The position numbers and the translations under genes were made by a program. The notes beneath the pieces are model-generated. The model had not been told where the DNA came from and did not search any database. It was given only the letters and a program-made list of their open reading frames with translations. Positions 1 through 64,000 of a DNA stretch of 64,000 nt are shown piece after piece. Positions within the stretch are counted from its first letter, which is position 1, and the number at the start of each line of letters is the position of its first letter. Source of the stretch: Microcaldota archaeon (lineage in GTDB: Archaea; Micrarchaeota; Micrarchaeia; Micrarchaeales; Micrarchaeaceae); the NCBI GenBank assembly GCA_021816895.1, contig JAKAWW010000001.1, forward strand, positions 557,067-621,066. Direction: 5' to 3'.

Positions 1-552
1 GTTTGTGCATGAGTAGCGCACGCTCCTGTTCGCTATCTCTACAAACGACAGGTTTCCGACTAATGGCACGCCCTTCAAGGAGGCGCTAATCCTTGAAATG
101 TTGTAGTATTTTTCGTATACTATCTGTACGGGCATGCTCAATGTTACGCTCCCTGTAAGCGCCGAAGACATTACAAGGCTAGCCGAGCCGTTATAGGATA
201 CATTGAGCTGCTTCGTCTTGTTCACATAATTGAACATTGTATTGGCAGCGCTAAGGAAGTTCACAGGCTTGTGCGCCGCAAGCATCGCTACTACAGGGTT
301 GCTGCTGGAGCTTGAAGCACCATGTATGATATAATATGCGAGATAAGAGATTAGTGCAAGCACCACTATTGCTGCAATCGCCTTTATCGCCGTGCCTGAT
401 GGGCTCAAGCGGGCTTGCGATACCTGTGGCTGCATAGTTGTAGTTGTATTGCCAGTGCTTGCTTGAGAAGCGCTTGGGATTGGCGGCACGCTTATATTAA
501 AGGAATCTGGATTGCTGCTGTCCTGCTCTCCTGAATTGTAATTAGTTTCCAT
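1..552 (-). CDS. membrane-anchored protein, 3' part outside window
   Basis: The reading frame opens at an ATG (550-552, minus) and runs off the left edge, so only about 184 N-terminal residues are visible. Residues 1-50 are polar and rich in Ser, Thr, Asn and Gln; a hydrophobic helix lies at about residues 55-77, followed by an Asn/Ser-rich presumably extracellular part. There is no cleavable-signal pattern, so it is best read as a type II anchored protein. It is the last visible gene of a minus-strand run with the two genes to its right, 38 bases after the previous stop. No family recognised. Confidence 0.7.
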   Translation of the reverse strand, partial: METNYNSGEQDSSNPDSFNISVPPIPSASQASTGNTTTTMQPQVSQARLSPSGTAIKAIAAIVVLALISYLAYYIIHGASSSSSNPVVAMLAAHKPVNFLSAANTMFNYVNKTKQLNVSYNGSASLVMSSALTGSVTLSMPVQIVYEKYYNISRISASLKGVPLVGNLSFVEIANRSVRYSCTN

Positions 553-590
553 ACATTCATCTTATGCTTTAATCTTTTTATGTTTATGCT

Positions 591-1262
591 TTATCTTCTT
601 GTGCGCCTGCGCTTTCTTGCTGCTGTTTTTCTTGCTGCCCTGCGCCTTGCTTTCCTTGCCGGCGCCTTTTTGATCCTCGCCTTAACGCGCTTCGCAACTG
701 CCCTCTTCCTAGCCGCTGCTGCAGCGATCCTTGCATTTCTTCTTGCAACTAGCAGGTAAGCAATTATTATAACCGCTACAAGTACAACCACTATAATGAG
801 GACATAGTCTATGAGTGGAAGGGGCTTCGGCGGCGCGGATTCTATCGTTACAATCTTTGCCACGCCTGCCCTCAAAGTAGCGCCCATGCCGCTTGTGGCG
901 TTAGATACGGTGGCAGTTTCTACTACTTGCAGGACACCCTGCCACTTCAGGTAAGGCTTGTCGCTTCCAGGCATGAAAACTGTGACGCTTATCCTTTGCT
1001 GCGAATTCGGCGCAAGCGTGCCATTCATAGGCGTGACAATAACAGTAGGAGTCGCGTTGTGGGGTATCGTGTTCAGCGTGGGAAGTATTACCTGATAGCC
1101 GATAGGCGCAGAACCTGAGTTGAGTATAGTGTAGTTGAAAGTTTGGCTGCTTCCCAAGCTCACGTTGAAGAAAGGCTGGCCAGCCTGCTCGCCAAGCTGG
1201 GCGTAAGAGACGAAGCTAAAAGAAAAAAGAAGAAGAGGCAATAAAAGATACACTGCTTTCAT
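591..1262 (-). CDS. exported single-pass membrane protein with Lys/Arg/Ala-rich cytoplasmic tail
   Basis: The 223-residue product has an N-terminal signal peptide (residues 1-21), an exported beta-rich domain with many Asn glycosylation sequons, a Pro-rich linker, one transmembrane helix (about 150-172) and a 50-residue tail almost entirely Lys, Arg and Ala (for example KKAPARKARRRAARK). The tail resembles the low-complexity tail of linker histone H1 and is predicted to be cytoplasmic, where it could bind nucleic acid or ribosomes; that is inference from composition only. It starts 7 bases after the stop of the gene at 1270-2241 and is probably co-transcribed with it. Confidence 0.8.
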   Translation of the reverse strand: MKAVYLLLPLLLFSFSFVSYAQLGEQAGQPFFNVSLGSSQTFNYTILNSGSAPIGYQVILPTLNTIPHNATPTVIVTPMNGTLAPNSQQRISVTVFMPGSDKPYLKWQGVLQVVETATVSNATSGMGATLRAGVAKIVTIESAPPKPLPLIDYVLIIVVVLVAVIIIAYLLVARRNARIAAAAARKRAVAKRVKARIKKAPARKARRRAARKTAARKRRRTRR

Positions 1263-1269
1263 GGCAACA

Positions 1270-2241
1270 CTAGCAGCTGTTCTCTATTGTTATGGTCTGC
1301 GAGTATGAGCCAGCGGGCGTGCCTCCTGGAACACCGAGGCCGAAATATATTGGGCTGTTTGTTGTTGGGCTTGTCTGCGTTGGGGCTGCAATGGTTATGC
1401 CTGTTATGGCCAATGTGTTTGTCAATGCGTTGCCTGTATATGTTGGCAGGCTTGAAGAATACCAAAGGGTATTGCTGACGCCAAACGTAATTTGGGTGTT
1501 TGATGTAAGAGCCCAATGTGTGCCAGCAACAAGCAAGCTCGCCGCAACGTTGCCGTTTGGATCAGAATCTGTCACCAGCATGTTTGTTGGTACATTCGCC
1601 GATGCATACACGCTACCGAAGTTTATAGAGCTTGGAGCTAACGAGATGTAGCATATGCCAAGCACGTTCGCAGTTGCAAGCACCGAATTCGATGTTGAAG
1701 GTGAATTATACGTGGCAGGCGTTGAGAGGTTTTCATTTTCAAAATATATAGTCTGCACGTAGTTGCCAGGGGGGGTGCCGCCAGGTATTGTAATCCCAAA
1801 ATATATGAAATTGCCTGTAGACGGGTTTGCCAAAGATGGCTGAGGTATGAGTATATTTGTATTTGTAAGGGTGTTTGTAAGCTGAGTGCCGGCAACTCCA
1901 GCAGTTGGCGCCCATACTGTGTTACTCACGAGCATATTTGCAGATGAAGGACCAGCCCAGTTTGTGCCTTCTACAAGTGCGTTGGCTGCAATATTGCCAC
2001 CAATATCATTATCAGTTACCACATCAAGCGAATTTGTGTCATATGACTGGCCAGGATATAGTCCGGGAAAATATATCGCGTTGGGGCTTACAGAAAGGTA
2101 GATTACATTTCCCACGTTTACGTTTGCAGTAAGTGAGCTATTGCTTGTATATGCGGAAACAAAATTCATTACAAGAAAAGATAGCACCAATAGCGACGCT
2201 AACCCTAACGCTGTCAATGCGTTTAGAGCATGCTTGTTCAT
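1270..2241 (-). CDS. secreted two-domain surface protein with C-terminal ENSC ending
   Basis: The 323-residue protein has a signal peptide (about 1-31) and two related beta-sandwich-like domains (about 40-175 and 195-323), each ending in a strand of the type PGGTPxGxYxQTI. The second domain begins at Cys197 (CYISLAPSSINFG) and ends with Cys323 as the last residue (TITIENSC). The same end is found on the 1984-residue protein at 5867-11821. The first domain lacks both cysteines, suggesting a disulfide closing only the last domain (inference). A TATA-like TTTTATATAATA (about 2253-2264, minus) precedes an AGGCGAT ribosome site. Likely an envelope component; no named family recognised. Confidence 0.8.
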   Translation of the reverse strand: MNKHALNALTALGLASLLVLSFLVMNFVSAYTSNSSLTANVNVGNVIYLSVSPNAIYFPGLYPGQSYDTNSLDVVTDNDIGGNIAANALVEGTNWAGPSSANMLVSNTVWAPTAGVAGTQLTNTLTNTNILIPQPSLANPSTGNFIYFGITIPGGTPPGNYVQTIYFENENLSTPATYNSPSTSNSVLATANVLGICYISLAPSSINFGSVYASANVPTNMLVTDSDPNGNVAASLLVAGTHWALTSNTQITFGVSNTLWYSSSLPTYTGNALTNTLAITGITIAAPTQTSPTTNSPIYFGLGVPGGTPAGSYSQTITIENSC

Positions 2242-2316
2242 ACAATCGCCTTGGTATTATATAAAAGCAAAAGGTTTTAAATGTATGCCGATTCGCAACA
2301 GCACGGCTTTATGGCT

Positions 2317-2964
2317 TCAGCCGAAGTAGTCGAGCTTCTCCTCTTCACCCTTCTTCTCCATTACAGTACTGACAAGTCCCATCAGCATTATTGAGCCGCG
2401 CTGATCCAAAGGAAGCATCTTGTATTTCTCATAGGCGCTCTTTGCCTCATCATTGCTATAGAGCATGTAGCTTATCTGCATGGATTTGTCGGTTTCCCTG
2501 ACAAAGAACTCAAATATGGCCCTGCCTGAAATTTTCCTTCTTTTGAGGTCTTCTTCCATCGGGGCTAGGGCGCTTTTGAAGCTCTCGCGCCCATATATGG
2601 AGTCATAAAGGGCACCCAAGCTTACTGCAAGGAAACTCTCGATATAGAACTTTCCATCGCTTGTGGAAAGCGCGCGCACCCTGTCAAGGTCGTCGCTGCT
2701 TATGCCATAGAGAAGCTTTAGGCAGTTGTACACAGATTCCTGGGCCTGCCTCACCGGAAAGCCATAGCCGAGAAGGTTATGCATGCGCACAATATCGTTG
2801 CCGCGTATGCCTAATTTTTCAAGCATGGCTATCGGCTTTTCCCCATATGCGACATATAGCATGTGGGCTATGCTAAATGCATCTATATCTTCGCCTGCCA
2901 CGCTCAAAATCTTTGCGTTGAGCATGTCGCTGTTTGCCTTTGCGGCATCCTTCGTTGCTTCCAT
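2317..2964 (-). CDS. hypothetical helical cytoplasmic protein
   Basis: The 215-residue product has no signal peptide or membrane helix and is rich in charged and aliphatic residues, consistent with an all-helical soluble protein. The visible sequence has no recognisable catalytic or metal-binding motif. It has its own intergenic spaces on both sides (75 bases to the surface-protein promoter on the left, about 210 bases on the right) and appears to be a single-gene unit. Base composition matches the core part of the window. No family recognised. Confidence 0.7.
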   Translation of the reverse strand: MEATKDAAKANSDMLNAKILSVAGEDIDAFSIAHMLYVAYGEKPIAMLEKLGIRGNDIVRMHNLLGYGFPVRQAQESVYNCLKLLYGISSDDLDRVRALSTSDGKFYIESFLAVSLGALYDSIYGRESFKSALAPMEEDLKRRKISGRAIFEFFVRETDKSMQISYMLYSNDEAKSAYEKYKMLPLDQRGSIMLMGLVSTVMEKKGEEEKLDYFG

Positions 2965-3174
2965 ATGATAACCATTAATTGTCTGAAATATATATATTTA
3001 TGCAAAAGCCACCTGGCCAAAACGCTGCACCAATTATTGGCGACTGCTGCCGTTTGATATGTTTTCATTGTTGTTTGCACGCAGCATCTGGATTCAATAT
3101 GCCAGTCAAGATCGGAAGTTGAAGCTTTTGTGCTAGCATTTTTAGATATTCTGGCTCAATAATATAATGATGGA

Positions 3175-4638
3175 ATGAGAAATCTGGAAGCGAAGCAGAA
3201 AACTAGAGCTGTGCTGGTTTCTGTATTTGCGCTTGAAATATTGATGTTAATATTTCTGCTCTATATAAGGGAATACCTACTGTTAATACCGATGGGCATT
3301 GTATTCTTTCTGATTCAGTACTATTACGTGCCACATCTTATTAGTTGGGTCATAGGTATAGAATATATAAAGGACAGCAGCAATAGGCTCTACAAGACTG
3401 TAGAAGAAATGCTACTGAATTACGGTTTTATCCGTTTTAGGCTCGGGATTGCAAACTTAGGTTCACAAACCTCCTTCTCTTTCAAGAAAAGTCCGCACGA
3501 CATAACGCTGGTGCTTAGCCACAAGGCGCGCGGCAAGGATAACGAGTATCTTGCAGGAATCCTAAAAAAAGAGACAGAAGCGCAATCTGCGATGGAATAC
3601 CTGATGACTTATGGATGGATGATCCTGATCCTTTCAATAATCCTAGTGGCCCTTTTCGAGCTGGGGCTTTTTGGCTACGGGAGCACAGTTTGCCTTCCTT
3701 CAGTCGGCTTTTTGTGCAACAACATGGCTCTCATAGGCGGCAGGCTGCTTACAATGAACATAGGCACCTATTCCAGCATGCACATATACGGCATAGCGTG
3801 CACGATAGGTAGCGCTGCGCCAACGAATTTTACAGGAGTAAATATTAATGCTATTCAAGGGAAGATATCATTTGTAGGGACAACCTGCCCTAGCGGCAGC
3901 GGTTCCGTTTCGGGCACTTTGTGGATAGAATACAGCATACCAAACTACCCAGACCTTATAGCAAAACTGGGCACTTTTGTAGCCTCTTCACCGCAGCCAA
4001 AGCTCGCTGCTGCCTTTGATGGCAAGAATAGTTCGATAATAGTGCCGTATTCGCAGCTCTTTACTGTTGGAGATCCTGATTTCACATTCGTAGCATGGGT
4101 TAACCCAAAAGGCTATCCTAGCGTAAAACCGGGCAGGGGCTTCCCGCTAGCAGACATAATCTTCGAGAGGGAGCCGTCATACGCATGGGGCATAAATGGG
4201 ACAGGCTACCTGAGCTGGACAATAAACTACCCCGGCAAGGCCATGTATACCAATGCATATGCGCCGCTTGACAATTTCACCCAGGTTGTGCTTGCGTTCA
4301 ACGGATCTGATGTATCGGTATACAAAAACGGCAAGCTGGTAAGCGTCATGCCTGGGCCTATAGTGAACAATTCAAATCTCAATACGCTGATAATAGGGGC
4401 TCGAAACGCTTCAGGCACACCGTATACTTTCTTCAACGGCACCATAGCAAACATCCAAATGTACAATACTACACTTTCGGCACAACAGATAAGATACCTT
4501 TACAGCGAGGGGCTTTATGGAGGGCCCATTGCGAATGCAGGGATTGTGGCGTGGTGGCCGCTTGATGGCAATGCAAACGACTACAGCGGCAATGGCAACA
4601 ACGGCACTTCAAACTCTGTAGCATGGATCAAGCCATAA
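3175..4638 (+). CDS. membrane protein with internal class III (pilin-type) signal and C-terminal LamG-like domain
   Basis: The 487-residue frame has three parts. Residues 1-136 hold two or three hydrophobic helices and a charged stretch. Residues 131-160 contain a textbook archaeal class III signal, KKETEAQSAMEYLMTYGWMI followed by a hydrophobic helix; prepilin peptidase (PibD/EppA type) would be expected to cut just before Gln137. Residues about 280-487 look like a concanavalin/LamG-3 domain (WWPLDGNANDYSGNGNNGT). No ATG, GTG or TTG lies close before the signal motif, so the motif is genuinely internal to a longer frame. It probably belongs to a pilus-like or S-layer-associated adhesin. The long N-terminal extension is unusual. 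Confidence 0.75.
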   Translation: MRNLEAKQKTRAVLVSVFALEILMLIFLLYIREYLLLIPMGIVFFLIQYYYVPHLISWVIGIEYIKDSSNRLYKTVEEMLLNYGFIRFRLGIANLGSQTSFSFKKSPHDITLVLSHKARGKDNEYLAGILKKETEAQSAMEYLMTYGWMILILSIILVALFELGLFGYGSTVCLPSVGFLCNNMALIGGRLLTMNIGTYSSMHIYGIACTIGSAAPTNFTGVNINAIQGKISFVGTTCPSGSGSVSGTLWIEYSIPNYPDLIAKLGTFVASSPQPKLAAAFDGKNSSIIVPYSQLFTVGDPDFTFVAWVNPKGYPSVKPGRGFPLADIIFEREPSYAWGINGTGYLSWTINYPGKAMYTNAYAPLDNFTQVVLAFNGSDVSVYKNGKLVSVMPGPIVNNSNLNTLIIGARNASGTPYTFFNGTIANIQMYNTTLSAQQIRYLYSEGLYGGPIANAGIVAWWPLDGNANDYSGNGNNGTSNSVAWIKP

Positions 4639-4671
4639 TAGATTGCCTCACAAGTAGCCAGGCACGCTGAT

Positions 4672-4698
4672 TCAGCAGCTGTTCTCTATTGCTATTAT
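4672..4698 (-). pseudogene. relic of the IENSC C-terminus of the surface-protein family
   Basis: A minus-strand stretch encodes IIAIENSC followed by TGA. It matches the last codons of the genes at 1270-2241 and 5867-11821 (the same GTTCTCTATTG run on the plus strand). The upstream frame no longer resembles the conserved PGGTPAGSYSQT segment, so this is most likely the end of a deleted or recombined third gene copy. Its short length leaves room for chance. Confidence 0.35.
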
Positions 4699-4854
4699 AT
4701 GCAACATGTCCATTTGGCCTTGCAAAAATTATATATTCTGTGTATGTTTCAATCCATTGTTGCAAATGCTCAACTGGTGCTGGCCATGAGCAAATACAAA
4801 GCTTTAAATTACTTTGATAACAATATAACAGCAATAAAAAAGATAGGTGAATGA

Positions 4855-5763
4855 ATGCGTATAAGGAGTGCGTATCTTGTAGTACCTGCATTTCTCACGG
4901 CGCTGTTATTTTTATCTGCCACATTTGGCATAGGTGCTGTAGGAGTACAAAGTTCCAGGTTCATAAGCGCTGGGCGTGGCGTCGAGGGCAACCTACAATC
5001 TACAAACTGGGGAGGCTATGTAATAGCATCCAACCAGACAGCATTGAATGATTACAATGCAACATATGCAAAGCCTACAGTAACGCAGGTCAATGCAAGC
5101 TGGATAGTGCAAACAGCAGGCTCAAGCCATTCTACTACCTATTCTGCGCAGTGGGTTGGCATAGGGGGTTTCTTCTCAGGAGACAGCAGCCTTATCCAGA
5201 CTGGCACCTCTTCTGACTATTCGCATGGCGCATCATACAACGCATGGTATGAGCTGCTGCCTGCTTCCGAGACAGCAATAAGCATGACAGTAAAGCCCGG
5301 AGATAAGATGTACGCAAGCATAAGCCTTGTGCCAGGCACCACGAATGAGTGGAACATAACAATAAAGGATATAAGCGAGAACGAGGCATTCAGCAAGATA
5401 GTAACATACAATTCATCGAAGCTCTCTGGAGAATACATCGAAGAGAGGCCTGAGCTTTGCACCGCAACACATTGCAGCCTTAGCACGCTCACAGACTTCG
5501 GCACTGCATACTATGGCGAAGGCTACACAGGCATAACAGCCCCAGCAACCAACTATGCTATGGTGGGCTCCGTACAATCCGACATAGGCAACCTGCCATA
5601 TACAAATGTAACAATGGTGTCTAACACAGGAGCCGCATTGGCAGTGCCTTCAGCGCTCCAATACAACGGCACAAGCTTCACCATGACGTATGAAGGAGGC
5701 TCTTCGCCTACTCATGGCCATGCAGTAGTAGGCAACAAGAGCCAGGTGACCATCGTACACTGA
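4855..5763 (+). CDS. secreted glutamic endopeptidase, family G1 (eqolisin-like)
   Basis: The 302-residue protein has a signal peptide (about 1-31) and a G1 peptidase domain. Family hallmarks seen are NWGGYV (51-56), WVGIGG followed by LIQTG with the candidate catalytic Gln115, and GEYIEERPE (192-200) carrying the candidate catalytic Glu. G1 peptidases form a beta-sandwich with a Gln/Glu dyad and work at acid pH, which suits an acidophile protein-scavenging enzyme. A TTTAAATTA promoter-like box lies near 4803 and an AGGTGAATG ribosome site directly before the ATG. A T-rich terminator follows. Confidence 0.88.
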   Translation: MRIRSAYLVVPAFLTALLFLSATFGIGAVGVQSSRFISAGRGVEGNLQSTNWGGYVIASNQTALNDYNATYAKPTVTQVNASWIVQTAGSSHSTTYSAQWVGIGGFFSGDSSLIQTGTSSDYSHGASYNAWYELLPASETAISMTVKPGDKMYASISLVPGTTNEWNITIKDISENEAFSKIVTYNSSKLSGEYIEERPELCTATHCSLSTLTDFGTAYYGEGYTGITAPATNYAMVGSVQSDIGNLPYTNVTMVSNTGAALAVPSALQYNGTSFTMTYEGGSSPTHGHAVVGNKSQVTIVH

Positions 5764-5776
5764 TGCGATACTTGGC

Positions 5777-5803
5777 TCTTTTTCTTTTTTCTCTTTTCTC
5801 TTT
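5777..5803 (+). terminator. T-rich archaeal terminator after the G1 peptidase gene
   Basis: A run of oligo-T tracts interrupted by single C residues starts 14 bases after the stop codon, the usual form of an intrinsic archaeal terminator. Confidence 0.6.
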
Positions 5804-5866
5804 AAGAAATAGACAACGCTTATCATTATGCGCTTTTGCGAATGCAGCCAAATAGATAAAAAATGC

Positions 5867-8800
5867 TCAGCAGCTGTTCTCTATCGTTATGGTCTGCGAA
5901 TATGAGCCAGCGGGTGTGCCACCTGGCACGCCAAGGCCGAAATAAATACTGTTGCTTGTACTTCCTGGTATCAGTATGCCGGTAAGTGCGGGGGTATTAG
6001 TTAGCTTATTCGCACTTGCAAATTGGACATTGCTGCTCGCTGCCCACGTGGTATTGCTCACGCCGAACTGCAGCAGGCTGTTGGTTGACAATATCCAGTT
6101 GCCACCATAGACCAGCATGTTCGCCGTTGCTGAGCCGCCATTTGTGTCTGCAACCGCATCATTAGTAGGTATGTTGCTGTTTGCAAGCAAGCTGTTGAAG
6201 TTTATCGTTGCTGGGCTTAACGAGATCGTGCAAACTGCAGGAGAGAATGTTATGGTTGTGGTGTTGCCTGCAACAAGGTAGCCGCTTGATGGCGATGGCA
6301 CATATGTGTTGCCGCTCACAACCTGGTCAGCAACTGTGTACAGATAGTTTCCAGGCGCTGTGAAGAACTTGATGGTGTTTGTAGTAGAGGAATTGAGTAT
6401 GCTGTCATATATCACATTCCACGTGAATGGGCTCGGCAAGCCAGTTTCTATGAAGTTGCTTGTAAGGGTTGCTATGGATCTGAAGCTTATGGTGGTGGAA
6501 TTACCAGTTACAAGGTAGCCGCTTGACGGAGTTGGTGCATAGGTAACCCCTGAAACTATCTGATTGGCAACTGTGAAAAGGTAATTGCCCGTTATATCGG
6601 AAAAAACTATGCTATTAGGAACTATTGCATTTTGCGTAGCGCTGTTGTATGTGACATTCCATAGCTCACCGCTGTTCGGAAGCCCGTTTTCGCTGAAGGT
6701 GGAGACACCGTATACCTGGCTAAAGCTAGAGCTTGGCATCACGCCATTCGGCGGCGTAGACCTTATTCGTATATAGTAAAACGGGCCTAGGGAGTCAATT
6801 GAGTCAAAATCTATCAGATTTATATACGCGGAAGGGCTTGAGAATACGTAACTTGTCAGCGCTGCGTTTTGAAGGTTGTTATATGATGGCGCTATGCTGC
6901 CTAAACTTAGATAAGCTGTGCTTGAAGTCGAATGCATTGTTGTTGTGAAATTTTTATATATGCCAGTGAATACGCTTGAAGGGCTTGCTACTCCATTCAA
7001 TTCTGTTTGCAGGACTGTTCCTGCATAATGATAGCTTTTGTCTACGAATATTGCATTTGTAACTGTAGTCTGCTGCCCCGAATAGCCATACGACAGATAT
7101 ATCCCGTATGCGCCGCCGCTTGGCTCTGCAAAGTTGAATGACTGCATAAAGAACTCCAATGTGTTGCTTGTGCTGTATATGGCATTTGTAGTTGCAACAT
7201 AGTTCTCCCCGTTAACATCGCCAGTATCATTGACAAGTAAGCCGTTGTCCACAATATAATATGGTGTTGCACTGCTTGTATTAGTAGTGCCGCCGGTCCA
7301 GCCGCTTGGCAGAGTGTTTCCGGCAAAGTTCCAATAATCCAAGAACACGCTTGCACCATCATCGTATTCTGCATAAGGCTGAGCAGCATCGCATGTGAGG
7401 GTGTTTGATGGGTTGGGGCATGTCAGTTGCGGCGCCTCGCCTATACCGCTTGTGCCTGAACCCGAAAGGAGGTTTGCCGTGTTTGAGACAAAGCCCAGGT
7501 AGATTGTTATGCTGTTGAATGCTGGTATGCCGTTGGCAATGTTGACCCATGTTGTAATGGTGTTGCTCGCGTTTCTCTCTATCCAGGCAGGCACTATCAT
7601 AGCGTTGGCATAGAAGTACTCGAAGTTGGCAAAGTTGCTGTTGTATGTCATGTATGTAGTATAGTTAAGCGCGTTTATCGGTATAGATTGCTGGAACGGG
7701 GCAGGGGTTGCTGCGCTCTGGTTATTGAAGAGAACTATCGGCACATAGTAAAGAACGTTTGAAGGTAATGCAGTTGGTTTCGCAGCTATGACAGTTATTT
7801 TTGCAGTAGGGCTCGATACTGCAGTATTTTGTATGGTCGTGCCTGTATCGGTAGCTGTGACCTCAAATTCGCATGAAGAGGTAATGAACGTAGGGGTATA
7901 AATGAAAGAAAGCACGTTTCCGGGGTTTGAGAACCCAGGGCATGAGGTGCCCTGAACTACTGACCATGAATACGAATACGAGCCTGTGCCTCCAGTCGCC
8001 GCACTTGCTGATATTGTTATGCCTTGATTTATATAAATTGTATTGGGCGATGTTGGCGCGGTTATTGTAGGTGCTCCTAAAGTTGGGTAGACTGTATATG
8101 TGAGCGTATTCGATGTGGTGTTTGTGCCTGAATCGTATATGTATACGTTTGCGGTAAACGTGCCTGTGCTCCATGCGCTGCTCTGCGCAAATGAGAATGA
8201 ATCAGATGTAGCGCTTACGCTTGCATAGAGCGCATTTGCAACTAGTGTATTGATGCTGTTATAAACGAGGAAGTTATATGTATATGGTGAAACGCCGCCG
8301 CCGTTTATGCTTGCAGTCAGCACCTGCGTTTGGCCTTCGTCTACCTTTGAATAACCGGTAAAGCCCGTACTCGCCAATGAAATTGAAGGCTTTTTTGTGA
8401 TGGCGCCCAATGTACGAGATGGCATCACGTCATTAGGTGGCGTAGACCTTACCCGTATGTAGTTTATAGGACCTATGCTCATGTTTGAGTCGAACGTGTA
8501 TATGTCGATATACGCGCTGTTTGAATTGTACACATTAGTAGTTGACACGAAGTTTTCAGAATTGTTGTAATATAGCGGGTTTGTGCCAATAGAAAGGTAT
8601 GCTGTTGTTGGAGTAGAGTGCATCGATAGTATAAAATTTGCAGGTGCAGAAGTAAATGCTGGAGAAGAATAGGTAGATATATTATTCAATTCAGTCCTCA
8701 AATCGGTGCCGGCGATGCCATAGTTGTTTAAGATGTAGATAGCATTGCTGGGATTGTAAATAAATCCGCCAGTAACGCCGCTTGTAGCTTGCTCGTACAT

Positions 8801-11800
8801 ATAGCCCCACGCAGAAGATATACCATGAGTACCACCTGTTGGCTTGCTGAAATTTTGCGATGGTTCAAAAAATTCGAGAATGTTGTTTGTATTGTAGGCG
8901 CCGCTTATTGTCGCAGCAAAGTTCGAGCCATCTACTACCCCTGTTTTGTCTACTGTCAGGCCATTGTTTACTGTGTAATAAGGTGAGGTTTTCCCGCCGC
9001 CGGTCCAGCCGCTTGGCAGAGTGTTTCCGGCAAAGTTCCAATAATTCAAGAACACGCTTGCACCATCATCGTATTCTGCATAAGAAGGACTTATCTCGGG
9101 CGCCTCGCCTATGCCCGTTGTGCCTGAACCAGAAAGAAGGTTTACCGTGTTTGAAACAAAGCCCAGGTAGATTGTTATGCTGTTGAACGCCGGTATGCCG
9201 TTGGCAATGTTGACCCATGTCGTCACGGTGTTGCTCACGTTGTTCTCTATCCAGGCAGGCACTATCATAGCGTTGGAATAGAAGTACTCGAAGTTGGCAA
9301 AGTTGCTGTTGTATGTCATGTATGCAGTATAGTTAAGCGCGTTTATCGGTATGTATTGCTGGAACGGGGCAGGCGTTGATATATTTTGATAGTTGGAAAG
9401 CACCATTGGCACGTAGTAAAGTATGTTTGAGGGAAAAGCTGTTGGCGCTTGTGCCTGAGTAAATGTTATGATTGTGGTGTTGCCTGCAATAACGTAGCCT
9501 CCTAAAGGCGACGCTATATAAACATTGCCGCTAACAACTTGCTCTGGAACTGTATACTGATGGCTGCCTGTTACTGTTGAAAACAGTATTGTATTTGTTG
9601 TAGATGAGTTGAGTATGCCATCATAGGTGACATTCCATTCTTTGCCGCTAGGTAGGCCATTCTCAACAAACTTGCTTAAGCTATTCCATGTTGCAGTAAC
9701 GATGCCATTGCCCATTACTGTAAGTGTTGAGGGATTTGCAGTAGTGCTTGAAAGTGTGAGATTCGCGTTGCTAACGCTCCAAGAATTGAACACCCAGTTG
9801 CCAGTTGCAGGCGGGTTGGCGGTTATTGCATTAGTACCTATTACTTGTATGGTGTTGCCATTGCTGTATGTGTTGCCGTTTGTAGTTATTGTGCCTGTGA
9901 TTGGGTTGTCATCGAGTGTAACTGTATAAGGAGGAAAGACAAATGCAGCAAGCGCCTGTGATGATGCTACGCCAGGGCTTATTGTAATTGAATCGGAACC
10001 GCTCGCCTGCGTACACGTTGCTATGAAGACCTGTGCATACGAGCCCTCAGATGCATACTGCTGCATGGTGCAGCCCGATGGCAGTGTTGGCGCGGCAAAA
10101 GAATAGTTGGCAGCTCCAAGCAGTATGACGAAGCTGTTGCTTGTCGCTACGCTGTATGACAGAGTAAGGCTTGTAGCTGGAGTTGCAGCAGTATTTGCAG
10201 AGTATACTGCGCCATTCACATTGTTGCTTGTGAAAATCACATTTGCGCCTATGCCTGCCAAGGCTGCGCCTTCTGCTGTTTGAAGAAAAGTCATACTGCC
10301 TGTCGTTTCAGTGCTAAATCCTATAGAAGCTATTCCACCAGCTGAAATACCTTTTGGTGCTGGATAACTACCTATAGAAACATTTGTCCAGTTGTCAGTG
10401 AACACATCAGCAGCGCCGTGACTTGACACGGCCGTTGCGCCTCCAGCCCAGAAATATGTCTTGAAACCGCTTGGCAATGAAAGCGAAATTGGAGATGCCG
10501 TGCTCAAAGCGTTGTTAGTAGTAAAGCTAACAGCGTAGGTTGAGAGGGAATTCGATACTGCTGAATATGTGTAGTAAGTGGAGTTACTCCTTATCATGAC
10601 TGTATTCAGGGTCTCCCAATTACCATTAGAGTATTTGAAGAGCTTGATATTTCCAGCGCTGACGCTGGCATTCGTCGTAACCCATTCACTTGGAACGCTG
10701 AAAGTATAGATTACATTTGACACGTAATTATCAATTGGCGTACTCTCGTTTATTATGATGAACCTGTAGACCTTGCTTGTGGTAGGTGCTACATTTGGAT
10801 CCACTGTTTCGTTTGATATTGTTATAACTGTATTTGTGCTCTGCGTCATTGATATGTTTATGTTGTCCATAAGCGTGGAATTGAAGAACACGTTTGCTGA
10901 GCCATCGATATTGAAGGCGACGACACCGCCGCTCTGCTTAATGTATGGAAACCTTGTGAAGTCTATTGTTATAGTATTGCCGGCGAAAGCAAAACCAGTG
11001 CTCTGACTGGGCATGTATATGGCGTTACTTGAGGCCAAAATCACAGGCTTGACTAGGAAGGTGGCATTACCCGTTTCGCATGGCAATACACATGCGGGTC
11101 TGAACGTTATGCTGGCACCTGTGTGTTTTATGCTCATGATGCCATTGTAGCTTACCGACCATTCCAAATTCGAACCAGAGGGTAGGCCGTTCTCTGTAAA
11201 TACCACTTCAGCGTTGGAGTTGCTTGATGACGTAAACTTTATTGTTGTGGTGTTGCCTGCAACCAGATAGCCGTATTGAGGTGTTGGCGCATAGATGGCA
11301 TTGTCCACAATTTCATCGGCTATGTCAAAAATGTAATTTCCTGGAAGCGTTGAAAAGTTTATGCTGTTTGGCGCAATTGCGTTTTGCTCAATCCCGTTGT
11401 ATGCAGCGCTCCACATCACATCTGCAGGCAGGCCATTCTCTGAGAAGGTTGTCAATGCGTTGAAGTTTGCCGTGATTGTGCCGCTGCCGGAAACAAGAAC
11501 ATTTGTGTCCTGCGAAATTGCATTTGCAATTACCGAGTTGCTTGTATATAGCCAATTGCTGAATACAAAATTAGCAGGCGCAACAGCATTGACCGGATAG
11601 TTTCCTGCCATTGCTTGCACACTGTTTCCGCTTAGGTATGCATTGCCATTGAAGACAATGCTACCTGTGTTTGGAACCGCGTTAAATGCAATTGTATAAT
11701 AACTTGTAGCTGCATATGATAACTGCCCGGTCTGAACAAAAGGCAATGCCAGAAGTACGATTGCAAGCAAAGCTAATGGCAATGCCGCAAGCACAAACCT

Positions 11801-11821
11801 GTATCTCATACCATACATCAT
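5867..11821 (-). CDS. giant modular surface protein (1984 aa)
   Basis: After a signal peptide (about 1-38) the protein is a chain of extracellular modules: an InlB-like 'bacterial repeat' (about 41-120, again near 640-715); five 'ENGLP' repeats (FSENGLP near 126, FTENGLP near 208, FVENGLP near 718, FSENGLP near 1707, FIETGLP near 1791), each ending GYLVAGNTTTI-like; a PGF-pre-PGF-like segment (about 300-440); two DUF2341-like units (about 800-1160 and 1352-1690); a PKD/Ig-like segment between them; and a Cys-bracketed C-terminal domain ending TITIENSC. No membrane helix is seen at the C-terminus. A GTATAAAATA box (11841-11850) about 25 bases before the ATG indicates its own leaderless promoter. 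Likely S-layer or adhesin. Confidence 0.85.
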   Translation of the reverse strand: MMYGMRYRFVLAALPLALLAIVLLALPFVQTGQLSYAATSYYTIAFNAVPNTGSIVFNGNAYLSGNSVQAMAGNYPVNAVAPANFVFSNWLYTSNSVIANAISQDTNVLVSGSGTITANFNALTTFSENGLPADVMWSAAYNGIEQNAIAPNSINFSTLPGNYIFDIADEIVDNAIYAPTPQYGYLVAGNTTTIKFTSSSNSNAEVVFTENGLPSGSNLEWSVSYNGIMSIKHTGASITFRPACVLPCETGNATFLVKPVILASSNAIYMPSQSTGFAFAGNTITIDFTRFPYIKQSGGVVAFNIDGSANVFFNSTLMDNINISMTQSTNTVITISNETVDPNVAPTTSKVYRFIIINESTPIDNYVSNVIYTFSVPSEWVTTNASVSAGNIKLFKYSNGNWETLNTVMIRSNSTYYTYSAVSNSLSTYAVSFTTNNALSTASPISLSLPSGFKTYFWAGGATAVSSHGAADVFTDNWTNVSIGSYPAPKGISAGGIASIGFSTETTGSMTFLQTAEGAALAGIGANVIFTSNNVNGAVYSANTAATPATSLTLSYSVATSNSFVILLGAANYSFAAPTLPSGCTMQQYASEGSYAQVFIATCTQASGSDSITISPGVASSQALAAFVFPPYTVTLDDNPITGTITTNGNTYSNGNTIQVIGTNAITANPPATGNWVFNSWSVSNANLTLSSTTANPSTLTVMGNGIVTATWNSLSKFVENGLPSGKEWNVTYDGILNSSTTNTILFSTVTGSHQYTVPEQVVSGNVYIASPLGGYVIAGNTTIITFTQAQAPTAFPSNILYYVPMVLSNYQNISTPAPFQQYIPINALNYTAYMTYNSNFANFEYFYSNAMIVPAWIENNVSNTVTTWVNIANGIPAFNSITIYLGFVSNTVNLLSGSGTTGIGEAPEISPSYAEYDDGASVFLNYWNFAGNTLPSGWTGGGKTSPYYTVNNGLTVDKTGVVDGSNFAATISGAYNTNNILEFFEPSQNFSKPTGGTHGISSAWGYMYEQATSGVTGGFIYNPSNAIYILNNYGIAGTDLRTELNNISTYSSPAFTSAPANFILSMHSTPTTAYLSIGTNPLYYNNSENFVSTTNVYNSNSAYIDIYTFDSNMSIGPINYIRVRSTPPNDVMPSRTLGAITKKPSISLASTGFTGYSKVDEGQTQVLTASINGGGVSPYTYNFLVYNSINTLVANALYASVSATSDSFSFAQSSAWSTGTFTANVYIYDSGTNTTSNTLTYTVYPTLGAPTITAPTSPNTIYINQGITISASAATGGTGSYSYSWSVVQGTSCPGFSNPGNVLSFIYTPTFITSSCEFEVTATDTGTTIQNTAVSSPTAKITVIAAKPTALPSNVLYYVPIVLFNNQSAATPAPFQQSIPINALNYTTYMTYNSNFANFEYFYANAMIVPAWIERNASNTITTWVNIANGIPAFNSITIYLGFVSNTANLLSGSGTSGIGEAPQLTCPNPSNTLTCDAAQPYAEYDDGASVFLDYWNFAGNTLPSGWTGGTTNTSSATPYYIVDNGLLVNDTGDVNGENYVATTNAIYSTSNTLEFFMQSFNFAEPSGGAYGIYLSYGYSGQQTTVTNAIFVDKSYHYAGTVLQTELNGVASPSSVFTGIYKNFTTTMHSTSSTAYLSLGSIAPSYNNLQNAALTSYVFSSPSAYINLIDFDSIDSLGPFYYIRIRSTPPNGVMPSSSFSQVYGVSTFSENGLPNSGELWNVTYNSATQNAIVPNSIVFSDITGNYLFTVANQIVSGVTYAPTPSSGYLVTGNSTTISFRSIATLTSNFIETGLPSPFTWNVIYDSILNSSTTNTIKFFTAPGNYLYTVADQVVSGNTYVPSPSSGYLVAGNTTTITFSPAVCTISLSPATINFNSLLANSNIPTNDAVADTNGGSATANMLVYGGNWILSTNSLLQFGVSNTTWAASSNVQFASANKLTNTPALTGILIPGSTSNSIYFGLGVPGGTPAGSYSQTITIENSC
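7286..7765 (-). repeat. internal repeat copy B (DUF2341-like unit) of the giant surface gene
   Basis: This stretch matches 8990-9425 of the same gene. The part coding for AEYDDGASVF...DYWNFAGNT and the SGWTGG motif is nearly identical at DNA level over about 90 bases, with other parts more diverged. The unit spacing is about 1.7 kb. Confidence 0.75.
8990..9425 (-). repeat. internal repeat copy A (DUF2341-like unit) of the giant surface gene
   Basis: Partner of the repeat at 7286-7765. The near-identical block at 8996-9085 against 7292-7380 suggests recent gene conversion or duplication within the gene. Confidence 0.75.
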
Positions 11822-11840
11822 ATACCTATAGAAGGAAAAT

Positions 11841-11850
11841 TATTTTATAC
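11841..11850 (-). promoter_or_regulatory. TATA box of the giant surface gene
   Basis: GTATAAAATA read on the minus strand lies about 25 bases before the ATG at 11821, the distance expected for a leaderless archaeal transcript. It separates this gene from the MinD-like gene upstream. Confidence 0.55.
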
Positions 11851-11866
11851 TGTCTTATTTTGCGCA

Positions 11867-12637
11867 TCAGCGCCTCCTGAAGAGCCTTGACCATACGCTG
11901 CGCTTCTCCGTTTCGCTTGTAGCTTCTGATCTTGCGCCGTAGAAGTGTGCAAGCTCGCGCATCGCCTTGGAGAACGGCGCCTTTTTGCTGTAGATATATG
12001 CTGGGATGTGCTCCTCTATGCTTATCGGCACTGTTTCGTCATCTGGAAGCTTTGCAACTATCTTGCCTTCGTACATCTCCTCTATCTCCTTCTGATGGAG
12101 CTCGTAGCGCTTGTTCTTCATCTTGTTCAATACAAGGCTGTGCTTCAGGTGCTCCTTGTCGAACCACGTTGCTAACCTAATAACATTGGCGACGCTCGCC
12201 ATCTCAGGCGTAGAAATGAGCAATGCTTCGTTGTAGTAGCTGCCTATGCGTTCTATGGTATAGCCAGGCATCGTGTCCATGATAGCAAAATTGTAAGAGG
12301 TCTTGCTTACTATTTCTTTGAGCTTTTTGAGCATGTCTTCTGTTGGCATGTACTCCTTTTGGGTTAGCACGCCAGGCACGACGTGCACGCCTGTCGGCAC
12401 ATGGACTGCCCTGACTTTCATCAGGTTCGCCTTTCCTGTTACAAGCTCCTTCAGGCCTATGTTCACATCCTCCAAGCCAAGATGGAAGCCTATGGAAGGG
12501 TTTACGGTATCGCCATCTATGAGCAGCACCTTGTAGCCTTCAATTTGCAATGCAATCGCAAGGTTCACAGCTATTGTGGTCTTGCCGACGCCGCCCTTCT
12601 GCGATGATATTCTTATTAGGTAAGGTGCCATCATCAC
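11867..12637 (-). CDS. MinD/ParA-family ATPase
   Basis: The 256-residue protein carries a deviant Walker A box KGGVGKTT (about 14-21), a Walker A' segment LLIDGDTVNPSIGFHLG and a Walker B-like FAIMDTMPGY. The C-terminus (KRSVWSRLFRRR) is basic and amphipathic, like the membrane-targeting helix of MinD. Members dimerise on ATP and act at membranes or on DNA to position cargo. The start codon overlaps the stop of the upstream 663-residue membrane protein by four bases (ATGA), so the two are translationally coupled. This suggests that the ATPase works with that surface protein rather than in chromosome partition; that part is inference. Confidence 0.85.
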   Translation of the reverse strand: MMMAPYLIRISSQKGGVGKTTIAVNLAIALQIEGYKVLLIDGDTVNPSIGFHLGLEDVNIGLKELVTGKANLMKVRAVHVPTGVHVVPGVLTQKEYMPTEDMLKKLKEIVSKTSYNFAIMDTMPGYTIERIGSYYNEALLISTPEMASVANVIRLATWFDKEHLKHSLVLNKMKNKRYELHQKEIEEMYEGKIVAKLPDDETVPISIEEHIPAYIYSKKAPFSKAMRELAHFYGARSEATSETEKRSVWSRLFRRR

Positions 12638-14625
12638 TCTGACCTCTTCATCGTTTCTCTTAGCTGCTTGAGCTTTTCTGCCCTTTCCTGGTCATACCTG
12701 GGCCTTCTTCGCACTCTCACTGCGATAATAATTGCAATGGCAATTACTAAAACACTTGCGGCAATGGCGCCGTATTCTATGAGCGATGCATATGCTATAG
12801 AGGGCAGAGGCTTTGCAGGTATTGTAGTTGTCGCAGTAGTCACAGCAGCAGGCCTTGCCAATACCAGCACAGGAATGCTGTAGCTCAGGTTTGCGCCTTG
12901 AGTGCTTATGTAAAGGTCAAGCAAGGCAGTGCCCGCAGTGCTCGGCGTAACGGGGAAGCTCATCGTAAATGCGGTATTCGGCGTTGCATTTATATGTTGG
13001 GTGGAGTTGTACACAACAACTCCTGGCGGGGCAGAGATATATGCAGTAATCTGCTGCATGCTCGTACCAGTATAGAATGAGGTGACACTTATCCTGTTTG
13101 TTGTGCTTACATAGAACGTCGGCACAGATATGTCTATGATCTTCAGTATGCTTGAAGGCGCTGCCACCGAAGGGACTGAGAATATCGTAGTCAGATGTGT
13201 CAACAGTGTTTGCGATGTGACGTTAGATACAGTGAAATATGCGTATGCGCTTGAATGGCTCTGCAGCGAACTTAAGTACCACGTTATAACGTAGCTGCCA
13301 TTTGCTTCACTTAGAGAATAAGGAGCGCCATAAGGCTTGATGTATGACAGGCTCTTTGCAACGCTCAAAGGCAATAACGTCTTCGCTTCGACGTTTGTCA
13401 GGTTTTTGCCGGTAGGGTTGTATATCTCCACGGTAGCGCTTGCATCGTGGGTATTGTTTGCTAGGCTTATGCTTGGTGATACAGATACTGAAGTGGTATT
13501 CGATATGGATATGGTAGTATATACTGTTTCTTGCGATGTCGAATTGCCTATTGCAGCAGTGATATTTATCGGCACAACGTATGTCCCTGGAGGCAGCGAT
13601 GTTGGCGCGGCCAGCAAAGCGGTTACGCCTATAGTCTGCTTTGACTGTATTGACACGCGCGTTGCAGATAGCTGCATAAGGCGCACATATGCACCAGGCA
13701 CGGTAAAGTTGACGTATTCTGTAGCATTGCCGTTGTTCTTTATATCTATTATAGCGGATGTTGATTGCCCTGTGAAAAGGGATTCAAAAAACGGGAATGA
13801 CATCAAGGAAAATGCTGGTATTGGTGATATAGGCTTAGGTACAGGTTTTGGCGGCGAGGGTGGTGGAGGCACGACAGTGTAGCTTATTTTCTTGTATGCG
13901 CTTTTGAGGAACTTTCCATTGGTGCCATTTATAGGATATGTAACATTGAGCAGCGCGTTATATGTGCCAGGGAAGATCGTAGAATTGTACATGGCAACCG
14001 TTATGTTAATGTACTGAGATGGCGATAGCGAGTAGTTATACGGCAGTTTAAGCGAAGAGTTATAAGGGCCGGTTGTAAGTATCTTTATCGATATGGAATT
14101 AGGCACTGCGAAACTGCCCGTGTTCTTAAGCGAGATATAGAAATTCTGCGTGCTAAACCTTGTTATCGTGTTGCTGGTGCTAAAGTTCTCTATTGTTATA
14201 TTTGTAGGGTTGCCAAGCATAAACTGCTGCGCTGCAGAGCTGTTGGAGAAGTGGAAATATGTAAAAGAAGCCTTGGCACTATATATACCTGCGCCTATGC
14301 TACTGGGGTTGAACTCTAACTTGTGCACCAAAGGGGACTGGTTTGCGGGTATGCCGTTCAGCGGCAGTGCATATACCTGCGAGCCGTTGCTTGCAAAGAT
14401 AGCAAACGTGCCGTTCATCGCTGGTATTGTGCAGTTAACGGTAGTATGCACAGAGAAATTTGCTGTCTGGTTTGGCAGGCGCACGTAAACGCTGTGCATG
14501 CCGAGATTAAGTGCAAACGGGCACTCAACCTGAACGGAAGCATTCAGAGACGAGCTTTGGGAGCCGTAGCTTGTTGCCATTATTGCAATTAGCGCAAACG
14601 CTATGCTTAAGAGTGCAGCCTTCAT
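12634..14625 (-). CDS. large exported membrane protein with Ig-like (NEW3/CARDB-type) repeats
   Basis: The 663-residue product has a signal peptide (1-22), a long Asn/Ser/Thr-rich exported region with several repeats of the kind found in archaeal NEW3/CARDB domains (NTGSFAVPNSISIKI, NNGNATEYVNFTVPG), and a C-terminal transmembrane helix (about 620-643) followed by a short basic cytoplasmic tail. A Pro-rich hinge (about 260-275) splits two halves. It is the first gene of a unit whose second gene is the MinD-like ATPase, with a four-base overlap. Probable envelope or S-layer anchor; no enzymatic motif seen. Confidence 0.8.
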   Translation of the reverse strand: MKAALLSIAFALIAIMATSYGSQSSSLNASVQVECPFALNLGMHSVYVRLPNQTANFSVHTTVNCTIPAMNGTFAIFASNGSQVYALPLNGIPANQSPLVHKLEFNPSSIGAGIYSAKASFTYFHFSNSSAAQQFMLGNPTNITIENFSTSNTITRFSTQNFYISLKNTGSFAVPNSISIKILTTGPYNSSLKLPYNYSLSPSQYINITVAMYNSTIFPGTYNALLNVTYPINGTNGKFLKSAYKKISYTVVPPPPSPPKPVPKPISPIPAFSLMSFPFFESLFTGQSTSAIIDIKNNGNATEYVNFTVPGAYVRLMQLSATRVSIQSKQTIGVTALLAAPTSLPPGTYVVPINITAAIGNSTSQETVYTTISISNTTSVSVSPSISLANNTHDASATVEIYNPTGKNLTNVEAKTLLPLSVAKSLSYIKPYGAPYSLSEANGSYVITWYLSSLQSHSSAYAYFTVSNVTSQTLLTHLTTIFSVPSVAAPSSILKIIDISVPTFYVSTTNRISVTSFYTGTSMQQITAYISAPPGVVVYNSTQHINATPNTAFTMSFPVTPSTAGTALLDLYISTQGANLSYSIPVLVLARPAAVTTATTTIPAKPLPSIAYASLIEYGAIAASVLVIAIAIIIAVRVRRRPRYDQERAEKLKQLRETMKRSE

Positions 14626-14754
14626 TCTACCATTTTATTTTTAAGTAGCAAAGGTTAAAATTCTTTTGAGTGACATACAAATTTATGTAATTCAGTGCAA
14701 GGCGCCGCTTGAAAGGGATAAATAGCTTTGCGACAAGCTTATAATGGTGGTAAG

Positions 14755-15387
14755 ATGGAGGTAAACGGCATAGAGTTGAAGAAATATGAGCTTAAGCCAC
14801 TGCCTTACAATATTGACGCGCTTGAGCCGTACATAAGCAAGGACATAATGGACGTGCACTACAACGGGCACCACAAGGGCTATGTGAACACAAGCAACAC
14901 GCTCATAGACAGGTTCTCTAAGATAGTTAAAGGCGATGCGCAAACAGGCACATACGACATACAGGGGGTAGTAAGAGGGCTTGTGTTCAACATAAACGGG
15001 CACAAGCTGCACAGCATGTTCTGGAACAACATGGCGCCAGAGGGCAAGGGCGGCGGCGCTCCGGGAGGCAAGATAGCCGATCTTATAGAGAAGCAGTACG
15101 GCTCGTTCGACAGGTTCAAGCAGCTTTTCACCGAAGTCGCAAACTCGCTCCCAGGCACGGGCTGGACTACGCTGAATTATGATACGGAGAATGGCAACCT
15201 GCAGATAATGACGTTCGAGAACCACTTCCAGAACCAGCTTGCCGAGCTGCCGATACTTATGCTAGCGGATGAATTCGAGCATGCGTATTACTTGCAGTAC
15301 AAGAACAAGCGAACGGATTACATAAGCGCATGGTGGAATGTTATAAACTGGAGCGACGTTGAGAACAAGCTAAGGAAATACCTGTAA
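14755..15387 (+). CDS. sod: superoxide dismutase, Fe/Mn type
   Basis: The 210-residue protein converts superoxide to oxygen and peroxide in the cytoplasm. Metal ligands of the Fe/Mn family are visible: His35 in [11 protein letters not shown], His in LHSMFWNNM, and Asp and His in [15 protein letters not shown] (the usual motif is DxWEHAYY; Trp is replaced by Phe). The C-terminal WWNVINW matches the family. The ATG at 14755 is preferred over an ATG 27 bases earlier because GGTGGTAAG sits immediately before it. A GATAAATAG box is at 14718-14726. Length is close to the usual 200-210. Confidence 0.93.
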
Positions 15388-15511
15388 AGCAGGCAAGCTA
15401 ACAAAACAATCAGTGCATTTCTGACCTAAGCGTGCCAAGCGCCTAGGCAGCCTTTTTACGCGCACAAACAGCCATATTGCTTACTTATACTAGAGATAGC
15501 TAGGAACATCG

Positions 15512-15544
15512 TTTTAAACAAAACGAAAAAGGAAAAGAGAAAGA
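15512..15544 (-). terminator. T-rich terminator of the DUF4382 gene
   Basis: On the minus strand the bases directly after the stop are a pyrimidine-rich run with several oligo-T tracts, the usual archaeal termination pattern. Confidence 0.5.
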
Positions 15545-17011
15545 TCAGCTTGCTGTTACGCTTGTGGAGCTCCTTGCGCCTTCATTGCCCACTACGTTCA
15601 CATTATAGGTGTCGCCAGGTATTGCTTCTATCTGCATGTTGCCGTTTGCGAAGCCTATCGTTCCTGTAAACGTGAATGTCTGCGAGCTGTGCGCAGGTAT
15701 TGTATAGCCTTCTCCCTCGTATTCGCCCATTGCGCTCGCCTGAACGAACGGAAGCACCAGCACGGTGCTGTTCTGGGCTACAAAGAAGTTGAGCACCCTG
15801 AAGTGCATAGCAGCAATGCCCACGCCTATGCGCGCCCTCTGCTCGCTGCTTATGTTGAACATCTTTGCAAGCGTGGCGTTAGGTATGTGAGCATGCTCCA
15901 TTATGTCCATATATTCGCTTATGCTCATGTTGAACCCGTGGGTTTTGCTGAAGTTGAAGCTTCCTATGTGTTCGAGCTCGCTTTCGTTTATGGCGCTTAG
16001 TAGGGAGTTTGCAGTGCTGGCGTTTATGCCGAACTTTGCTGATAGATTTGACATCGTGTTGCTAAAGTTCTGGGCAGATATGCCGAAGCCCGCGCCTGCG
16101 CCTATGCTACCATAGCCGCCATAACCGCCATAGCCGCCAGAAGGCTCTTCCTTGCCTATGTTTGCCTGAACATCGCTGTGCACGTGTATCTCGCCGTTTT
16201 CTATATTGGCATTAACTCCCTGGTAGCTTATTTTAACGGTGTAATTCCCGAAAATGGCTATGTGCTTTATGCTTACGCTCGTATTGGCGTTGTTGACAAC
16301 AGTGACAGATAGCGAGGTGGTGTTGCCGCTCTGGCTCAGCGAGGCGCCGCTTATTGATATGTTAGGCCTTGAAAGCTCGAGATCGTGCTTCTCGGTTGCA
16401 TTTATGCTCACGGTGGCACCTACACTTGCTGATGCACTGGCCTTGCTGCTGCCTACTACTATGGCCCTTACGGAAGGCACCAGGACAAACACTGTTGAAT
16501 TGGATGTGTATATTGCAGCGACTACAGGCGTAAGATCTATAAGCGCGCTCTCAGTGCCGTTTACCCTGTTCGCATTTGTCACATGCACGGTAAGCTGCTG
16601 GCTTGGCACTGTGACGTTAGATGTGACGTTGTTTATTGTTATGGTTGCGCTTGTTATGTTGAACCGCACCATGTCTACAGTTGCATTGAGAGGTATGCTT
16701 GCCTTGCCTATTATTTGGCTAACATTCACTATGGAAAGCAGGTTGACAGAGCCGCTGCCCTGCGCGTATGCCCATGAAGAAGAGCCGTTCTTTGCGGTGT
16801 AGTGCGCGCTCAGCGATGCATAGCTTATGACAAGAGCCTGAGTCCCGTTAGGCACTTCAGGCGGATCTGTAAGCTGGAATGTGAGCGTGCCTGATTGCGC
16901 CGCAGGTGTTGTGGTTGTTGGTGCAGGTTTGTATGACTGGACTAGCACTACGACTGCAGCTATTACTATTATAAGCAGCAATATGCCTGCTGCGATGCCC
17001 CCTTTATTCAT
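15545..17011 (-). CDS. membrane-anchored DUF4382-domain surface protein
   Basis: The 488-residue protein begins with an uncleaved or lipoprotein-like hydrophobic helix (about 5-26) followed by a Thr/Pro linker and a DUF4382 domain (about 42-185, starting LTFQLTDPPEVPNGTQALVI). The remainder contains a Gly/Tyr-rich stretch (GGYGGYGGYGSIGAG, near 295) and a further beta-rich domain. DUF4382 proteins are archaeal and bacterial envelope proteins of unknown role. An AGGTGAAATAG ribosome site precedes the ATG. A T-rich run downstream marks the end of transcription. Confidence 0.82.
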   Translation of the reverse strand: MNKGGIAAGILLLIIVIAAVVVLVQSYKPAPTTTTPAAQSGTLTFQLTDPPEVPNGTQALVISYASLSAHYTAKNGSSSWAYAQGSGSVNLLSIVNVSQIIGKASIPLNATVDMVRFNITSATITINNVTSNVTVPSQQLTVHVTNANRVNGTESALIDLTPVVAAIYTSNSTVFVLVPSVRAIVVGSSKASASASVGATVSINATEKHDLELSRPNISISGASLSQSGNTTSLSVTVVNNANTSVSIKHIAIFGNYTVKISYQGVNANIENGEIHVHSDVQANIGKEEPSGGYGGYGGYGSIGAGAGFGISAQNFSNTMSNLSAKFGINASTANSLLSAINESELEHIGSFNFSKTHGFNMSISEYMDIMEHAHIPNATLAKMFNISSEQRARIGVGIAAMHFRVLNFFVAQNSTVLVLPFVQASAMGEYEGEGYTIPAHSSQTFTFTGTIGFANGNMQIEAIPGDTYNVNVVGNEGARSSTSVTAS

Positions 17012-17126
17012 CTATTTCACCTGTTGATAATAAGCCCAACCAAATAATAAAAAGCTTATGGTTTTGATTTGGTATTTATAAGCGCGGCTTGATTTTGCAA
17101 AAAGTCAGTGGACTAAACGAAAATAT

Positions 17127-18026
17127 TCATGCGTAGCCCTTTACCGTGCCTGCTGAAAAAATCCTTGGCACCGTCTGCCTGTCCAACAGGCACTTGTCGC
17201 CTGTTTCTACAGGCATTGCTGATTCGAGCTTGAAAAGCGCCTCATTGCCTTCTATGCTTTCAACGGTTGCCTTTGAATAGGAGAAATTGCTGCCTATGCC
17301 GTATATGCTTCCTTTGCTTATCTGCTCGCCAGCAAGAGCGCTCGCATTGAGCTCAAGCCTGATGCTTTTCACAGCGCTTACCTGCTTTGCTGATAAGATG
17401 TCGCCTTTCCCTATTTCTGAATAATCCATGCCTTTTATCGCAAGGCCTACGCGCGTCCCTGCGCTCGCCTCGCTTATGTCTTCATCCTGGCTCTGGATTG
17501 AGCGTATTGACACGCTCTTTCCTGAGCTGTGGACCAGTGTATCGTGCGCGTGCACCGTGCCCCTTGTCACTATGCCAAGCACGACAGTGCCTATGCCCTT
17601 AACATTGAAAGCCTTGTCTATGTCTATCCTTGCATTGCCTGCTGGCCTTTGCAATTTCGAACCGTACTCTATAATCTTTTCAACCACGGTGCTGCGCTCC
17701 ACTACCTCATAGTCAAGGTTTACGCCGCTCAGGATGCCGTGCCCTATCTCGTTGTCGTTTGTGAACAGCACGTGCTTGCCCAGAAGCGAGCACGCTATTA
17801 TCACCTCGCCCAGGTTCTTGTCTATGCTTTTGGTGCTCGCGACAACAACATCAGATATTGTCAAAACCTCCAGCATCGAGTAGAATTTCTCCATGTTGGG
17901 CATGAGAGCCGCTATCACATCGCTGCCGCTCTTCCGGTTGTAGAAGATGATGCTGTTCTCGGAGCCCTTCTTGCCTATGAACTTTGCCAGCTCATCGTCA
18001 AACGGCAACGCAGCTACTACGTCCAT
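17127..18026 (-). CDS. SelB-like elongation factor paralogue without a working GTPase site
   Basis: Residues about 130-215 are an EF-Tu domain 2 (VKGIGTVVLGIVTRGTVHAH...GTRVGLAIKGMDYSEIGKGD), followed by a domain-3-like barrel. The first 125 residues have the size of a G domain but lack the P-loop GxxxxGKT, the DxxG switch and NKxD, so GTP hydrolysis is not expected. This fits the archaeal SelB-like group (aSelBL) found in organisms without selenocysteine. The role is unknown; binding to tRNA or ribosome is inferred from the fold. Single-gene unit, start at the ATG that follows a short AT-rich leader. Confidence 0.75.
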   Translation of the reverse strand: MDVVAALPFDDELAKFIGKKGSENSIIFYNRKSGSDVIAALMPNMEKFYSMLEVLTISDVVVASTKSIDKNLGEVIIACSLLGKHVLFTNDNEIGHGILSGVNLDYEVVERSTVVEKIIEYGSKLQRPAGNARIDIDKAFNVKGIGTVVLGIVTRGTVHAHDTLVHSSGKSVSIRSIQSQDEDISEASAGTRVGLAIKGMDYSEIGKGDILSAKQVSAVKSIRLELNASALAGEQISKGSIYGIGSNFSYSKATVESIEGNEALFKLESAMPVETGDKCLLDRQTVPRIFSAGTVKGYA

Positions 18027-18198
18027 GAGTAGTCAACCTTTTTACGATGGTATTATTGTGACGTATGCATATTTATATTTCTTTTTGTGGTAAATATTAT
18101 TGCTGCTTTTGACATGCTTTGCATTTTGGCGTTGAAGTAGCACATACAGTGCATATTGCCATGCATAGGAAAGCAGGAAAACCGGAAAAGGTGTAACT

Positions 18199-18846
18199 AT
18201 GGGATTGATGAAGGAAGAGGACAAGAAATATGTTAAGGATCTTTTCGAAAAGAACCTTGCGAACGAGGTAAACATGCTGCTCTTTGTCGACTCTAAGGAG
18301 AAGTGCATGTACTGCAACGAGACGAAAGAACTGATGGAGGAGCTTGCTTCAATGAACCAAAAGCTGAAGCTGAAGGTTTATGACATAAATGCCAACAAGA
18401 AGGAGGCCCAGCTGCTTGGCATTGACAAGACGCCAAGCCTTACTTTGTGGGGCAAGACCAACTACAGCATATACTATTTCGGCATACCTGCAGGCCACGA
18501 GTTTGCCGCGCTTCTCGAAGACATTGTTGACGTGTCAAAAGGCGCGACAAGGCTGCAGCAAAGCACCAAGGAGAAGCTCAAAAGTATAAGCAAGCCGATG
18601 AGCATAAAGGTTTTTGTAACGCCAACATGCCCGTACTGCCCGAGGGCGGTGCGCACCGCGCATCAGTTCGCCATGGAGAACAAGAACATACGGGCTGAGA
18701 TGATAGAGGCGATGGAATTCGAGGCCATGTCAAACAAGTACGAGGTAATGGCCGTGCCGAAGATAGTGATAAACGACACGGTTTCTTTTGAAGGCGCATT
18801 GCCGGAAGACGCATTTATGGAGTACATGCTTGAAGCTGCAAAATAG
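18199..18846 (+). CDS. protein disulfide oxidoreductase with two thioredoxin domains (PDO/glutaredoxin-like)
   Basis: The 215-residue protein consists of two thioredoxin folds, each with a CxxC site: CMYC (36-39) and CPYC (144-147). This size and arrangement is typical of the archaeal PDO family, which forms, breaks or isomerises disulfides in cytoplasmic proteins and can receive electrons from thioredoxin reductase, here encoded at 45561-46502. A cis-Pro segment is visible in each half (KTPSLTL and AVPKIVI). AAAGGTGTAACT precedes the ATG. Confidence 0.9.
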   Translation: MGLMKEEDKKYVKDLFEKNLANEVNMLLFVDSKEKCMYCNETKELMEELASMNQKLKLKVYDINANKKEAQLLGIDKTPSLTLWGKTNYSIYYFGIPAGHEFAALLEDIVDVSKGATRLQQSTKEKLKSISKPMSIKVFVTPTCPYCPRAVRTAHQFAMENKNIRAEMIEAMEFEAMSNKYEVMAVPKIVINDTVSFEGALPEDAFMEYMLEAAK

Positions 18847-18889
18847 CCCGCCACGCCAACATATACAACAGGCAAAGCTACAGAAAAGG

Positions 18890-18897
18890 TATAAATA
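18890..18897 (+). promoter_or_regulatory. TATA box for the gene at 18927
   Basis: TATAAATA lies 37 bases before the ATG, with an AAGGTTGGG ribosome site in the short leader. Confidence 0.55.
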
Positions 18898-18926
18898 CAG
18901 CAGCGCAACAATATACAAAGGTTGGG

Positions 18927-19808
18927 ATGGCTTTCCGCGAAGCGCCATATAACGCATTCGAAGGATATGAGCGCACAGGAGAAGCCATTGCCTTATTCTT
19001 ATGCGATTTCTATAGCGGCATGCCCATCTTGGGCATTGTTGCGGCAATCGATGAAGAAAATTTAAAGCGCATTAAGAGCGCTTCTGACAGAGACAGCCTG
19101 GTCATAAACATGTATCCAGAGGTGCCCGTTAGGAGCGATTCCAAGGGCGATGAAAAAGAAGAAGCGAACAAGGTGCTTATAAAGTTCTTTTCTAAGAGCG
19201 ACAGCGGCTATGGCCTGGAATTTCTGCACCAGACAACAGCAACAGCAGAGGGCAAGCAAGCCCTTTCTTCACTTATACAAAAAGGCTTTTTCAAATATGA
19301 AATAAAAGAGATTGACAACGGAAGGCTTTACTTGTTTATGTATTATGACAATGAGAAGGTAAGGTTCAGGTTTCTTGGCGCTGGCGAAAAGCCGAAGAAT
19401 GAGGATGGCAGGGCTGTCTTCATGAAGAATGTGCTGAAAAATTGGCCCATATTCACTCATGATGTAATGATGGAACAAGGCAACACGGAGAAGCTGAAAG
19501 AAGCAGTTGCCAAAGGCCTGGCGGACACATACTTTTTCAAGGAAGGGGGCAATTTAGAGGTGGAGATCCTCGATAAGAGCAAGTTGCCGAAAGATGCCAT
19601 CATCGATGAAGCATTGATTGAACAGGCGCGTATAGCGCACTTCGTATTTCAGTTAGGCGAGACATCCGATCTGGTAATGACGCTATACAAGATGAATGCG
19701 CTGATACCGGATATTGCCTATTATGGTGGCAAAACATACTTTCGCATACTTGTTGACTTCAACAGGTTCGAGATAATGCTCAACGACGACACGCCCTACA
19801 TAGTTTGA
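18927..19808 (+). CDS. hypothetical cytoplasmic protein
   Basis: The 293-residue product is soluble and of mixed alpha/beta composition. It has no signal peptide, membrane helix or recognisable motif. It has its own TATA box and ribosome site and is convergent with the P-loop kinase gene, the two stop codons being about 10 bases apart. Codon use matches the core genes around it. No family recognised. Confidence 0.7.
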   Translation: MAFREAPYNAFEGYERTGEAIALFLCDFYSGMPILGIVAAIDEENLKRIKSASDRDSLVINMYPEVPVRSDSKGDEKEEANKVLIKFFSKSDSGYGLEFLHQTTATAEGKQALSSLIQKGFFKYEIKEIDNGRLYLFMYYDNEKVRFRFLGAGEKPKNEDGRAVFMKNVLKNWPIFTHDVMMEQGNTEKLKEAVAKGLADTYFFKEGGNLEVEILDKSKLPKDAIIDEALIEQARIAHFVFQLGETSDLVMTLYKMNALIPDIAYYGGKTYFRILVDFNRFEIMLNDDTPYIV

Positions 19809-19817
19809 AAAGCAAGC

Positions 19818-20474
19818 TCATTTTCTCAATGTCGCCATGGCGCCCATGTGCGCGTAAATCTCTGCTGCCGACTTCTCTTTGCTTTTTGATGCGTCTACCA
19901 TGATAAATCTGTATCCGTAAAGATGCTTAAGATAAGCAACAAATGCACTGTCATCAGCGCGCAACAGCAGCTTATGCACAGCGTCAATCCTTCCAGCCTT
20001 TCCTTCAAGCCGCTCGAGCAGCACCTGCATATCGGCATATAGGTAAAATACTGCGGCAGGCTTTGCCATCATGTCTAGAGGCGCGTGCATGGCCCGCTGC
20101 ACTAAGCTTATGCTGTTGTAGCCAGAGATAAGGTTGAACGAATAGGTGAAATAGGAAGGCACATGCTGCACTATTACCACGTCGTAGGCGTTCTGCACAG
20201 ATACGGCTTTGAGCATGCCCTTGCCGTAGTGCAGCATATAGGATCCTATGGAAAGCAGGTCGCTGCGCGAACCCGATGCGGCGCCATCAACATCTTTTGC
20301 GCTGATGCCTGAGCTGTTCAGCGTAGACGCCAAGATGCGCGCCTGCGTGGTCTTTCCGGTGCCCGGCTTGCCTTCTATGTATACAAGCGCGCCTTTGCTT
20401 TGCTCATTGTCATGGCTTGCGCTTGCCACTGCATGCTCATTCAGGAACCTGCCTTGATGCATGTGAAAGGACAC
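19818..20474 (-). CDS. thymidylate-kinase-like P-loop NMP kinase
   Basis: The 218-residue protein has a P-loop YIEGKPGTGKTTQARILAS (about 33-51) of the thymidylate kinase type, and later segments with dTMP-kinase-like spacing (AVFYLYADMQVLLERL; the lid region RIDAVHKLLLRAD). The canonical DR(Y/F) motif after the P-loop is not obvious, so it may be a diverged dTMP kinase or a related NMP kinase. The GTG start at 20474 lies about 26 bases from a TATAAATATAAAA box (minus strand), consistent with a leaderless message; an ATG 12 bases in is the alternative. Confidence 0.7.
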   Translation of the reverse strand: MSFHMHQGRFLNEHAVASASHDNEQSKGALVYIEGKPGTGKTTQARILASTLNSSGISAKDVDGAASGSRSDLLSIGSYMLHYGKGMLKAVSVQNAYDVVIVQHVPSYFTYSFNLISGYNSISLVQRAMHAPLDMMAKPAAVFYLYADMQVLLERLEGKAGRIDAVHKLLLRADDSAFVAYLKHLYGYRFIMVDASKSKEKSAAEIYAHMGAMATLRK

Positions 20475-20545
20475 AAAAGTTGAATAAGCACAATTTTATA
20501 TTTATAAGTTGCTGTCTCAATAAGTAAGTATTAAATAGTGATCGA

Positions 20546-21781
20546 GTGGCCATGAAAGGAGGAAAGCCCAATATAGCGATTATTGTGCTAGATTCGGTGC
20601 GCTATGATGCATTTGGCGAGGCTTTCAATCATATGAAGAGCAGCTTTTCGAAGCTCGGCAAATTTACAGCGCTGGGCAATTGCATCGCTCCTGCCTCATG
20701 GACCCTTCCTTCCCACGCTTCGCTCTTTACAGGCATGTACCCCAGCGAGCACGGCGCACACGAAACAAAAAGCATAAAGGCGCTAGACATAGACGGTATA
20801 AAACTCAGGAGGGATACGCTCATAGATGATCTTGCCGCGCTCGGCTACAAGACATATGGCATATCGGCAAATCCATACGTGCATCCGGTATACGGCTTTA
20901 CAGGCTTTGACAAGTTCAAGGAAGAGAGCTACTTCACTGACATGCACGGCTATGCGATAGAGGTGCCTGAGAGGCTCAAGCCGCTCCTTGCCAAATACAG
21001 GGAGCGCTACGGCGGCAGCTTCTTCAAGATAGGCTTCGCCATGCTGCGCGACGACCCCGCACTGATAACAGAGCTTGCCAATCTGCCGCTTGTCGGGGCT
21101 TTGACCCTGAAAAACCTGGCAAAAAAAGCGAGGGCGAAGGTCATAGAGGGCTGGCCTCTTGAAAAAGGCGGCAAGAATGCGCTCCAGAGCTTCGAGTCTT
21201 TCAATGCAAGAAGCCCGTTCTTCCTGTTTCTGAACCTCATGGAAGCTCACGAGCCCTACATAGGCAAGAAGGGCATGGACTTTGACTGGCCTACACCGTT
21301 CCTCAAGGAGCAGCCCGGCAGCGCGCTCATCGCAGCATGGAAGCGCAAGTACCGCGTTGGAATTGAAAAAGCATTGCAATACGCATATGGATTGTCGAAG
21401 CGCATCGTCGAAAGCTACCCGAACAGCGTTGTGATAATCACATCAGACCACGGGCAGGAATTCGGGGAGCACGGCTTCATAGGCCATGGTGTAAGATTGG
21501 ATGATGAGCTCGTGCATGTGCCCTTCATTGTGCGCCTTCCTGAACATATGGATGCAATAGAAAAAGACGTTTACTCATCGCTTGTCAATGTAAGGAGCTT
21601 CGTGAACGCCGCAGCAGCGGCAAAAAGAGACAGCATGGCAAGGCTCTATTCAAATGAAGTATATGCGGAAAGCTTCGGAATACAGGCAAGCATTGAAAAC
21701 CTCAAGAGGCTAGGCAAGGAGCTTGATTGGAAGAAGCTGAAAAGCCTTGACAGATACCAAAAAAGAACGTTCAGGGCCTGA
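20546..21781 (+). CDS. alkaline-phosphatase-superfamily (sulfatase-like) hydrolase
   Basis: The 411-residue protein opens with NIAIIVLDSVRYDAF, the metal-binding start of the sulfatase/phosphoglycerate-mutase superfamily, followed by SWTLPSHASLFTGMYPSEHG at the nucleophile region and IITSDHGQEFGEHG near residue 300 with the second metal site. The formylglycine motif C/S-x-P-x-R of true sulfatases is absent; the Ser/Thr of WTLPSHAS would be the nucleophile, so a phosphodiesterase or phosphotransferase is as likely. No signal peptide, so it acts in the cytoplasm or on lipid at the inner face. GTG at 20546 or ATG at 20552 may be the start. Its 3' end overlaps the convergent helicase gene by 11 bases. 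Confidence 0.8.
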   Translation: MAMKGGKPNIAIIVLDSVRYDAFGEAFNHMKSSFSKLGKFTALGNCIAPASWTLPSHASLFTGMYPSEHGAHETKSIKALDIDGIKLRRDTLIDDLAALGYKTYGISANPYVHPVYGFTGFDKFKEESYFTDMHGYAIEVPERLKPLLAKYRERYGGSFFKIGFAMLRDDPALITELANLPLVGALTLKNLAKKARAKVIEGWPLEKGGKNALQSFESFNARSPFFLFLNLMEAHEPYIGKKGMDFDWPTPFLKEQPGSALIAAWKRKYRVGIEKALQYAYGLSKRIVESYPNSVVIITSDHGQEFGEHGFIGHGVRLDDELVHVPFIVRLPEHMDAIEKDVYSSLVNVRSFVNAAAAAKRDSMARLYSNEVYAESFGIQASIENLKRLGKELDWKKLKSLDRYQKRTFRA

Positions 21782-23060
21782 ATTCGGTGTGCCTCGGCCT
21801 TCTATGGAAGCCGCTCCTGTCCCTGAATCGCCTGTCCCTGCTGCCTGCATGGCCTTCATTCCTCTGCCCGTAGCCATGGAACCTTGAATGGCCCATGTAT
21901 GAGCCGTGCTGCCCGTGGGCAAGCGCATTCCTTACTGCTTGCTCGAACTTTCCTGTTTCGACGTTTATCCGCTCCATCCTTATGTTGGCCTTGTATTCTA
22001 TGTCCCTTATCATGTTGAGCTCCTGCGGCGTTGCAATGGTAAACGCTACGCCCTCCCTGCCCAGCCTTGCCGTCCTGCCGGTGCGGTGTATGTACACGGT
22101 TGCCACATCAGGCACGTCGAAGTTTATTATGTCTGTGACGCTCACTATGTCAAGGCCCCTTGATGCAAGATTGGTCGATATAAGAAATTGCGCGTTCCCA
22201 CGAAACATGCGCAGCGAGTATTCCCTCTTTGCCTGGGTAAGGCCGCCGTGCATTAGTATAGCGTTCATTCCCGAACTGCGCAGAAGCGAATGGATCTTGT
22301 CTGCTTCGTATTTCGTGTTTGTGAAGATTATTGCCTTCTTCGGCTTGTGCTCGTCTATGTATGCGAGAAGCGCGGCAAACTTGGCGTTGTTGCTTACTAC
22401 AGCGTATTTGTGAGCTATGGTATTCACGGTAAGATCGTCTTCGCTGCCCACTTCGATGCTTGTCCTTGTGCTGTTCATGTGCCTGCTTGCTATGGTCTGA
22501 ATCTCCCTTGGCATCGTTGCGGAAAAGAGCATCGTCTGCCTGTTGCTCCCTAGCTTAGATATTATCTCCTCTATGTCGTCTATGAAGCCCATGTCGAGCA
22601 TTATGTCTGCTTCATCCAGCACAAGGTAGCGCACTTTCTCTAAATAGAGCGCGCCGCGCTCGTACAGGTCAAGCAGCCTGCCAGGCGTGCCTACTATTAT
22701 ATTCGCGCCGTTCCTTATCTGCTGCACCTGCACGTTTATAGAGGCGCCGCCATATACAGTAGCGACGCGCAGGCTTCCTGTGCAGAGCTTTGATGCTACA
22801 GAAGTTACCTGCAGCGCAAGCTCCCTTGTGGGCACTATTATGAGCGCGTAGATCGAATCGCCATGCCTTGCGCCGTTTATTATGGGCACGAGAAATGCGC
22901 CCGTCTTGCCTGAGCCGGTCTTAGACCTCACTATCACGTCTTTTCCCTGCATTATTGGGGGTATTGCAGCTGCCTGCACCTCCGTAGGGCTTACAAAGCC
23001 GATGGCATTAAGTTTGGCCACTAGCTCGCTGTTTATTCCTAATTCCGAAAAAGTCTCCAT
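21771..23060 (-). CDS. DEAD-box RNA helicase with Arg/Gly-rich tail
   Basis: All helicase motifs are present in order: Q-motif FVSPTEVQ, motif I SKTGSGKT, PTRELALQ, the GG motif, TPGR, DEAD, SAT, and C-terminal ARGLDI-like SRGLDI and HRTGRTARLGREG. It unwinds RNA duplexes with ATP, likely in ribosome assembly or cold adaptation. The last 60 residues are rich in Arg, Gly, His and Phe (HGYGQRNEGHAGSRDRRFRD), an RNA-binding tail. The ATG at 23060 is chosen because the family's N-terminus (METFSELGI) starts there and AAAGGTC precedes it; a frame extension of 10 codons upstream is unlikely. Confidence 0.93.
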   Translation of the reverse strand: METFSELGINSELVAKLNAIGFVSPTEVQAAAIPPIMQGKDVIVRSKTGSGKTGAFLVPIINGARHGDSIYALIIVPTRELALQVTSVASKLCTGSLRVATVYGGASINVQVQQIRNGANIIVGTPGRLLDLYERGALYLEKVRYLVLDEADIMLDMGFIDDIEEIISKLGSNRQTMLFSATMPREIQTIASRHMNSTRTSIEVGSEDDLTVNTIAHKYAVVSNNAKFAALLAYIDEHKPKKAIIFTNTKYEADKIHSLLRSSGMNAILMHGGLTQAKREYSLRMFRGNAQFLISTNLASRGLDIVSVTDIINFDVPDVATVYIHRTGRTARLGREGVAFTIATPQELNMIRDIEYKANIRMERINVETGKFEQAVRNALAHGQHGSYMGHSRFHGYGQRNEGHAGSRDRRFRDRSGFHRRPRHTEFRP

Positions 23061-23175
23061 ATTATGACCTTTAGCCTTGCAATAGCACACGCGTGCAGAA
23101 AAAGCAAGCTTACATAAAGCTTTATTTGCACAAATGTATAAATCTTTCGCTTTTCAAAGAAACAAAAGGATTTCG

Positions 23176-24351
23176 ATGGATTCCATGACAGACATAAAAT
23201 TCAGGTATCTTCTTGCGTCGAGGGCACTCAGGAGCATTGCCCTTATATACATGAGCTTGGCGTTCTCGCTTTACCTTGTGGCGCTGCACATCTCTATTAT
23301 AAACATAGGCCTTGTCGCAGCTACGACAATGCTGTTCATGATATTCCTCACAATGCTTTTGGGTTATATAGGCGACTGGAAAGGCTACAAGAAAGAGATT
23401 GTGGTTGCAGAAGCATTCGCGTTTTTGGGCGCATTGATAATAGGCATCTCTACACAGTCATGGCTTGTAATCATCGGCATGATAATAGCAGGCCTGAGCG
23501 GAAGCGCGGGCGGCATGCGCGGCGCATTCTCCCCGGGCACAAATGCATTGATAGCAAGCAGCTATAGCGATGAACAAGAGCGCGTGCACAAGTACTCCCT
23601 GATAACAATGGTGGCTTCGGGCGCGGCAATAGGCGGCAGCATACTATTCAGCAGCATATCCTTCATAGAGAAAAGCGTTGGCTTGGTCAATGCATACAGG
23701 TACCTCTATATTGCTTCGGCGCTAATGCTTTTCGTATCGCTGCTTTTCCTATTGATGCTCAACGAGGCGAAGAGGCCTGCTAAGACAACAAAACTTATGA
23801 AAGCAAGCAGCATGAAGTATTCGCTGCGCGTCATAACTGCGAATGCGCTTGGCGGAGTAGGCATGGGTATATTCATGCCGCTGCTGCCGCTGTGGTTCAA
23901 GCTCATGTACAATGCGAATACGTTTGAGATAGGCATGATATTCACGAGCGTTTACATATCAACAGCATTTGGCTCTTATATTTCATCAAAGATTGCGCAC
24001 AGGCTTAATGCGGTGAACATTGCTTCCTACACGCGCCTCCTTAGCGGCGTGCTGCTCTTTGCGATGGCAATATCGCCGCTTATCGTTATTGCGGGAATCA
24101 TCTACGTGGCGAGGGCGCTTGTAGCTGGATTTGGCAGCCCGAGCAGGACCACTGTGAACGTAAGGGGCATTGACACAGAGGACTACGGCACCGCCACCAG
24201 CGTGCAGGGCATTGCGTCACGGGTAGCGCAGCTTAGCTCTGGTGCGAGCGGGTACGCGATGGATTATGCGCTGCCCCTTCCGCTTTTCATAGGCGGATTG
24301 TTCCAGCTTGCAAGTGGGATAAGCTACAAGCTGCTCTTCAAGAAAAAGTAA
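23176..24351 (+). CDS. MFS transporter
   Basis: The product (391 residues) has about 12 hydrophobic helices and the major-facilitator loop motif between helices 2 and 3 (GYIGDWKGYKKEI, equal to GxxxDrxGrk). The substrate cannot be read from the sequence; drug or metabolite export is common in this group. ATG 23176 is preferred to one 42 bases earlier because AAAGGA lies six bases before it and a TATAAAT box at about 23138 would overlap the earlier coding start. It diverges from the helicase gene. Confidence 0.88.
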   Translation: MDSMTDIKFRYLLASRALRSIALIYMSLAFSLYLVALHISIINIGLVAATTMLFMIFLTMLLGYIGDWKGYKKEIVVAEAFAFLGALIIGISTQSWLVIIGMIIAGLSGSAGGMRGAFSPGTNALIASSYSDEQERVHKYSLITMVASGAAIGGSILFSSISFIEKSVGLVNAYRYLYIASALMLFVSLLFLLMLNEAKRPAKTTKLMKASSMKYSLRVITANALGGVGMGIFMPLLPLWFKLMYNANTFEIGMIFTSVYISTAFGSYISSKIAHRLNAVNIASYTRLLSGVLLFAMAISPLIVIAGIIYVARALVAGFGSPSRTTVNVRGIDTEDYGTATSVQGIASRVAQLSSGASGYAMDYALPLPLFIGGLFQLASGISYKLLFKKK

Positions 24352-24550
24352 CAGCAATGCTTTGTATGCCTATTATTTCAGTTTGCTTCTTCAGCTGAGA
24401 TCATAAAGCTCTGTGAGAAAACTCTTGAATTATGAATCTTTCTGCATAAAACACATAGGCTTGAAACTCATCCTGCTACTGTATATCGTGGGCCTTCTTT
24501 CTAGATGATGTGATAATTATCAATTGTATTTGGTACAGATCTGAAATAAG

Positions 24551-25282
24551 CTACAGATACCCGCCTGCTGCCACTATTGTAGTACCAGTTATGAAACTTG
24601 CGTTGTCCGATGCCAGAAATAGGATAGTTTTTGCTATCTCTTCAGGTTCTCCGAATCTCTTCAATAGAATGCTTTGTATTTCTGATTTGACATAACTTTT
24701 TGGCAAGTCTTTGTTTATGTCTGTATTGACCCATCCAGGAGCCACGCAGTTCACGCGTATATTAGGGGCTAGTTCCTCTGCAAGATCTTTGGTTAGACTG
24801 ATCAACCCTGCCTTTGACGCATCATAGTCCATGGTTTCAGGGCTTACCCCATCAATCCCGCTTGTTGATGCTACATTGATTATACTGCCCTTTTTCATGT
24901 GTAGCGTAACATATTTGGCGCAGATAAAGGCCCCAATAAGGTTAACGCCAAGGGTCCTCCTCCATTGCTCTACGGTGCGGTCCCTGAATGGCGAATCAAA
25001 AATTATACCTGCGTTATTAACAAGGATATCTATTCTGCCAAATCTCTTGATTGCTTTTTCAACCATTTGTTTTACTTCGCGCTCATTGGAAACATCGCAT
25101 TTAATTGCAATCGCGTCAGAGCCCATGCTCTTAATCTTGCGTACAACAGAATTGGCTTCCTTTTCTGCTTTGGAGTAGTTAACAACAATTTTGCAACCCT
25201 CTTTAGCAAACAGGAGGGCGGTAGCTCTTCCTATACCCCTACTAGAACCAGTTATCAGTGCAATCTTGCCTTTTAGGATCAT
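24551..25282 (-). CDS. short-chain dehydrogenase/reductase, FabG-like
   Basis: The 243-residue protein is a classical SDR: Rossmann motif TGSSRGIG (12-19), NNAG (about 89-92), catalytic Ser in VASTSG, YDASK (Tyr-xxx-Lys) and the PGWVNT turn. It uses NAD(P)H to reduce a carbonyl, for example 3-oxoacyl-ACP or a sugar or alcohol substrate; the exact substrate cannot be told. It is more AT-rich than the MFS gene next to it and marks the start of the accessory segment, suggesting it was acquired. Confidence 0.9.
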   Translation of the reverse strand: MILKGKIALITGSSRGIGRATALLFAKEGCKIVVNYSKAEKEANSVVRKIKSMGSDAIAIKCDVSNEREVKQMVEKAIKRFGRIDILVNNAGIIFDSPFRDRTVEQWRRTLGVNLIGAFICAKYVTLHMKKGSIINVASTSGIDGVSPETMDYDASKAGLISLTKDLAEELAPNIRVNCVAPGWVNTDINKDLPKSYVKSEIQSILLKRFGEPEEIAKTILFLASDNASFITGTTIVAAGGYL

Positions 25283-25400
25283 TCAATCCAATTCATAGGG
25301 AAGATAACAAATTAAATACTTTACCACCAACTATTTATCGTGAATCTTTGTCGCTGAGAAATTAATTTATTGATTTTTAAGCGAACATTAATGATGTTCA

Positions 25401-25469
25401 ATCGTCTAGCCAGGTCAAGGACACATGCCCTTCGAGCCTGGAACCCAGAATCAGATCCAGGCGGGAGCA
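25401..25469 (+). other. tRNA-like relic (Glu-like)
   Basis: The stretch contains a good D-arm (GTCTAGCCAGGTCAAGGAC), an anticodon-arm-like CATGCCCTTCGAGCCTG with TTC in the loop, and a 3' acceptor-like CGGGAGCA, in tRNA order. The 5' acceptor strand and the TTC of the T-loop do not match, and the region overlaps the start of the gene at 25425. It may be a decayed tRNA-Glu 3' part left by integration, or chance. Confidence 0.25.
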
Positions 25470-25916
25470 CATGCAAATAGGAATGGTGATATTTTGAGCG
25501 GCATACCAGGTTATTATACCAAGGCCAGGCACAGAAAGCTTGTTGAATGGATGAGGCATAATAAGCCAAAAACAATAATAAACAAACCAGTATGGGTAGT
25601 ACCTCATTCCATTATAGACCCTCAGCTAGCCATACGGCCTTTTCCAACAATATTTGTATCAGATGAGCTCCCCAAATGGCTGAGGGACACAATAGTTTAT
25701 CACGAATTTGTAGAAACCCAAAAGGTTGAAGAATTAGGGCACAAAAAGGCCCACGAATTCGCGGTAGAAGCTGAGTATCGTTATCTGGTAGTGCACAAGT
25801 TACTTGACAAATTTCTAAAGTCTAAATACAAAGGGCTAGTTACCCAAAGAGAGAGGATTTGGAAAAAGAAAGGATATAAGATACCTGTACGTCAGGAAGA
25901 AGTGGTGGGACGATGA
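25425..25916 (+). CDS. hypothetical protein with HEFVE motif
   Basis: The 163-residue basic protein has no signal peptide. Its centre holds YHEFVE (about 97-102) followed by LGHKKAHEFAVEAEY, an arrangement of His and Glu residues that recalls zinc-binding metallopeptidase helices, although HExxE is not the standard HExxH. Its stop overlaps the start of the following Nudix gene by four bases (ATGA), so the two are probably made together. Function is not known. Confidence 0.6.
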   Translation: MPFEPGTQNQIQAGAHANRNGDILSGIPGYYTKARHRKLVEWMRHNKPKTIINKPVWVVPHSIIDPQLAIRPFPTIFVSDELPKWLRDTIVYHEFVETQKVEELGHKKAHEFAVEAEYRYLVVHKLLDKFLKSKYKGLVTQRERIWKKKGYKIPVRQEEVVGR

Positions 25917-26380
25917 CCGGCACTTACGGCGCACATGCATTCCCTAGGGGCGTTGAGCTCGTAGTAGGCACAGTCATAGAAAACAAGAGGGGCGAGCTCT
26001 TCCTTGTCAGGTCGCCGAAGTGGCGCAACAAGTGGGTCATGCCTGGCGGCCACGTAGAGCCTGGCGAACGCATGGCGCATGCTGCAGTCCGCGAGGGGCG
26101 CGAGGAGACCGGGCTCAGGCTTAAGGCCATTGCCGTGGTGAACTACGGTGAGCTCATCGGTGCGCCTGACTTCGCCAGGAGAGCGCACATGGTGTATTTC
26201 GACTTCTACTGCAGAGTAGTTGGCAATGACAAGGTAAAGCTCAACGAAGAGCTGAGCGAGTACAAATGGGTAAAGCCCGCTGACGCACTGAAGCTGAATC
26301 TTGCAAAAGGCTATCCGGAAGTAATACGCAACCTTCTGTCATACAAGCGCCACGGGCGCATGGCCCGCATAAAGCTTTAG
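25913..26380 (+). CDS. Nudix hydrolase
   Basis: The 155-residue protein has a complete Nudix box, GHVEPGERMAHAAVREGR followed by EETGL (GX5EX7REUXEEXGU), so it should hydrolyse a nucleoside diphosphate linked to another group with Mg. The WVMPGGH lead-in resembles GDP-mannose hydrolase and ADP-ribose pyrophosphatase types. It is GC-rich compared with the genes after it and is coupled by a four-base overlap to the HEFVE protein gene. Confidence 0.9.
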   Translation: MTGTYGAHAFPRGVELVVGTVIENKRGELFLVRSPKWRNKWVMPGGHVEPGERMAHAAVREGREETGLRLKAIAVVNYGELIGAPDFARRAHMVYFDFYCRVVGNDKVKLNEELSEYKWVKPADALKLNLAKGYPEVIRNLLSYKRHGRMARIKL

Positions 26381-26434
26381 TGCTTTCTCACTCGGTACAA
26401 TGTGCAGCCGGGCGGTGCGACGCGGTTGCATTAG

Positions 26435-26503
26435 CTACTGGGGATCTTCATAGCAGGCATTGCCGGATGGCTCGCAGGCTCGCTGGCAGGCCTGGATTAA
26501 TAG
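26435..26503 (+). pseudogene. remnant of a small glycine-rich membrane helix
   Basis: An open stretch after an in-frame TAG encodes LLGIFIAGIAGWLAGSLAGL and then Asp and a stop. It looks like the end of a small membrane protein but has no start codon or ribosome site. Probably a gene remnant at the border between two Nudix genes. Confidence 0.3.
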
Positions 26504-26541
26504 ACGTAATAGAAAAAAACTTTTATTAAAAAGTGATTCGT

Positions 26542-26958
26542 ATGGTAGTAGAAAAATCTGTTGGAGCAATAGTTGTTAATCCAGCTGGCCTCTATTTATT
26601 ATTAAATAGAGCTGATAAAAATGGTGATTTCTGGGAGTTTCCAAAAGGGCATCAATTAGAAGATGAAAATGACATCGAAACACTTAAGCGTGAACTTAAA
26701 GAGGAGACAGGTATTGAAAAATTTGAGTTGATAGAAAATTTTGTAGGAAAAAACGAATATGTTAGCAGTTCTACTGGAAATACACGCATAATACTCTTAT
26801 ACCTTATAAAAGTACCAAGCGATAGGGTAATTATTAGCCAAGAGCACAAAGGCTATATCTGGGCAGCATTTGATGATGCATTAACCAAGCTTAATCATGA
26901 CATATGGAGAGAGATCTTAACCAGCGCTAAGAAGCGTTTGGATGAGCTAAATGCCTAA
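26542..26958 (+). CDS. Nudix hydrolase, Ap4A-hydrolase-like
   Basis: This product of about 138 residues has the Nudix box GHQLEDENDIETLKRELKEE followed by TGI and the lead-in FWEFPKGH, which is typical of diadenosine tetraphosphate hydrolases (MutT/Ap4A group). Such enzymes remove Ap4A or capped RNA ends. ATG 26542 lies about 22 bases after a TTTTATTAAAA promoter-like box and is preferred to a GTG nine bases earlier. It is strongly AT-rich compared with the Nudix gene before it, so the two were not born as a tandem pair. Confidence 0.88.
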   Translation: MVVEKSVGAIVVNPAGLYLLLNRADKNGDFWEFPKGHQLEDENDIETLKRELKEETGIEKFELIENFVGKNEYVSSSTGNTRIILLYLIKVPSDRVIISQEHKGYIWAAFDDALTKLNHDIWREILTSAKKRLDELNA

Positions 26959-26975
26959 GTTGACATAGGCCAATC

Positions 26976-27018
26976 GCCTATAAAATAGGTATTGTAGAAT
27001 AGCTATACAACGTTATAC
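26976..27018 (+). repeat. flanking direct repeat, left copy
   Basis: GCCTATAAAATAG, then 15 unrelated bases, then TATACAACGTTATAC. The same two blocks at the same spacing recur at 30310-30352, on the other side of the 1005-residue surface gene. The first block is palindromic (CCTAT-AAA-ATAGG). Confidence 0.7.
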
Positions 27019-27183
27019 CTTCAATAAACTCTGTTATGTCAAGCTAAATCGGTTTCTACAGCCAATCTCGTCTGCGTAGAGGGCCCTAACAAAAAGGTTT
27101 ATAAGGGCAAGGCTATTATATCATATTTGTATAACGCTAGCTGGTATATGCGCTGACATGCATCAAGAATATGTAGTGGTGAA

Positions 27184-30100
27184 GTGAAGGCAATTTTCTT
27201 GTTATTCCTTCTAGCTTTTCCTAGCATCGCGATGGCCTCTTCTATGTCTGTGACAGGAACATGCTCTTACATAGGGATGACAGAATACCAATACCCCAAT
27301 ATTACATATCCCACCATATTGCTTAACCTATCTGGTAGCCAGGGTATATTCACGAATTTTACTATCACGCCTGAAATTTCAGGCGCTTTGGTACACAATA
27401 CTGGAATAAATTCAGCTTCTAGCATATACACATGGCTTGCATACCCGCCTGAAAACGGCACTTATGCCGATTACTTTATCGGCACATTCAACCATAACAA
27501 CACAACCATGTCCGCAGTCTTTCCATGCCTGTTAAAATTCGGAAACTCCACGCAAAGCCAGGCAAAAGTAAATGTCACTGTCAAAGAAGAAAACAACGGC
27601 TACTTGATAAATGTAACAGTGACAAATAACATGTCATTTGCGACGATTGTAAATGCAAACGTTTCATTAATTATACCTCCAACGTTCAAATCAAGTTCAT
27701 ATATAGTTCCAATTAAGATTTACCCATCAGAAAACTCGAGTACTTCATTCTTTGTGACGCCCCCATCAGGCAGCAACTTTTCATATGCTGCAGCGGTTGC
27801 AGTAAGCTATGCCCAGAATGGCTACCACTATGCAAATATGACAATATTTAGGCTTACCAATAACACAACCGTAAGCACAGTGCCAAATAAAATAACAAAT
27901 ATTATAAATGCAAGCAATTATATTGGTGGATGGCTGGAAAAGCGTGGAAATTATTCATCAGTGTCTTATGCTGTAACCGCAGTTGCTCAATCAGATGCCT
28001 ATGGCTACGGGCCTGTCTACAGATTAATAGGAGCAGCCAATAACGGCTACTCATATCAGGTTGGTGTATCCTATAACTCAAGCCTAGTATCAAACTGGTA
28101 TTATCCGTATTTTCGTTTTGCCTATGAAGTAATAGCACCAAATGGCACTAATGTATACGGTTCAATTTCAAATTTCTCTAGCAAGATAAACAATGGAGAC
28201 AAAATCTTGCTAACTTTGAGCTTGTATGCGGGTAATGTAGTAATGTCTGCGACTGATTTGGACACAGGCGCAGTAGGCTATGCAAACTATAGCACTAATG
28301 GTGCAACATCATTTAATTCGATTGAGCTGGGAACTTCATGGCTTTTTGCATCAAATAGCATAAACCAATTACCTGTTTCCTTTTCGCCTTATGGTGCATA
28401 CAACAACCAAGCCTATTTCTTTATAAATGGCAACGTTTCAGGCACTTCTTTTTGGGATAACAGCACAACAGTGCCTTTTGGCAATTATTCCCAGTTCCTT
28501 TTCTCTTCCCACAACATGACTCTTTATTATAACAGTTCTAACGGTGAATTTATTACAGGTGCAAGTAAATATGCAAATATCTCGGGGGTATACACTTTGT
28601 CTAAACTTAGTTATATTCCTCCAGCCAAAACCATGGAGCGAATTAGTTTATCTTTTGCGCAGAACACATCTGCATTAAAGTATAATATAACCGCTGTAGC
28701 CCAATCTGGTGCTTACGGCTACGGTCCAGCATACATTATATCTGGTCTTTCTAATAAAGGCTACCAGTATATTTTTGGTATCGGCTACAATTTTAGTGAA
28801 ATTTCTGGAGGTTATTTACCCGGGTTTCATATAGAATATGGTATGTTTACACCAAATGGCACTTTTATACCCCCTAAAGGCAATAGCACTAGTGTACCTA
28901 GTTTTTCTGGACCTATTTACCCAAATGATAAAATTTTATTTAGCATAACGTTTTCCAATGGCAATGCAATAATGCAGGCAAGAGATTGGGATACTGGAGC
29001 AACGGCTTCGATAAATTATAGCGCAGAAGGGGCAACATACTTTGTAGGCAACAAAACGGACAGTTCCAATTTGAACGGATATTTCAGTGGTTTTCAAACC
29101 CTTTGGGTTACACCTGTCGTTTTTAGCAATAACGAAGAACCTGTTGTTTATCGACCGTATGGTCAAATGCCTCATTCTGGCTGGCTTTGGATAAATTCCG
29201 AAACAGCTCCCACTGCAGTTCCTATAAGCAACAAGCCTACTTACATACTTAGTTACAATAACTTAACCGGCTTTTTCAACACTAGTAATGGTACTTTCAT
29301 AAGCGGCGAGATACCTAGCGTGCTATCTTATAATGCGGTAAATCTATCTAACGAGCCAATTTACTCTATCAGAGTAGGGTTTGCTTCTGGAAGAAACGTA
29401 ACCTCAATAGGTTACAACGTAACAGCAGTTGCCCAATCTGATAACTACGGAAACGGTCCATATTATGATATTAGTGGTATGACATCAAATGGTTACTCCT
29501 ATTTTGTTATATTGGCTTACAACAATTCAATGTCTAGTGGTTTTAGCAGCTTTTTTGAAGCAGACAATCCAAACGGCACATATTCCCTAAAGCGGCTTAA
29601 CATAAGCAATATAAGCAATGGCAACAAGGTCTTATTGTTACTAAATCTTTACAATGGCAACGTTACTGCAACAATAAGAGATTGGAATACTGGCCAAGTA
29701 GCTCAAATTAGGTATCGTTCTAGCAGCACCCAATTTGTAGGCTTGCACCAACTTAACACCACTACAGATCTGTACTTTACGGGTGCGAGAATTATATGGC
29801 ATAATCCTTATGTGCCGTACTACTACTTCAAAAATGTGACATTTCAACCATATGGCAATTTTTCTGTGAATGGAACTATATTTATACATGGTTTCTACGG
29901 TAATGCGTCAAGTTCCCTGGAGAAAAACATCTTCTTTAATCAGACTATTGTAAACGGATCATTAGGCCTGTATACTGTGGTAGCACATAATATAAGTGTT
30001 ATATTTAACCAAACGACTGGCGATGTACTGATAGGAACTGAAAGACAAAAACAGGCGATTAAAAACGCGCCTTTGCAGGCACATGTCTTCATAGTTATCG

Positions 30101-30201
30101 CCATTATAATCATTTTAATTGCGGCCATATTAGTATCTTTTGCTTTTCTGCATAAAGCTGCCAAAAAGAAAGCTCATAAGGAATATAAAATCAAGCGGTA
30201 A
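27184..30201 (+). CDS. large surface protein with three 240-residue repeats and C-terminal anchor
   Basis: The 1005-residue protein has a signal peptide (1-18), an N-terminal Ig-like region, three repeats starting at about residues 263, 501 and 745 (each opening TAVAQS-x-x-YG-x-GP and containing a D-x-DTGA or DWDTG-like segment), and a C-terminal transmembrane helix (about 970-992) with a Lys-rich tail. Repeat spacing is about 240 residues. It is dense in Asn glycosylation sequons. The start is a GTG with GGTG just before it. It is AT-rich and lies between two matched direct repeats, so it may be a cassette. Probable adhesin or species-specific surface layer component. Confidence 0.85.
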   Translation: MKAIFLLFLLAFPSIAMASSMSVTGTCSYIGMTEYQYPNITYPTILLNLSGSQGIFTNFTITPEISGALVHNTGINSASSIYTWLAYPPENGTYADYFIGTFNHNNTTMSAVFPCLLKFGNSTQSQAKVNVTVKEENNGYLINVTVTNNMSFATIVNANVSLIIPPTFKSSSYIVPIKIYPSENSSTSFFVTPPSGSNFSYAAAVAVSYAQNGYHYANMTIFRLTNNTTVSTVPNKITNIINASNYIGGWLEKRGNYSSVSYAVTAVAQSDAYGYGPVYRLIGAANNGYSYQVGVSYNSSLVSNWYYPYFRFAYEVIAPNGTNVYGSISNFSSKINNGDKILLTLSLYAGNVVMSATDLDTGAVGYANYSTNGATSFNSIELGTSWLFASNSINQLPVSFSPYGAYNNQAYFFINGNVSGTSFWDNSTTVPFGNYSQFLFSSHNMTLYYNSSNGEFITGASKYANISGVYTLSKLSYIPPAKTMERISLSFAQNTSALKYNITAVAQSGAYGYGPAYIISGLSNKGYQYIFGIGYNFSEISGGYLPGFHIEYGMFTPNGTFIPPKGNSTSVPSFSGPIYPNDKILFSITFSNGNAIMQARDWDTGATASINYSAEGATYFVGNKTDSSNLNGYFSGFQTLWVTPVVFSNNEEPVVYRPYGQMPHSGWLWINSETAPTAVPISNKPTYILSYNNLTGFFNTSNGTFISGEIPSVLSYNAVNLSNEPIYSIRVGFASGRNVTSIGYNVTAVAQSDNYGNGPYYDISGMTSNGYSYFVILAYNNSMSSGFSSFFEADNPNGTYSLKRLNISNISNGNKVLLLLNLYNGNVTATIRDWNTGQVAQIRYRSSSTQFVGLHQLNTTTDLYFTGARIIWHNPYVPYYYFKNVTFQPYGNFSVNGTIFIHGFYGNASSSLEKNIFFNQTIVNGSLGLYTVVAHNISVIFNQTTGDVLIGTERQKQAIKNAPLQAHVFIVIAIIIILIAAILVSFAFLHKAAKKKAHKEYKIKR

Positions 30202-30202
30202 A

Positions 30203-30295
30203 GTGAACCAAATAGAGGTAAAACTAAAAGTTGAAAATGCTATTAAAAAATTGAAGGAAAGAGAGGTTACGGTAAAACGAACGCTTACGGGATAG
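30203..30295 (+). CDS. possible 30-residue peptide (doubtful)
   Basis: A GTG-started frame two bases after the surface-protein stop encodes MNQIEVKLKVENAIKKLKER and ten further residues, a charged helix. There is no ribosome site beyond what could be shared by re-initiation. It may be a fragment. Confidence 0.2.
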   Translation: MNQIEVKLKVENAIKKLKEREVTVKRTLTG

Positions 30296-30309
30296 CCCTG
30301 AGAGGGACT

Positions 30310-30352
30310 GCCTATAAAATAGTCAATTCACCTACGATATACAACATTATAC
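30310..30352 (+). repeat. flanking direct repeat, right copy
   Basis: GCCTATAAAATAG, 15 bases, TATACAACATTATAC: the second copy of the element at 26976-27018. The conserved ends and equal spacing with a diverged middle look like a pair of protein-binding or recombination half-sites. A weaker version with GCCTAT...GATAGC at equal spacing occurs at 31999-32041. Confidence 0.7.
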
Positions 30353-30368
30353 ATCCCGTTTGATGATA

Positions 30369-31367
30369 CTATTTCTTCTTTGCAAACTTTTTCAACCTAC
30401 CCAGGACGCCTTCTGGCTTTTCTATTAGCTTATCTGAAGACTGTTTATCTGATATCACTTTTGCTTCTGCCAAATAAATATTCCTAAGATAATCTTTTCT
30501 CAAGTCACTGACTTCAAATATTTTAAAACCTAATTTTTCTAATTTAATTATTAGTCTCTTTAATGCTTCTTTTTCTGTTTCGCCGTCAATTATATCCTCT
30601 GTTGGTAAACTAAATACTGTTTCACCTTTATAATGGACTAGCAGTATTTTACCATCTTGGTACTTAGCTATTAACGTAACTTTAGGTTTTGGTATAAATC
30701 CTTCCGACCTCATAAACTCTATAAATTTTCTGGCTCTTTCTCTTTCCTGCAAAGAATTATTCTCATCATCCATGATTCGTTTTTCATTAGAATAAATATC
30801 ACTCGGAGAAAGTATAAAAGTACCCTTACATAATGTTGGATTAATTTTCCCAAGTTCAATTGCTAATTTTAACTCTCCGCTAATGCTTAATGCATTCTTA
30901 TGCACAACAAGCAATTTCCTGCCATCTAAGCTTTTATCGATAAATTTAATCTCGTAGTTTAGCGGTAAATCTGCCATTTTATCTTTCGGTTGTGGATTTC
31001 CTGCATACAAAATCATGATTGCAATTCTCCATAGAATGGGTATGTTTGACGTAACAGTCATCGGACTCAAAAATTCGCCTTTGGGTACTAAGTCAACAAA
31101 ATAATAGCCGTTCAGAGGCACTGATTTATCTCCGTTAATTGAAGTTGCAGTAAATCTATCGCTATCAACTTTTTCTGTATGAATTTCGAACTCAAATCCT
31201 AATGGGTTTATTTCATCTAGTTGTATTCCGTTAAATGGCTGAGATTTATGGCCTGTTTTGGTCAATCTAATTAGTAAATCTTTCTCTTGACTAACTTTAG
31301 ATTCAGGAACACTTACGCTTATTGCAACTTTGACCCACTTATCATTCGCTATACCCATCTCCGCCAC
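30369..31367 (-). CDS. hypothetical protein with degenerate C-terminal Nudix-like domain
   Basis: The 332-residue protein has a beta-rich N-terminal part (1-210) without a recognised family. Residues about 217-300 read like a Nudix fold (VTLIAKYQDGKILLVHYKGE, then FSLPTEDIIDGETEKEALKR), but the catalytic REuxEE is replaced by RLIIKL, so it probably binds but does not hydrolyse a nucleotide. The start overlaps the end of the PD-(D/E)XK nuclease-like gene by 26 bases, a strong sign of a functional pair. A basic C-terminus (GRLKKFAKKK) could contact nucleic acid. AT-rich, island-type composition. Confidence 0.7.
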   Translation of the reverse strand: MAEMGIANDKWVKVAISVSVPESKVSQEKDLLIRLTKTGHKSQPFNGIQLDEINPLGFEFEIHTEKVDSDRFTATSINGDKSVPLNGYYFVDLVPKGEFLSPMTVTSNIPILWRIAIMILYAGNPQPKDKMADLPLNYEIKFIDKSLDGRKLLVVHKNALSISGELKLAIELGKINPTLCKGTFILSPSDIYSNEKRIMDDENNSLQERERARKFIEFMRSEGFIPKPKVTLIAKYQDGKILLVHYKGETVFSLPTEDIIDGETEKEALKRLIIKLEKLGFKIFEVSDLRKDYLRNIYLAEAKVISDKQSSDKLIEKPEGVLGRLKKFAKKK

Positions 31368-31905
31368 TTCCTAGTTTTATAACTGACACTTTTCCGTTTT
31401 CATCAGTAAAATAGCACGTTATCCCTAACTGATCTTTAACATATTCAACTTCATTTAGCAAATTTTGGTATCTTTTCATAAGTGGCAGGCCAAGAGCTAT
31501 TTTTATATTGGGCTCCTTTGATTTTCGTATTTCTAGCTCGAAAAGAGCTTCTGCAAACCAATGCCTTGCTTGCAATTCTGGCTTGGTAGGCTTCTTCTCA
31601 CCAGCTTTGTGATTTGCAGTTGTTTTTACGTATTTGTCAGAAGGGTAACCTTTGACTTCCATAACCAGCGTCTTGCCGTTTTTACTAGCCCGAATGTCCT
31701 CTCCTTTTTGAGTTTTGTCTTCGTTTGATTTTTGTATGTTCCAACCTTCTTTTTCCAAATACCCTTTTATTTTTCTCAATACATTCGTTTCTTCAAACCA
31801 TTCATTTTCGTATATATAGGGTTTTTCTTCCAATGTATCACCAAGGGCATCAATATTATTAAGAACGTGGCAAATCAAATAGTTTTCTATCTTCGTTAAA
31901 TACAA
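31342..31905 (-). CDS. PD-(D/E)XK nuclease-like protein
   Basis: The 187-residue protein has a restriction-endonuclease-like core: KGEDIRASKNGKTLVMEVKG (67-86) with Asp70 and Glu83-x-Lys85 in the standard D...ExK order, preceded by a helix with the acidic residues EWFEE (35-39) and followed by a helix rich in charged residues (ARHWFAEALFELEIRK). This is the pattern of Mrr-like DNA nucleases. The best start is a TTG at 31905 with only a weak ribosome site. It is the upstream partner of the degenerate-Nudix gene (26-base overlap), with the HEPN-like gene next upstream. A defence role is inferred from context. Confidence 0.75.
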   Translation of the reverse strand: MYLTKIENYLICHVLNNIDALGDTLEEKPYIYENEWFEETNVLRKIKGYLEKEGWNIQKSNEDKTQKGEDIRASKNGKTLVMEVKGYPSDKYVKTTANHKAGEKKPTKPELQARHWFAEALFELEIRKSKEPNIKIALGLPLMKRYQNLLNEVEYVKDQLGITCYFTDENGKVSVIKLGSGGDGYSE

Positions 31906-32081
31906 TTCCTGCTGTAGAGTTTACCATCAAAAGAGTGAGCTCTGCCTTCCATGCGGGTTTTGTTTAATCTCGAAAAACAAGCATTTAAAGAGTCAACAGC
32001 CTATGACTCTTGTGCAAGCCGATAGCTTACAGCATAACGATCTTGATTAGTATTATGTACACTCCTGAAATTCAGGAAAAT

Positions 32082-32732
32082 CTAATGTTTTAAGAGTTTT
32101 TTTACATAAGCTCGCCTTATTTGAGCTAAGAACCTACCAGTTCTTTTTAGAACGTGATAAGCGTCACGTTCGCTAATAAATCCTTTAGGAGGTTTTACTC
32201 TTTTGCGTTGCTCTTCAGATAAACCGGCATATTTTATTATATCTTTCGTATATCGTTCGGCATTGTGAGCAGACAAATTACCGTATCTATCTCTAATACG
32301 ATAAAGCTCGTGTATTCTTTTCAAGTTAAATCCTAATGCTTTTGCTTCGGATTCTAAATCTTTCCATTTTATCTGCTCTTTACGACAATTAATATGGCTA
32401 CTAATACTTCCACCAATGCGCTTATCAAAACCTTCTATCTTGTCAATTACAGTGTATTTGGAGACGTATAAAGCTGCATCTATTGTTGCTCTTACCATAA
32501 CCATAGAAGCAAAATACAGGCCGTATCTAAAGGCTTCTACGGCTTCTTCATAGCTCTTATTTGCAAAAGCAAATACGTGCGCTTCTAAGGAATAAGGTAG
32601 TACACCGACTCTATTGAGACCTCTTAACCCTATGTCTAATAGTTCATCCGCAAGCAGTTGCCTTTGTTTTAAACCTTGCAAGTTAAAGCGTTGTTGCTCA
32701 TGTGGCAAAAGGTTACCATCAGATTCTGGCAT
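32082..32732 (-). CDS. HEPN/DUF4145-like protein
   Basis: The 216-residue all-helical protein contains a helix of the HEPN type (YEEAVEAFRYGLYFASMVMV, then RATIDAAL, 61-88) and the motif RDRYGNLSAH (147-156), in which Arg149 and His156 fit the catalytic R-x(4-6)-H of HEPN ribonucleases; the GNLSAH wording resembles DUF4145. HEPN proteins are metal-independent RNases common in abortive infection and toxin-antitoxin systems. No nucleotidyltransferase (MNT) partner is adjacent; the neighbours downstream are the nuclease-like and Nudix-like genes. AT-rich. Confidence 0.65.
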   Translation of the reverse strand: MPESDGNLLPHEQQRFNLQGLKQRQLLADELLDIGLRGLNRVGVLPYSLEAHVFAFANKSYEEAVEAFRYGLYFASMVMVRATIDAALYVSKYTVIDKIEGFDKRIGGSISSHINCRKEQIKWKDLESEAKALGFNLKRIHELYRIRDRYGNLSAHNAERYTKDIIKYAGLSEEQRKRVKPPKGFISERDAYHVLKRTGRFLAQIRRAYVKKLLKH

Positions 32733-32857
32733 AATTTAAATTCTGCTCATAAATTATTAAATCTTCGTAAGTTGGATTTATGTCTTCTGATCCTTGCAAA
32801 TAAATATCTTATGAACGTAAATTTTTCATAGCAGGAATATCGCTTTACTGCAAGCTT

Positions 32858-33145
32858 TTATAGACTATGACTTCTTCTTCGCTTGACAAAGTAGATGCGT
32901 TCGAATTGGTCTTGAGTCTCTATCATAAAAGCTCTTTTGAACACCCTATCCGAACCTTTGCATTTATGAAATAACTTAAGTAGCCCTTGAGTATGCTTAG
33001 GTATTTTGTACCATGCTATATAATAGCTCCTTACTTCTTGGCCTCTGTATATTAGCTTGTGACCTATCTCTTTGTAGTTAACCCTATCTGCATAGACCAC
33101 TCTTCCACATACCTTGCAACTTACCTTAAGTGTTTTGGGAAGCAT
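32858..33145 (-). CDS. small zinc-ribbon protein
   Basis: This protein of about 95 residues contains VSCKVCGRVVY near the N-terminus and HKC in the middle, a likely split zinc site, and a basic C-terminus (VKRRRSHSL). ATG 33145 is preferred because it lies one base after the upstream stop and follows GAGAGAT; a GTG at 33175 would overlap the upstream gene by 29 bases. It is the last gene of a three-gene minus-strand run (34044 to 32858). Function not known. Confidence 0.6.
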   Translation of the reverse strand: MLPKTLKVSCKVCGRVVYADRVNYKEIGHKLIYRGQEVRSYYIAWYKIPKHTQGLLKLFHKCKGSDRVFKRAFMIETQDQFERIYFVKRRRSHSL

Positions 33146-33146
33146 G

Positions 33147-33461
33147 TTATCTCTCTTGTTTAGTCCTGTTGCCACCTTTCTTAACTACTTTGAAATACTG
33201 CGGTAGGGATTTTGGAGAAGATGCAATATGTGTTTTCCGTATATGATCCCTCATCTTCTCTTCTGAGGCTGATTTGAAACCACATACCTTACGTATATAT
33301 TTAGGATGAGATCTATCCCAAAGCCATGCACCCATACCTGCTATAAGAAATTGTGTAATAAAGCCCAAAAGGCCTATGCCAAATATTCCGTAGCCTATAA
33401 CACCTCCAATAACTAGTAAAACAAGAACAACAAACACACTTAGAATATCCATTTCTATCAT
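33147..33461 (-). CDS. small membrane protein with C2H2-like tail
   Basis: The 104-residue protein has two closely spaced hydrophobic helices (about 5-50), then a cytoplasmic tail with CGFKSASEEKMRDHIRKTH, the wording of an archaeal C2H2 zinc finger that has lost one Cys. Coupled by a one-base gap to the zinc-ribbon gene downstream. Function unknown; the broken finger suggests decay or loss of metal binding. Confidence 0.6.
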   Translation of the reverse strand: MIEMDILSVFVVLVLLVIGGVIGYGIFGIGLLGFITQFLIAGMGAWLWDRSHPKYIRKVCGFKSASEEKMRDHIRKTHIASSPKSLPQYFKVVKKGGNRTKQER

Positions 33462-33486
33462 TTTCTATAGCTAGATCCTACTTACT

Positions 33487-34044
33487 TCATACTATAATTT
33501 TAATATATTCTTTTTCTTTTTTCCTTCCTTTAAAACCAAAAAAGTTTTTCCCGTTCCTTTTCTCTATTTCAATTTCCTCTTCTAATGAAGCCAGAGCAGA
33601 AAACTTACAAACCTGGCATTCGTAGATATAGCAATTTTTACGTGGTGCAAAATTTCCCTTATTTTTATTCCTTGAATCAACTACAAGTCCATAAATTAGA
33701 CCTCCAACTGCACCTCCAAGAATAGCGGCTGCGCCAAATCCAGCGCTAGTATTTTTACCATAGACATATTTTGCCTTTTGTATGGTCTCCTTCCCACAAA
33801 TCCAGCATTTTTTCTTGATTGAATCTAAGTTTACTAATTCTACTTCTCCACTGAGGCTGTGGGATTCTGCAACCTCCCTCAAATGTTCTATTATCTCTTT
33901 CAATTCGGTTATATCGATTATGTCTCCTTTCTGCAACAATTCTGCGAATTCTATTTTGGCTTTCAAAGTCGTGTCTTTTGTATCTAAGTCCCCTATCATC
34001 CGCCTTACTTTATCCTCATTTTTATCCGACATACTTTTACCCAT
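33487..34044 (-). CDS. zinc-ribbon protein with glycine-zipper membrane segment
   Basis: The 185-residue protein starts with a charged coiled region (1-75), then CWICG (about 80) and CQVC (about 146) as the two halves of a zinc ribbon, separated by a glycine-rich hydrophobic segment (AGFGAAAILGGAVGGLIYGL) that could insert in a membrane. The C-terminus is Lys-rich. Start by ATG at 34044; a second Met five codons in is possible. It opens a run of three small zinc/membrane genes in the island. No family recognised. Confidence 0.6.
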   Translation of the reverse strand: MGKSMSDKNEDKVRRMIGDLDTKDTTLKAKIEFAELLQKGDIIDITELKEIIEHLREVAESHSLSGEVELVNLDSIKKKCWICGKETIQKAKYVYGKNTSAGFGAAAILGGAVGGLIYGLVVDSRNKNKGNFAPRKNCYIYECQVCKFSALASLEEEIEIEKRNGKNFFGFKGRKKEKEYIKIIV

Positions 34045-34536
34045 ACTGCTCGATATCTATAAAAATACTCAGTTAATCTTTTATGCTAATAAAGGATTTA
34101 CTTCTTTCTCTTGGGCCTGAGCAGGCCTGCTCTCTAAGAATGCCAGTTAATAAGCGATAAAGTTAATGAACTATTCAAGTTTGTTAACGTATCAGAACTG
34201 AATACATCTCTCTCGTGGAGTATAAGTGCAATCGCTGAACCTCACGACAAAAACCTATTCCACCAATAGTATACAAAGTTATATATGCAATGCATCTTCT
34301 TTTGCACAGAATTGCGTTTAGTTGCATTTTACTTGTACAAAAAGTATCGAAATGTTAAGAGTTCGCTCAATACAGTGCAAATTGGTGCATTTAACAATTA
34401 TGAGATAATTCAACCAAAATATGCTGAGTCGGTACAGTAATATCTGATGTTGCATTGTTGAAAATGCCTATAGTGTTGCATATAGCATATCCATAATATA
34501 AATAAAGTTGCTTCTAAGATAGGTAGGTAGATAATA
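34045..34536. other. 492-base intergenic region with repeated GTTGCAT motifs
   Basis: No gene is apparent. GTTGCAT occurs at 34321, 34449 and 34475 and GGTGCAT at 34384, on one strand, within an AT-rich stretch that lies between divergent gene sets. A TATAATATAAAT-like box at about 34492-34503 probably serves the gene at 34537. The region may hold regulatory sites or an origin-like element; nothing more can be said. Confidence 0.4.
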
Positions 34537-34815
34537 GTGAGTAAAAGTGATAAAGTCATATCGGTAGTCATTGGCACAGGCTTTGTAGATGGCTTTTTAG
34601 CACATATAAAACTAACTACTGGACAAGATGTTTCTGAAACAGGCATTTTGTATACAATGATGAATATGTTATGTAAAACCTTTTCTACTGTGCCGAGTGG
34701 GTCGTTAGCTGCGTCAAGCTGCTATACTAACTTATTCTGGTATGGAATTTTAATATTTGTAGTTGGGATAGCAATTACGCTTGGAATAATACTAAGTGTT
34801 GAGATTGGAAATTAG
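34537..34815 (+). CDS. small two-helix membrane protein
   Basis: The 92-residue product has a weakly hydrophobic N-terminal half and a strong transmembrane helix (about 68-88). The start is a GTG after a TAGGTAGGTAG repeat that may act as the ribosome site. Two Cys residues lie in the central loop. It precedes another tail-anchored protein gene on the same strand. Function unknown. Confidence 0.5.
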   Translation: MSKSDKVISVVIGTGFVDGFLAHIKLTTGQDVSETGILYTMMNMLCKTFSTVPSGSLAASSCYTNLFWYGILIFVVGIAITLGIILSVEIGN

Positions 34816-34877
34816 GCACCATTTTATACGTAATTGGTTTTGTATTTGGTTTTGGAATCCTCTATCTGTGAGATCAT

Positions 34878-35258
34878 ATGAAACTTATCTATGCAAAGTT
34901 ATGGATCAAGAAATACATCAAATACAATCATAATAATTTAGACGAAAACGAGCTGAATAGAGCAATAATTAATCTTTCTCATAGGGTCTTCAAATCACAT
35001 GGGTTAAAGGGCCACAACACCAGACAGAAAATAAGACAAATCCTAGTAAATTATAGTAAAATTGAATTAGCCAAATATAACGTTTCTTTTCAAAGACCTC
35101 TTAAAGCGCACTATATAAACCATAAATACAGATATCCAAGAGTACAGTCTCGTTGGGCGATAAGATCTGTCAAGCGTATTTTACTATTTTTAGCAAAAAT
35201 TGTCGGGATTATCATAGTGGTAATTATTATTTTGTACATTATTTTTCATGTTATCTAA
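34878..35258 (+). CDS. basic tail-anchored membrane protein
   Basis: The 126-residue protein is strongly basic (His, Lys and Arg rich) over residues 1-100 and ends in a single hydrophobic helix (about 103-126) with no tail after it, a tail-anchored topology with a basic cytoplasmic domain. A GTGAGATC ribosome-like site precedes the ATG. AT-rich island composition. No family recognised. Confidence 0.55.
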   Translation: MKLIYAKLWIKKYIKYNHNNLDENELNRAIINLSHRVFKSHGLKGHNTRQKIRQILVNYSKIELAKYNVSFQRPLKAHYINHKYRYPRVQSRWAIRSVKRILLFLAKIVGIIIVVIIILYIIFHVI

Positions 35259-35412
35259 TAGTTTCATTTTCAACATTTACCCGATTCTAACACAGCAAGA
35301 CCGCAAGAGGTTAGGTATAAATAAGTCAACTCTGTGGTATATACAGAAATACATAAAAGAAGGAAAGAAAGTTAAAATCTATGGTAAAATAGTAAATAAA
35401 TTGGATGAATAA
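35248..35412 (+). CDS. 54-residue HTH-like peptide, possible C-terminal fragment of a larger protein
   Basis: A small frame from ATG 35248 to TAA 35412 contains RKRLGINKSTLWYIQKYIKE followed by GKKVKIYGKIVNKL, a helix-turn-helix-like module. It overlaps the end of the previous gene and its stop touches the ATG of the following Nudix gene (TAAATG), so translation is likely coupled. The wording vaguely recalls C-terminal tails of some archaeal Cas1 or transposon proteins; this is from memory and weak. A similar module lies before the gene at 36929. Confidence 0.4.
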   Translation: MLSNSFIFNIYPILTQQDRKRLGINKSTLWYIQKYIKEGKKVKIYGKIVNKLDE

Positions 35413-36249
35413 ATGGGGGCATTAAGTTTTTTAGGGTTGAAGTGGAAACCCAAACAAAATATGTTATATAGGGACGCAACTTGGAATTTTAAACATGGTC
35501 CAGTAATGGGAGAGGCTCAAGGACATTATAAAATTATGAACTCAAGCAGAAAGGAATCCAAAGTATATGTAATTATTAATGGTACTAGGCATCCCGGTAC
35601 TTTTAAGGTTGTTAAAGATTCATGCACTATAGGCATTGGAAAATGGTTTACTATAACCAAATTATATAAGACTACAGTTAAAAATGTAAAATTTACTAAA
35701 CGAAATATGGGGCGGAAAGTTAACCATATGTACGGAAAGTCAGTCATACACAGTTATGAATTTACTGCTGAAGTTTTAGATGCAAATAAACTATCTCCTG
35801 AAGTCGTATCACCTCGAATTAATACCAAGAACAATTCTGAACAGATATATAATAAGGTAATAAAAACACAGATTATAAGACGCAGAGGCACAGCAATAGT
35901 AGATACTCCAAAGGGAATACTTATTGCATCTCATCATAAAACTTGGCTTCTGCCAGGTGGAGGTGCAAATAGAGGAGAAAGTAGAGAAAAGGCAGCTATA
36001 CGGGAACTAAGAGAGGAAACTGGATTACGGACAATAAGTTGTCGATACTTATTTGAATATGATGAACCAGATGATGGCAGAAGGATCAGGAATCTGCATA
36101 AAGTATTTTTGATTGAAGCAGAAGGTAAACCCAGGCCCAATCATCACGATGTTCACCATTTAGCGTTCTGGAAACCGGATTGCAATATTAAATTGAGTCC
36201 TACCACTACAAGAATTGTAAATCATTATATAACTGAATTTAAAAAATAA
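35413..36249 (+). CDS. Nudix hydrolase with a novel N-terminal domain
   Basis: Residues about 148-278 are a Nudix domain with a complete box GGANRGESREKAAIRELREE followed by TGL. Residues 1-140 form a beta-rich basic domain not recognised (includes WNFKHGPVMGEAQGHYKI). The fusion suggests a dedicated substrate or recruitment module. It starts directly at the stop of the small HTH-like frame. It is the third intact Nudix protein within 11 kb. The substrate cannot be predicted. Confidence 0.8.
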   Translation: MGALSFLGLKWKPKQNMLYRDATWNFKHGPVMGEAQGHYKIMNSSRKESKVYVIINGTRHPGTFKVVKDSCTIGIGKWFTITKLYKTTVKNVKFTKRNMGRKVNHMYGKSVIHSYEFTAEVLDANKLSPEVVSPRINTKNNSEQIYNKVIKTQIIRRRGTAIVDTPKGILIASHHKTWLLPGGGANRGESREKAAIRELREETGLRTISCRYLFEYDEPDDGRRIRNLHKVFLIEAEGKPRPNHHDVHHLAFWKPDCNIKLSPTTTRIVNHYITEFKK

Positions 36250-36303
36250 GGGCATAAAAATGTCGAGTACAAATATTAATGTAGAGAGCTAGAAATTAGA
36301 TGT

Positions 36304-36648
36304 TTAAGTAGAGCAATCAGTAATAGAAATCAGAGTAGAACCGCTTAAAGTCCATATGCATAATTTTGATAAGTAAGAGGAGAGATTGGAAACTTCACTA
36401 TAAGACCAACTAAGATTTGTTTGTGTACCAGCAGAGCTTGTTAGTAGGGTTGCAGTACCTCCATTACCCGAAGTAGAGATCGAAGTCGCAACTCCGGATA
36501 CACGTTGTGTTGGTAACGACACTGTGGTTGTTAGATTACTTTGAATAGTAGATGGGCTTTGTAAACTCATGGTATGTGCTTCTAACCCTATAAAGTAACC
36601 GATCACTATTCCTATTATGATAGCCAAAATTATTGAACCTGCTCCCAC
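36304..36648 (-). CDS. small signal-anchored exported protein
   Basis: The 114-residue protein has an N-terminal hydrophobic helix (about 4-22) and a Ser/Thr-rich exported domain with a Cys pair near the end (LCIWTLSG and ITDCST) that could form a disulfide. It has no known relatives that I recognise. It is convergent to the Nudix gene. AT-rich. Confidence 0.55.
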   Translation of the reverse strand: MGAGSIILAIIIGIVIGYFIGLEAHTMSLQSPSTIQSNLTTTVSLPTQRVSGVATSISTSGNGGTATLLTSSAGTQTNLSWSYSEVSNLSSYLSKLCIWTLSGSTLISITDCST

Positions 36649-36787
36649 AAAATCACATATAAATGATCTTAACCGATCAAACTTTTATAACTTACTATAA
36701 ATTATGTTCATATTTTAGAAGAGAAAAATTAACTATGACTAGTTGTTTACAATGATTCAAATAACGGATTAAATGACTCACCACTAA

Positions 36788-36928
36788 ACTAGTATCTCCC
36801 ATAATTATGGCGTTAAACGAATTAGATTATCAAAGAGACACTTGTTTAGATTGAAGAAAAGGATAAAAAAAGGAAAGAAGATAGTGTTAAAAAGGAAAAC
36901 AATAAAGAAGTTGATGAAAGAGGATTAA
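36788..36928 (+). pseudogene. fragment of an HTH-like basic module
   Basis: An open stretch ending at a TAA that abuts the ATG at 36929 encodes LSKRHLFRLKKRIKKGKKIV followed by LKRKTIKKLMKED. Spacing and charge pattern resemble the module at 35248-35412. There is no ATG or GTG in a suitable place, so it is probably a remnant, or it starts at TTG 36842. Confidence 0.3.
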
Positions 36929-37576
36929 ATGGTTGAATATTTGACGTTTGTTAACGCTGTAAAAATATATCCACGAAGTATTGACAATGATTCACAGATT
37001 GCATCCAAAATAGATAGCACCTTCGCGTTAAAAGTATACTTAAATTCGTTAAATGCTGATTACACGCTTAAGAGTCAGGCAGAATATTTCAATGATGTGT
37101 CTCAATTCATATATAAGTTCCACATGTACTGGCACGCACCAAAAGTTAGCACAGAACCTAAAGAAGACGATAAAATAGAATACTTAAAATGGCTTTCTGA
37201 ATTGCCATTAATTACAAAGCCATTAGGTTTAAGATTCAATCCGCCATTAGCTGCAAAGGCTTTTAGACTAGTTGTCGAAAATTGGGGCAATATCTTAGCA
37301 CTACTTGGAGCTGGAATTTTGATACTTAGAACTGACAAAAATGGTAAACCGCAAATTGCCCCTCAACTAGAATATTTAAATAGAGTTTCAGATTTCTTAG
37401 CGTTGAGTAAGTGGGCTTTAAACATCATAATCAAAGAATATCGAACAGTGACAGAAGGTACAGAGCTCCACGAAAGAATCATAACATATTGCCTTAAGAA
37501 TAAATTAACTACAAATGATAAAATAGAGCACTCATATAAAAGATTTGAAAAATGGGTAAGTTTTGGATTTTTCTAG
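36929..37576 (+). CDS. hypothetical protein at the tRNA-Pro border of the island
   Basis: The 215-residue protein is helical, with one moderately hydrophobic segment (NWGNILALLGAGILIL, near 117-132) that may be a membrane helix or a buried core helix. No catalytic motif is visible. It ends 60 bases from the 3' end of the convergent tRNA-Pro gene. AT-rich composition puts it inside the island. Confidence 0.6.
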   Translation: MVEYLTFVNAVKIYPRSIDNDSQIASKIDSTFALKVYLNSLNADYTLKSQAEYFNDVSQFIYKFHMYWHAPKVSTEPKEDDKIEYLKWLSELPLITKPLGLRFNPPLAAKAFRLVVENWGNILALLGAGILILRTDKNGKPQIAPQLEYLNRVSDFLALSKWALNIIIKEYRTVTEGTELHERIITYCLKNKLTTNDKIEHSYKRFEKWVSFGFF

Positions 37577-37635
37577 TGTTCAAATCTTAGAAAAGGGGGA
37601 CATTTGAGTAATTTATATATAACCCCAGCAATGAA

Positions 37636-37708
37636 TGGGGAGCAGGAGATTTGAACTCCTATAGCAAGCGCCCAAGGCTTGCAGTCTGCCAGGTTAGCGT
37701 AGCTCCCC
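37636..37708 (-). tRNA. tRNA-Pro (TGG)
   Basis: A 7-bp acceptor stem (GGGGAGC/GCTCCCC), anticodon arm CAAGC-CTTGGGC-GCTTG giving anticodon TGG, and T-arm AGGAG-TTCAAAT-CTCCT are all intact, with discriminator A and no encoded CCA. The D-arm pairs poorly (CGCT against GACT, two of four pairs), which is unusual. Its 3' end faces the AT-rich island, the classical integration site orientation; no second copy of the tRNA 3' end was found at the other side. Confidence 0.85.
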
Positions 37709-37759
37709 TTTTTGCATTTGTAGATTTGTGCTGCAACTGCTTTATATCTTTTGCTTCGC

Positions 37760-39721
37760 TTACCAAAGGTTCGCATTCTCATATTGCTGTTTTGGCTCCT
37801 CAAGCTTGCTAAGCTGCTTGAAGGCTTTGACAAAATGTGGATGGCTTACTACAGGCACAAGGGCGCGCACCGGCGCTGGCGAGTGTGGATCAGCATATGC
37901 CAGCAATTCACGGCTTTCTTTTGCGGTTATGTCCTTCCATATCTGCGACCACGCTATGAAGAAGCGCTGCTCTTCTGTAAAACCTTCAACTTTTTTGCCC
38001 ATAGAGCCGTGAACCTTGAGCGCATCGTATGCTATGCTTATGCCTCCCAAATCTGCAATATTTTCGCCCATGGTAAGCTTGCCGTTTATCTTTATGCCCG
38101 GAAGCACAGATATCGAGCCATAGAGCTTGGCAATCTTGCCGGCCCTGATGGCAAAGCGCCTCGTGTCGCCTTTCGACCATTGGTTCTTCATGTTGCCATG
38201 CTTGTCGAAAAGCCGCCCTTGGTCGTCAAAGCCATGGGTCATCTCGTGCCCAAGAACGCCGCCTATGCTGCCAAAATTCACGGCAAGATCTGCATTGGCA
38301 TCGAAAAACGGAGGTTGCAGTATGCCAGCAGGCACCACTATCTCGTTGCGCGATGTATCATTGTAAGCGTCTACCTCGCTTACAGGCATATACCATTCTT
38401 CCTTGTCAACATTCTTGCCTATGCGCCTAATCTGCCTGTCAAGCTCGAACTGGTAGGCTTTTATCACGTTGCCTACAAGATCATGCCTGTCAAGATGCAG
38501 GCTTGAATAGTCCCTGAAGCGCTTCGGATAGCCAACTTTAGCATTCATGGCATCGAGCTTTTCGATTGCTGCTTTCTTTGTGCTTGGGCTCATCCACGCG
38601 TTATTGATTAATCTTTTCCTGAATGCCTCTTTTATGTCTTTGACTAGGGCTTCAGCCTCCTTCTTAGCGCTTTCCGCAAAGTACTCCTTGACGTAGATGC
38701 TGCCCAGAGCTTCCCCCAGCATGCGAATTATATGGTTTACGCCGCGCTCCCATCTTTGCTTGTTTTTAAGCTGCCCCGAAAGCGTTTTGCCGTAAAACCT
38801 GAAATGCTCATCTTGAGCTGCCTTGTGCAGCAATGGCGCATACTCATTGATGATGCACCACTTTAGGTATGCCTTGATGCTGTCAAGCCCTGCTTCCGAA
38901 ACAACAGAGCCTATTGCATCGAGGTATTCAGGCTGGCCAACAACTGCATAATCAAGGCTTTTTATGCCAAGCCCATTGATGAAGCGGGTTATGCCAACGC
39001 CTTTGTATCGTTTTGCAAGCTTGCTTGCACTCAGCTTGTTGTAACTCTTCAGCTCGTCTCGCTCCTCTGCGCTGCCTCTGCTGGCCCTAGCAAGCCGTGT
39101 CTCTATGCGCACAACTGCATTTGCCATGCTCCGAGCTTCGCTTAAACCCATGCCATAAAGGGAGAACATTGCGGCGATATGATTTGCATAATTACGCCTA
39201 AGGCTTGCAAACCTCTTCTCAAAGTAATAGCTTTTCTCCGGAAGGTTTATGCCTGCCTGCCATATGTAGAGCGCGTAAACATCACTTTTCCTTTTATCGC
39301 TTTCCGAAAATATATCAAAAAATGTGGAAACGCCGAGCCTGTAAAGCTTTGCCATTACAGCGCTGAGCTCGCCGCTGCTTTGCACCGAGTCTACGATTTC
39401 CATGATGGGCCTTATTGGGGCAAACTTCAGCTTTTCTAGCAACTTTGTGTCCATATATGAAGCATAGAAAGTTCCTACAATGCTTCTTGTCACATCGCGG
39501 CTCCTTGTCTTTGCACAAGATTCAACAATGGCTTTGAGCTTTGCAAGGTTTTTGTCGTAAAGTTCGTAAAACGAATCCAGCGATGACTTGTCCTTAGGCA
39601 GCTTGTGGGTCTTGAGCCAGCAGCCGCATGCATACATGTAGAAGTCGTCGAACGGGTCTATTGATTGATCCATATTGCCTAGGCTGAACCCTATCGATTT
39701 TCCACGCTTGCAATTTGACAT
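37760..39721 (-). CDS. zinc endopeptidase, family M13 (neprilysin/PepO-like)
   Basis: The 653-residue protein opens with GFSLGNMDQSIDPFDDFY, the N-terminal signature of M13, and has the zinc motif in LGHEMTHGFDDQGR, the second zinc ligand in GENIADLGG, and VDAYNDTSRNEIVVPAG corresponding to the NAYY substrate segment. M13 enzymes cleave short peptides before hydrophobic residues. There is no signal peptide or membrane helix, so it is cytosolic here, like bacterial PepO. ATG 39721 is used; a TTG 15 bases earlier is unlikely. M13 is mostly bacterial and eukaryotic, so transfer is likely. Confidence 0.92.
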   Translation of the reverse strand: MSNCKRGKSIGFSLGNMDQSIDPFDDFYMYACGCWLKTHKLPKDKSSLDSFYELYDKNLAKLKAIVESCAKTRSRDVTRSIVGTFYASYMDTKLLEKLKFAPIRPIMEIVDSVQSSGELSAVMAKLYRLGVSTFFDIFSESDKRKSDVYALYIWQAGINLPEKSYYFEKRFASLRRNYANHIAAMFSLYGMGLSEARSMANAVVRIETRLARASRGSAEERDELKSYNKLSASKLAKRYKGVGITRFINGLGIKSLDYAVVGQPEYLDAIGSVVSEAGLDSIKAYLKWCIINEYAPLLHKAAQDEHFRFYGKTLSGQLKNKQRWERGVNHIIRMLGEALGSIYVKEYFAESAKKEAEALVKDIKEAFRKRLINNAWMSPSTKKAAIEKLDAMNAKVGYPKRFRDYSSLHLDRHDLVGNVIKAYQFELDRQIRRIGKNVDKEEWYMPVSEVDAYNDTSRNEIVVPAGILQPPFFDANADLAVNFGSIGGVLGHEMTHGFDDQGRLFDKHGNMKNQWSKGDTRRFAIRAGKIAKLYGSISVLPGIKINGKLTMGENIADLGGISIAYDALKVHGSMGKKVEGFTEEQRFFIAWSQIWKDITAKESRELLAYADPHSPAPVRALVPVVSHPHFVKAFKQLSKLEEPKQQYENANLW

Positions 39722-39839
39722 GCGACCATTCCACAACAGTATAATATGCTTTTATCTTTTTCCTGCTTGACGCACTCTATCAGGCACTGCTTTGCTTAAG
39801 ATGACACGCAATGCGCACTATGTTGATTGGCACGCAAGC

Positions 39840-39848
39840 ATATAAATA
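39840..39848 (+). promoter_or_regulatory. TATA box of the RFC-S gene
   Basis: ATATAAATA begins 28 bases before ATG 39868. This spacing supports a leaderless start there and argues against longer upstream readings. Confidence 0.6.
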
Positions 39849-39867
39849 TTTTCACAGAAAAGTTGTA

Positions 39868-40839
39868 ATGCCTTCTTGTGGTTTTATGAATATAGATCTG
39901 CCGTGGACTGAAAAATACAGGCCGAAGTCGCTCAGCGAGGTCATAGGCCAGAAGATAATAGTGGAAAGGCTGAAGTCGTTCGTGGAGCGCAAGAACTTCC
40001 CTAATATGATATTTGCAGGGGGGCCAGGCGTCGGGAAGACCGCATGCGCGATAGCGATGGCAAGAGACCTTTACAACGGCAACATGTCGAGCTCGTTCAA
40101 GGAGATGAACGCGAGCGACGAGCGCGGCATAGACGTTATACGCGGCTCCGTGAAGGAGTTCGCAAAGACTATTGCGATCGGAGACATACCCACAAAGATA
40201 ATATTCCTTGACGAAGCAGACGCGCTGACCGCTGACGCGCAGCACGCGCTCAGGAGAACAATGGAGAAATATGCTGCAGAGACGCGCTTTGTGCTTAGCG
40301 CCAATTATGCGAGCAAGATCATAGAGCCCATACAGAGCAGGTGCGTTGTATTCAGGTTCAAGCCGTTGAGCGAGAGCGAGATGAAGGAGTACATAAAGAG
40401 GATTGAAAAGGGCGAGGATCTTGATCTCGACGACAAGGTTGTTGAGGCGCTTATTTATGTGAGCGACGGCGACCTTAGGAAGCTCACTAACATATTGCAA
40501 AGCGCCGCAATGCAGAGCAAGAAGATAACGGAGAGCAGTATTTATGATGTTGCCGCTCGGGCAAGGCCAAAGGAGATCATATCCATGCTTAAATACGCGA
40601 TGGGAGGTGATTTTCTTCACGCAAGGGAGGAGCTAGACAACCTTATGCTTAAGCTGGGCATGAGCGCCGAAGACATACTCACGCAGAGCTACCGCGAGGT
40701 GCAGAACCTCAACATTGAAGAAAGGCAGAAGCTGGAAGTGGTAAAGGAGATAGCAGAATGCAACTTCAGGATTGTAGAAGGCGCAAACGAGCGCATACAG
40801 ATAGAAGCAATGCTGGCGAGCCTTGCGCTCAAGAAATAG
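39868..40839 (+). CDS. rfcS: replication factor C small subunit (clamp loader)
   Basis: The 323-residue AAA+ protein loads the PCNA sliding clamp. Seen are the start NIDLPWTEKYRPKSLSEVIG, Walker A GGPGVGKTACA, Walker B IIFLDEADAL, the sensor 1 segment LSANYASKI, the arginine-finger motif SRC, and the helical collar in the C-terminal third. Length matches archaeal RFC-S (315-330). The start at 39868 is chosen from the TATA distance; ATG 39886 six codons later is an alternative. Archaeal marker. Confidence 0.93.
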   Translation: MPSCGFMNIDLPWTEKYRPKSLSEVIGQKIIVERLKSFVERKNFPNMIFAGGPGVGKTACAIAMARDLYNGNMSSSFKEMNASDERGIDVIRGSVKEFAKTIAIGDIPTKIIFLDEADALTADAQHALRRTMEKYAAETRFVLSANYASKIIEPIQSRCVVFRFKPLSESEMKEYIKRIEKGEDLDLDDKVVEALIYVSDGDLRKLTNILQSAAMQSKKITESSIYDVAARARPKEIISMLKYAMGGDFLHAREELDNLMLKLGMSAEDILTQSYREVQNLNIEERQKLEVVKEIAECNFRIVEGANERIQIEAMLASLALKK

Positions 40840-40847
40840 CGCGCTAG

Positions 40848-41537
40848 CTACTTGAGCTCTATCTCAAGAGGACCGCCGTAGCCGATTTCCGGAGCCTGTA
40901 TGAATATAGTGGCTACAAAAGAATTCCTGTTGTCTATTGTGAAGGGCGGTTCGGGTATGCTGCTGACAAACTTGAACGGAACGTTGACGCTTATGCTGCT
41001 TACCTTGTCGCCAAGAGAGAGGATCTTGTAGAGCTGCACGTTCACCCTGAAGGCCTGGCTCTTCCTTATGTTCATTGCCATTTCGGTGCTTGGTATCGGT
41101 ACCTTTTTCGAATTGCGCACAAGCACTATTCTATTTATCTCTACGCGCACCTTATCAGGCTCGTTCTCAGTAAATGATACCTCGAGCGGGCCCTTGAAGC
41201 TGTAAGGCGGCGCCTCTATGGCCAGCTTGAATTCTATCTTATCCCCATATTTTATAGTTGCCGGCAGCTTCGGCTCAACGTTGACAAGCTTGAAAGGAGC
41301 CTCAACGCTTACGCTTTGCACTGTCATGTCTTCAAGCACGGTGCTCTTGAGTATGTGCTGCAGCATGTCGGTGCCTTCCTGCCTGTTGTGGAAAGGTATC
41401 ACCATGTCGAATATGCGGTTGCTTGTCTTCATGCCTGGCGCGTGATGCGTTTCGCCGTGCCACTTAAGGTTTACAGTGGTTATTTCGGTGTTCGCAGGCT
41501 TTTCTCTTTTGAATATGCTTCCTATTCCTAGTTTCAA
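40848..41537 (-). CDS. hypothetical beta-sandwich (arrestin-like) protein
   Basis: The product of about 230 residues is almost all beta strand, with two similar halves each ending in a phrase such as YSFKGPLEVSF and GYGGPLEIELK, suggesting a duplicated immunoglobulin- or arrestin-like sandwich. No catalytic residues stand out and there is no signal peptide. A TTG at 41537 preceded by GGTGGT is the likely start; a further TTG 36 bases upstream has no ribosome site. It follows the carbamoyltransferase gene closely on the same strand and may be co-transcribed. Confidence 0.6.
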   Translation of the reverse strand: MKLGIGSIFKREKPANTEITTVNLKWHGETHHAPGMKTSNRIFDMVIPFHNRQEGTDMLQHILKSTVLEDMTVQSVSVEAPFKLVNVEPKLPATIKYGDKIEFKLAIEAPPYSFKGPLEVSFTENEPDKVRVEINRIVLVRNSKKVPIPSTEMAMNIRKSQAFRVNVQLYKILSLGDKVSSISVNVPFKFVSSIPEPPFTIDNRNSFVATIFIQAPEIGYGGPLEIELK

Positions 41538-41578
41538 TATACCACCATGCGGGCAGATTGATATGCAGGGCAAACAAT

Positions 41579-43315
41579 TTATTGCTGCTTCTTTTTTTCA
41601 ATGAGATAGTTTCCCATTATGAGCGTGTCAGCGCCAGTGTTCTCCAATGTCCATATGGCGTCTTCCGGGCTCATGACAATAGGCTTGCCATGCTTGTTGA
41701 AGCTCGTGTTAAGTATTGCGCCTACGCCGGTTTGCTTCCTTACTTTTTCAATGAGCTGCCTGTATTGCCTGTTCTCCGTGCCGAGAACCTGGGGCCTTGT
41801 GGTGTGATCTACGTGGGAAGCAGCCACCATGTACTGCCTGTGCTCCTGCTTCACGGTATTGGCGCTTGTCATGAACCTGTTTGGCGCGACATAGTCTTCG
41901 AATATCTTCTTGGCGTCCTCTTCAAGCACGGTGCTTGCAAAAGGCTGATAGTATGGGCGCTTCTTTATTATGATGTTTATCTTGTTCCTCGCCTCTGGAT
42001 CGTCTGGCAGTGCAAGAACGCTCCTGTTGCCGAGAGCCCTGGGACCGTATTCCATCCTGCCCTGGAACCACAATATTATCTTGTTTTGAAGGAGCAAATC
42101 GGCAGCATGGCCAACAGGATCCTGGAGCCTTTCAACGCTAAGCCTGCTTCTGCTTATGCGTCTCACATAAGAGCCTATCTCCTCGTCGCTGTACTCTGGC
42201 CCAAGATATGCATGCTCAACCTGCTTTCCGCCAAACTTGCCGTTAAGCATGAAGTCTATGTATGATGCGGATCCATACGAGAGGCCGCCGTCGCCCATGT
42301 GCGGGAATATGAAAAGGTTCTTTACCTCAGGCATATGCTCTATGCGCATGTTCGTTATAACATTTGAGAAGAAGCCGCCGCCAACAGCGACATTGTGTAT
42401 GCCTGTTTCGGCCACCCACTGCCTTACTATCTTCAAGACCTGCTCCTCAACATGCCTTTGAACAGCGTAGGCGAACGACTCCCTGTCATGGTTGGAGAGC
42501 ACGTGATCCTTCATGTATTCGGCAAGCAGCAACTCGTCTCTGGTGCCGTGCCTGCTCTCAAGCTGCCTTGTCCTCTCGTTGTATCTTATGAAGTAGTCAA
42601 GGCCCTTTATCTCTGCTGGGTATGAGTATGCGGCAAGGCTCATGAGCTTGCCTTCATCCTCGCTATATCGCATGTCGCATGCTACGGTTGCCGCGCCGTA
42701 GAATATGCCGAGGCTTGTGCTCGCCTTGAATTCGGCGAGGCGCTTCATGTTTCCTCTCTCGCCTATTGAGACGGTGCCGCTCAGGCCGTCTCCAGCGCCG
42801 TCAAGGGTTATGACAAGCGCTTCCTTGAAGCCCGAGCCAAAGTAGGCTGCAGCCGCATGTGCAAGGTGGTGCTCCACTACATATACCTTCTTGCCTGCTA
42901 GCTCTGGATTTATTGCAGCGAGGCGCCTGCTCGTTACGCTTGCGCTGACACTGTTGCCAGCAGCGCGCCATAGCGCCTTTGGATTCTGGTTTTGGACCAG
43001 CTTGTATATGAAGTTGGCAAGATGAAGGCTTGGCCTTGACGGCTTTGGGAGCTCCCTGCGCCACAGCTTCCTGCGCTTCCTGTCCCATGATGGAATCAGC
43101 CTAGATATCAGGGCGTTGCCGCCTATCCACGCAAGTGCTACCGCATCTATGCCATCTACCCTTCCATGGGTCGCATACCTTATTGAGTGGTAGGGAAAGC
43201 CCACCTCGTTCTTGTTCTTGGTGAAGCGCTCCTCGTTGACAGCACTTATAGCTGCACCTTTGCCTATTATGGCGCAGCCTGAATCATGAGAATCCCCTAT
43301 GCCTAGCACAGCCAT
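41579..43315 (-). CDS. carbamoyltransferase, NodU/CmcH family
   Basis: The 578-residue protein has the N-terminal Kae1-like half (MAVLGIGDSHDSG, NEERFTKNKN, VEHHLAHAAAAYFGSGF, TLDGAGDGLSGTV) and the YrdC-like C-terminal half (LWFQGRMEYGPRALGNRS). The family moves carbamoyl from carbamoyl phosphate through carbamoyl-AMP onto a sugar or other hydroxyl, here likely a surface glycan (inference). The HxxxH metal site is in the HHLAHAAA stretch. ATG 43315 has GTGAT six bases before it and is preferred to GTG 43324. It follows the MEMO gene with about 11 bases between them. Confidence 0.9.
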   Translation of the reverse strand: MAVLGIGDSHDSGCAIIGKGAAISAVNEERFTKNKNEVGFPYHSIRYATHGRVDGIDAVALAWIGGNALISRLIPSWDRKRRKLWRRELPKPSRPSLHLANFIYKLVQNQNPKALWRAAGNSVSASVTSRRLAAINPELAGKKVYVVEHHLAHAAAAYFGSGFKEALVITLDGAGDGLSGTVSIGERGNMKRLAEFKASTSLGIFYGAATVACDMRYSEDEGKLMSLAAYSYPAEIKGLDYFIRYNERTRQLESRHGTRDELLLAEYMKDHVLSNHDRESFAYAVQRHVEEQVLKIVRQWVAETGIHNVAVGGGFFSNVITNMRIEHMPEVKNLFIFPHMGDGGLSYGSASYIDFMLNGKFGGKQVEHAYLGPEYSDEEIGSYVRRISRSRLSVERLQDPVGHAADLLLQNKIILWFQGRMEYGPRALGNRSVLALPDDPEARNKINIIIKKRPYYQPFASTVLEEDAKKIFEDYVAPNRFMTSANTVKQEHRQYMVAASHVDHTTRPQVLGTENRQYRQLIEKVRKQTGVGAILNTSFNKHGKPIVMSPEDAIWTLENTGADTLIMGNYLIEKKKQQ

Positions 43316-43326
43316 TGTAATCACAT

Positions 43327-44169
43327 TTATCGTATGAAAGCAGTTGCAGAGTACTCAACCACGCTAGAATAATCGCCCGTAGCTGAACCGGAGTTGCTGT
43401 ACTTCAGAACTACCCCCCTTTTTGCGCCTGCGCTTTTCGCATGCATCATCGCCACTGTTATGGGTCCGAAGCCGCAGGCTGTTATATTTAATTCATCTAT
43501 AAGTTTATTAAACCTAATCAGGTCCATGGCTTCCATTGCCTTGATGAGCTCGCTGTCCTTTTTCATCGCTATGTCGGCAGGCTCGTAATGGTTCAGGTCG
43601 GAGCTTGCTATCACTGTGATGTTGCGCTTGACCTTCTTAAGCGAGCTTTGCAGCGCGTCGTTGATAAGTTTACTTGCATCAATGCTCTGGTCGCCCATGC
43701 ATATGAAAACGTAGCGCTTGGGGCTTTTGCCCTCGAAAACATGCTGCAGGAACGGAAGCTGCACCTCTAAGGAGTGCTCGTTCATATGCGCCATGTCATC
43801 TAGGTCTATGCCTTCATTCCCGGCCAATGCGTTTGAGAGCTCCATGTCATTCTTCGCTATGCCAAGCGGCGTTTCCCAGTCCATGCCAGATACAGCAATA
43901 GGAAGGCCGTACCCTGTGTGGTTTGGACCTATCAATACTATCGTGTTAATTTCGTCAAGGCGGTTGCTAAGCGAGAGCGCTTTATATGCATATGCTGCAG
44001 TGCTTCCCGAATATTCGTATCCCGCATGGGGCACCTGGTATGCGACAGAAGCTGCTGCAATGTCATTGCCGACATCAGCTTTCCTGATTGAATCGCTTAC
44101 GAAGCTTTCCAGCTCGCGCTTGCCCTTTGGATAGAAGCTTCCTGCGAACATGTAGCTGCGCGATGCCAT
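43327..44169 (-). CDS. MEMO family protein (AmmeMemoRadiSam system B-like)
   Basis: The 280-residue protein matches the MEMO fold, related to extradiol dioxygenases: AGSFYPKGKRELESF, VPHAGYEYSGSTAAYAYKAL, LIGPNHTGYG, MNEHSLEVQLPFLQ and SSDLNHYEP carry the conserved His and Asp residues that would line the metal pocket. In other archaea MEMO genes lie with AMMECR1 and a radical SAM gene; these partners are not in the window. The function of the family is still unsettled. It is the upstream gene of the carbamoyltransferase. Confidence 0.9.
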   Translation of the reverse strand: MASRSYMFAGSFYPKGKRELESFVSDSIRKADVGNDIAAASVAYQVPHAGYEYSGSTAAYAYKALSLSNRLDEINTIVLIGPNHTGYGLPIAVSGMDWETPLGIAKNDMELSNALAGNEGIDLDDMAHMNEHSLEVQLPFLQHVFEGKSPKRYVFICMGDQSIDASKLINDALQSSLKKVKRNITVIASSDLNHYEPADIAMKKDSELIKAMEAMDLIRFNKLIDELNITACGFGPITVAMMHAKSAGAKRGVVLKYSNSGSATGDYSSVVEYSATAFIR

Positions 44170-44230
44170 AGATGCACCTACATCTATTATGCAATGGAGT
44201 TTTTATTATTATTTTGCATTAGTTATTGGT

Positions 44231-45280
44231 ATGCCAGTAATGCTTGTTGACATGGATTACTTCTATGCTGCGTGCGAGGAGCTGCGCCACCCCGAATTCA
44301 AGGGCAAGCCGTTGATTGTGGGAAATGCAAGCGCAAACGACAAGACAAGGGGCGTTGTGCAGACATGCAATTATGAAGCCAGGGCATTCGGCATACACAG
44401 CGGCATGCCGCTATCTGATGCATTCAAGCTAAAGCCAGACGTCAATTACCTTGAATCAGATGAAGGGTATTATGAGCGCGAATCATTGCAGATAATGGCC
44501 ATGCTCAGGAGCTACAGCTTCAGAATGGAAGTGATGAGCATTGACGAAGCGGCATTGGACCTTGATGGGATGGACTATGGCGAAGCGCTGGAATTGGCGA
44601 AAAAGGTCAAAAAAAGTATAACGGAGCGCTTCGGCCTCAAATGCACTATAGGGATCAGCTCAACAAAGACTTATGCAAAGATGGCGTGCGATGCAGCCAA
44701 GCCGGACGGGCTGCTTGTAATTGAGGACAGCCAGGTGCTCGAATTCATAAGCGGCAAAAACATAGGCAAGCTGCCAGGCATAGGCAAGAAGACAGGTAGC
44801 ATTCTCAACGGCATGGGAGTGCATACAATAGGCGAGATAGCAAAGCTCGACCCAACGCTGCTCATGACCAAGCTGGGATCTTTTGGCATTGAGATATACC
44901 TTACCGCGAAGGGCAAGGATCCGAGCAAGGTGATTGAGCAGGGCGCGGCGCTCTCCATAAGCAGGGAGCGCACCATAAGCTTCAGGCCTGCAAGCGCAGA
45001 AGCGCTGGACAAGATGCTGCATACGCTTGCAGACGAGGTATGGGATGAGCTCAATAAGCAAGGATACTGGTTCAGGGGCGTTTCGCTAAAGGTGCGCTAT
45101 AACGACTTTACAGAACACATCAAGAACAGGAGCTTCTCGAACAATGAGGGCTCAAAGGAGCTCATATATGAAAGCGCGAAGAAGATGCTTGAAGGCGTGG
45201 AAAAGGGCAAGCGCATAAGAAAAATAGGCGTGCGCGTCTTCGGCCTTGTACAGAGGAAAGGCCAGAAAACCTTGGCTTGA
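44231..45280 (+). CDS. dinB: Y-family DNA polymerase IV (Dpo4/DinB-like)
   Basis: The 349-residue translesion polymerase has the catalytic pair of motifs MLVDMDYFYAACEE (Asp7/Asp9 region) and SIDEAALDLDGMDYGEA, a thumb HhH element KLPGIGKKTGSILNGMGVHT, and a little-finger domain at the C-terminus. It copies past damaged bases. The steric-gate Tyr/Phe is in the DYFYA stretch. ATG 44231 lies about 25 bases from a TTTTTATTATTA box, consistent with a leaderless message. The last residues (QRKGQKTLA) may be a PCNA-binding PIP-like end. Confidence 0.93.
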   Translation: MPVMLVDMDYFYAACEELRHPEFKGKPLIVGNASANDKTRGVVQTCNYEARAFGIHSGMPLSDAFKLKPDVNYLESDEGYYERESLQIMAMLRSYSFRMEVMSIDEAALDLDGMDYGEALELAKKVKKSITERFGLKCTIGISSTKTYAKMACDAAKPDGLLVIEDSQVLEFISGKNIGKLPGIGKKTGSILNGMGVHTIGEIAKLDPTLLMTKLGSFGIEIYLTAKGKDPSKVIEQGAALSISRERTISFRPASAEALDKMLHTLADEVWDELNKQGYWFRGVSLKVRYNDFTEHIKNRSFSNNEGSKELIYESAKKMLEGVEKGKRIRKIGVRVFGLVQRKGQKTLA

Positions 45281-45282
45281 GC

Positions 45283-45564
45283 CTATTTATTATGCCTAAC
45301 GGCGGCAGCGCGCAGCGTGAACTTCGTTTTGATTTGTGAACCAAATATCGCAAGGACGAGCCACCATGCTCCTACTGCAAATGACAGTACATTACCTGTC
45401 TCCAGGCAGAACTTTGCAAATGCATTGATGCACCTGCATGCACCATTTGCAGGGCAGTAGCATAGAGCAGCATAATAGTTTGCATAGCCGTATACTGTAA
45501 GCAGTATGCCAAACACTATGGCCGCAATGCCTGCTATAAAAACAGTTTTGCTTCCGATTTTCAT
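45283..45564 (-). CDS. small Cys-containing membrane protein
   Basis: The 93-residue protein has two hydrophobic helices (about 5-28 and 58-77) and between them a loop with CYCPANGACRC and a further Cys, which may hold a metal or disulfides on the outer face. The start overlaps the end of the thioredoxin reductase gene by four bases (ATGA), so it may be kept reduced or oxidised by that system; that is inference from context. Confidence 0.65.
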   Translation of the reverse strand: MKIGSKTVFIAGIAAIVFGILLTVYGYANYYAALCYCPANGACRCINAFAKFCLETGNVLSFAVGAWWLVLAIFGSQIKTKFTLRAAAVRHNK

Positions 45565-46502
45565 GCCTGCTTTGCACCCCTGCTTTCGTGCAGGCTCTGC
45601 AGGTATGCGCGCACTTCAAGCGCTGCCTTGGCGCCACTTCCGGCTGCGGTTATCGCCTGCCTGTATACGTGGTCAGCAACATCCCCAGCAACAAAGACGC
45701 CAGGTATCTTTGTCTTTACCTCATCTGTTGTTTTGAGATAGCCCAATTCATCAGCATCAAGCTTGCCCCCAAGGAACTTTGTCACGGGGTCGTAGCCTAT
45801 TGCAACGAACACGCCATCAACAGGCATTTCCGTTATTGCATTGGTCTTGGTGTTCCTTATCTTTACGCCGGTGACCTTTTTGTCGCCGAGTATCTCCTCA
45901 ACAACGCTGTCCCATATCACCTTTATGCCAGGATTCGCGAACACCCTGTCCTGCATTATCTTGCTAGCCCTGAACTGGTCCCGCCTGTGCACTATGGTTA
46001 CGCTGCTGGCGAATTTTGTCAAGTATATAGAATCTTCCATCGCGGTGTCGCCGCCACCTACAACTATCACACTCTTGCCTTTGAAGAACGCCGCGTCGCA
46101 CGTGGCGCAGCTGCTTATGCCCTTGCCTATGAATTTTTTCTCAGACTCTATGCCAAGCCAGCGCGCCTTGGCGCCGGTAGCGATTATTATGCTATCTGCC
46201 TCGTATTCAGAAGAGCCTGTCTTCACCTTGAAAGGCCTTGTGCTGAAGTCCACATCAGTTACTTCGTCAAAGACAAACCTGGTGCCGAACTTCTCGGACT
46301 GCTTCCTGAAGAGGTCCATGAGCTGCGAGCCGTCAATGCCATCAGGGAATCCAGGATAGTTCTCAACTGTTGTCGTAAGCAAAAGCTGCCCGCCAGGCTC
46401 AAGACCGCTTATGACGAGCGGCTTGAAGTTGTCCCTTGCAGCGTATATTGCGGCAGTGTATCCGGCAGGACCTGCACCTATTATTATCAAATCTTCTACC
46501 AC
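45561..46502 (-). CDS. trxB: thioredoxin reductase
   Basis: The 313-residue flavoprotein has an FAD motif IIGAGPAGYTAAIYAARD, the redox site CATC (SSCATCDAAFF), an NADPH motif VVGGGDTAMEDSIYL, and the C-terminal FAD motif FVAGDVADHVYRQAI. It passes electrons from NADPH to thioredoxin or to the two-domain PDO encoded at 18199-18846. Length is typical (300-320). It leads a two-gene unit with the small Cys-rich membrane protein. Confidence 0.95.
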   Translation of the reverse strand: MVEDLIIIGAGPAGYTAAIYAARDNFKPLVISGLEPGGQLLLTTTVENYPGFPDGIDGSQLMDLFRKQSEKFGTRFVFDEVTDVDFSTRPFKVKTGSSEYEADSIIIATGAKARWLGIESEKKFIGKGISSCATCDAAFFKGKSVIVVGGGDTAMEDSIYLTKFASSVTIVHRRDQFRASKIMQDRVFANPGIKVIWDSVVEEILGDKKVTGVKIRNTKTNAITEMPVDGVFVAIGYDPVTKFLGGKLDADELGYLKTTDEVKTKIPGVFVAGDVADHVYRQAITAAGSGAKAALEVRAYLQSLHESRGAKQA

Positions 46503-46596
46503 TTTCCATCACCAAACAGAGCAAAAGCCATCTGTATTATCGATTTGGGCAAAAAAGCTATTTATATGTATATGCAAAAATCAGATTATTGATTAT

Positions 46597-47049
46597 ATGC
46601 GTATGACCAAGATAGGCAAGGCCGCCCTTAAGAAAATGCACTTTGTGCACTGCGCGCTGCCTGATATCGCACTTAACGGCATAGACACGAGCATGCGCTT
46701 GAATGGGATGGTGCTTGATGCACCGCTGCTTGTGCAGGCAAAGAGCAAAGGCGAAGCGGAGCTTATCGAACGCAGGTTTGGCACTGGCGCAATCGTCTTG
46801 TCAAAAAGCGGCGCGAGCATATTTAAAGATGGTAGAAGCGTCACGCTAAATGGCTACGCTCCTTGCAAGGTTGGTGACGGCCTTGAAGCCGCAAAAGCAA
46901 TCCGCGCAGAAAACAAGGCGGTGCCCTATATAACTAGCAGCGTGGCGCACAAGAGATACGAGATGATAAAGCAGCTCAGGATAGCGATGTTCCTTACCAA
47001 TTCAAAGAGCATTGCAGAATTGAGGAAAGCGCCAATATACAATGGATGA
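46597..47049 (+). CDS. shortened paralogue of type 2 isopentenyl-diphosphate isomerase lacking the barrel core
   Basis: The 150-residue protein begins like IDI-2 (KKMHFVHCALPDIALNGIDT, then a segment equal to 'xxLGxxLxxPLLV') and ends like IDI-2 (IKQLRIAMFLTNSKSIAELR, then KAP), but the FMN- and substrate-binding TIM-barrel middle is missing or replaced by about 60 residues. It therefore cannot be a normal isomerase. It overlaps the full-length IDI-2 gene downstream by eight bases. It could be a regulatory or scaffold partner, or a decaying duplicate. The start at 46597 fits a TATA box about 30 bases upstream. Confidence 0.55.
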   Translation: MRMTKIGKAALKKMHFVHCALPDIALNGIDTSMRLNGMVLDAPLLVQAKSKGEAELIERRFGTGAIVLSKSGASIFKDGRSVTLNGYAPCKVGDGLEAAKAIRAENKAVPYITSSVAHKRYEMIKQLRIAMFLTNSKSIAELRKAPIYNG

Positions 47050-48148
47050 TCACTTGGATAGCGAAGCAGCGCAAACAATGGACAGGAAGGTGCAGCATAT
47101 AGAGATCGTTGCAAAAAGGCGCACTCAATACGTTGGCAAGACCACTCTTTTTGAATGCGTTGAGGTACTGCCCAAAGGCGGCGCGCTGGAAAGCAGCGAT
47201 GTGACGCTCAATACTGAGTATCTGTCTAAAGGCATTGACGCACCGATTGCAATATCAGGTATGACCGGTGGCCACGATGCCTTGTTCAAGATAAACAAGA
47301 ACATAGGCGAAGCAGCCCGCAGGCTTAACATACCGATGGGCGTGGGCAGCCAGAGGGCGATGATCGAAAACCCCAGGCTTGCATATACCTATGACGTGAA
47401 GAAGGCAACAGGCAGCAATGACATGCTGCTTATAGGCAACATAGGCGCATCAAAACTCGTTGTATATGAAAACGAAAGAATATCAAAAGCGCTTGAAGCA
47501 ATAAGCGCTGACGCCATAGCGGTGCACACCAATCCAGGACAAGAAAGCGTGCAGCCAGAGGGCGATATAGATTTCAGGGGCGCATATGAAAGGATATGCG
47601 AACTCGCAAAAGGCATAGATGAGCCTGTAATACTAAAAGAGGTGGGCAACGGAATTTCAAAAGATGTGGCAATGAGGTTCAGGAACAAGATTTATGCTAT
47701 CGATGTGCAGGGAGCTGGTGGCACTACATGGATAGGCATTGAGACATACAGAAGCAAAAGCAAGGAGGGGCTTGTGTTTTGGGACTGGGGAATACAAACA
47801 GCGCTTTCAACGATCGAAGTGCTTTCTGCATTCAATGGACCGGTAATCTCCAGTGGTGGCATAAGGAGCAGCACCGACATACTTAAAGGCATAGCGCTTG
47901 GCGCGCAGCTTTGCAGCATGGCTGAGCCGGTGCTCAAGGCCGAGCTGCACAACGGAGCCAAAGGCGTATATGATTACATCGAAGCGCTTGAAGAAGGACT
48001 GAGAAGCAGGATGGCGGAGCTCGGCTTTAGCAATGTAGATGAGCTCAGAAAGGCGCGCGTGCTCATTAGAGAGCCGCTTGCTAGCATACTCAGGCAAAGG
48101 AGGGTAAAGCTTAACCCAATGCATAGGAGCGTGTACGGCAGGGCATGA
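47042..48148 (+). CDS. fni: type 2 isopentenyl-diphosphate delta-isomerase
   Basis: The 368-residue FMN enzyme converts IPP to DMAPP, the step that feeds archaeal lipid synthesis. Seen are RRTQYVGKTTLFE-type N-terminus, PIAISGMTGGHD, MGVGSQRAMIE, HTNPGQESVQPEGD, ILKEVGNGIS, DVQGAGGTTWIGIE and SSGGIRSSTDILKGIALGA, all hallmarks of the family's TIM barrel. It overlaps the shortened paralogue upstream by eight bases. With the HMG-CoA synthase at 56396-58327 and UppS at 53005-53709 it forms part of the mevalonate/isoprenoid route in this region. Confidence 0.92.
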   Translation: MDDHLDSEAAQTMDRKVQHIEIVAKRRTQYVGKTTLFECVEVLPKGGALESSDVTLNTEYLSKGIDAPIAISGMTGGHDALFKINKNIGEAARRLNIPMGVGSQRAMIENPRLAYTYDVKKATGSNDMLLIGNIGASKLVVYENERISKALEAISADAIAVHTNPGQESVQPEGDIDFRGAYERICELAKGIDEPVILKEVGNGISKDVAMRFRNKIYAIDVQGAGGTTWIGIETYRSKSKEGLVFWDWGIQTALSTIEVLSAFNGPVISSGGIRSSTDILKGIALGAQLCSMAEPVLKAELHNGAKGVYDYIEALEEGLRSRMAELGFSNVDELRKARVLIREPLASILRQRRVKLNPMHRSVYGRA

Positions 48149-48290
48149 CCCCATAGCACATACATACGAGCATTGCATTGACGCATTGGTGTTATACTGG
48201 GCATTCATGTGTGCACTGCACCTGCTGAAAAACAGAGCGTCTGCTACTCATTTGTCGAGAATTGTTGGACAACGCCAGTTAGAGATAGGT

Positions 48291-48298
48291 TATAAATA
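48291..48298 (+). promoter_or_regulatory. TATA box before the deaminase fusion gene
   Basis: TATAAATA starts at 48291. A start site about 27 bases on falls after the first possible ATG (48311), so the ATG at 48341 with a G-rich ribosome site is favoured. Confidence 0.5.
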
Positions 48299-48340
48299 TT
48301 TTGTTAAAGCATGCCTATAGCAGCAAGTGGGGGGAATTTC

Positions 48341-49291
48341 ATGGCGAGCAAGATACGCAGTGAAACTGATTATTCGCAGATAAAGGAGGAGATAGGAGCT
48401 GCACTATATGCAAAGGAGCATTTAGCAATGACATTCAGGTCTAGCGTGGGGTATGCGATCAGGACATATGATGGCAAACTGTATGCAGGAGCTAACATAG
48501 AGACGTATGGCCAGGAAGGAGGCATTCATGCTGAAAGAATGGCGGTTTATAGGGCACACTTTGATGGTTACAATGGCACTGATTTCAAGAGGCTTACAGG
48601 CGTATTCACAGATGCAGGCACTAAAACTAACCAGCCAGTCACGCCGCCGTGCCTGTCGTGCCAGGGCATGCTGCTCGAGTTTGCGCATCCTTACATCCAG
48701 ATAGTGAAAGCTGATACTGAAGGAAACATAGTGTACGAAGCGTTGCTTGCGGACCTTTACAAGGGAAATCCGCTCACTACGATTTTCCCCACATTAACAA
48801 CAAGGCAGGGAAAGCCTAGATCTAATATGAATGCAAAACTGCCTTTGGATCAGGAACTTGAATTGCATTATATCAATGACAGGGCCTTCAGGCTTGTTGC
48901 AAACGAGATATTCCATGTGGAGAAACCGCAAGGGAGCATAAGCAGATTGTATGATACTATTTCAAATGCATGGTCTGCCGAAACAAGCGCAGATCCGGAA
49001 AGATGGAGCAGCGACAATCCGGCATGGGGGCAGTGTGCCATAACCGCTACAGTCGTGAACGACCATTTTGGAGGCACGATACTCCGCACAGAAGTGAAAG
49101 GCGTAGAGCACGTAAGTTCCCATTATTACAACCAGCTGCCTGACGGCAGGGTCGTGGATTTTACAAAACAGCAGTTTGACAGCAATGCAACATTTGAAAA
49201 TGAGCAGGGGCGCACCAAAGAATATATCATTTCATATCCAAAAACGAAGGAAAGATACGAATTGCTACTGAGGAAGATTGAACAACTTTGA
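48341..49291 (+). CDS. cytidine-deaminase-like / YunG-like fusion protein
   Basis: The 316-residue protein joins two domains. Residues about 10-150 are cytidine-deaminase-like with the zinc site IHAERMAV and PPCLSCQG (HAE...PCxxC). Residues about 195-316 resemble the YunG family: GQCAITATVVNDHFGGTILR, then HYYNQLPDGRVVDFTKQQF. CDA acts on cytidine or a modified base; the role of YunG is unknown. The combination suggests nucleoside repair or modification. The ATG at 48341 follows GTGGGGGGAA, and the TATA box distance argues against the ATG 30 bases upstream. Confidence 0.75.
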   Translation: MASKIRSETDYSQIKEEIGAALYAKEHLAMTFRSSVGYAIRTYDGKLYAGANIETYGQEGGIHAERMAVYRAHFDGYNGTDFKRLTGVFTDAGTKTNQPVTPPCLSCQGMLLEFAHPYIQIVKADTEGNIVYEALLADLYKGNPLTTIFPTLTTRQGKPRSNMNAKLPLDQELELHYINDRAFRLVANEIFHVEKPQGSISRLYDTISNAWSAETSADPERWSSDNPAWGQCAITATVVNDHFGGTILRTEVKGVEHVSSHYYNQLPDGRVVDFTKQQFDSNATFENEQGRTKEYIISYPKTKERYELLLRKIEQL

Positions 49292-49336
49292 GAATACACG
49301 CAGCATTGAAATCTATTTATACCTTGCCACACAATC

Positions 49337-50347
49337 ATGAATGGCGAACCAATGCTCCATGTAGGCGACCATAAGATATCGCTTGATAGGAAAGAGAGCG
49401 GAAGCACTGTAGATTTCATATCGCATGCACATACAGACCATATAAGCGCCGCGAAGCGCTCCAACAGCATATTGGCAAGCGCGCAGACCATTGACCTGCT
49501 TGGCGCACTCGGCATAAATGCAAGCTTGTCTAGCGGATTCTTAAATGCAGAGCTAATGCCCGCAGGCCACATACTCGGCTCAAGGCAGCTTTATGTAAAC
49601 GATGAAGACAAGGGCACGAGCTATTTGTACAGCGGAGATTTCCAGATGCAGGAATCTGCTGCTGCGGAAAGCATAAAAACGAGAAATGCGGACGTGCTCA
49701 TCATAGATTCTACATACCCCAACCCGGGCATAAACTTTGGGATTAAAGATGACATTATATCAGACGTGCAGAGCTGGGTTGCCAGTGCATTAAACACTGG
49801 CTGCGTGCTGTTTTCGGCATATGCAATGGGCAAGGCGCAGGAGCTCATAGCCGTAATGAATGAGATAGGCATAATGCCAGTTGTAACAAAAAAGATAAGC
49901 ACGATAAGCAGTGTATACAGAAAGAACGGCATTTCGCTTCGCTACGTATCAGCATACGACGGCAGCGATTACGAGGATATACTAAACGGTGATTTTGTGG
50001 GCATATCGGAACAGCGCGACATAAATGAGCTGGCATACAGGCTTCAAACAGTTCATAAAAAGAAGTTCCATACTGCTGTAGTCACAGGATTTGCAAGCTT
50101 CATGCACTTTGACACAGACGCCCAATTCAACCTGAGCGACCACGCCGATTTTGCCCAGAGCGTAGACTACATTAATGAGGTAAGCCCAAAGCAGATACTG
50201 ACTTATGGGCATAATGCGGAAAGATTTGCTGCTAACCTGAGCAAATTTGGCTACAATGCAACCCCGTTCAGCCAGCAATCGTTTATGTTCGCAAAGCAGA
50301 TAACAGCAATGGGCCAGAAGCAAAAGACAAAGGAATATATTTATTAA
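49337..50347 (+). CDS. beta-CASP metallo-beta-lactamase nuclease (CPSF-like)
   Basis: The 336-residue protein has MBL motifs SHAHTDHIS, PAGHILGSRQ, YSGDF and, after a cap region, FNLSDHADF and YGHN. This set is that of the archaeal CPSF/RNA-processing beta-CASP nucleases without a KH domain. It would cleave RNA ends or process 3' ends. The ATG is about 20 bases from an ATTTATACC box. It ends 22 bases before tRNA-Phe. Confidence 0.85.
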   Translation: MNGEPMLHVGDHKISLDRKESGSTVDFISHAHTDHISAAKRSNSILASAQTIDLLGALGINASLSSGFLNAELMPAGHILGSRQLYVNDEDKGTSYLYSGDFQMQESAAAESIKTRNADVLIIDSTYPNPGINFGIKDDIISDVQSWVASALNTGCVLFSAYAMGKAQELIAVMNEIGIMPVVTKKISTISSVYRKNGISLRYVSAYDGSDYEDILNGDFVGISEQRDINELAYRLQTVHKKKFHTAVVTGFASFMHFDTDAQFNLSDHADFAQSVDYINEVSPKQILTYGHNAERFAANLSKFGYNATPFSQQSFMFAKQITAMGQKQKTKEYIY

Positions 50348-50369
50348 TGCAAAAACAAAACTATTTGAT

Positions 50370-50480
50370 GCCGCAGTAGCTCAGTGGGAGAGCGTCCGGC
50401 TGAAGTGAAAACTTCTTAAGAAGAAGTTTCATCAAGAAGCAGAAACCGGAATGTCGTCGGTTCAAATCCGACCTGCGGCA
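50370..50480 (+). tRNA. tRNA-Phe (GAA) with intron
   Basis: Acceptor GCCGCAG/CTGCGGC, D-arm GCTC/GAGC, anticodon stem TCCGG/CCGGA with loop CTGAAG...A giving GAA, and T-arm GTCGG-TTCAAAT-CCGAC. The intron is about 50406-50444 (39 bases) after position 37, the standard archaeal place, and can fold into a stem (ACTTCTT against AAGAAGT) as expected for BHB splicing. Discriminator A, no CCA encoded. Confidence 0.92.
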
Positions 50481-50530
50481 TCTGTAAAAGTGCTAAATTT
50501 CAATAGGTTTTATGGCCTAACTCATTAATA

Positions 50531-50626
50531 ATGGTTAGAACTGTACTAAAGATTTTTTATCGGCATTTCTACCGAGATGACATAAGAGTGCTTGAAGTTG
50601 TTGCACCCATGAAACAGCAGGCTTAA
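50531..50626 (+). CDS. possible 31-residue peptide downstream of tRNA-Phe (doubtful)
   Basis: ATG 50531 opens a frame encoding MVRTVLKIFYRHFYRDDIRV and eleven further residues. It has no clear ribosome site and may be the remnant of a gene carried by the integrated segment. Confidence 0.2.
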   Translation: MVRTVLKIFYRHFYRDDIRVLEVVAPMKQQA

Positions 50627-50714
50627 AAACCAAATTGAAAGAATAGATTTACGCGTTGAGATGAGGTCATGGCAGTTGTAAAAAACCTAGGGATTCGCCG
50701 GACCAGCTGCGATA

Positions 50715-51311
50715 TTACGGTTTTATATTATATTTTTCTAGATCCCTTAGCAACTGCACACGGTTATTAAAAACTATTGAGATTATACCAAGTTTTCTCG
50801 CTGCTATAACATTTTCTTCTGTATCGTCTATAAATACTACTTCCTTTGGTGAAGCCCTAAATCGCCTCAAAGCATGCATATAAATTCTTGGATCTGGCTT
50901 CTTGACCTTCAGATAGCAAGATGCAACACTGCCATTTAACGGTAAATCATTTATGTAGCTTCTTTTCTCGATTTTAAATCTACTTGAACCAACATTTGTT
51001 ATAACCCCTATTTTATATTTTTTACTTAAAGAAAATATCAACTTCCTTATGTCTTTATTTGGTTTTCCAAGTTTTTTAAACCCATTTAAAACTCCAATTT
51101 CTTTCTTTTTGACACCTAGCTTATGTGCGAGTGAGCTTTCAAGCTCGCTTAGAGTAATTTCACCCAGATCCCATTGCTCTTTTAAAGGCAAAAAGATATC
51201 AGCAAATGTCTCGCTATTCACACCTAAAATTTTTGATTTGTAGTCTATGTACTGCCTCCAACTAAAATCTATAACTACGCCGTCCAAGTCAAAAATTATA
51301 AATCTGATCAT
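50715..51311 (-). CDS. HAD-superfamily hydrolase
   Basis: The 198-residue phosphatase-type protein has motif I FDLDGVVID, motif II in ITNVGSS (Thr), Lys in KKPDPRIY and motif IV FIDDTEENV, with a helical cap between I and II. Such enzymes dephosphorylate small metabolites; the substrate is not predictable. ATG 51311 has GGTGAT four bases before it and is preferred to an ATG 48 bases upstream. Strongly AT-rich codon use unlike neighbouring core genes, in the segment bounded by tRNA-Phe 3' repeats, so probably acquired. Confidence 0.85.
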   Translation of the reverse strand: MIRFIIFDLDGVVIDFSWRQYIDYKSKILGVNSETFADIFLPLKEQWDLGEITLSELESSLAHKLGVKKKEIGVLNGFKKLGKPNKDIRKLIFSLSKKYKIGVITNVGSSRFKIEKRSYINDLPLNGSVASCYLKVKKPDPRIYMHALRRFRASPKEVVFIDDTEENVIAARKLGIISIVFNNRVQLLRDLEKYNIKP

Positions 51312-51386
51312 AAAATCACCATACAGTATATTCAAGAAGTGTTGTTTTCGTAGCACCATTCAGAGCACTATTAGTTATAGACATTG

Positions 51387-51545
51387 TTATACCTTTATTT
51401 TCCTTTTCCCAAAGTGAGTCATCTGGTCGGCAGAATGATTTGGAAATTTGCGCATGTAGTTGGGGCAGCATATCCAAAGCTTTTTAGATTTTTAATACCG
51501 GGCATAATTGCAATGCTGGCATTCAACTTCATTTGCATCGGCCAT
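51387..51545 (-). pseudogene. small zinc-ribbon protein with an in-frame stop
   Basis: From ATG 51545 the minus strand encodes MADANEVECQHCNYARY, then TAA, and continues in frame KSKKLWICCPNYMRKFPNHS...FGKRKIKV to a second TAA. ECQHC and CCPN form a plausible zinc ribbon, with a wording common in small archaeal proteins. One nonsense codon at position 18 interrupts it, so it is probably a pseudogene. Confidence 0.5.
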
Positions 51546-51640
51546 TTTAATCGCCGATGAATATGTAGTAGTAGAAATTATTTAAGGATATAAGAATTGC
51601 ATATGCAACGATATACATTTGGAGTTAAACGTCTTTACTA

Positions 51641-51680
51641 ACGCCGACCTGTGGCACCTGTGAAAGTGCTCAATAATAGG
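51641..51680 (+). repeat. degenerate copy of the tRNA-Phe 3' end and flank
   Basis: CCGACCTGTGGCACCTGTGA followed by AAGTGCTCAATAATAGG matches the tRNA-Phe end and its downstream bases (CCGACCTGCGGCATCTGTAA, then AAGTGCTAAA...AATAGG at 50468-50507) with a few changes. Probably an attachment-site copy left by an integrating element. Confidence 0.6.
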
Positions 51681-51707
51681 AGCCTACTACCCTACAAAAA
51701 ATATAAT

Positions 51708-51735
51708 ACCGACCTGTATCAGTATAAAAGCTAAA
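51708..51735 (+). repeat. second, more decayed copy of the tRNA-Phe flank
   Basis: CCGACCTGTATCAGTATAAA then AGCTAAATTC resembles the same tRNA-Phe 3' flank. It is the outermost of three copies and the most diverged, as if integrations had piled up. Confidence 0.4.
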
Positions 51736-51747
51736 TTCTTTTGAATG

Positions 51748-52446
51748 TCAGCTATATGAACACTCGCTAAATGTAATGTTTGCATCGTATTGTGAAGGGT
51801 TGTCTACCAGTAAGTACCATTGACCAGAACCAAGAGGCACGTTCACATTCGCGTAATATGAGTCATTGAGCGTATAGTAAAATGGAGTGCTGTAGCCGTT
51901 GGTCCATTGGATGTATTCGGAAGGGGTCATTATATACACGACCACAGGAAGCGTTGAAGTAAATGTACAGTTCAGTGATCCGTGGCCAGAAATGGTAAAA
52001 TTTTTGTAGAAGTAATGATTGGAATATAGAATTTCAGGAGTATTTAATTGGAAAAGGGTATTACTGTATAGTAAAAATGCAAGAACAAAAATCGCTATTA
52101 TGACAATTGGTATTGTAATAAGCGAAGTGTATAGTTTCCTGTGTGCAGATTTAAACTTAAACAACACGCCCCGTATGAAAAGGGCAACAAGTATTCCAAG
52201 AACACCCATAAGGAAACCATCAGTAAATGTGTGTATTAGTCCATGATTTTCTGTATACACGATATAGATTATCATTACTACAACAACAAGCATTAGGTAC
52301 GCTAGCGCACTTATCATAGCGACACTAAAGAACACGAAAAAGGCTACGACCATTCCAAGGAAAAGTCCGAGTACTCCTATTGCTTTTGCCGAATCTTTCT
52401 TGGGCGTGTTTTTTGCGGATTTTTTACTTCTCTTATGGTTGGCCAT
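51748..52446 (-). CDS. membrane protein with exported C-terminal domain
   Basis: The 232-residue protein has a Lys-rich cytoplasmic start (MANHKRSKKSAKNTPKK), about four hydrophobic helices (about 23-130), and an exported beta-rich C-terminal domain with Asn sequons and two Cys residues. No known family recognised. It lies at the far side of the tRNA-Phe repeats and is AT-rich. Confidence 0.65.
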   Translation of the reverse strand: MANHKRSKKSAKNTPKKDSAKAIGVLGLFLGMVVAFFVFFSVAMISALAYLMLVVVVMIIYIVYTENHGLIHTFTDGFLMGVLGILVALFIRGVLFKFKSAHRKLYTSLITIPIVIIAIFVLAFLLYSNTLFQLNTPEILYSNHYFYKNFTISGHGSLNCTFTSTLPVVVYIMTPSEYIQWTNGYSTPFYYTLNDSYYANVNVPLGSGQWYLLVDNPSQYDANITFSECSYS

Positions 52447-52671
52447 AATATCCGCCGTGGGACTATTATAATAGAAGCCTAAAAACTAAAAACCCTTTTA
52501 TTGTCAAAGATATTAATTAAGTTAGCCATTTAGATAACTATATAGAAAAATTTTGCATTTATCGTTATTGCAATATACTATTACAAAAAATGCAGTTGTG
52601 AGCAAAGACAATAAGTAATATTAAAGCATACAAAAGGGTAATGTTTATTGGATACATTAATTGGTGTTAGA

Positions 52672-52986
52672 ATGGTAGATAAGATCGTAATGGCAACCGT
52701 GGATTTAAACGGAATGCTCACTGGCATAGGCAGAGCACAAATAGTAGAGATTATCTATATAAAAGATGGCAAAGTAGAAAAAATAAGCGAAATAGACGTA
52801 AAATGGGACGAAACGCACGAAAAGGAGCAAGAAGGCTTGCACCACGCATCTGTTGCAAAGTTCATCATAGGAAACAAGGTAGATGAAGTAGTGACAGCAG
52901 GAGCTGGGCCAGACATGCGGAGCATGCTTGAAAAGCTTGGTATAAAGATAAGGCTCGCAAACGGCTACTACAAGGATTATATATGA
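52672..52986 (+). CDS. dinitrogenase FeMo-cofactor-binding-like (NifX/NifB-C-like) protein
   Basis: The 104-residue protein resembles the small NifX/NifY-like fold (RNase H-like): an ancient strand set starting KIVMATVDLNG, and DEVVTAGAGPDMRSMLEKLG followed by IKIRLANGYYKDYI. In archaea without nitrogenase this fold has unknown metal- or cluster-related roles. His pairs (DETHEKE, LHHASV) may bind metal. ATG 52672 has GGTGTTAG seven bases before it and is preferred over the TTG 24 bases earlier. Confidence 0.65.
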   Translation: MVDKIVMATVDLNGMLTGIGRAQIVEIIYIKDGKVEKISEIDVKWDETHEKEQEGLHHASVAKFIIGNKVDEVVTAGAGPDMRSMLEKLGIKIRLANGYYKDYI

Positions 52987-53004
52987 ATTGCTGCGCAGCT
53001 GAAG

Positions 53005-53709
53005 CTACACGCCGAATCTCCTCTCTCGCTTTAGAAAATCGGATATTGCCCTGTCAAGGTCCTTTTTTGCAAATGCGGGCCAGTACTTCTTGCTGAAATA
53101 CAGCTCTGAATATGCTGCCTGCCACGGCATGAAGCCGGAAAGCCTGAGCTCCCCGGAGGTCCTTATCACCAGGTCTATGTCAGGCACATCCTTAGAGATC
53201 AGGTATTTCTTGAACGAGCTTTCACTAATGCGCTTTGGGAGTTTCCCCTTAGTGCTGTCTTTTGCAATTCCTCCTGCAATATGCATCATGTCCTCCCTGC
53301 CGCCATAGCCGAAAAGCGCGAATATTTTCCTTTCCTTAAAGTTTCTTGTCTGCTTTTCCAACCTTTCAAAGCTCGCAAGAAGATTTTTAGGAAGAAGGCC
53401 CCTCTCACCTACAAGGATAAGCCTCGCATCCTTCTCCTTGAGCCTTCTTAGTGTGTTTTCATCGTCAAGAAGCTTCGCATATGCGCTAAAAAGGGCGTCG
53501 AGCTCGCTCTTGGGCCTTCCTGTGTTCTCAGTCGAAAGCCCCCACACCACTATGTTCCTTATTCCGTAGCTGTAGCACCACTCGCTAAAATCCAGGAACT
53601 TATCAATCCCAAGGCTGTACGCACTTGATATGCTGGCAAGGTTGGAGCGCGCCCATCTCCTGTTGCCATCAGGTATTACAGCTATTGTCTCTATTTTTTT
53701 GTTCTTCAA
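53005..53709 (-). CDS. uppS: cis-prenyltransferase (undecaprenyl-diphosphate-synthase family)
   Basis: The 234-residue enzyme elongates allylic diphosphates with IPP to make the long cis-polyprenyl lipid carrier for glycan and protein glycosylation. Conserved parts seen are VIPDGNRRWAR, VWGLSTENTGRPKSELDALF, IRTSGELRLSGFMPWQAAYS and ELYF. Length is typical (230-260). It uses the products of the isoprenoid route encoded nearby (IDI-2, HMG-CoA synthase). N-linked glycosylation would fit the sequon-rich surface proteins of the window. Confidence 0.93.
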   Translation of the reverse strand: MKNKKIETIAVIPDGNRRWARSNLASISSAYSLGIDKFLDFSEWCYSYGIRNIVVWGLSTENTGRPKSELDALFSAYAKLLDDENTLRRLKEKDARLILVGERGLLPKNLLASFERLEKQTRNFKERKIFALFGYGGREDMMHIAGGIAKDSTKGKLPKRISESSFKKYLISKDVPDIDLVIRTSGELRLSGFMPWQAAYSELYFSKKYWPAFAKKDLDRAISDFLKRERRFGV

Positions 53710-53898
53710 CTACTCACGCGTTTGGTTTATGGCAACATTTTTTTTGCTGAGCTTTGCTTGATTGGTCATATTATTTTTCACATTGCATTTCAAATATTTA
53801 TCTGTTAGGCTCCAAACCCCATGGAGCAATGCCACCAGCATTTGCAACAACAAAACTAAAGGTTTAAATTCAACGCTGTAAAAATATAGTTTGTAAAT

Positions 53899-53971
53899 GC
53901 GACTGTAGTCTAGCCTGGTAGGACATCGCCTTGCCAAGGCGGTAACTCGGGTTCAAATCCCGACAGTCGCA
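53899..53971 (+). tRNA. tRNA-Gly (GCC)
   Basis: Acceptor GCGACTG/CAGTCGC, D-arm GTCT/GGAC (one wobble pair), anticodon arm TCGCC-TTGCCAA-GGCGG giving GCC, T-arm TCGGG-TTCAAAT-CCCGA, discriminator A, no intron and no encoded CCA. A TATA-like AAAATATAG lies about 16 bases upstream. Confidence 0.95.
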
Positions 53972-54001
53972 TATTATATATATTATATTCATTGGATACT
54001 T

Positions 54002-55090
54002 ATGGACAGCAAAGTTTTTGAGAAGCGCACAAGCATTATGGAGCTTTTGAGTGGGAAGAGGATAATACTCGTAACACACCTGAAGGACATTGATGGAGTA
54101 AGCTCTGCTGCCATAGCAGTAAGCTCGCTCAGTCCAGAAAAGGTAATATTTTCAGACTATGGGAGAGTACCCGCTTTAGAGCTATTGAAGGATTTTCCAG
54201 GATCACAGAAAGGCATGGCGATAATATTTACCGATATAAGCCTTAGCGAGGATGCTTCAGACGTGTATAAAGAGTTGTTCGGCAAGCTGAAAAGTGATGG
54301 AGACATTATAATCTGGCTTGATCACCACCCCACACAAGAGAAGGCAGTCCACGTCCTTCAGGATTTTGCAGACTTTGCAGTTGCAGGGGAGCAGAACATG
54401 TGCGGCGCCGAATTGCTATATGAAGAGATAATAAAGCCGTTGGGGCTTTCCAGCACTAAGATAGAGACAATTAAAGAGATGGCGCATATATCTGACTTCA
54501 ACATAAGCGGAACGCCTTTTGATGAAAAACTTAGGAAAGCTACCAAAGCGATATCAAGCTATCTTGATGACAGGACAGGCATCCAGGAGGGACTTCTCAG
54601 GATTTCAAAGGCCATAGAAAATGACCCCAACAACTTTGACAGAGACAGCTTTGTGTCAGAAAGGGCTGAGATTTATGAGCGTGCACAAAAGCGGCTGAAG
54701 GATGAGCTGGCAAACAACACATACATAGTGGGCAATGATATTGTCAAAGCAATAGTAGGATTCAACACTGCAGGCTCTTTGCAGTCGAACGACGGATGCT
54801 ATTTCCTGCTTGAGCTTGACAAGGCAAGAAATGGAAATGCGAACACTGCGATATATGTGAAGGTAAAATTGGGCACGTGCCATATTAGGGTAAGTAACAA
54901 AAGCATAGACACGCTTTTACTTGCGCAGGCGCTTAACGGCAATGGGCATCCGGCAGCAAGTGCATTCCCCATTCCAAAGGATTTCGTCATCGACAGCAAG
55001 GAAGGCATGAGAAAATTTGCTGATTTTATAGATGGGAAGATCAAAGAGATTTACAAGACTGAGGACAGGATAGAGAAGACAAAGGTATAA
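54002..55090 (+). CDS. DHH-family phosphoesterase
   Basis: The 362-residue protein has DHH motifs I-III: VTHLKDIDGVSSAAI (Asp-x-Asp metal site), IIFTDISLSED and IWLDHHPTQE, and a C-terminal DHHA1-like motif GNGHPAASAFPIP. Family members are RecJ-like exonucleases or nanoRNases/cyclic-dinucleotide phosphodiesterases; the size and DHHA1 form suggest a RecJ-like or GAN-like archaeal enzyme. It starts 30 bases after tRNA-Gly. Confidence 0.85.
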   Translation: MDSKVFEKRTSIMELLSGKRIILVTHLKDIDGVSSAAIAVSSLSPEKVIFSDYGRVPALELLKDFPGSQKGMAIIFTDISLSEDASDVYKELFGKLKSDGDIIIWLDHHPTQEKAVHVLQDFADFAVAGEQNMCGAELLYEEIIKPLGLSSTKIETIKEMAHISDFNISGTPFDEKLRKATKAISSYLDDRTGIQEGLLRISKAIENDPNNFDRDSFVSERAEIYERAQKRLKDELANNTYIVGNDIVKAIVGFNTAGSLQSNDGCYFLLELDKARNGNANTAIYVKVKLGTCHIRVSNKSIDTLLLAQALNGNGHPAASAFPIPKDFVIDSKEGMRKFADFIDGKIKEIYKTEDRIEKTKV

Positions 55091-55147
55091 TGCGCAGCAT
55101 AGCAAGATATTTAAGCTTATAATAGGAATATTCTTGTAGGTGACTAT

Positions 55148-55438
55148 ATGAAGATAAGCGAGATATATGACATGGACATATATAGCGATGGCGGCCAATA
55201 CCTGGGAGAGGTGCGCGATGCCATAATAGATCTTGAGCGTGGTGAAGTTAGCAGGCTGCTCATGGAAGAATGGCGCAATGCCAGCAAGGAAGAGGTAAAA
55301 AGGCTGCTGCTGCAGAAGAGCGTCATATTCAAGAATATAAAAAGCATAGAGGACGTAGTGCTTGTTTCAACCGGCAATCAGTACAAGAAGAGCGAGAGCG
55401 AAAACGCTTCAGAAGTATCTGACTTGATAAACAGGTAA
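55148..55438 (+). CDS. PRC-barrel domain protein
   Basis: The 96-residue protein is a PRC-barrel: MKISEIYDMDIYSDGGQYLG, then VRDAIIDLERGEVSRLL, followed by a charged helix. PRC-barrel proteins in archaea are linked to RNA or ribosome processing and, in some groups, to cell division; the exact role here is open. A TAGGTGACTAT ribosome site precedes the ATG. It lies upstream of the L40e gene on the same strand. Confidence 0.8.
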   Translation: MKISEIYDMDIYSDGGQYLGEVRDAIIDLERGEVSRLLMEEWRNASKEEVKRLLLQKSVIFKNIKSIEDVVLVSTGNQYKKSESENASEVSDLINR

Positions 55439-55516
55439 ACTGACTGCTTTTTATACTTTTTTGTTAAATCTTTAATCGATTGTTTTATTTTTAATGCTTT
55501 TACTGATGGTGCTTCT

Positions 55517-55669
55517 ATGGGCAAATTTCCGATTGCAGACGCAGAAATATCAAAGGTTTGGATTTGCAAGAAATGCAAGGCTAGAAATCCTGCTGGCGCA
55601 GAGAAATGCAGGAAGTGCGGCTACAAGTATCTAAGGCCCAAGAGGAAGAGTGTTAGGGCTAAGAAGTAG
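55517..55669 (+). CDS. rpl40e: ribosomal protein L40e
   Basis: This 50-residue gene is too short for routine finding but is clear: [20 protein letters not shown], then a zinc ribbon CKKC...CRKCG and a basic tail [11 protein letters not shown]. This is the archaeal/eukaryotic L40e (eL40) without the ubiquitin fusion of eukaryotes. GGTGCTTCT precedes the ATG. It is a good archaeal marker. Confidence 0.9.
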
Positions 55670-55698
55670 CCAAAACTTGTAGTTAAAAGGTGAATAAA

Positions 55699-55920
55699 AT
55701 GGTAGAGCTTACACCAATAGAGCAGGCGGTTTTGAAGGCTATGCAAGAGCTTGGGGCCACAAAGGAAGACAGCATAAAGACCGCTGACGACATAACGAAG
55801 AAGTCAAACAGGCCGAAGGGGCTTGTAACTAATGCACTTGTGACCCTGGTGCAGAAGAGCCTCATAAAGAGGGTTGCCAGGGAAAAAGCGGCAGGCTATT
55901 ATATAATGAAGCAGCAGTGA
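55699..55920 (+). CDS. winged-helix DNA-binding-like protein
   Basis: The 73-residue protein is a single winged helix: TPIEQAVLKAMQELGATKED, a second helix with TADDITKKSNRP, recognition helix KGLVTNALVTLVQKSLIKRV, and a wing REKAAGYYIM. ATG 55699 is preceded by AGGTGAATAAA. It is followed within six bases by the next gene and is probably co-transcribed with it. A regulator or an RNA-associated helper; no effector domain. Confidence 0.75.
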   Translation: MVELTPIEQAVLKAMQELGATKEDSIKTADDITKKSNRPKGLVTNALVTLVQKSLIKRVAREKAAGYYIMKQQ

Positions 55921-55926
55921 TTGCAC

Positions 55927-56385
55927 ATGGATGAGCCCTCCGAGTACGTAGACTTCATGGCAAAGTACAAGGACTGGATATCGATAAAGAGGCTGGGCAT
56001 ACGCGAAGACACGAAGCCTGAAGAGATAGCGCATCATCTTGCTGGGATAAGGAGCATCGCAGACAGCAAAGCTTATTCTTTGCTTGGCATAGACACGGCA
56101 AAGCTTGACGCATTTGCAGAAAGCATCGTTTCAGGAAGGCGCAAAAGCTATGCAGCGCTTGGCGAAGCTTATGCTTCATTGCAGTCAAGCAGCACTGCCG
56201 ATGCGGTAAAAGAAGCATGCGGCGGAAAACCGCTAAAGAGCATAGCTGAAGCTTATCTTCTGAGCAGGATAGCAAAGGATATGGGTTTTGATATTGCGGT
56301 AGAGCAGCTTGCCCTTTCCAAGGCATATCCTGAACTCAAGCCGCCAAAGGCGCTGGGCAGAATGGGCAAAGGCAAAAAAGAATAA
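55927..56385 (+). CDS. hypothetical helical protein, possibly DUF2666-like
   Basis: The 152-residue protein has an N-terminal AKYKDWISIKRLGI-type segment (near 14-27) followed by EDTKPEEIAHHLAGIRSIAD, a wording I associate with the archaeal DUF2666 family; this is from memory and uncertain. The rest is alpha helical and basic at the end (GRMGKGKKE). It follows the winged-helix gene by six bases. The TTG at 55921 is a less likely start. Confidence 0.6.
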   Translation: MDEPSEYVDFMAKYKDWISIKRLGIREDTKPEEIAHHLAGIRSIADSKAYSLLGIDTAKLDAFAESIVSGRRKSYAALGEAYASLQSSSTADAVKEACGGKPLKSIAEAYLLSRIAKDMGFDIAVEQLALSKAYPELKPPKALGRMGKGKKE

Positions 56386-56395
56386 GCCAATGCGC

Positions 56396-58327
56396 CTAGT
56401 ACCTTATATGTATCTTGCTCATTGACCCGTTTTGCACATATGCATACTCGCCTGTTCCATCTATGTTCCTTTTTATCGTGTAGAAGCCATCGGGCATTTC
56501 GCTTCTTAGGAATGCTTTCGTCTTTTCAAACAGGTTGCCACTTTCGGACGCCCTTATTGCTTCGGTATTGCCAGTAAGCCATCTGTGCAGCTCTATGTAC
56601 TGCTCCGCGTTTATTGTTACTGTGTCCATGCTTATGGATATGTTGTTGATAAGCTTTTCTTTTGTTGTGCTTATTGTTATGGGCTCCACTACGCCTTGAG
56701 CGCCGCTGCCGAAGCCGCCAAGGATGCCTTCCAGGTGTATGACCTTATTTGAATCGCTCAATCCAAGCTCTGCATCTTCGCACTTCGAAAGCTGGTCCAG
56801 CAAGCTGGTAAACGACTGCAACGAAGCTGAAGAGTAGACATTCCCTGTTTGCGATGGCAGAACAAGCGCTTTGTCAATTTTTAGCTTTCTGATAAATTCC
56901 TTGAATTCCGGCTGCTTCCTTATTCCACTGAGCCACGCCCAATATCTCTTTATGTCTGGATCCTCCTCTATATATTTTATGATATCTTGCTCCTCCTTAT
57001 CGCCATTCACATTGAACTGCTTGAACTTATGGTCAAGCAAATCTGTCAGGCTGGAAAAGCCGGATAGTGGCTCTGGACCGACATCAGGCCTTTTCTGCAT
57101 CTCTTCGAAAACAGCCCTATTGAAATTTCTCATTTCGTGGACAAATAGGAAGCTTGCAAAGTAGATCGCTTGTTTTGAAAACGGCACGTGGTTTACAAAA
57201 AATTCAAGGACTTTTTCTGATATGCTCATACCGTTTTCGAGCTTGTATACATGTGCTATCTTTGAGCTTTCAAGAGCCTTTGCAACATTATACACATATA
57301 CGATCTCTGAGAATTTACCGTGGACTACAGGGTATTCCTTGAAATATTTCGTAAAATCAGAAAGGGCCATATGATATGCACTTCTTAATGAATAATGTAT
57401 TGCTGCAATCTCAGGATCATGGGTTATCCACATGAGCACGCTGCCTGCACCTTGGGTAAGCTCGGCATTGGGAGCAAGCTCTGGGTCGTATATGGCAATA
57501 TCGGATGATACCACAAGGGCCGATTCCCCGTCGCCCAAGCCCCTTGCTGCTTGGTCCAATGACATTACGCCGCCAACGCACGCATATGTGGTAGGATAAA
57601 GCATTGCATGGCGCAACATAGAGATAACTGGCCTATATTTCTGCTCATCCTCTTCGATGAGTTTAGAGCTTACAAGCTCTAGGGCTATCTCTAACTCCGG
57701 CCTGCTCCTGTCAGGATTGCTTTCGCTAGAATAATAGATTGTCCTAATCGGCTTATCCATGAGAGATGAGAATTTCTTCTTGTCTGACACGATGCCCTTG
57801 ATGAACTTGTACAGGTTGTCCGCAACAAAGGTGACGTTGCCTTCCGCAAAGCTTGGCAGCACTATGTTTTTGTTGCCAAGGCCCTCTTCTATCTTTTTTG
57901 GGTCTACATAGGATTTGCTTAATATTTCATCGATTTCCTGATTGCTTATTACTCCTTTCTCCATGAGCGGCTTTACTACAGCAAGAGCGCCATCAAGCGA
58001 ATTGGTGCTCTCCAAGCTTGCCAAGATTATATCCATATTGGCTTTTTCATCGCGAAGCTCGTTGAATGAATAAGCATGCCCAAGGTAGTTGGACCCGAAC
58101 TTGCCAGCTATGTACTCTTCTACCGGCCCATATGGGTAGCTAAGCTCTATCAAGTCTTCCATTTCACGGATTTTTTCCCCAAGCGCATTTGAATCTTCCT
58201 TCACCATTGCGTACAGCTTTTCGATTACACCCTTTGCGGTAAGGGCCTTTGCAAGCTCTGCAGCACTTATGCTCAGGTGCGGTGTAGCAACAGCGATTTC
58301 GCTTATCCCAACATTTTTCTTTGCCAT
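56396..58327 (-). CDS. hydroxymethylglutaryl-CoA synthase, enlarged
   Basis: HMG-CoA synthase condenses acetyl-CoA with acetoacetyl-CoA, the first committed step of the mevalonate pathway. Catalytic residues are visible: Cys in TTYACVGGVMSLDQAA (about 250), His in NHVPFSKQA (about 380), and the GGFGSGAQG end. The protein is 643 residues long, against 345-460 for the family. About 100 extra residues lie between the first strand (ATPHLSISAAEL) and the usual second block (DPKKIEEGLGNKNI), and a further 100 near 420-520. ATG 58327 is preferred because the family start (KKNVGISEIAVATP) is there and GTGAT precedes it. Confidence 0.85.
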   Translation of the reverse strand: MAKKNVGISEIAVATPHLSISAAELAKALTAKGVIEKLYAMVKEDSNALGEKIREMEDLIELSYPYGPVEEYIAGKFGSNYLGHAYSFNELRDEKANMDIILASLESTNSLDGALAVVKPLMEKGVISNQEIDEILSKSYVDPKKIEEGLGNKNIVLPSFAEGNVTFVADNLYKFIKGIVSDKKKFSSLMDKPIRTIYYSSESNPDRSRPELEIALELVSSKLIEEDEQKYRPVISMLRHAMLYPTTYACVGGVMSLDQAARGLGDGESALVVSSDIAIYDPELAPNAELTQGAGSVLMWITHDPEIAAIHYSLRSAYHMALSDFTKYFKEYPVVHGKFSEIVYVYNVAKALESSKIAHVYKLENGMSISEKVLEFFVNHVPFSKQAIYFASFLFVHEMRNFNRAVFEEMQKRPDVGPEPLSGFSSLTDLLDHKFKQFNVNGDKEEQDIIKYIEEDPDIKRYWAWLSGIRKQPEFKEFIRKLKIDKALVLPSQTGNVYSSASLQSFTSLLDQLSKCEDAELGLSDSNKVIHLEGILGGFGSGAQGVVEPITISTTKEKLINNISISMDTVTINAEQYIELHRWLTGNTEAIRASESGNLFEKTKAFLRSEMPDGFYTIKRNIDGTGEYAYVQNGSMSKIHIRY

Positions 58328-58513
58328 ATTATCACTTTGCATAGCACTACAAAACTAATATCTATAAATGTCTATATGCAATTAGACAATTAACAAAGCT
58401 TGTTTTTATGTAAAATTTTGTGAAACAAGTAAACAACATTTTACTTGCTGTGATGTCCAAAAAAAGTAGGGTATAAAAACATTAATGAACTAATTGGTAT
58501 CAGCAAGGGCGAC

Positions 58514-61285
58514 TTGGTGGGGGAAGCCGTACTGGACAATGAGACGGTGGCCGGTGAGAAGAGCAGCTTCAACCACCTCAAAAAGCATTATAATATACTT
58601 ACTATTTCTGACATAGGAGGAGGCACAAGGTACACAAGCAAGGATAATCTTGTAGGCCTTGCCGAATACCTCAGCAGGGCAAAAGAAGATAAGCCTGACT
58701 TACTAATAATTATTGGCGGGCTTTTCCCAGACATACCAAGACTGGGCTCTACTTCGAGCATGAACAAGAAAAAGGTGCTTAGTCCTGGAATAGACAGGCT
58801 AGATGATGCTGCCGCAATAATGAAGCCGCACATACTCAGGCTTCTAGAGGCGATGCCCAAAGCAACCAAGATTGTATACACTTTCAATTCTGAGGATTGG
58901 GCCAATATAAGAACACAGGAACTAAAGTTAAAGGATGAATATCTTTTCTATATAAGCAGCGTGAAAAAGAGGATAGACGAAATTACCGAGAAGCTACTTG
59001 GAGTAGAGGCGATAATAAGGGTAGCCAAGATTTCCGCTTCGAAGCTCGAAGAGCAGCTGAAAGCAGATCCGAAGAATCAGGATCTGATTAATGAAAGGGG
59101 CAATGTCAAAAGGAAGCTTAGGATAAGAAATGCGGAATATGCCGATCTTGCGAGAACGCTGAAGCCGCTAGAGACGTTATATGCAAACGCCTTGAAGCGC
59201 ACGAGCTCGAAAGACATAAAGGACATGCTTGATGAGGAGCTGAAAAATCAGGAGCTTGTGCAGGAAGAGCTGGACAAGCTTGGCCAGCACGAAACCGAGG
59301 AATACTTGAAGCTGGCAGGAAAGGCGAAAAGGATAGCAAACACGATAAGCAGGCTTACTAAGCGCTATACGGAAGCGATGGAAAGTGAAACAGAAAATAG
59401 CGAGCACAAGAGGCTAATGCAAGCGCTGCTGTACACGCACAATGCACTTCCAGACAAAGAGACTGCGACGCTAATAGAGAAACATGTCAGGGCATACTAC
59501 AAATATCTTATAGACTCCACCTTTGGTTTTAGGAAGAGCATTATAGTGCAATCAGAAAATTCCGAGATGGGCATAGGGCAAAACTCCGATGATGAAGATG
59601 CCGAAGAGAATGCGTATACAAACTTTGCTGTTTATACAAAAAAACTGGACAAAAGCTACCTTAACGTTGCGGTAATGGGATCTTCAAGCAGATACGCCAA
59701 AAAGAGCAACGACGTGCCGATAGAAAAGCTTTATACAAAGCTCAGGAACGGCCTTGCTGAAGGCCATGACCTCAATGCTGCCCCAATAAACGTCCTTGTT
59801 ACAGGACACAATACCTATTCTACATTCACGCTTACACCCACATATAATCAAGGGGCAATAACGGCGTTACTTGCAAGTGGACCTTTCTGGGATGTTAAAA
59901 AAGCCGCAAAACTCGCTGAAAAAGATTATAAGACGGATGTTACTACCGCAACACAGAAAGGCCCGATAGGAAGCGGAGCGCACATGCTCAAGATAGAAGC
60001 CAGCAAGATAACGCACGAAGATATAACAAGCGACCTGCTAAAGGTTTATGCGGCAATAAGGTACAGGAAGGAGGCCAGTGCCAGCAACATGTCAAAGGTA
60101 CTTTCGGAGATGGAAGCGGCAAAGGAGGCGCCTAAAAATGGCGATGCACTGGGCAGCAAAATCAATCTGGAACGCTCCATACTTAAGAGTAAGCTACCTT
60201 CAGAGCTGAAGAGAGACGACCTAGCAAATGATTTTGTAAGCAAGAAGTTCATAGAATCAATGGTTTCCAGCAACGAAAAGCCACAAAACGATTTGAAAAC
60301 TATTAAGCTTGGGGTAATAAGCGATGTTCATATGGGCAGTTATGCAGATGTGCCGCTACTAAAGAAAGTTACGGAAAGCCTCATGGAAAAGAAGCTAGAC
60401 ATACTAGTACTTGCAGGGGACAACATAGAGGGCAACTACAACAACTATAAGAATGTACCAAGGCAGGTTAACAAGGTTGGCTACCATGACAATTTTGAGA
60501 AGGAGCTGCGGAAAATGGGCTATAACGAAGAGCAGGTCGCAAAATTCATGCTGGAGCTGATAAGGACAGATGACAAGAAGGTCCTGCAGAACATAGAGGA
60601 GCAATCCAAAGAGCTGGCAAAGATTACAAGCGAGCTTGTATATGACGTGCTTTCGAGAGGGGGCGTTGTGGCTATCGCTTCAGGGAACCATTATAACAAG
60701 ACCACAGGAGGATGGCAATTTGATGAAGCAACACGGATAGGAAGCGAATTTGAGAGCTATGTGCGCGGCAGGGCTGGAGATCGTGCAGAGAAGTTGCTTG
60801 AGAATTTAATAGTGATACCTGGAAGCGAATATGGCGGCGATCTGGTGAATATAAACCTTCCAGGGGGAACGTCGCCGCTAAAAATGAGGATAGAGCACGA
60901 GGGGGGCAGGCTGCCAAGCGAGAGCGTGAAGATTGCAGAACGATCAAGAGATGATGAAAACACAAAAGTCATAATAAAAGGGCACATACATGTAAGCGAA
61001 GATATCGACATAGGAGGCAAGTTCATACTTACCTGCTCTACAATGCAGGATTCTGAAAGCAACCCATACTTAAACAGGATAAATATACCGGTTAACGACA
61101 TGCTGAAGGGAGCGATGTACGCAGAGCTTTTGACCGTTAAGAACAAGGTGAAAGCGATAAGCACAGAGCCACTGATAAAGTTGAATTTGGCTGATAAATT
61201 TGACCTGCTACGCAGAGAGGTTGACAATAGGCTTATGACGGCAAATCTACATCAGCGCAATAACAAAATAGCATCTGCGAACTGA
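58514..61285 (+). CDS. double metallophosphoesterase with central coiled coil
   Basis: The 923-residue protein has two calcineurin-like domains. The N-terminal one (about 25-120) begins LTISDIGGGTRY and continues IIIGGLFPD, where the metal-binding Asp-x-His and GD-N motifs are lost. Residues about 140-320 form a long charged coiled coil. The C-terminal one (about 598-850) is intact: ISDVHMGS, LAGDNIEGN, ASGNHYN and KGHIHVSED. It is therefore one active and one degenerate phosphoesterase in one chain, as in two-domain DNA-end or nucleotide enzymes. A TATAAAAA box lies near 58473; the start (TTG 58514 or GTG 58517) is uncertain. Confidence 0.75.
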   Translation: MVGEAVLDNETVAGEKSSFNHLKKHYNILTISDIGGGTRYTSKDNLVGLAEYLSRAKEDKPDLLIIIGGLFPDIPRLGSTSSMNKKKVLSPGIDRLDDAAAIMKPHILRLLEAMPKATKIVYTFNSEDWANIRTQELKLKDEYLFYISSVKKRIDEITEKLLGVEAIIRVAKISASKLEEQLKADPKNQDLINERGNVKRKLRIRNAEYADLARTLKPLETLYANALKRTSSKDIKDMLDEELKNQELVQEELDKLGQHETEEYLKLAGKAKRIANTISRLTKRYTEAMESETENSEHKRLMQALLYTHNALPDKETATLIEKHVRAYYKYLIDSTFGFRKSIIVQSENSEMGIGQNSDDEDAEENAYTNFAVYTKKLDKSYLNVAVMGSSSRYAKKSNDVPIEKLYTKLRNGLAEGHDLNAAPINVLVTGHNTYSTFTLTPTYNQGAITALLASGPFWDVKKAAKLAEKDYKTDVTTATQKGPIGSGAHMLKIEASKITHEDITSDLLKVYAAIRYRKEASASNMSKVLSEMEAAKEAPKNGDALGSKINLERSILKSKLPSELKRDDLANDFVSKKFIESMVSSNEKPQNDLKTIKLGVISDVHMGSYADVPLLKKVTESLMEKKLDILVLAGDNIEGNYNNYKNVPRQVNKVGYHDNFEKELRKMGYNEEQVAKFMLELIRTDDKKVLQNIEEQSKELAKITSELVYDVLSRGGVVAIASGNHYNKTTGGWQFDEATRIGSEFESYVRGRAGDRAEKLLENLIVIPGSEYGGDLVNINLPGGTSPLKMRIEHEGGRLPSESVKIAERSRDDENTKVIIKGHIHVSEDIDIGGKFILTCSTMQDSESNPYLNRINIPVNDMLKGAMYAELLTVKNKVKAISTEPLIKLNLADKFDLLRREVDNRLMTANLHQRNNKIASAN

Positions 61286-61457
61286 CATTCTCACGCAAAT
61301 AAGTTCTGGCAATCGCGTTTCAAGGTTTGTTTCGTCTATTGACATAACAAACTACAACATTTTTGAAGTTGGATATTGCTGCGGTATTTCTCACTTGGAA
61401 TTGGTGTGAAGCTCGCCTTTTGGCGCTGGTTGCCCTGCTCTTTTACCTGAAAAAATT

Positions 61458-62549
61458 TCAAGCGAGTTTTATCCCCGCAAGGAAGAATACTTCTATTACG
61501 ACTTCAACTATTATAAGCAATATAACTATCCATTCCAAGATTTCGTCCCATTGGCTGCGCAGCACGTCTGCTATGAAAGTGCGCCTGTTGTTGATTATTT
61601 CTAGCTTGCTTTCAAGCGAAACACGCCAGTAGGATAGCTTGAATGCTTCGTCATACAGTCCATAAAGCCTTGAGAGGTACCACTCTCCGAATCCAACAAT
61701 AGTGTCATTCATTATATTTAGCATGTCAAGGGTTTTGCCGTAAAAGTTGCCGAGCTGGACGTTCAGCTTTTTCAAAGTGCCTCTTTTCTGCAGAACAAGG
61801 ACGCCAGGTATGGTTTTCTCAGCGGCACTTATGATCTTTGTCATGTTGGCATCATATATGCGCATTTCGAGCAGCTGGGCGTTAGCTATTTCTGTTATTA
61901 TGAGCTCCTGCTCGTATGCACCAGTAGGATCGACCATAACGGCGCTTTCCCACCCAACATAAAGGATGTCGTCATCGTTATAAACGAGGTTTCTCTTCGT
62001 AACCTCGTTTACATATTGATCTGACAGCATGTCGCTGCTCTGCTCGTCTATGAGCAGGCCTGCAATCAGCTTCGTTTCCTTGATAGAAAGCTTGCGCCTA
62101 TCGGCATTTATGAAGTAAAACCTATAAGCCTCGCTCTGATCGCTTGCGTGTATCTTGGCTATCTTAGACAGAGCCCTTTCTATCTTAGAACGTTCCTTCG
62201 CCGCAGCACTATTGAGGAATTCCTTTATGTCATTGCTAAATGTTACTTTTTGCAATACGGAAAGCTCACCATTGAACTGGTACCTGAAACGTATGGAGAA
62301 CACGCCAGTATCATAAATCGCTACCTGCACCTTGAATTTCAGCTGCTCAGCACCAGCACCATAATAAATGTCATGAAGGTTGAATATCGACGGAATGCTG
62401 AATATTGCAATCTCCTCTGGAGAGGGATGCACATATTCGTATTTTGAAAATTCCTCCTGGTTCTTAAGAAGGCCCTTCAGCTGCTCCCCGCTAAATCTTG
62501 CACCCGAATCATATATGAATAAATTAATAATTTCACAATTAGCGTTCAT
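61458..62549 (-). CDS. RMD1/DUF155 (YagE) family protein
   Basis: The 363-residue protein ends in the family signature LEIINNRRTFIADVLRSQWD, then EILEWIVILLIIVEVVIEVF, a C-terminal membrane helix preceded by a coiled region. RMD1-like proteins are known from yeast mitochondria and from many bacteria and archaea; their role is unclear, with links to translation and organelle or membrane association. The N-terminal 200 residues form an alpha/beta domain. Converges with the double phosphoesterase gene. Confidence 0.75.
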   Translation of the reverse strand: MNANCEIINLFIYDSGARFSGEQLKGLLKNQEEFSKYEYVHPSPEEIAIFSIPSIFNLHDIYYGAGAEQLKFKVQVAIYDTGVFSIRFRYQFNGELSVLQKVTFSNDIKEFLNSAAAKERSKIERALSKIAKIHASDQSEAYRFYFINADRRKLSIKETKLIAGLLIDEQSSDMLSDQYVNEVTKRNLVYNDDDILYVGWESAVMVDPTGAYEQELIITEIANAQLLEMRIYDANMTKIISAAEKTIPGVLVLQKRGTLKKLNVQLGNFYGKTLDMLNIMNDTIVGFGEWYLSRLYGLYDEAFKLSYWRVSLESKLEIINNRRTFIADVLRSQWDEILEWIVILLIIVEVVIEVFFLAGIKLA

Positions 62550-62758
62550 GTTACCACCAAAGGCAAGCCAGAAAAACTAGCAATATACATCTGTTTTTAA
62601 CCTTTAAAACCCTTATGCAAAGCACTATGATTTTTAGAACTTTGCTTTTGCCATCTGTTGCTGGCCTAGCTTGAGTTTACCAGCAAAATAGCCTTTTCAA
62701 CGTGCCCTTTCGCCACACTCTTTTTATATATTAGCGAAAAATATGTCTTGGTGCTTGG

Positions 62759-63322
62759 TTGATTGGAATCCTTGTAGTGCTAATACTGGCTTTCGATTTT
62801 GTCATATCTGTATGGAATGCGTATGCCAGCGGCTACAACATTGGCATGCTTAGGAAAGCCGGCAATAACAGCGGCTTTAGCAGGGCAGCCGCGTATTCTG
62901 GCCTGGCGCTGGCGCTTGTGGGCATGACATACGTGCTTGTTGTAGTTTTGAGCGTCATAGCTTACGCGCTGCAATATGTTGGCATTGGCGTTGTAGATTA
63001 CGCACTTGCCTTTGATTTCCTTGTTTTCGGAATCATGATCATCGGATTTGGTCTTATGATAACCATACAGTCCATAATAATAGCAGCCCATAGGAGAAGC
63101 TTTGGGAGCATCGCCATCGCGCTGTGGAACACCTTTGCAGAAGTATGGGACATAGCAAGCTATGCTGAGGGCTTTAGGGCTTCAGTGCAGATGCTAAAAG
63201 CCAATAAGCAAAGCAGGGCAAACGCCTATGTAATAGTGCTAGTGGCATTGCTCATTGCGTATATTATAACTCATGCCGCATACAAGCACGGCTTAAGGAA
63301 AGCAGGAAGTCAAAATGCATAA
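62759..63322 (+). CDS. four-helix integral membrane protein
   Basis: The 187-residue protein has four to five hydrophobic helices and a near-N-terminal segment FVISVWNAYASGYN that recurs in archaeal membrane proteins of unknown function. The start is a TTG after GGTGCTTGG. The rest shows no catalytic motif. Same strand as the two small proteins that follow but with its own TTTTTATATATT promoter-like box. Confidence 0.65.
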   Translation: MIGILVVLILAFDFVISVWNAYASGYNIGMLRKAGNNSGFSRAAAYSGLALALVGMTYVLVVVLSVIAYALQYVGIGVVDYALAFDFLVFGIMIIGFGLMITIQSIIIAAHRRSFGSIAIALWNTFAEVWDIASYAEGFRASVQMLKANKQSRANAYVIVLVALLIAYIITHAAYKHGLRKAGSQNA

Positions 63323-63375
63323 ATTTTGCAAATTTTCAAAACTTATTTGATAAAATGTAAATAAAAATAAGCTTT

Positions 63376-63391
63376 AAATATAAGGAAAATC
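63376..63391 (+). promoter_or_regulatory. promoter of the small membrane protein at 63412
   Basis: AAATATAAGGAAAATC begins 36 bases before ATG 63412. The same block and spacing occur before the next gene (63714). Confidence 0.55.
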
Positions 63392-63411
63392 ATACATATA
63401 TGTGTGATTGC

Positions 63412-63654
63412 ATGATTAAGGAAAAGGAGCATAAAGACCACAGAGGCGCTTGGACTACTTTAAATTATACTATGGGCGGGATCCTACTAACACTTGGTAC
63501 TATAGATGTAATGCTTACCAACAATAACGGGATTCCAACAGCAATTTGGATTGGATCGAAAATGGCGCCATTTATAGCAGGTGGCTTAAGTATCTGGGTT
63601 GGCAGAGTTATTTCGCATTCAGATACAGGTAGTAGTGGATTACTAAGGACGTAA
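63412..63654 (+). CDS. small two-helix membrane protein
   Basis: This protein of about 80 residues has two hydrophobic helices (about 18-37 and 46-64) and a charged N-terminus (MIKEKEHKDHRGAW). ATG 63412 is chosen over ATG 63400 because a TATA-like block stands exactly 36 bases before it, the same distance as in the neighbouring gene at 63750. The two genes may be duplicates that diverged. Function unknown. Confidence 0.55.
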   Translation: MIKEKEHKDHRGAWTTLNYTMGGILLTLGTIDVMLTNNNGIPTAIWIGSKMAPFIAGGLSIWVGRVISHSDTGSSGLLRT

Positions 63655-63713
63655 TAATTTATTGCAGTAACCTATTTGAATAAAGAAAAGGATTATACCT
63701 GGCAAACTTACAT

Positions 63714-63729
63714 AAATATAAGAAAAATC
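63714..63729 (+). promoter_or_regulatory. promoter of the small membrane protein at 63750
   Basis: AAATATAAGAAAAATC begins 36 bases before ATG 63750, nearly identical to the block at 63376; ATGTG follows in both leaders. Confidence 0.55.
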
Positions 63730-63749
63730 ACTTCAACACATGTGGTTCT

Positions 63750-64000
63750 ATGTATAAGATCAAAGAAAGGGCAGATTATGGGAAACTTACACATAAGCAA
63801 TTTTTCTTTTGGAGTTCATTTGATCTAGGGGTAGGTATTACGGCATGGACTGCAACTACAATATCTTACTTGCACGGTGCCTTGAACTCCATCAACGAAC
63901 CGCAAATGCACCTTACATTTCAAGGTGGGGCGACGATTGCGCTTGCGATAGCAGCTATAGTGTATACTCAAGCAGGAATCTTTGGCTTTTTAAAGCTTGC
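63750..64000 (+). CDS. membrane protein, 3' end outside window
   Basis: ATG 63750 opens a frame that stays open to the window end (83 residues visible): MYKIKERADYGKLTHKQFFF and two hydrophobic helices. It resembles the gene before it in its charged start, helix layout and promoter. Incomplete. Confidence 0.55.
   Translation, partial: MYKIKERADYGKLTHKQFFFWSSFDLGVGITAWTATTISYLHGALNSINEPQMHLTFQGGATIALAIAAIVYTQAGIFGFLKL

Follow-up and report, generated by a model that had tools for sequence, protein, structure and literature searches.

Casposons are the described mobile elements that most resemble the locus analysed here; the structure of their casposase (PMC6977970) and a target motif (PMC6614799) have been reported, and they have been reviewed (PMC9939771). 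In A. boonei, the casposase integrates at the 3' end of a tRNA-Pro, with a duplication of 14-15 bp and a TCAAATC motif upstream (PMC6614799). The closest described family for one of the proteins encoded at the locus is DUF4145 of the HEPN superfamily, in which the R...H motif is mostly conserved and which occurs with restriction-modification (R-M) genes and transmembrane (TM) segments (Anantharaman et al. 2013, PMC3710099). The other comparisons concern the nucleases Hjc and UPF0102 (YraN) and the Nudix domain of CPSF5/NUDT21 (NUDIX_2).

The window, that is, the whole stretch of 64,000 nucleotides that was analysed, comes from a Micrarchaeaceae genome assembled as one contig, 928,770 bases long. 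It shares with casposons a terminal repeat at the 3' end of a tRNA, the 14-bp target layout and casposase sequence, and its tRNA-Pro has the same layout as the A. boonei casposase target. It differs from them in that only 3' stubs of the casposase remain, the polymerase gene is absent, one end is missing, and cargo follows directly after the stubs. With a probability of roughly 0.75, we regard the locus as a mosaic island at the tRNA-Pro 3' end, derived at least in part from a decayed casposon and accumulating defence-type genes, in which accretion brought a HEPN gene next to a nuclease-orphan gene pair without the two forming a single conserved system.

The island (30.2 to 37.6 kb) has a GC content of 34.5%, versus 46.3% in the remaining window. 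The sequence-only reading had described three AT-rich genes on the same strand, for a HEPN protein, a nuclease and a Nudix-like protein (hereafter the orphan); all three minus-strand ORFs are present where it placed them, with a GC content of 34-37% (Table 1). The HEPN and nuclease ORFs are separated by a 176-bp gap. The 26-bp overlap reported between the nuclease and orphan genes holds for a GTG start at 31367 and shrinks to 17 bp if the in-frame ATG at 31358 is used.

Table 1. Features of the tRNA-Pro island, with coordinates in the window and the evidence for each.
Feature	Position	Strand	Evidence
Conserved noncoding element of about 60 bp near the left island edge	30294-30353	+	Six other genomes of the family
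Orphan protein of 332 aa with a degenerate Nudix-like C-terminal part; start GTG 31367 or ATG 31358	30369-31367	-	Weak Nudix matches
Protein of 187 aa with a PD-(D/E)XK nuclease domain; start TTG	31342-31905	-	48% identity to L035, plasmid relatives, alignment, UPF0102/Hjc matches
DUF4145-like protein of 216 aa with a HEPN domain; R...H ribonuclease by prediction	32082-32732	-	Invariant R147/H156; DUF4145 in 4/7 members
Three small genes: Zn-ribbon-like; TM + C2H2-like; Cys-rich, 185 aa	32858-34044	-	First two common to the G012 island
Casposase (Cas1) 3' stub 1	35287-35409	+	tblastn match to casposase residues 361-401 (68% identity, E=1e-13)
Cargo gene for an intact Nudix domain behind an N-terminal domain of unknown function	35413-36249	+	PF00293, E=3.8e-14
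Casposase 3' stub 2, more diverged	36800-36928	+	36811-36914 84.6% nt identity to L082
Cargo gene, 215 aa, unknown function	36929-37576	+	ORF; no PHROG match
Terminal inverted repeat of casposon type, GGGGTTATATATAAAT, oriented into the island	37611-37626	-	Same repeat bounds the L080, L081 and L082 elements
Candidate 14-bp target site duplication CCCCATTCATTGCT	37627-37640	.	One copy in window; A. boonei target layout, TCAAATC upstream
tRNA-Pro(TGG), integration site	37636-37708	-	Same site with repeat in four other genomes

On its right, the island ends at the tRNA-Pro, which was the only Rfam hit above gathering score. A distance of 10 nt separates the repeat GGGGTTATATATAAAT from the 3' end of this tRNA. 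With small changes, the repeat recurs 9-12 nt from a tRNA, at tRNA-Pro in four other genomes and at tRNA-Glu in others. In 442 kb of sequence from the loci compared, 16 copies of the 13-mer GGGGTTATATATA were counted, against 0.02 expected from base composition, and half of them (8/16) are no more than 12 nt away from a called tRNA; some of these loci had been chosen for their casposase, which biases the sample. Within the window, neither a left terminal repeat nor a second copy of the target duplication was found, and a direct repeat of the tRNA-Pro was sought at the left island edge without result. As the terminal repeat is present at one end only, we call the locus a casposon-derived remnant rather than a casposon.

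More complete elements are found in relatives of the window organism, in which Cas1-solo elements with duplications of 14-15 bp occur and casposons with the same repeat are located at tRNA-Glu. In L080, L081 and L082, the repeat is present on both sides of the element, together with 14-15-bp duplications; L082 is a second, decayed element of the window's own genome, located at a tRNA-Glu. In L079, L080 and L081, the Cas1-type gene is intact and matches PF01867 at E about 1e-59. Near cas1, the same three loci exhibit a gene of 880-902 aa that resembles a family B polymerase by motif only, with no Pfam match; among the ORFs of the island, no candidate for a family B DNA polymerase gene was found. 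In L079, moreover, two casposon ends abut in opposite orientation and share a short sequence between them (L079:1346-1432), which suggests tandem casposons. No description of casposons in Micrarchaeota was found in the literature searched, a limited search that is not proof of novelty.

Stub 1 encodes the final 41 residues of the casposase, and its longer homologue in L066 hits the structure of the casposase from M. mazei (PDB 6opm, E=2.5e-9). The reading frame of stub 2 stops at the ATG of the gene at 36929. Each stub is thus directly followed by a cargo gene (35413 and 36929, respectively), and stub-like stretches located right before genes are also observed in L030, L066, L067, L068, L069 and L082. 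In L079-L081, a variable gene lies directly after the intact casposase gene or overlaps it. The genes repeatedly found behind Cas1 3' stubs differ from one another and encode ADP-ribosylglycohydrolase or Nudix fusions, zinc-finger-like proteins and membrane proteins. An inferred mechanism is recombination at the cas1 3' end, which would replace one cargo gene by another. The casposons of this archaeal family may, tentatively, carry an exchangeable cargo slot directly behind the casposase gene, the remnants at tRNA-Pro and tRNA-Glu serving as platforms on which defence-type genes gather, among them perhaps those for the HEPN protein and the nuclease; we place this somewhat below even odds. The N-terminal domain of the first cargo protein (35413-36249) is matched in seven other genomes of the family. 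The domain, which is also present in L051, precedes an intact Nudix domain in some islands, as in the one analysed here, and an ADP-ribosylglycohydrolase in L034:8259-9758 (PF03747, 4.5e-50), and the C-termini of the proteins encoded at L030:13154-14698 and L069:1013-2533 resemble, by eye, that of L034.

Several segments of the island are shared with other islands, at 78-97% nt identity: positions 32876-33434 (78%) and 34073-34191 (87%) with L030, 34502-35367 with L051 and L082, and 35296-35538 with L066. The latter stretch of 243 bp is 97% identical in L066, which belongs to G213, a genome assigned to another genus whose contig ends there; either a recent transfer or a misplaced contig would account for this match. 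In G012, the Zn-ribbon module stands beside genes that resemble, by eye, Vsr, DNA methyltransferase and GHKL-type ATPase genes (L030:14920-19518). The noncoding element near the left edge is found in five genomes at 74-86% identity and in G010 from 30305 on, inside a 174-bp match of 88.5%. Several of the genomes have it near VapBC-, AbiE- or ASCH-like genes or casposon-type cargo genes. It was considered as an IS605/TnpB end and rejected, as no such gene stands beside the other copies and it is unlike TnpB 3' flanks; it was likewise rejected as a casposon end, the casposon loci being without a match.

With regard to the HEPN protein, the identification made from its RDRYGNLSAH stretch (residues 147-156) is supported. 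R147, G151 and H156 are invariant across the seven aligned sequences, and the arginine and histidine are kept in homologues at 43-57% identity as well as in more distant ones. The spacing between them is x8 in the window protein and x7 in distant relatives, the classical motif being R-x4-6-H; an alternative R149, which is not conserved, would give x6. The DUF4145 profile matches the best relative at E=1e-4, whereas the window protein reaches E=0.11 and 13.0 bits, below the Pfam cut-off of 23.1, and searches of Pfam, PADLOC, NCBIfam and the PDB with the single sequence gave no match above threshold. Homologues are present in 7 of the 294 other genomes of the phylum, none of which has the nuclease or the orphan, and no relatives were found in viral contigs. 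In L019, the homologue begins 6 bp after the third gene, likely hsdR, of an apparent type I R-M operon; in L015 and L020, homologues exhibit long additional C-terminal parts that are membrane-spanning in appearance. In G085, a casposon end was found close to the HEPN relative, which is on the outer side of that end. Because of the conserved motif, the DUF4145 matches and a context of R-M genes and TM segments like that described for DUF4145 (PMC3710099), we accept the sequence-based prediction of a HEPN RNase.

The nuclease assignment is also supported: D70 and E83-x-K85 are present, and relatives occur on plasmids of Thermus and actinobacteria as well as in a MAG of the Aenigmatarchaeota. In an alignment of six members, the residues kept are G68, D70, V84-K85-G86, Q112-A113 and W116. 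D70 and K85 are found in all six and E83 in four, both Thermus sequences having a threonine instead. The protein resembles Hjc and UPF0102 in its G-x-D ... E-V-K core, with weak matches to both: the family profile matches Hjc and UPF0102 structures at E=0.03-0.36, and the UPF0102 profile matches one relative at E=3.7e-4, slightly under the cut-off. It differs from both in forming a separate family with a conserved QA..W element, the Thermus members of which have a winged helix-turn-helix (wHTH) and have lost the glutamate. These Thermus relatives are annotated MarR, and their N-terminal part, which weakly matches HTH models, is absent from the window nuclease. The 31342-31905 product is supported as a PD-(D/E)XK nuclease, a predicted DNase.

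Among GTDB r220 contigs, only L035 of the Aenigmatarchaeota MAG matched, and relatives at about 30-36% identity are located on plasmids of Thermus, Nocardioides, Pimelobacter and Arthrobacter. A profile search of the other 300 genomes of the phylum revealed no clear relative, one weak fragment excepted. A weak match to the nuclease in G036 was taken as spurious, since it overlaps a gene that resembles, by eye, a LAGLIDADG endonuclease. In 156 genomes of the L035 phylum, the profile detected the L035 genome itself and one weak fragment only. The nuclease alignment found nothing in IMG/VR, and two IMG/VR matches of 20 residues were set aside. The neighbours of the relatives vary and comprise ApeA, DUF4145, VapBC or XerD, type I-U CRISPR genes and unrelated genes. 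In L035:2862-5091, the nuclease relative is preceded, at a distance of 65 bp, by an ApeA (HEPN) gene of the same orientation, and in L041, a DUF4145 gene lies about 1.6 kb upstream with two genes in between. On the Thermus plasmids (L086, L088 and L089), the relative stands directly upstream of type I-U CRISPR cas7-csb2-cas3.

The orphan had been described as a Nudix-like protein without the catalytic glutamate. The catalytic signature is indeed absent, RLIIKLEKLG replacing the REUxEE of the Nudix box GX5EX7REUXEEXGU, but the Nudix domain itself is suggestive only, with a best E-value of about 0.1. PF00293 does not match the orphan, NUDIX_2 matches it weakly (E=0.14), and an 82-residue piece compared with the PDB finds mainly Nudix chains at a weak E=0.1-0.5. 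NUDIX_2 corresponds to the Nudix domain of CPSF5/NUDT21, which is non-catalytic. The orphan is similar to this domain in the sequence pattern around the degenerate Nudix box, although the E-values are only 0.14-0.47. In profile comparisons with three Nudix proteins of the window, the scores were no better than those of shuffled controls. AlphaFold models from the single sequence were of low confidence (pLDDT 39 for the whole protein and 56 for the C-terminal 128 aa), and with them Foldseek found no meaningful match in the PDB. A Nudix label for the orphan is plausible from its sequence. No relatives of the orphan were found in viral contigs, plasmids, phages or 295 genomes of the phylum, save for its last 38 residues in G010, and a joined nuclease-plus-orphan query of the genome collection gave none either. 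The G010 match (88.5% similarity over 174 bp) covers the orphan tail and includes noncoding sequence; in the last 110 bp, nine codon changes were counted. As four of the nine are silent and part of the match is noncoding, purifying selection on the orphan frame is not evident.

The sequence-only reading had combined the three genes into an abortive-infection or signal-gated system, in which the Nudix-like protein would sense a nucleotide and release the nuclease and the HEPN RNase. The genes are consecutive on one strand, the nuclease and orphan genes overlap, and in both L035 and L041 a HEPN gene closely precedes the nuclease relative, a possible sign of a functional link that recurs. However, these HEPN neighbours belong to different families, other nuclease loci exhibit VapBC, type I-U CRISPR or unrelated genes, the HEPN homologues occur without the other two genes, and the HEPN-nuclease gap interrupts the set, which has been seen once. 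Within the searched genomes, homologues of the three genes are nowhere found together, and no other genome contains even two of them, the very outcome that the sequence-only reading had named as speaking against it; the proposal of a single system is not upheld, and we consider it very improbable. What stands of the proposed defence role is the setting, which is supported indirectly by the mobile island and by the R-M, ApeA, VapBC and CRISPR neighbours of relatives.

A narrower proposal, in which the nuclease and the orphan are a nuclease-regulator pair and the HEPN gene is unrelated, is compatible with the accretion reading, which includes such a pair. The same-strand overlap of 17-26 bp and the conserved residues of the nuclease argue for it; on the other hand, the pair is found in no other genome, and nuclease relatives have an additional N-terminal part or lack an obvious partner, so that we hold it possible, at slightly less than an even chance. 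The island genes might also be mostly non-functional remnants. The reduction of the casposase to stubs, the loss of the left end, the truncation of the orphan to 38 residues in G010, and the TTG start and missing wHTH of the nuclease are all consistent with decay, yet the HEPN and nuclease domains are full-length and have kept their catalytic residues, which makes general decay unlikely.

Under the preferred reading, a mosaic island built by accretion, the HEPN gene would encode a DUF4145-like RNase that acts on its own, probably as an effector of growth arrest or abortive infection. The overlapping nuclease and orphan genes would probably be a co-translated pair, in which the orphan might bind a ligand or control the nuclease. 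No casposase stub is detectable before the HEPN, nuclease or orphan gene, and these belong to no stub cassette. Since the left terminal repeat and the second duplication are missing from the window, the left edge is undefined, and the three genes may lie outside the original casposon; given the lack of both a stub cassette and a left repeat, they may be either casposon cargo that arrived with the element or later additions.

A tempting three-part defence system is thus unsupported and is replaced by a testable casposon setting in small-genome archaea. The nuclease family, with its wHTH in Thermus plasmids, and its orphan partner are uncharacterised. The enzyme that integrates CRISPR spacers is believed to descend from casposons, and the casposase ends located right before defence-type cargo bear on how casposons gain and spread immunity genes.
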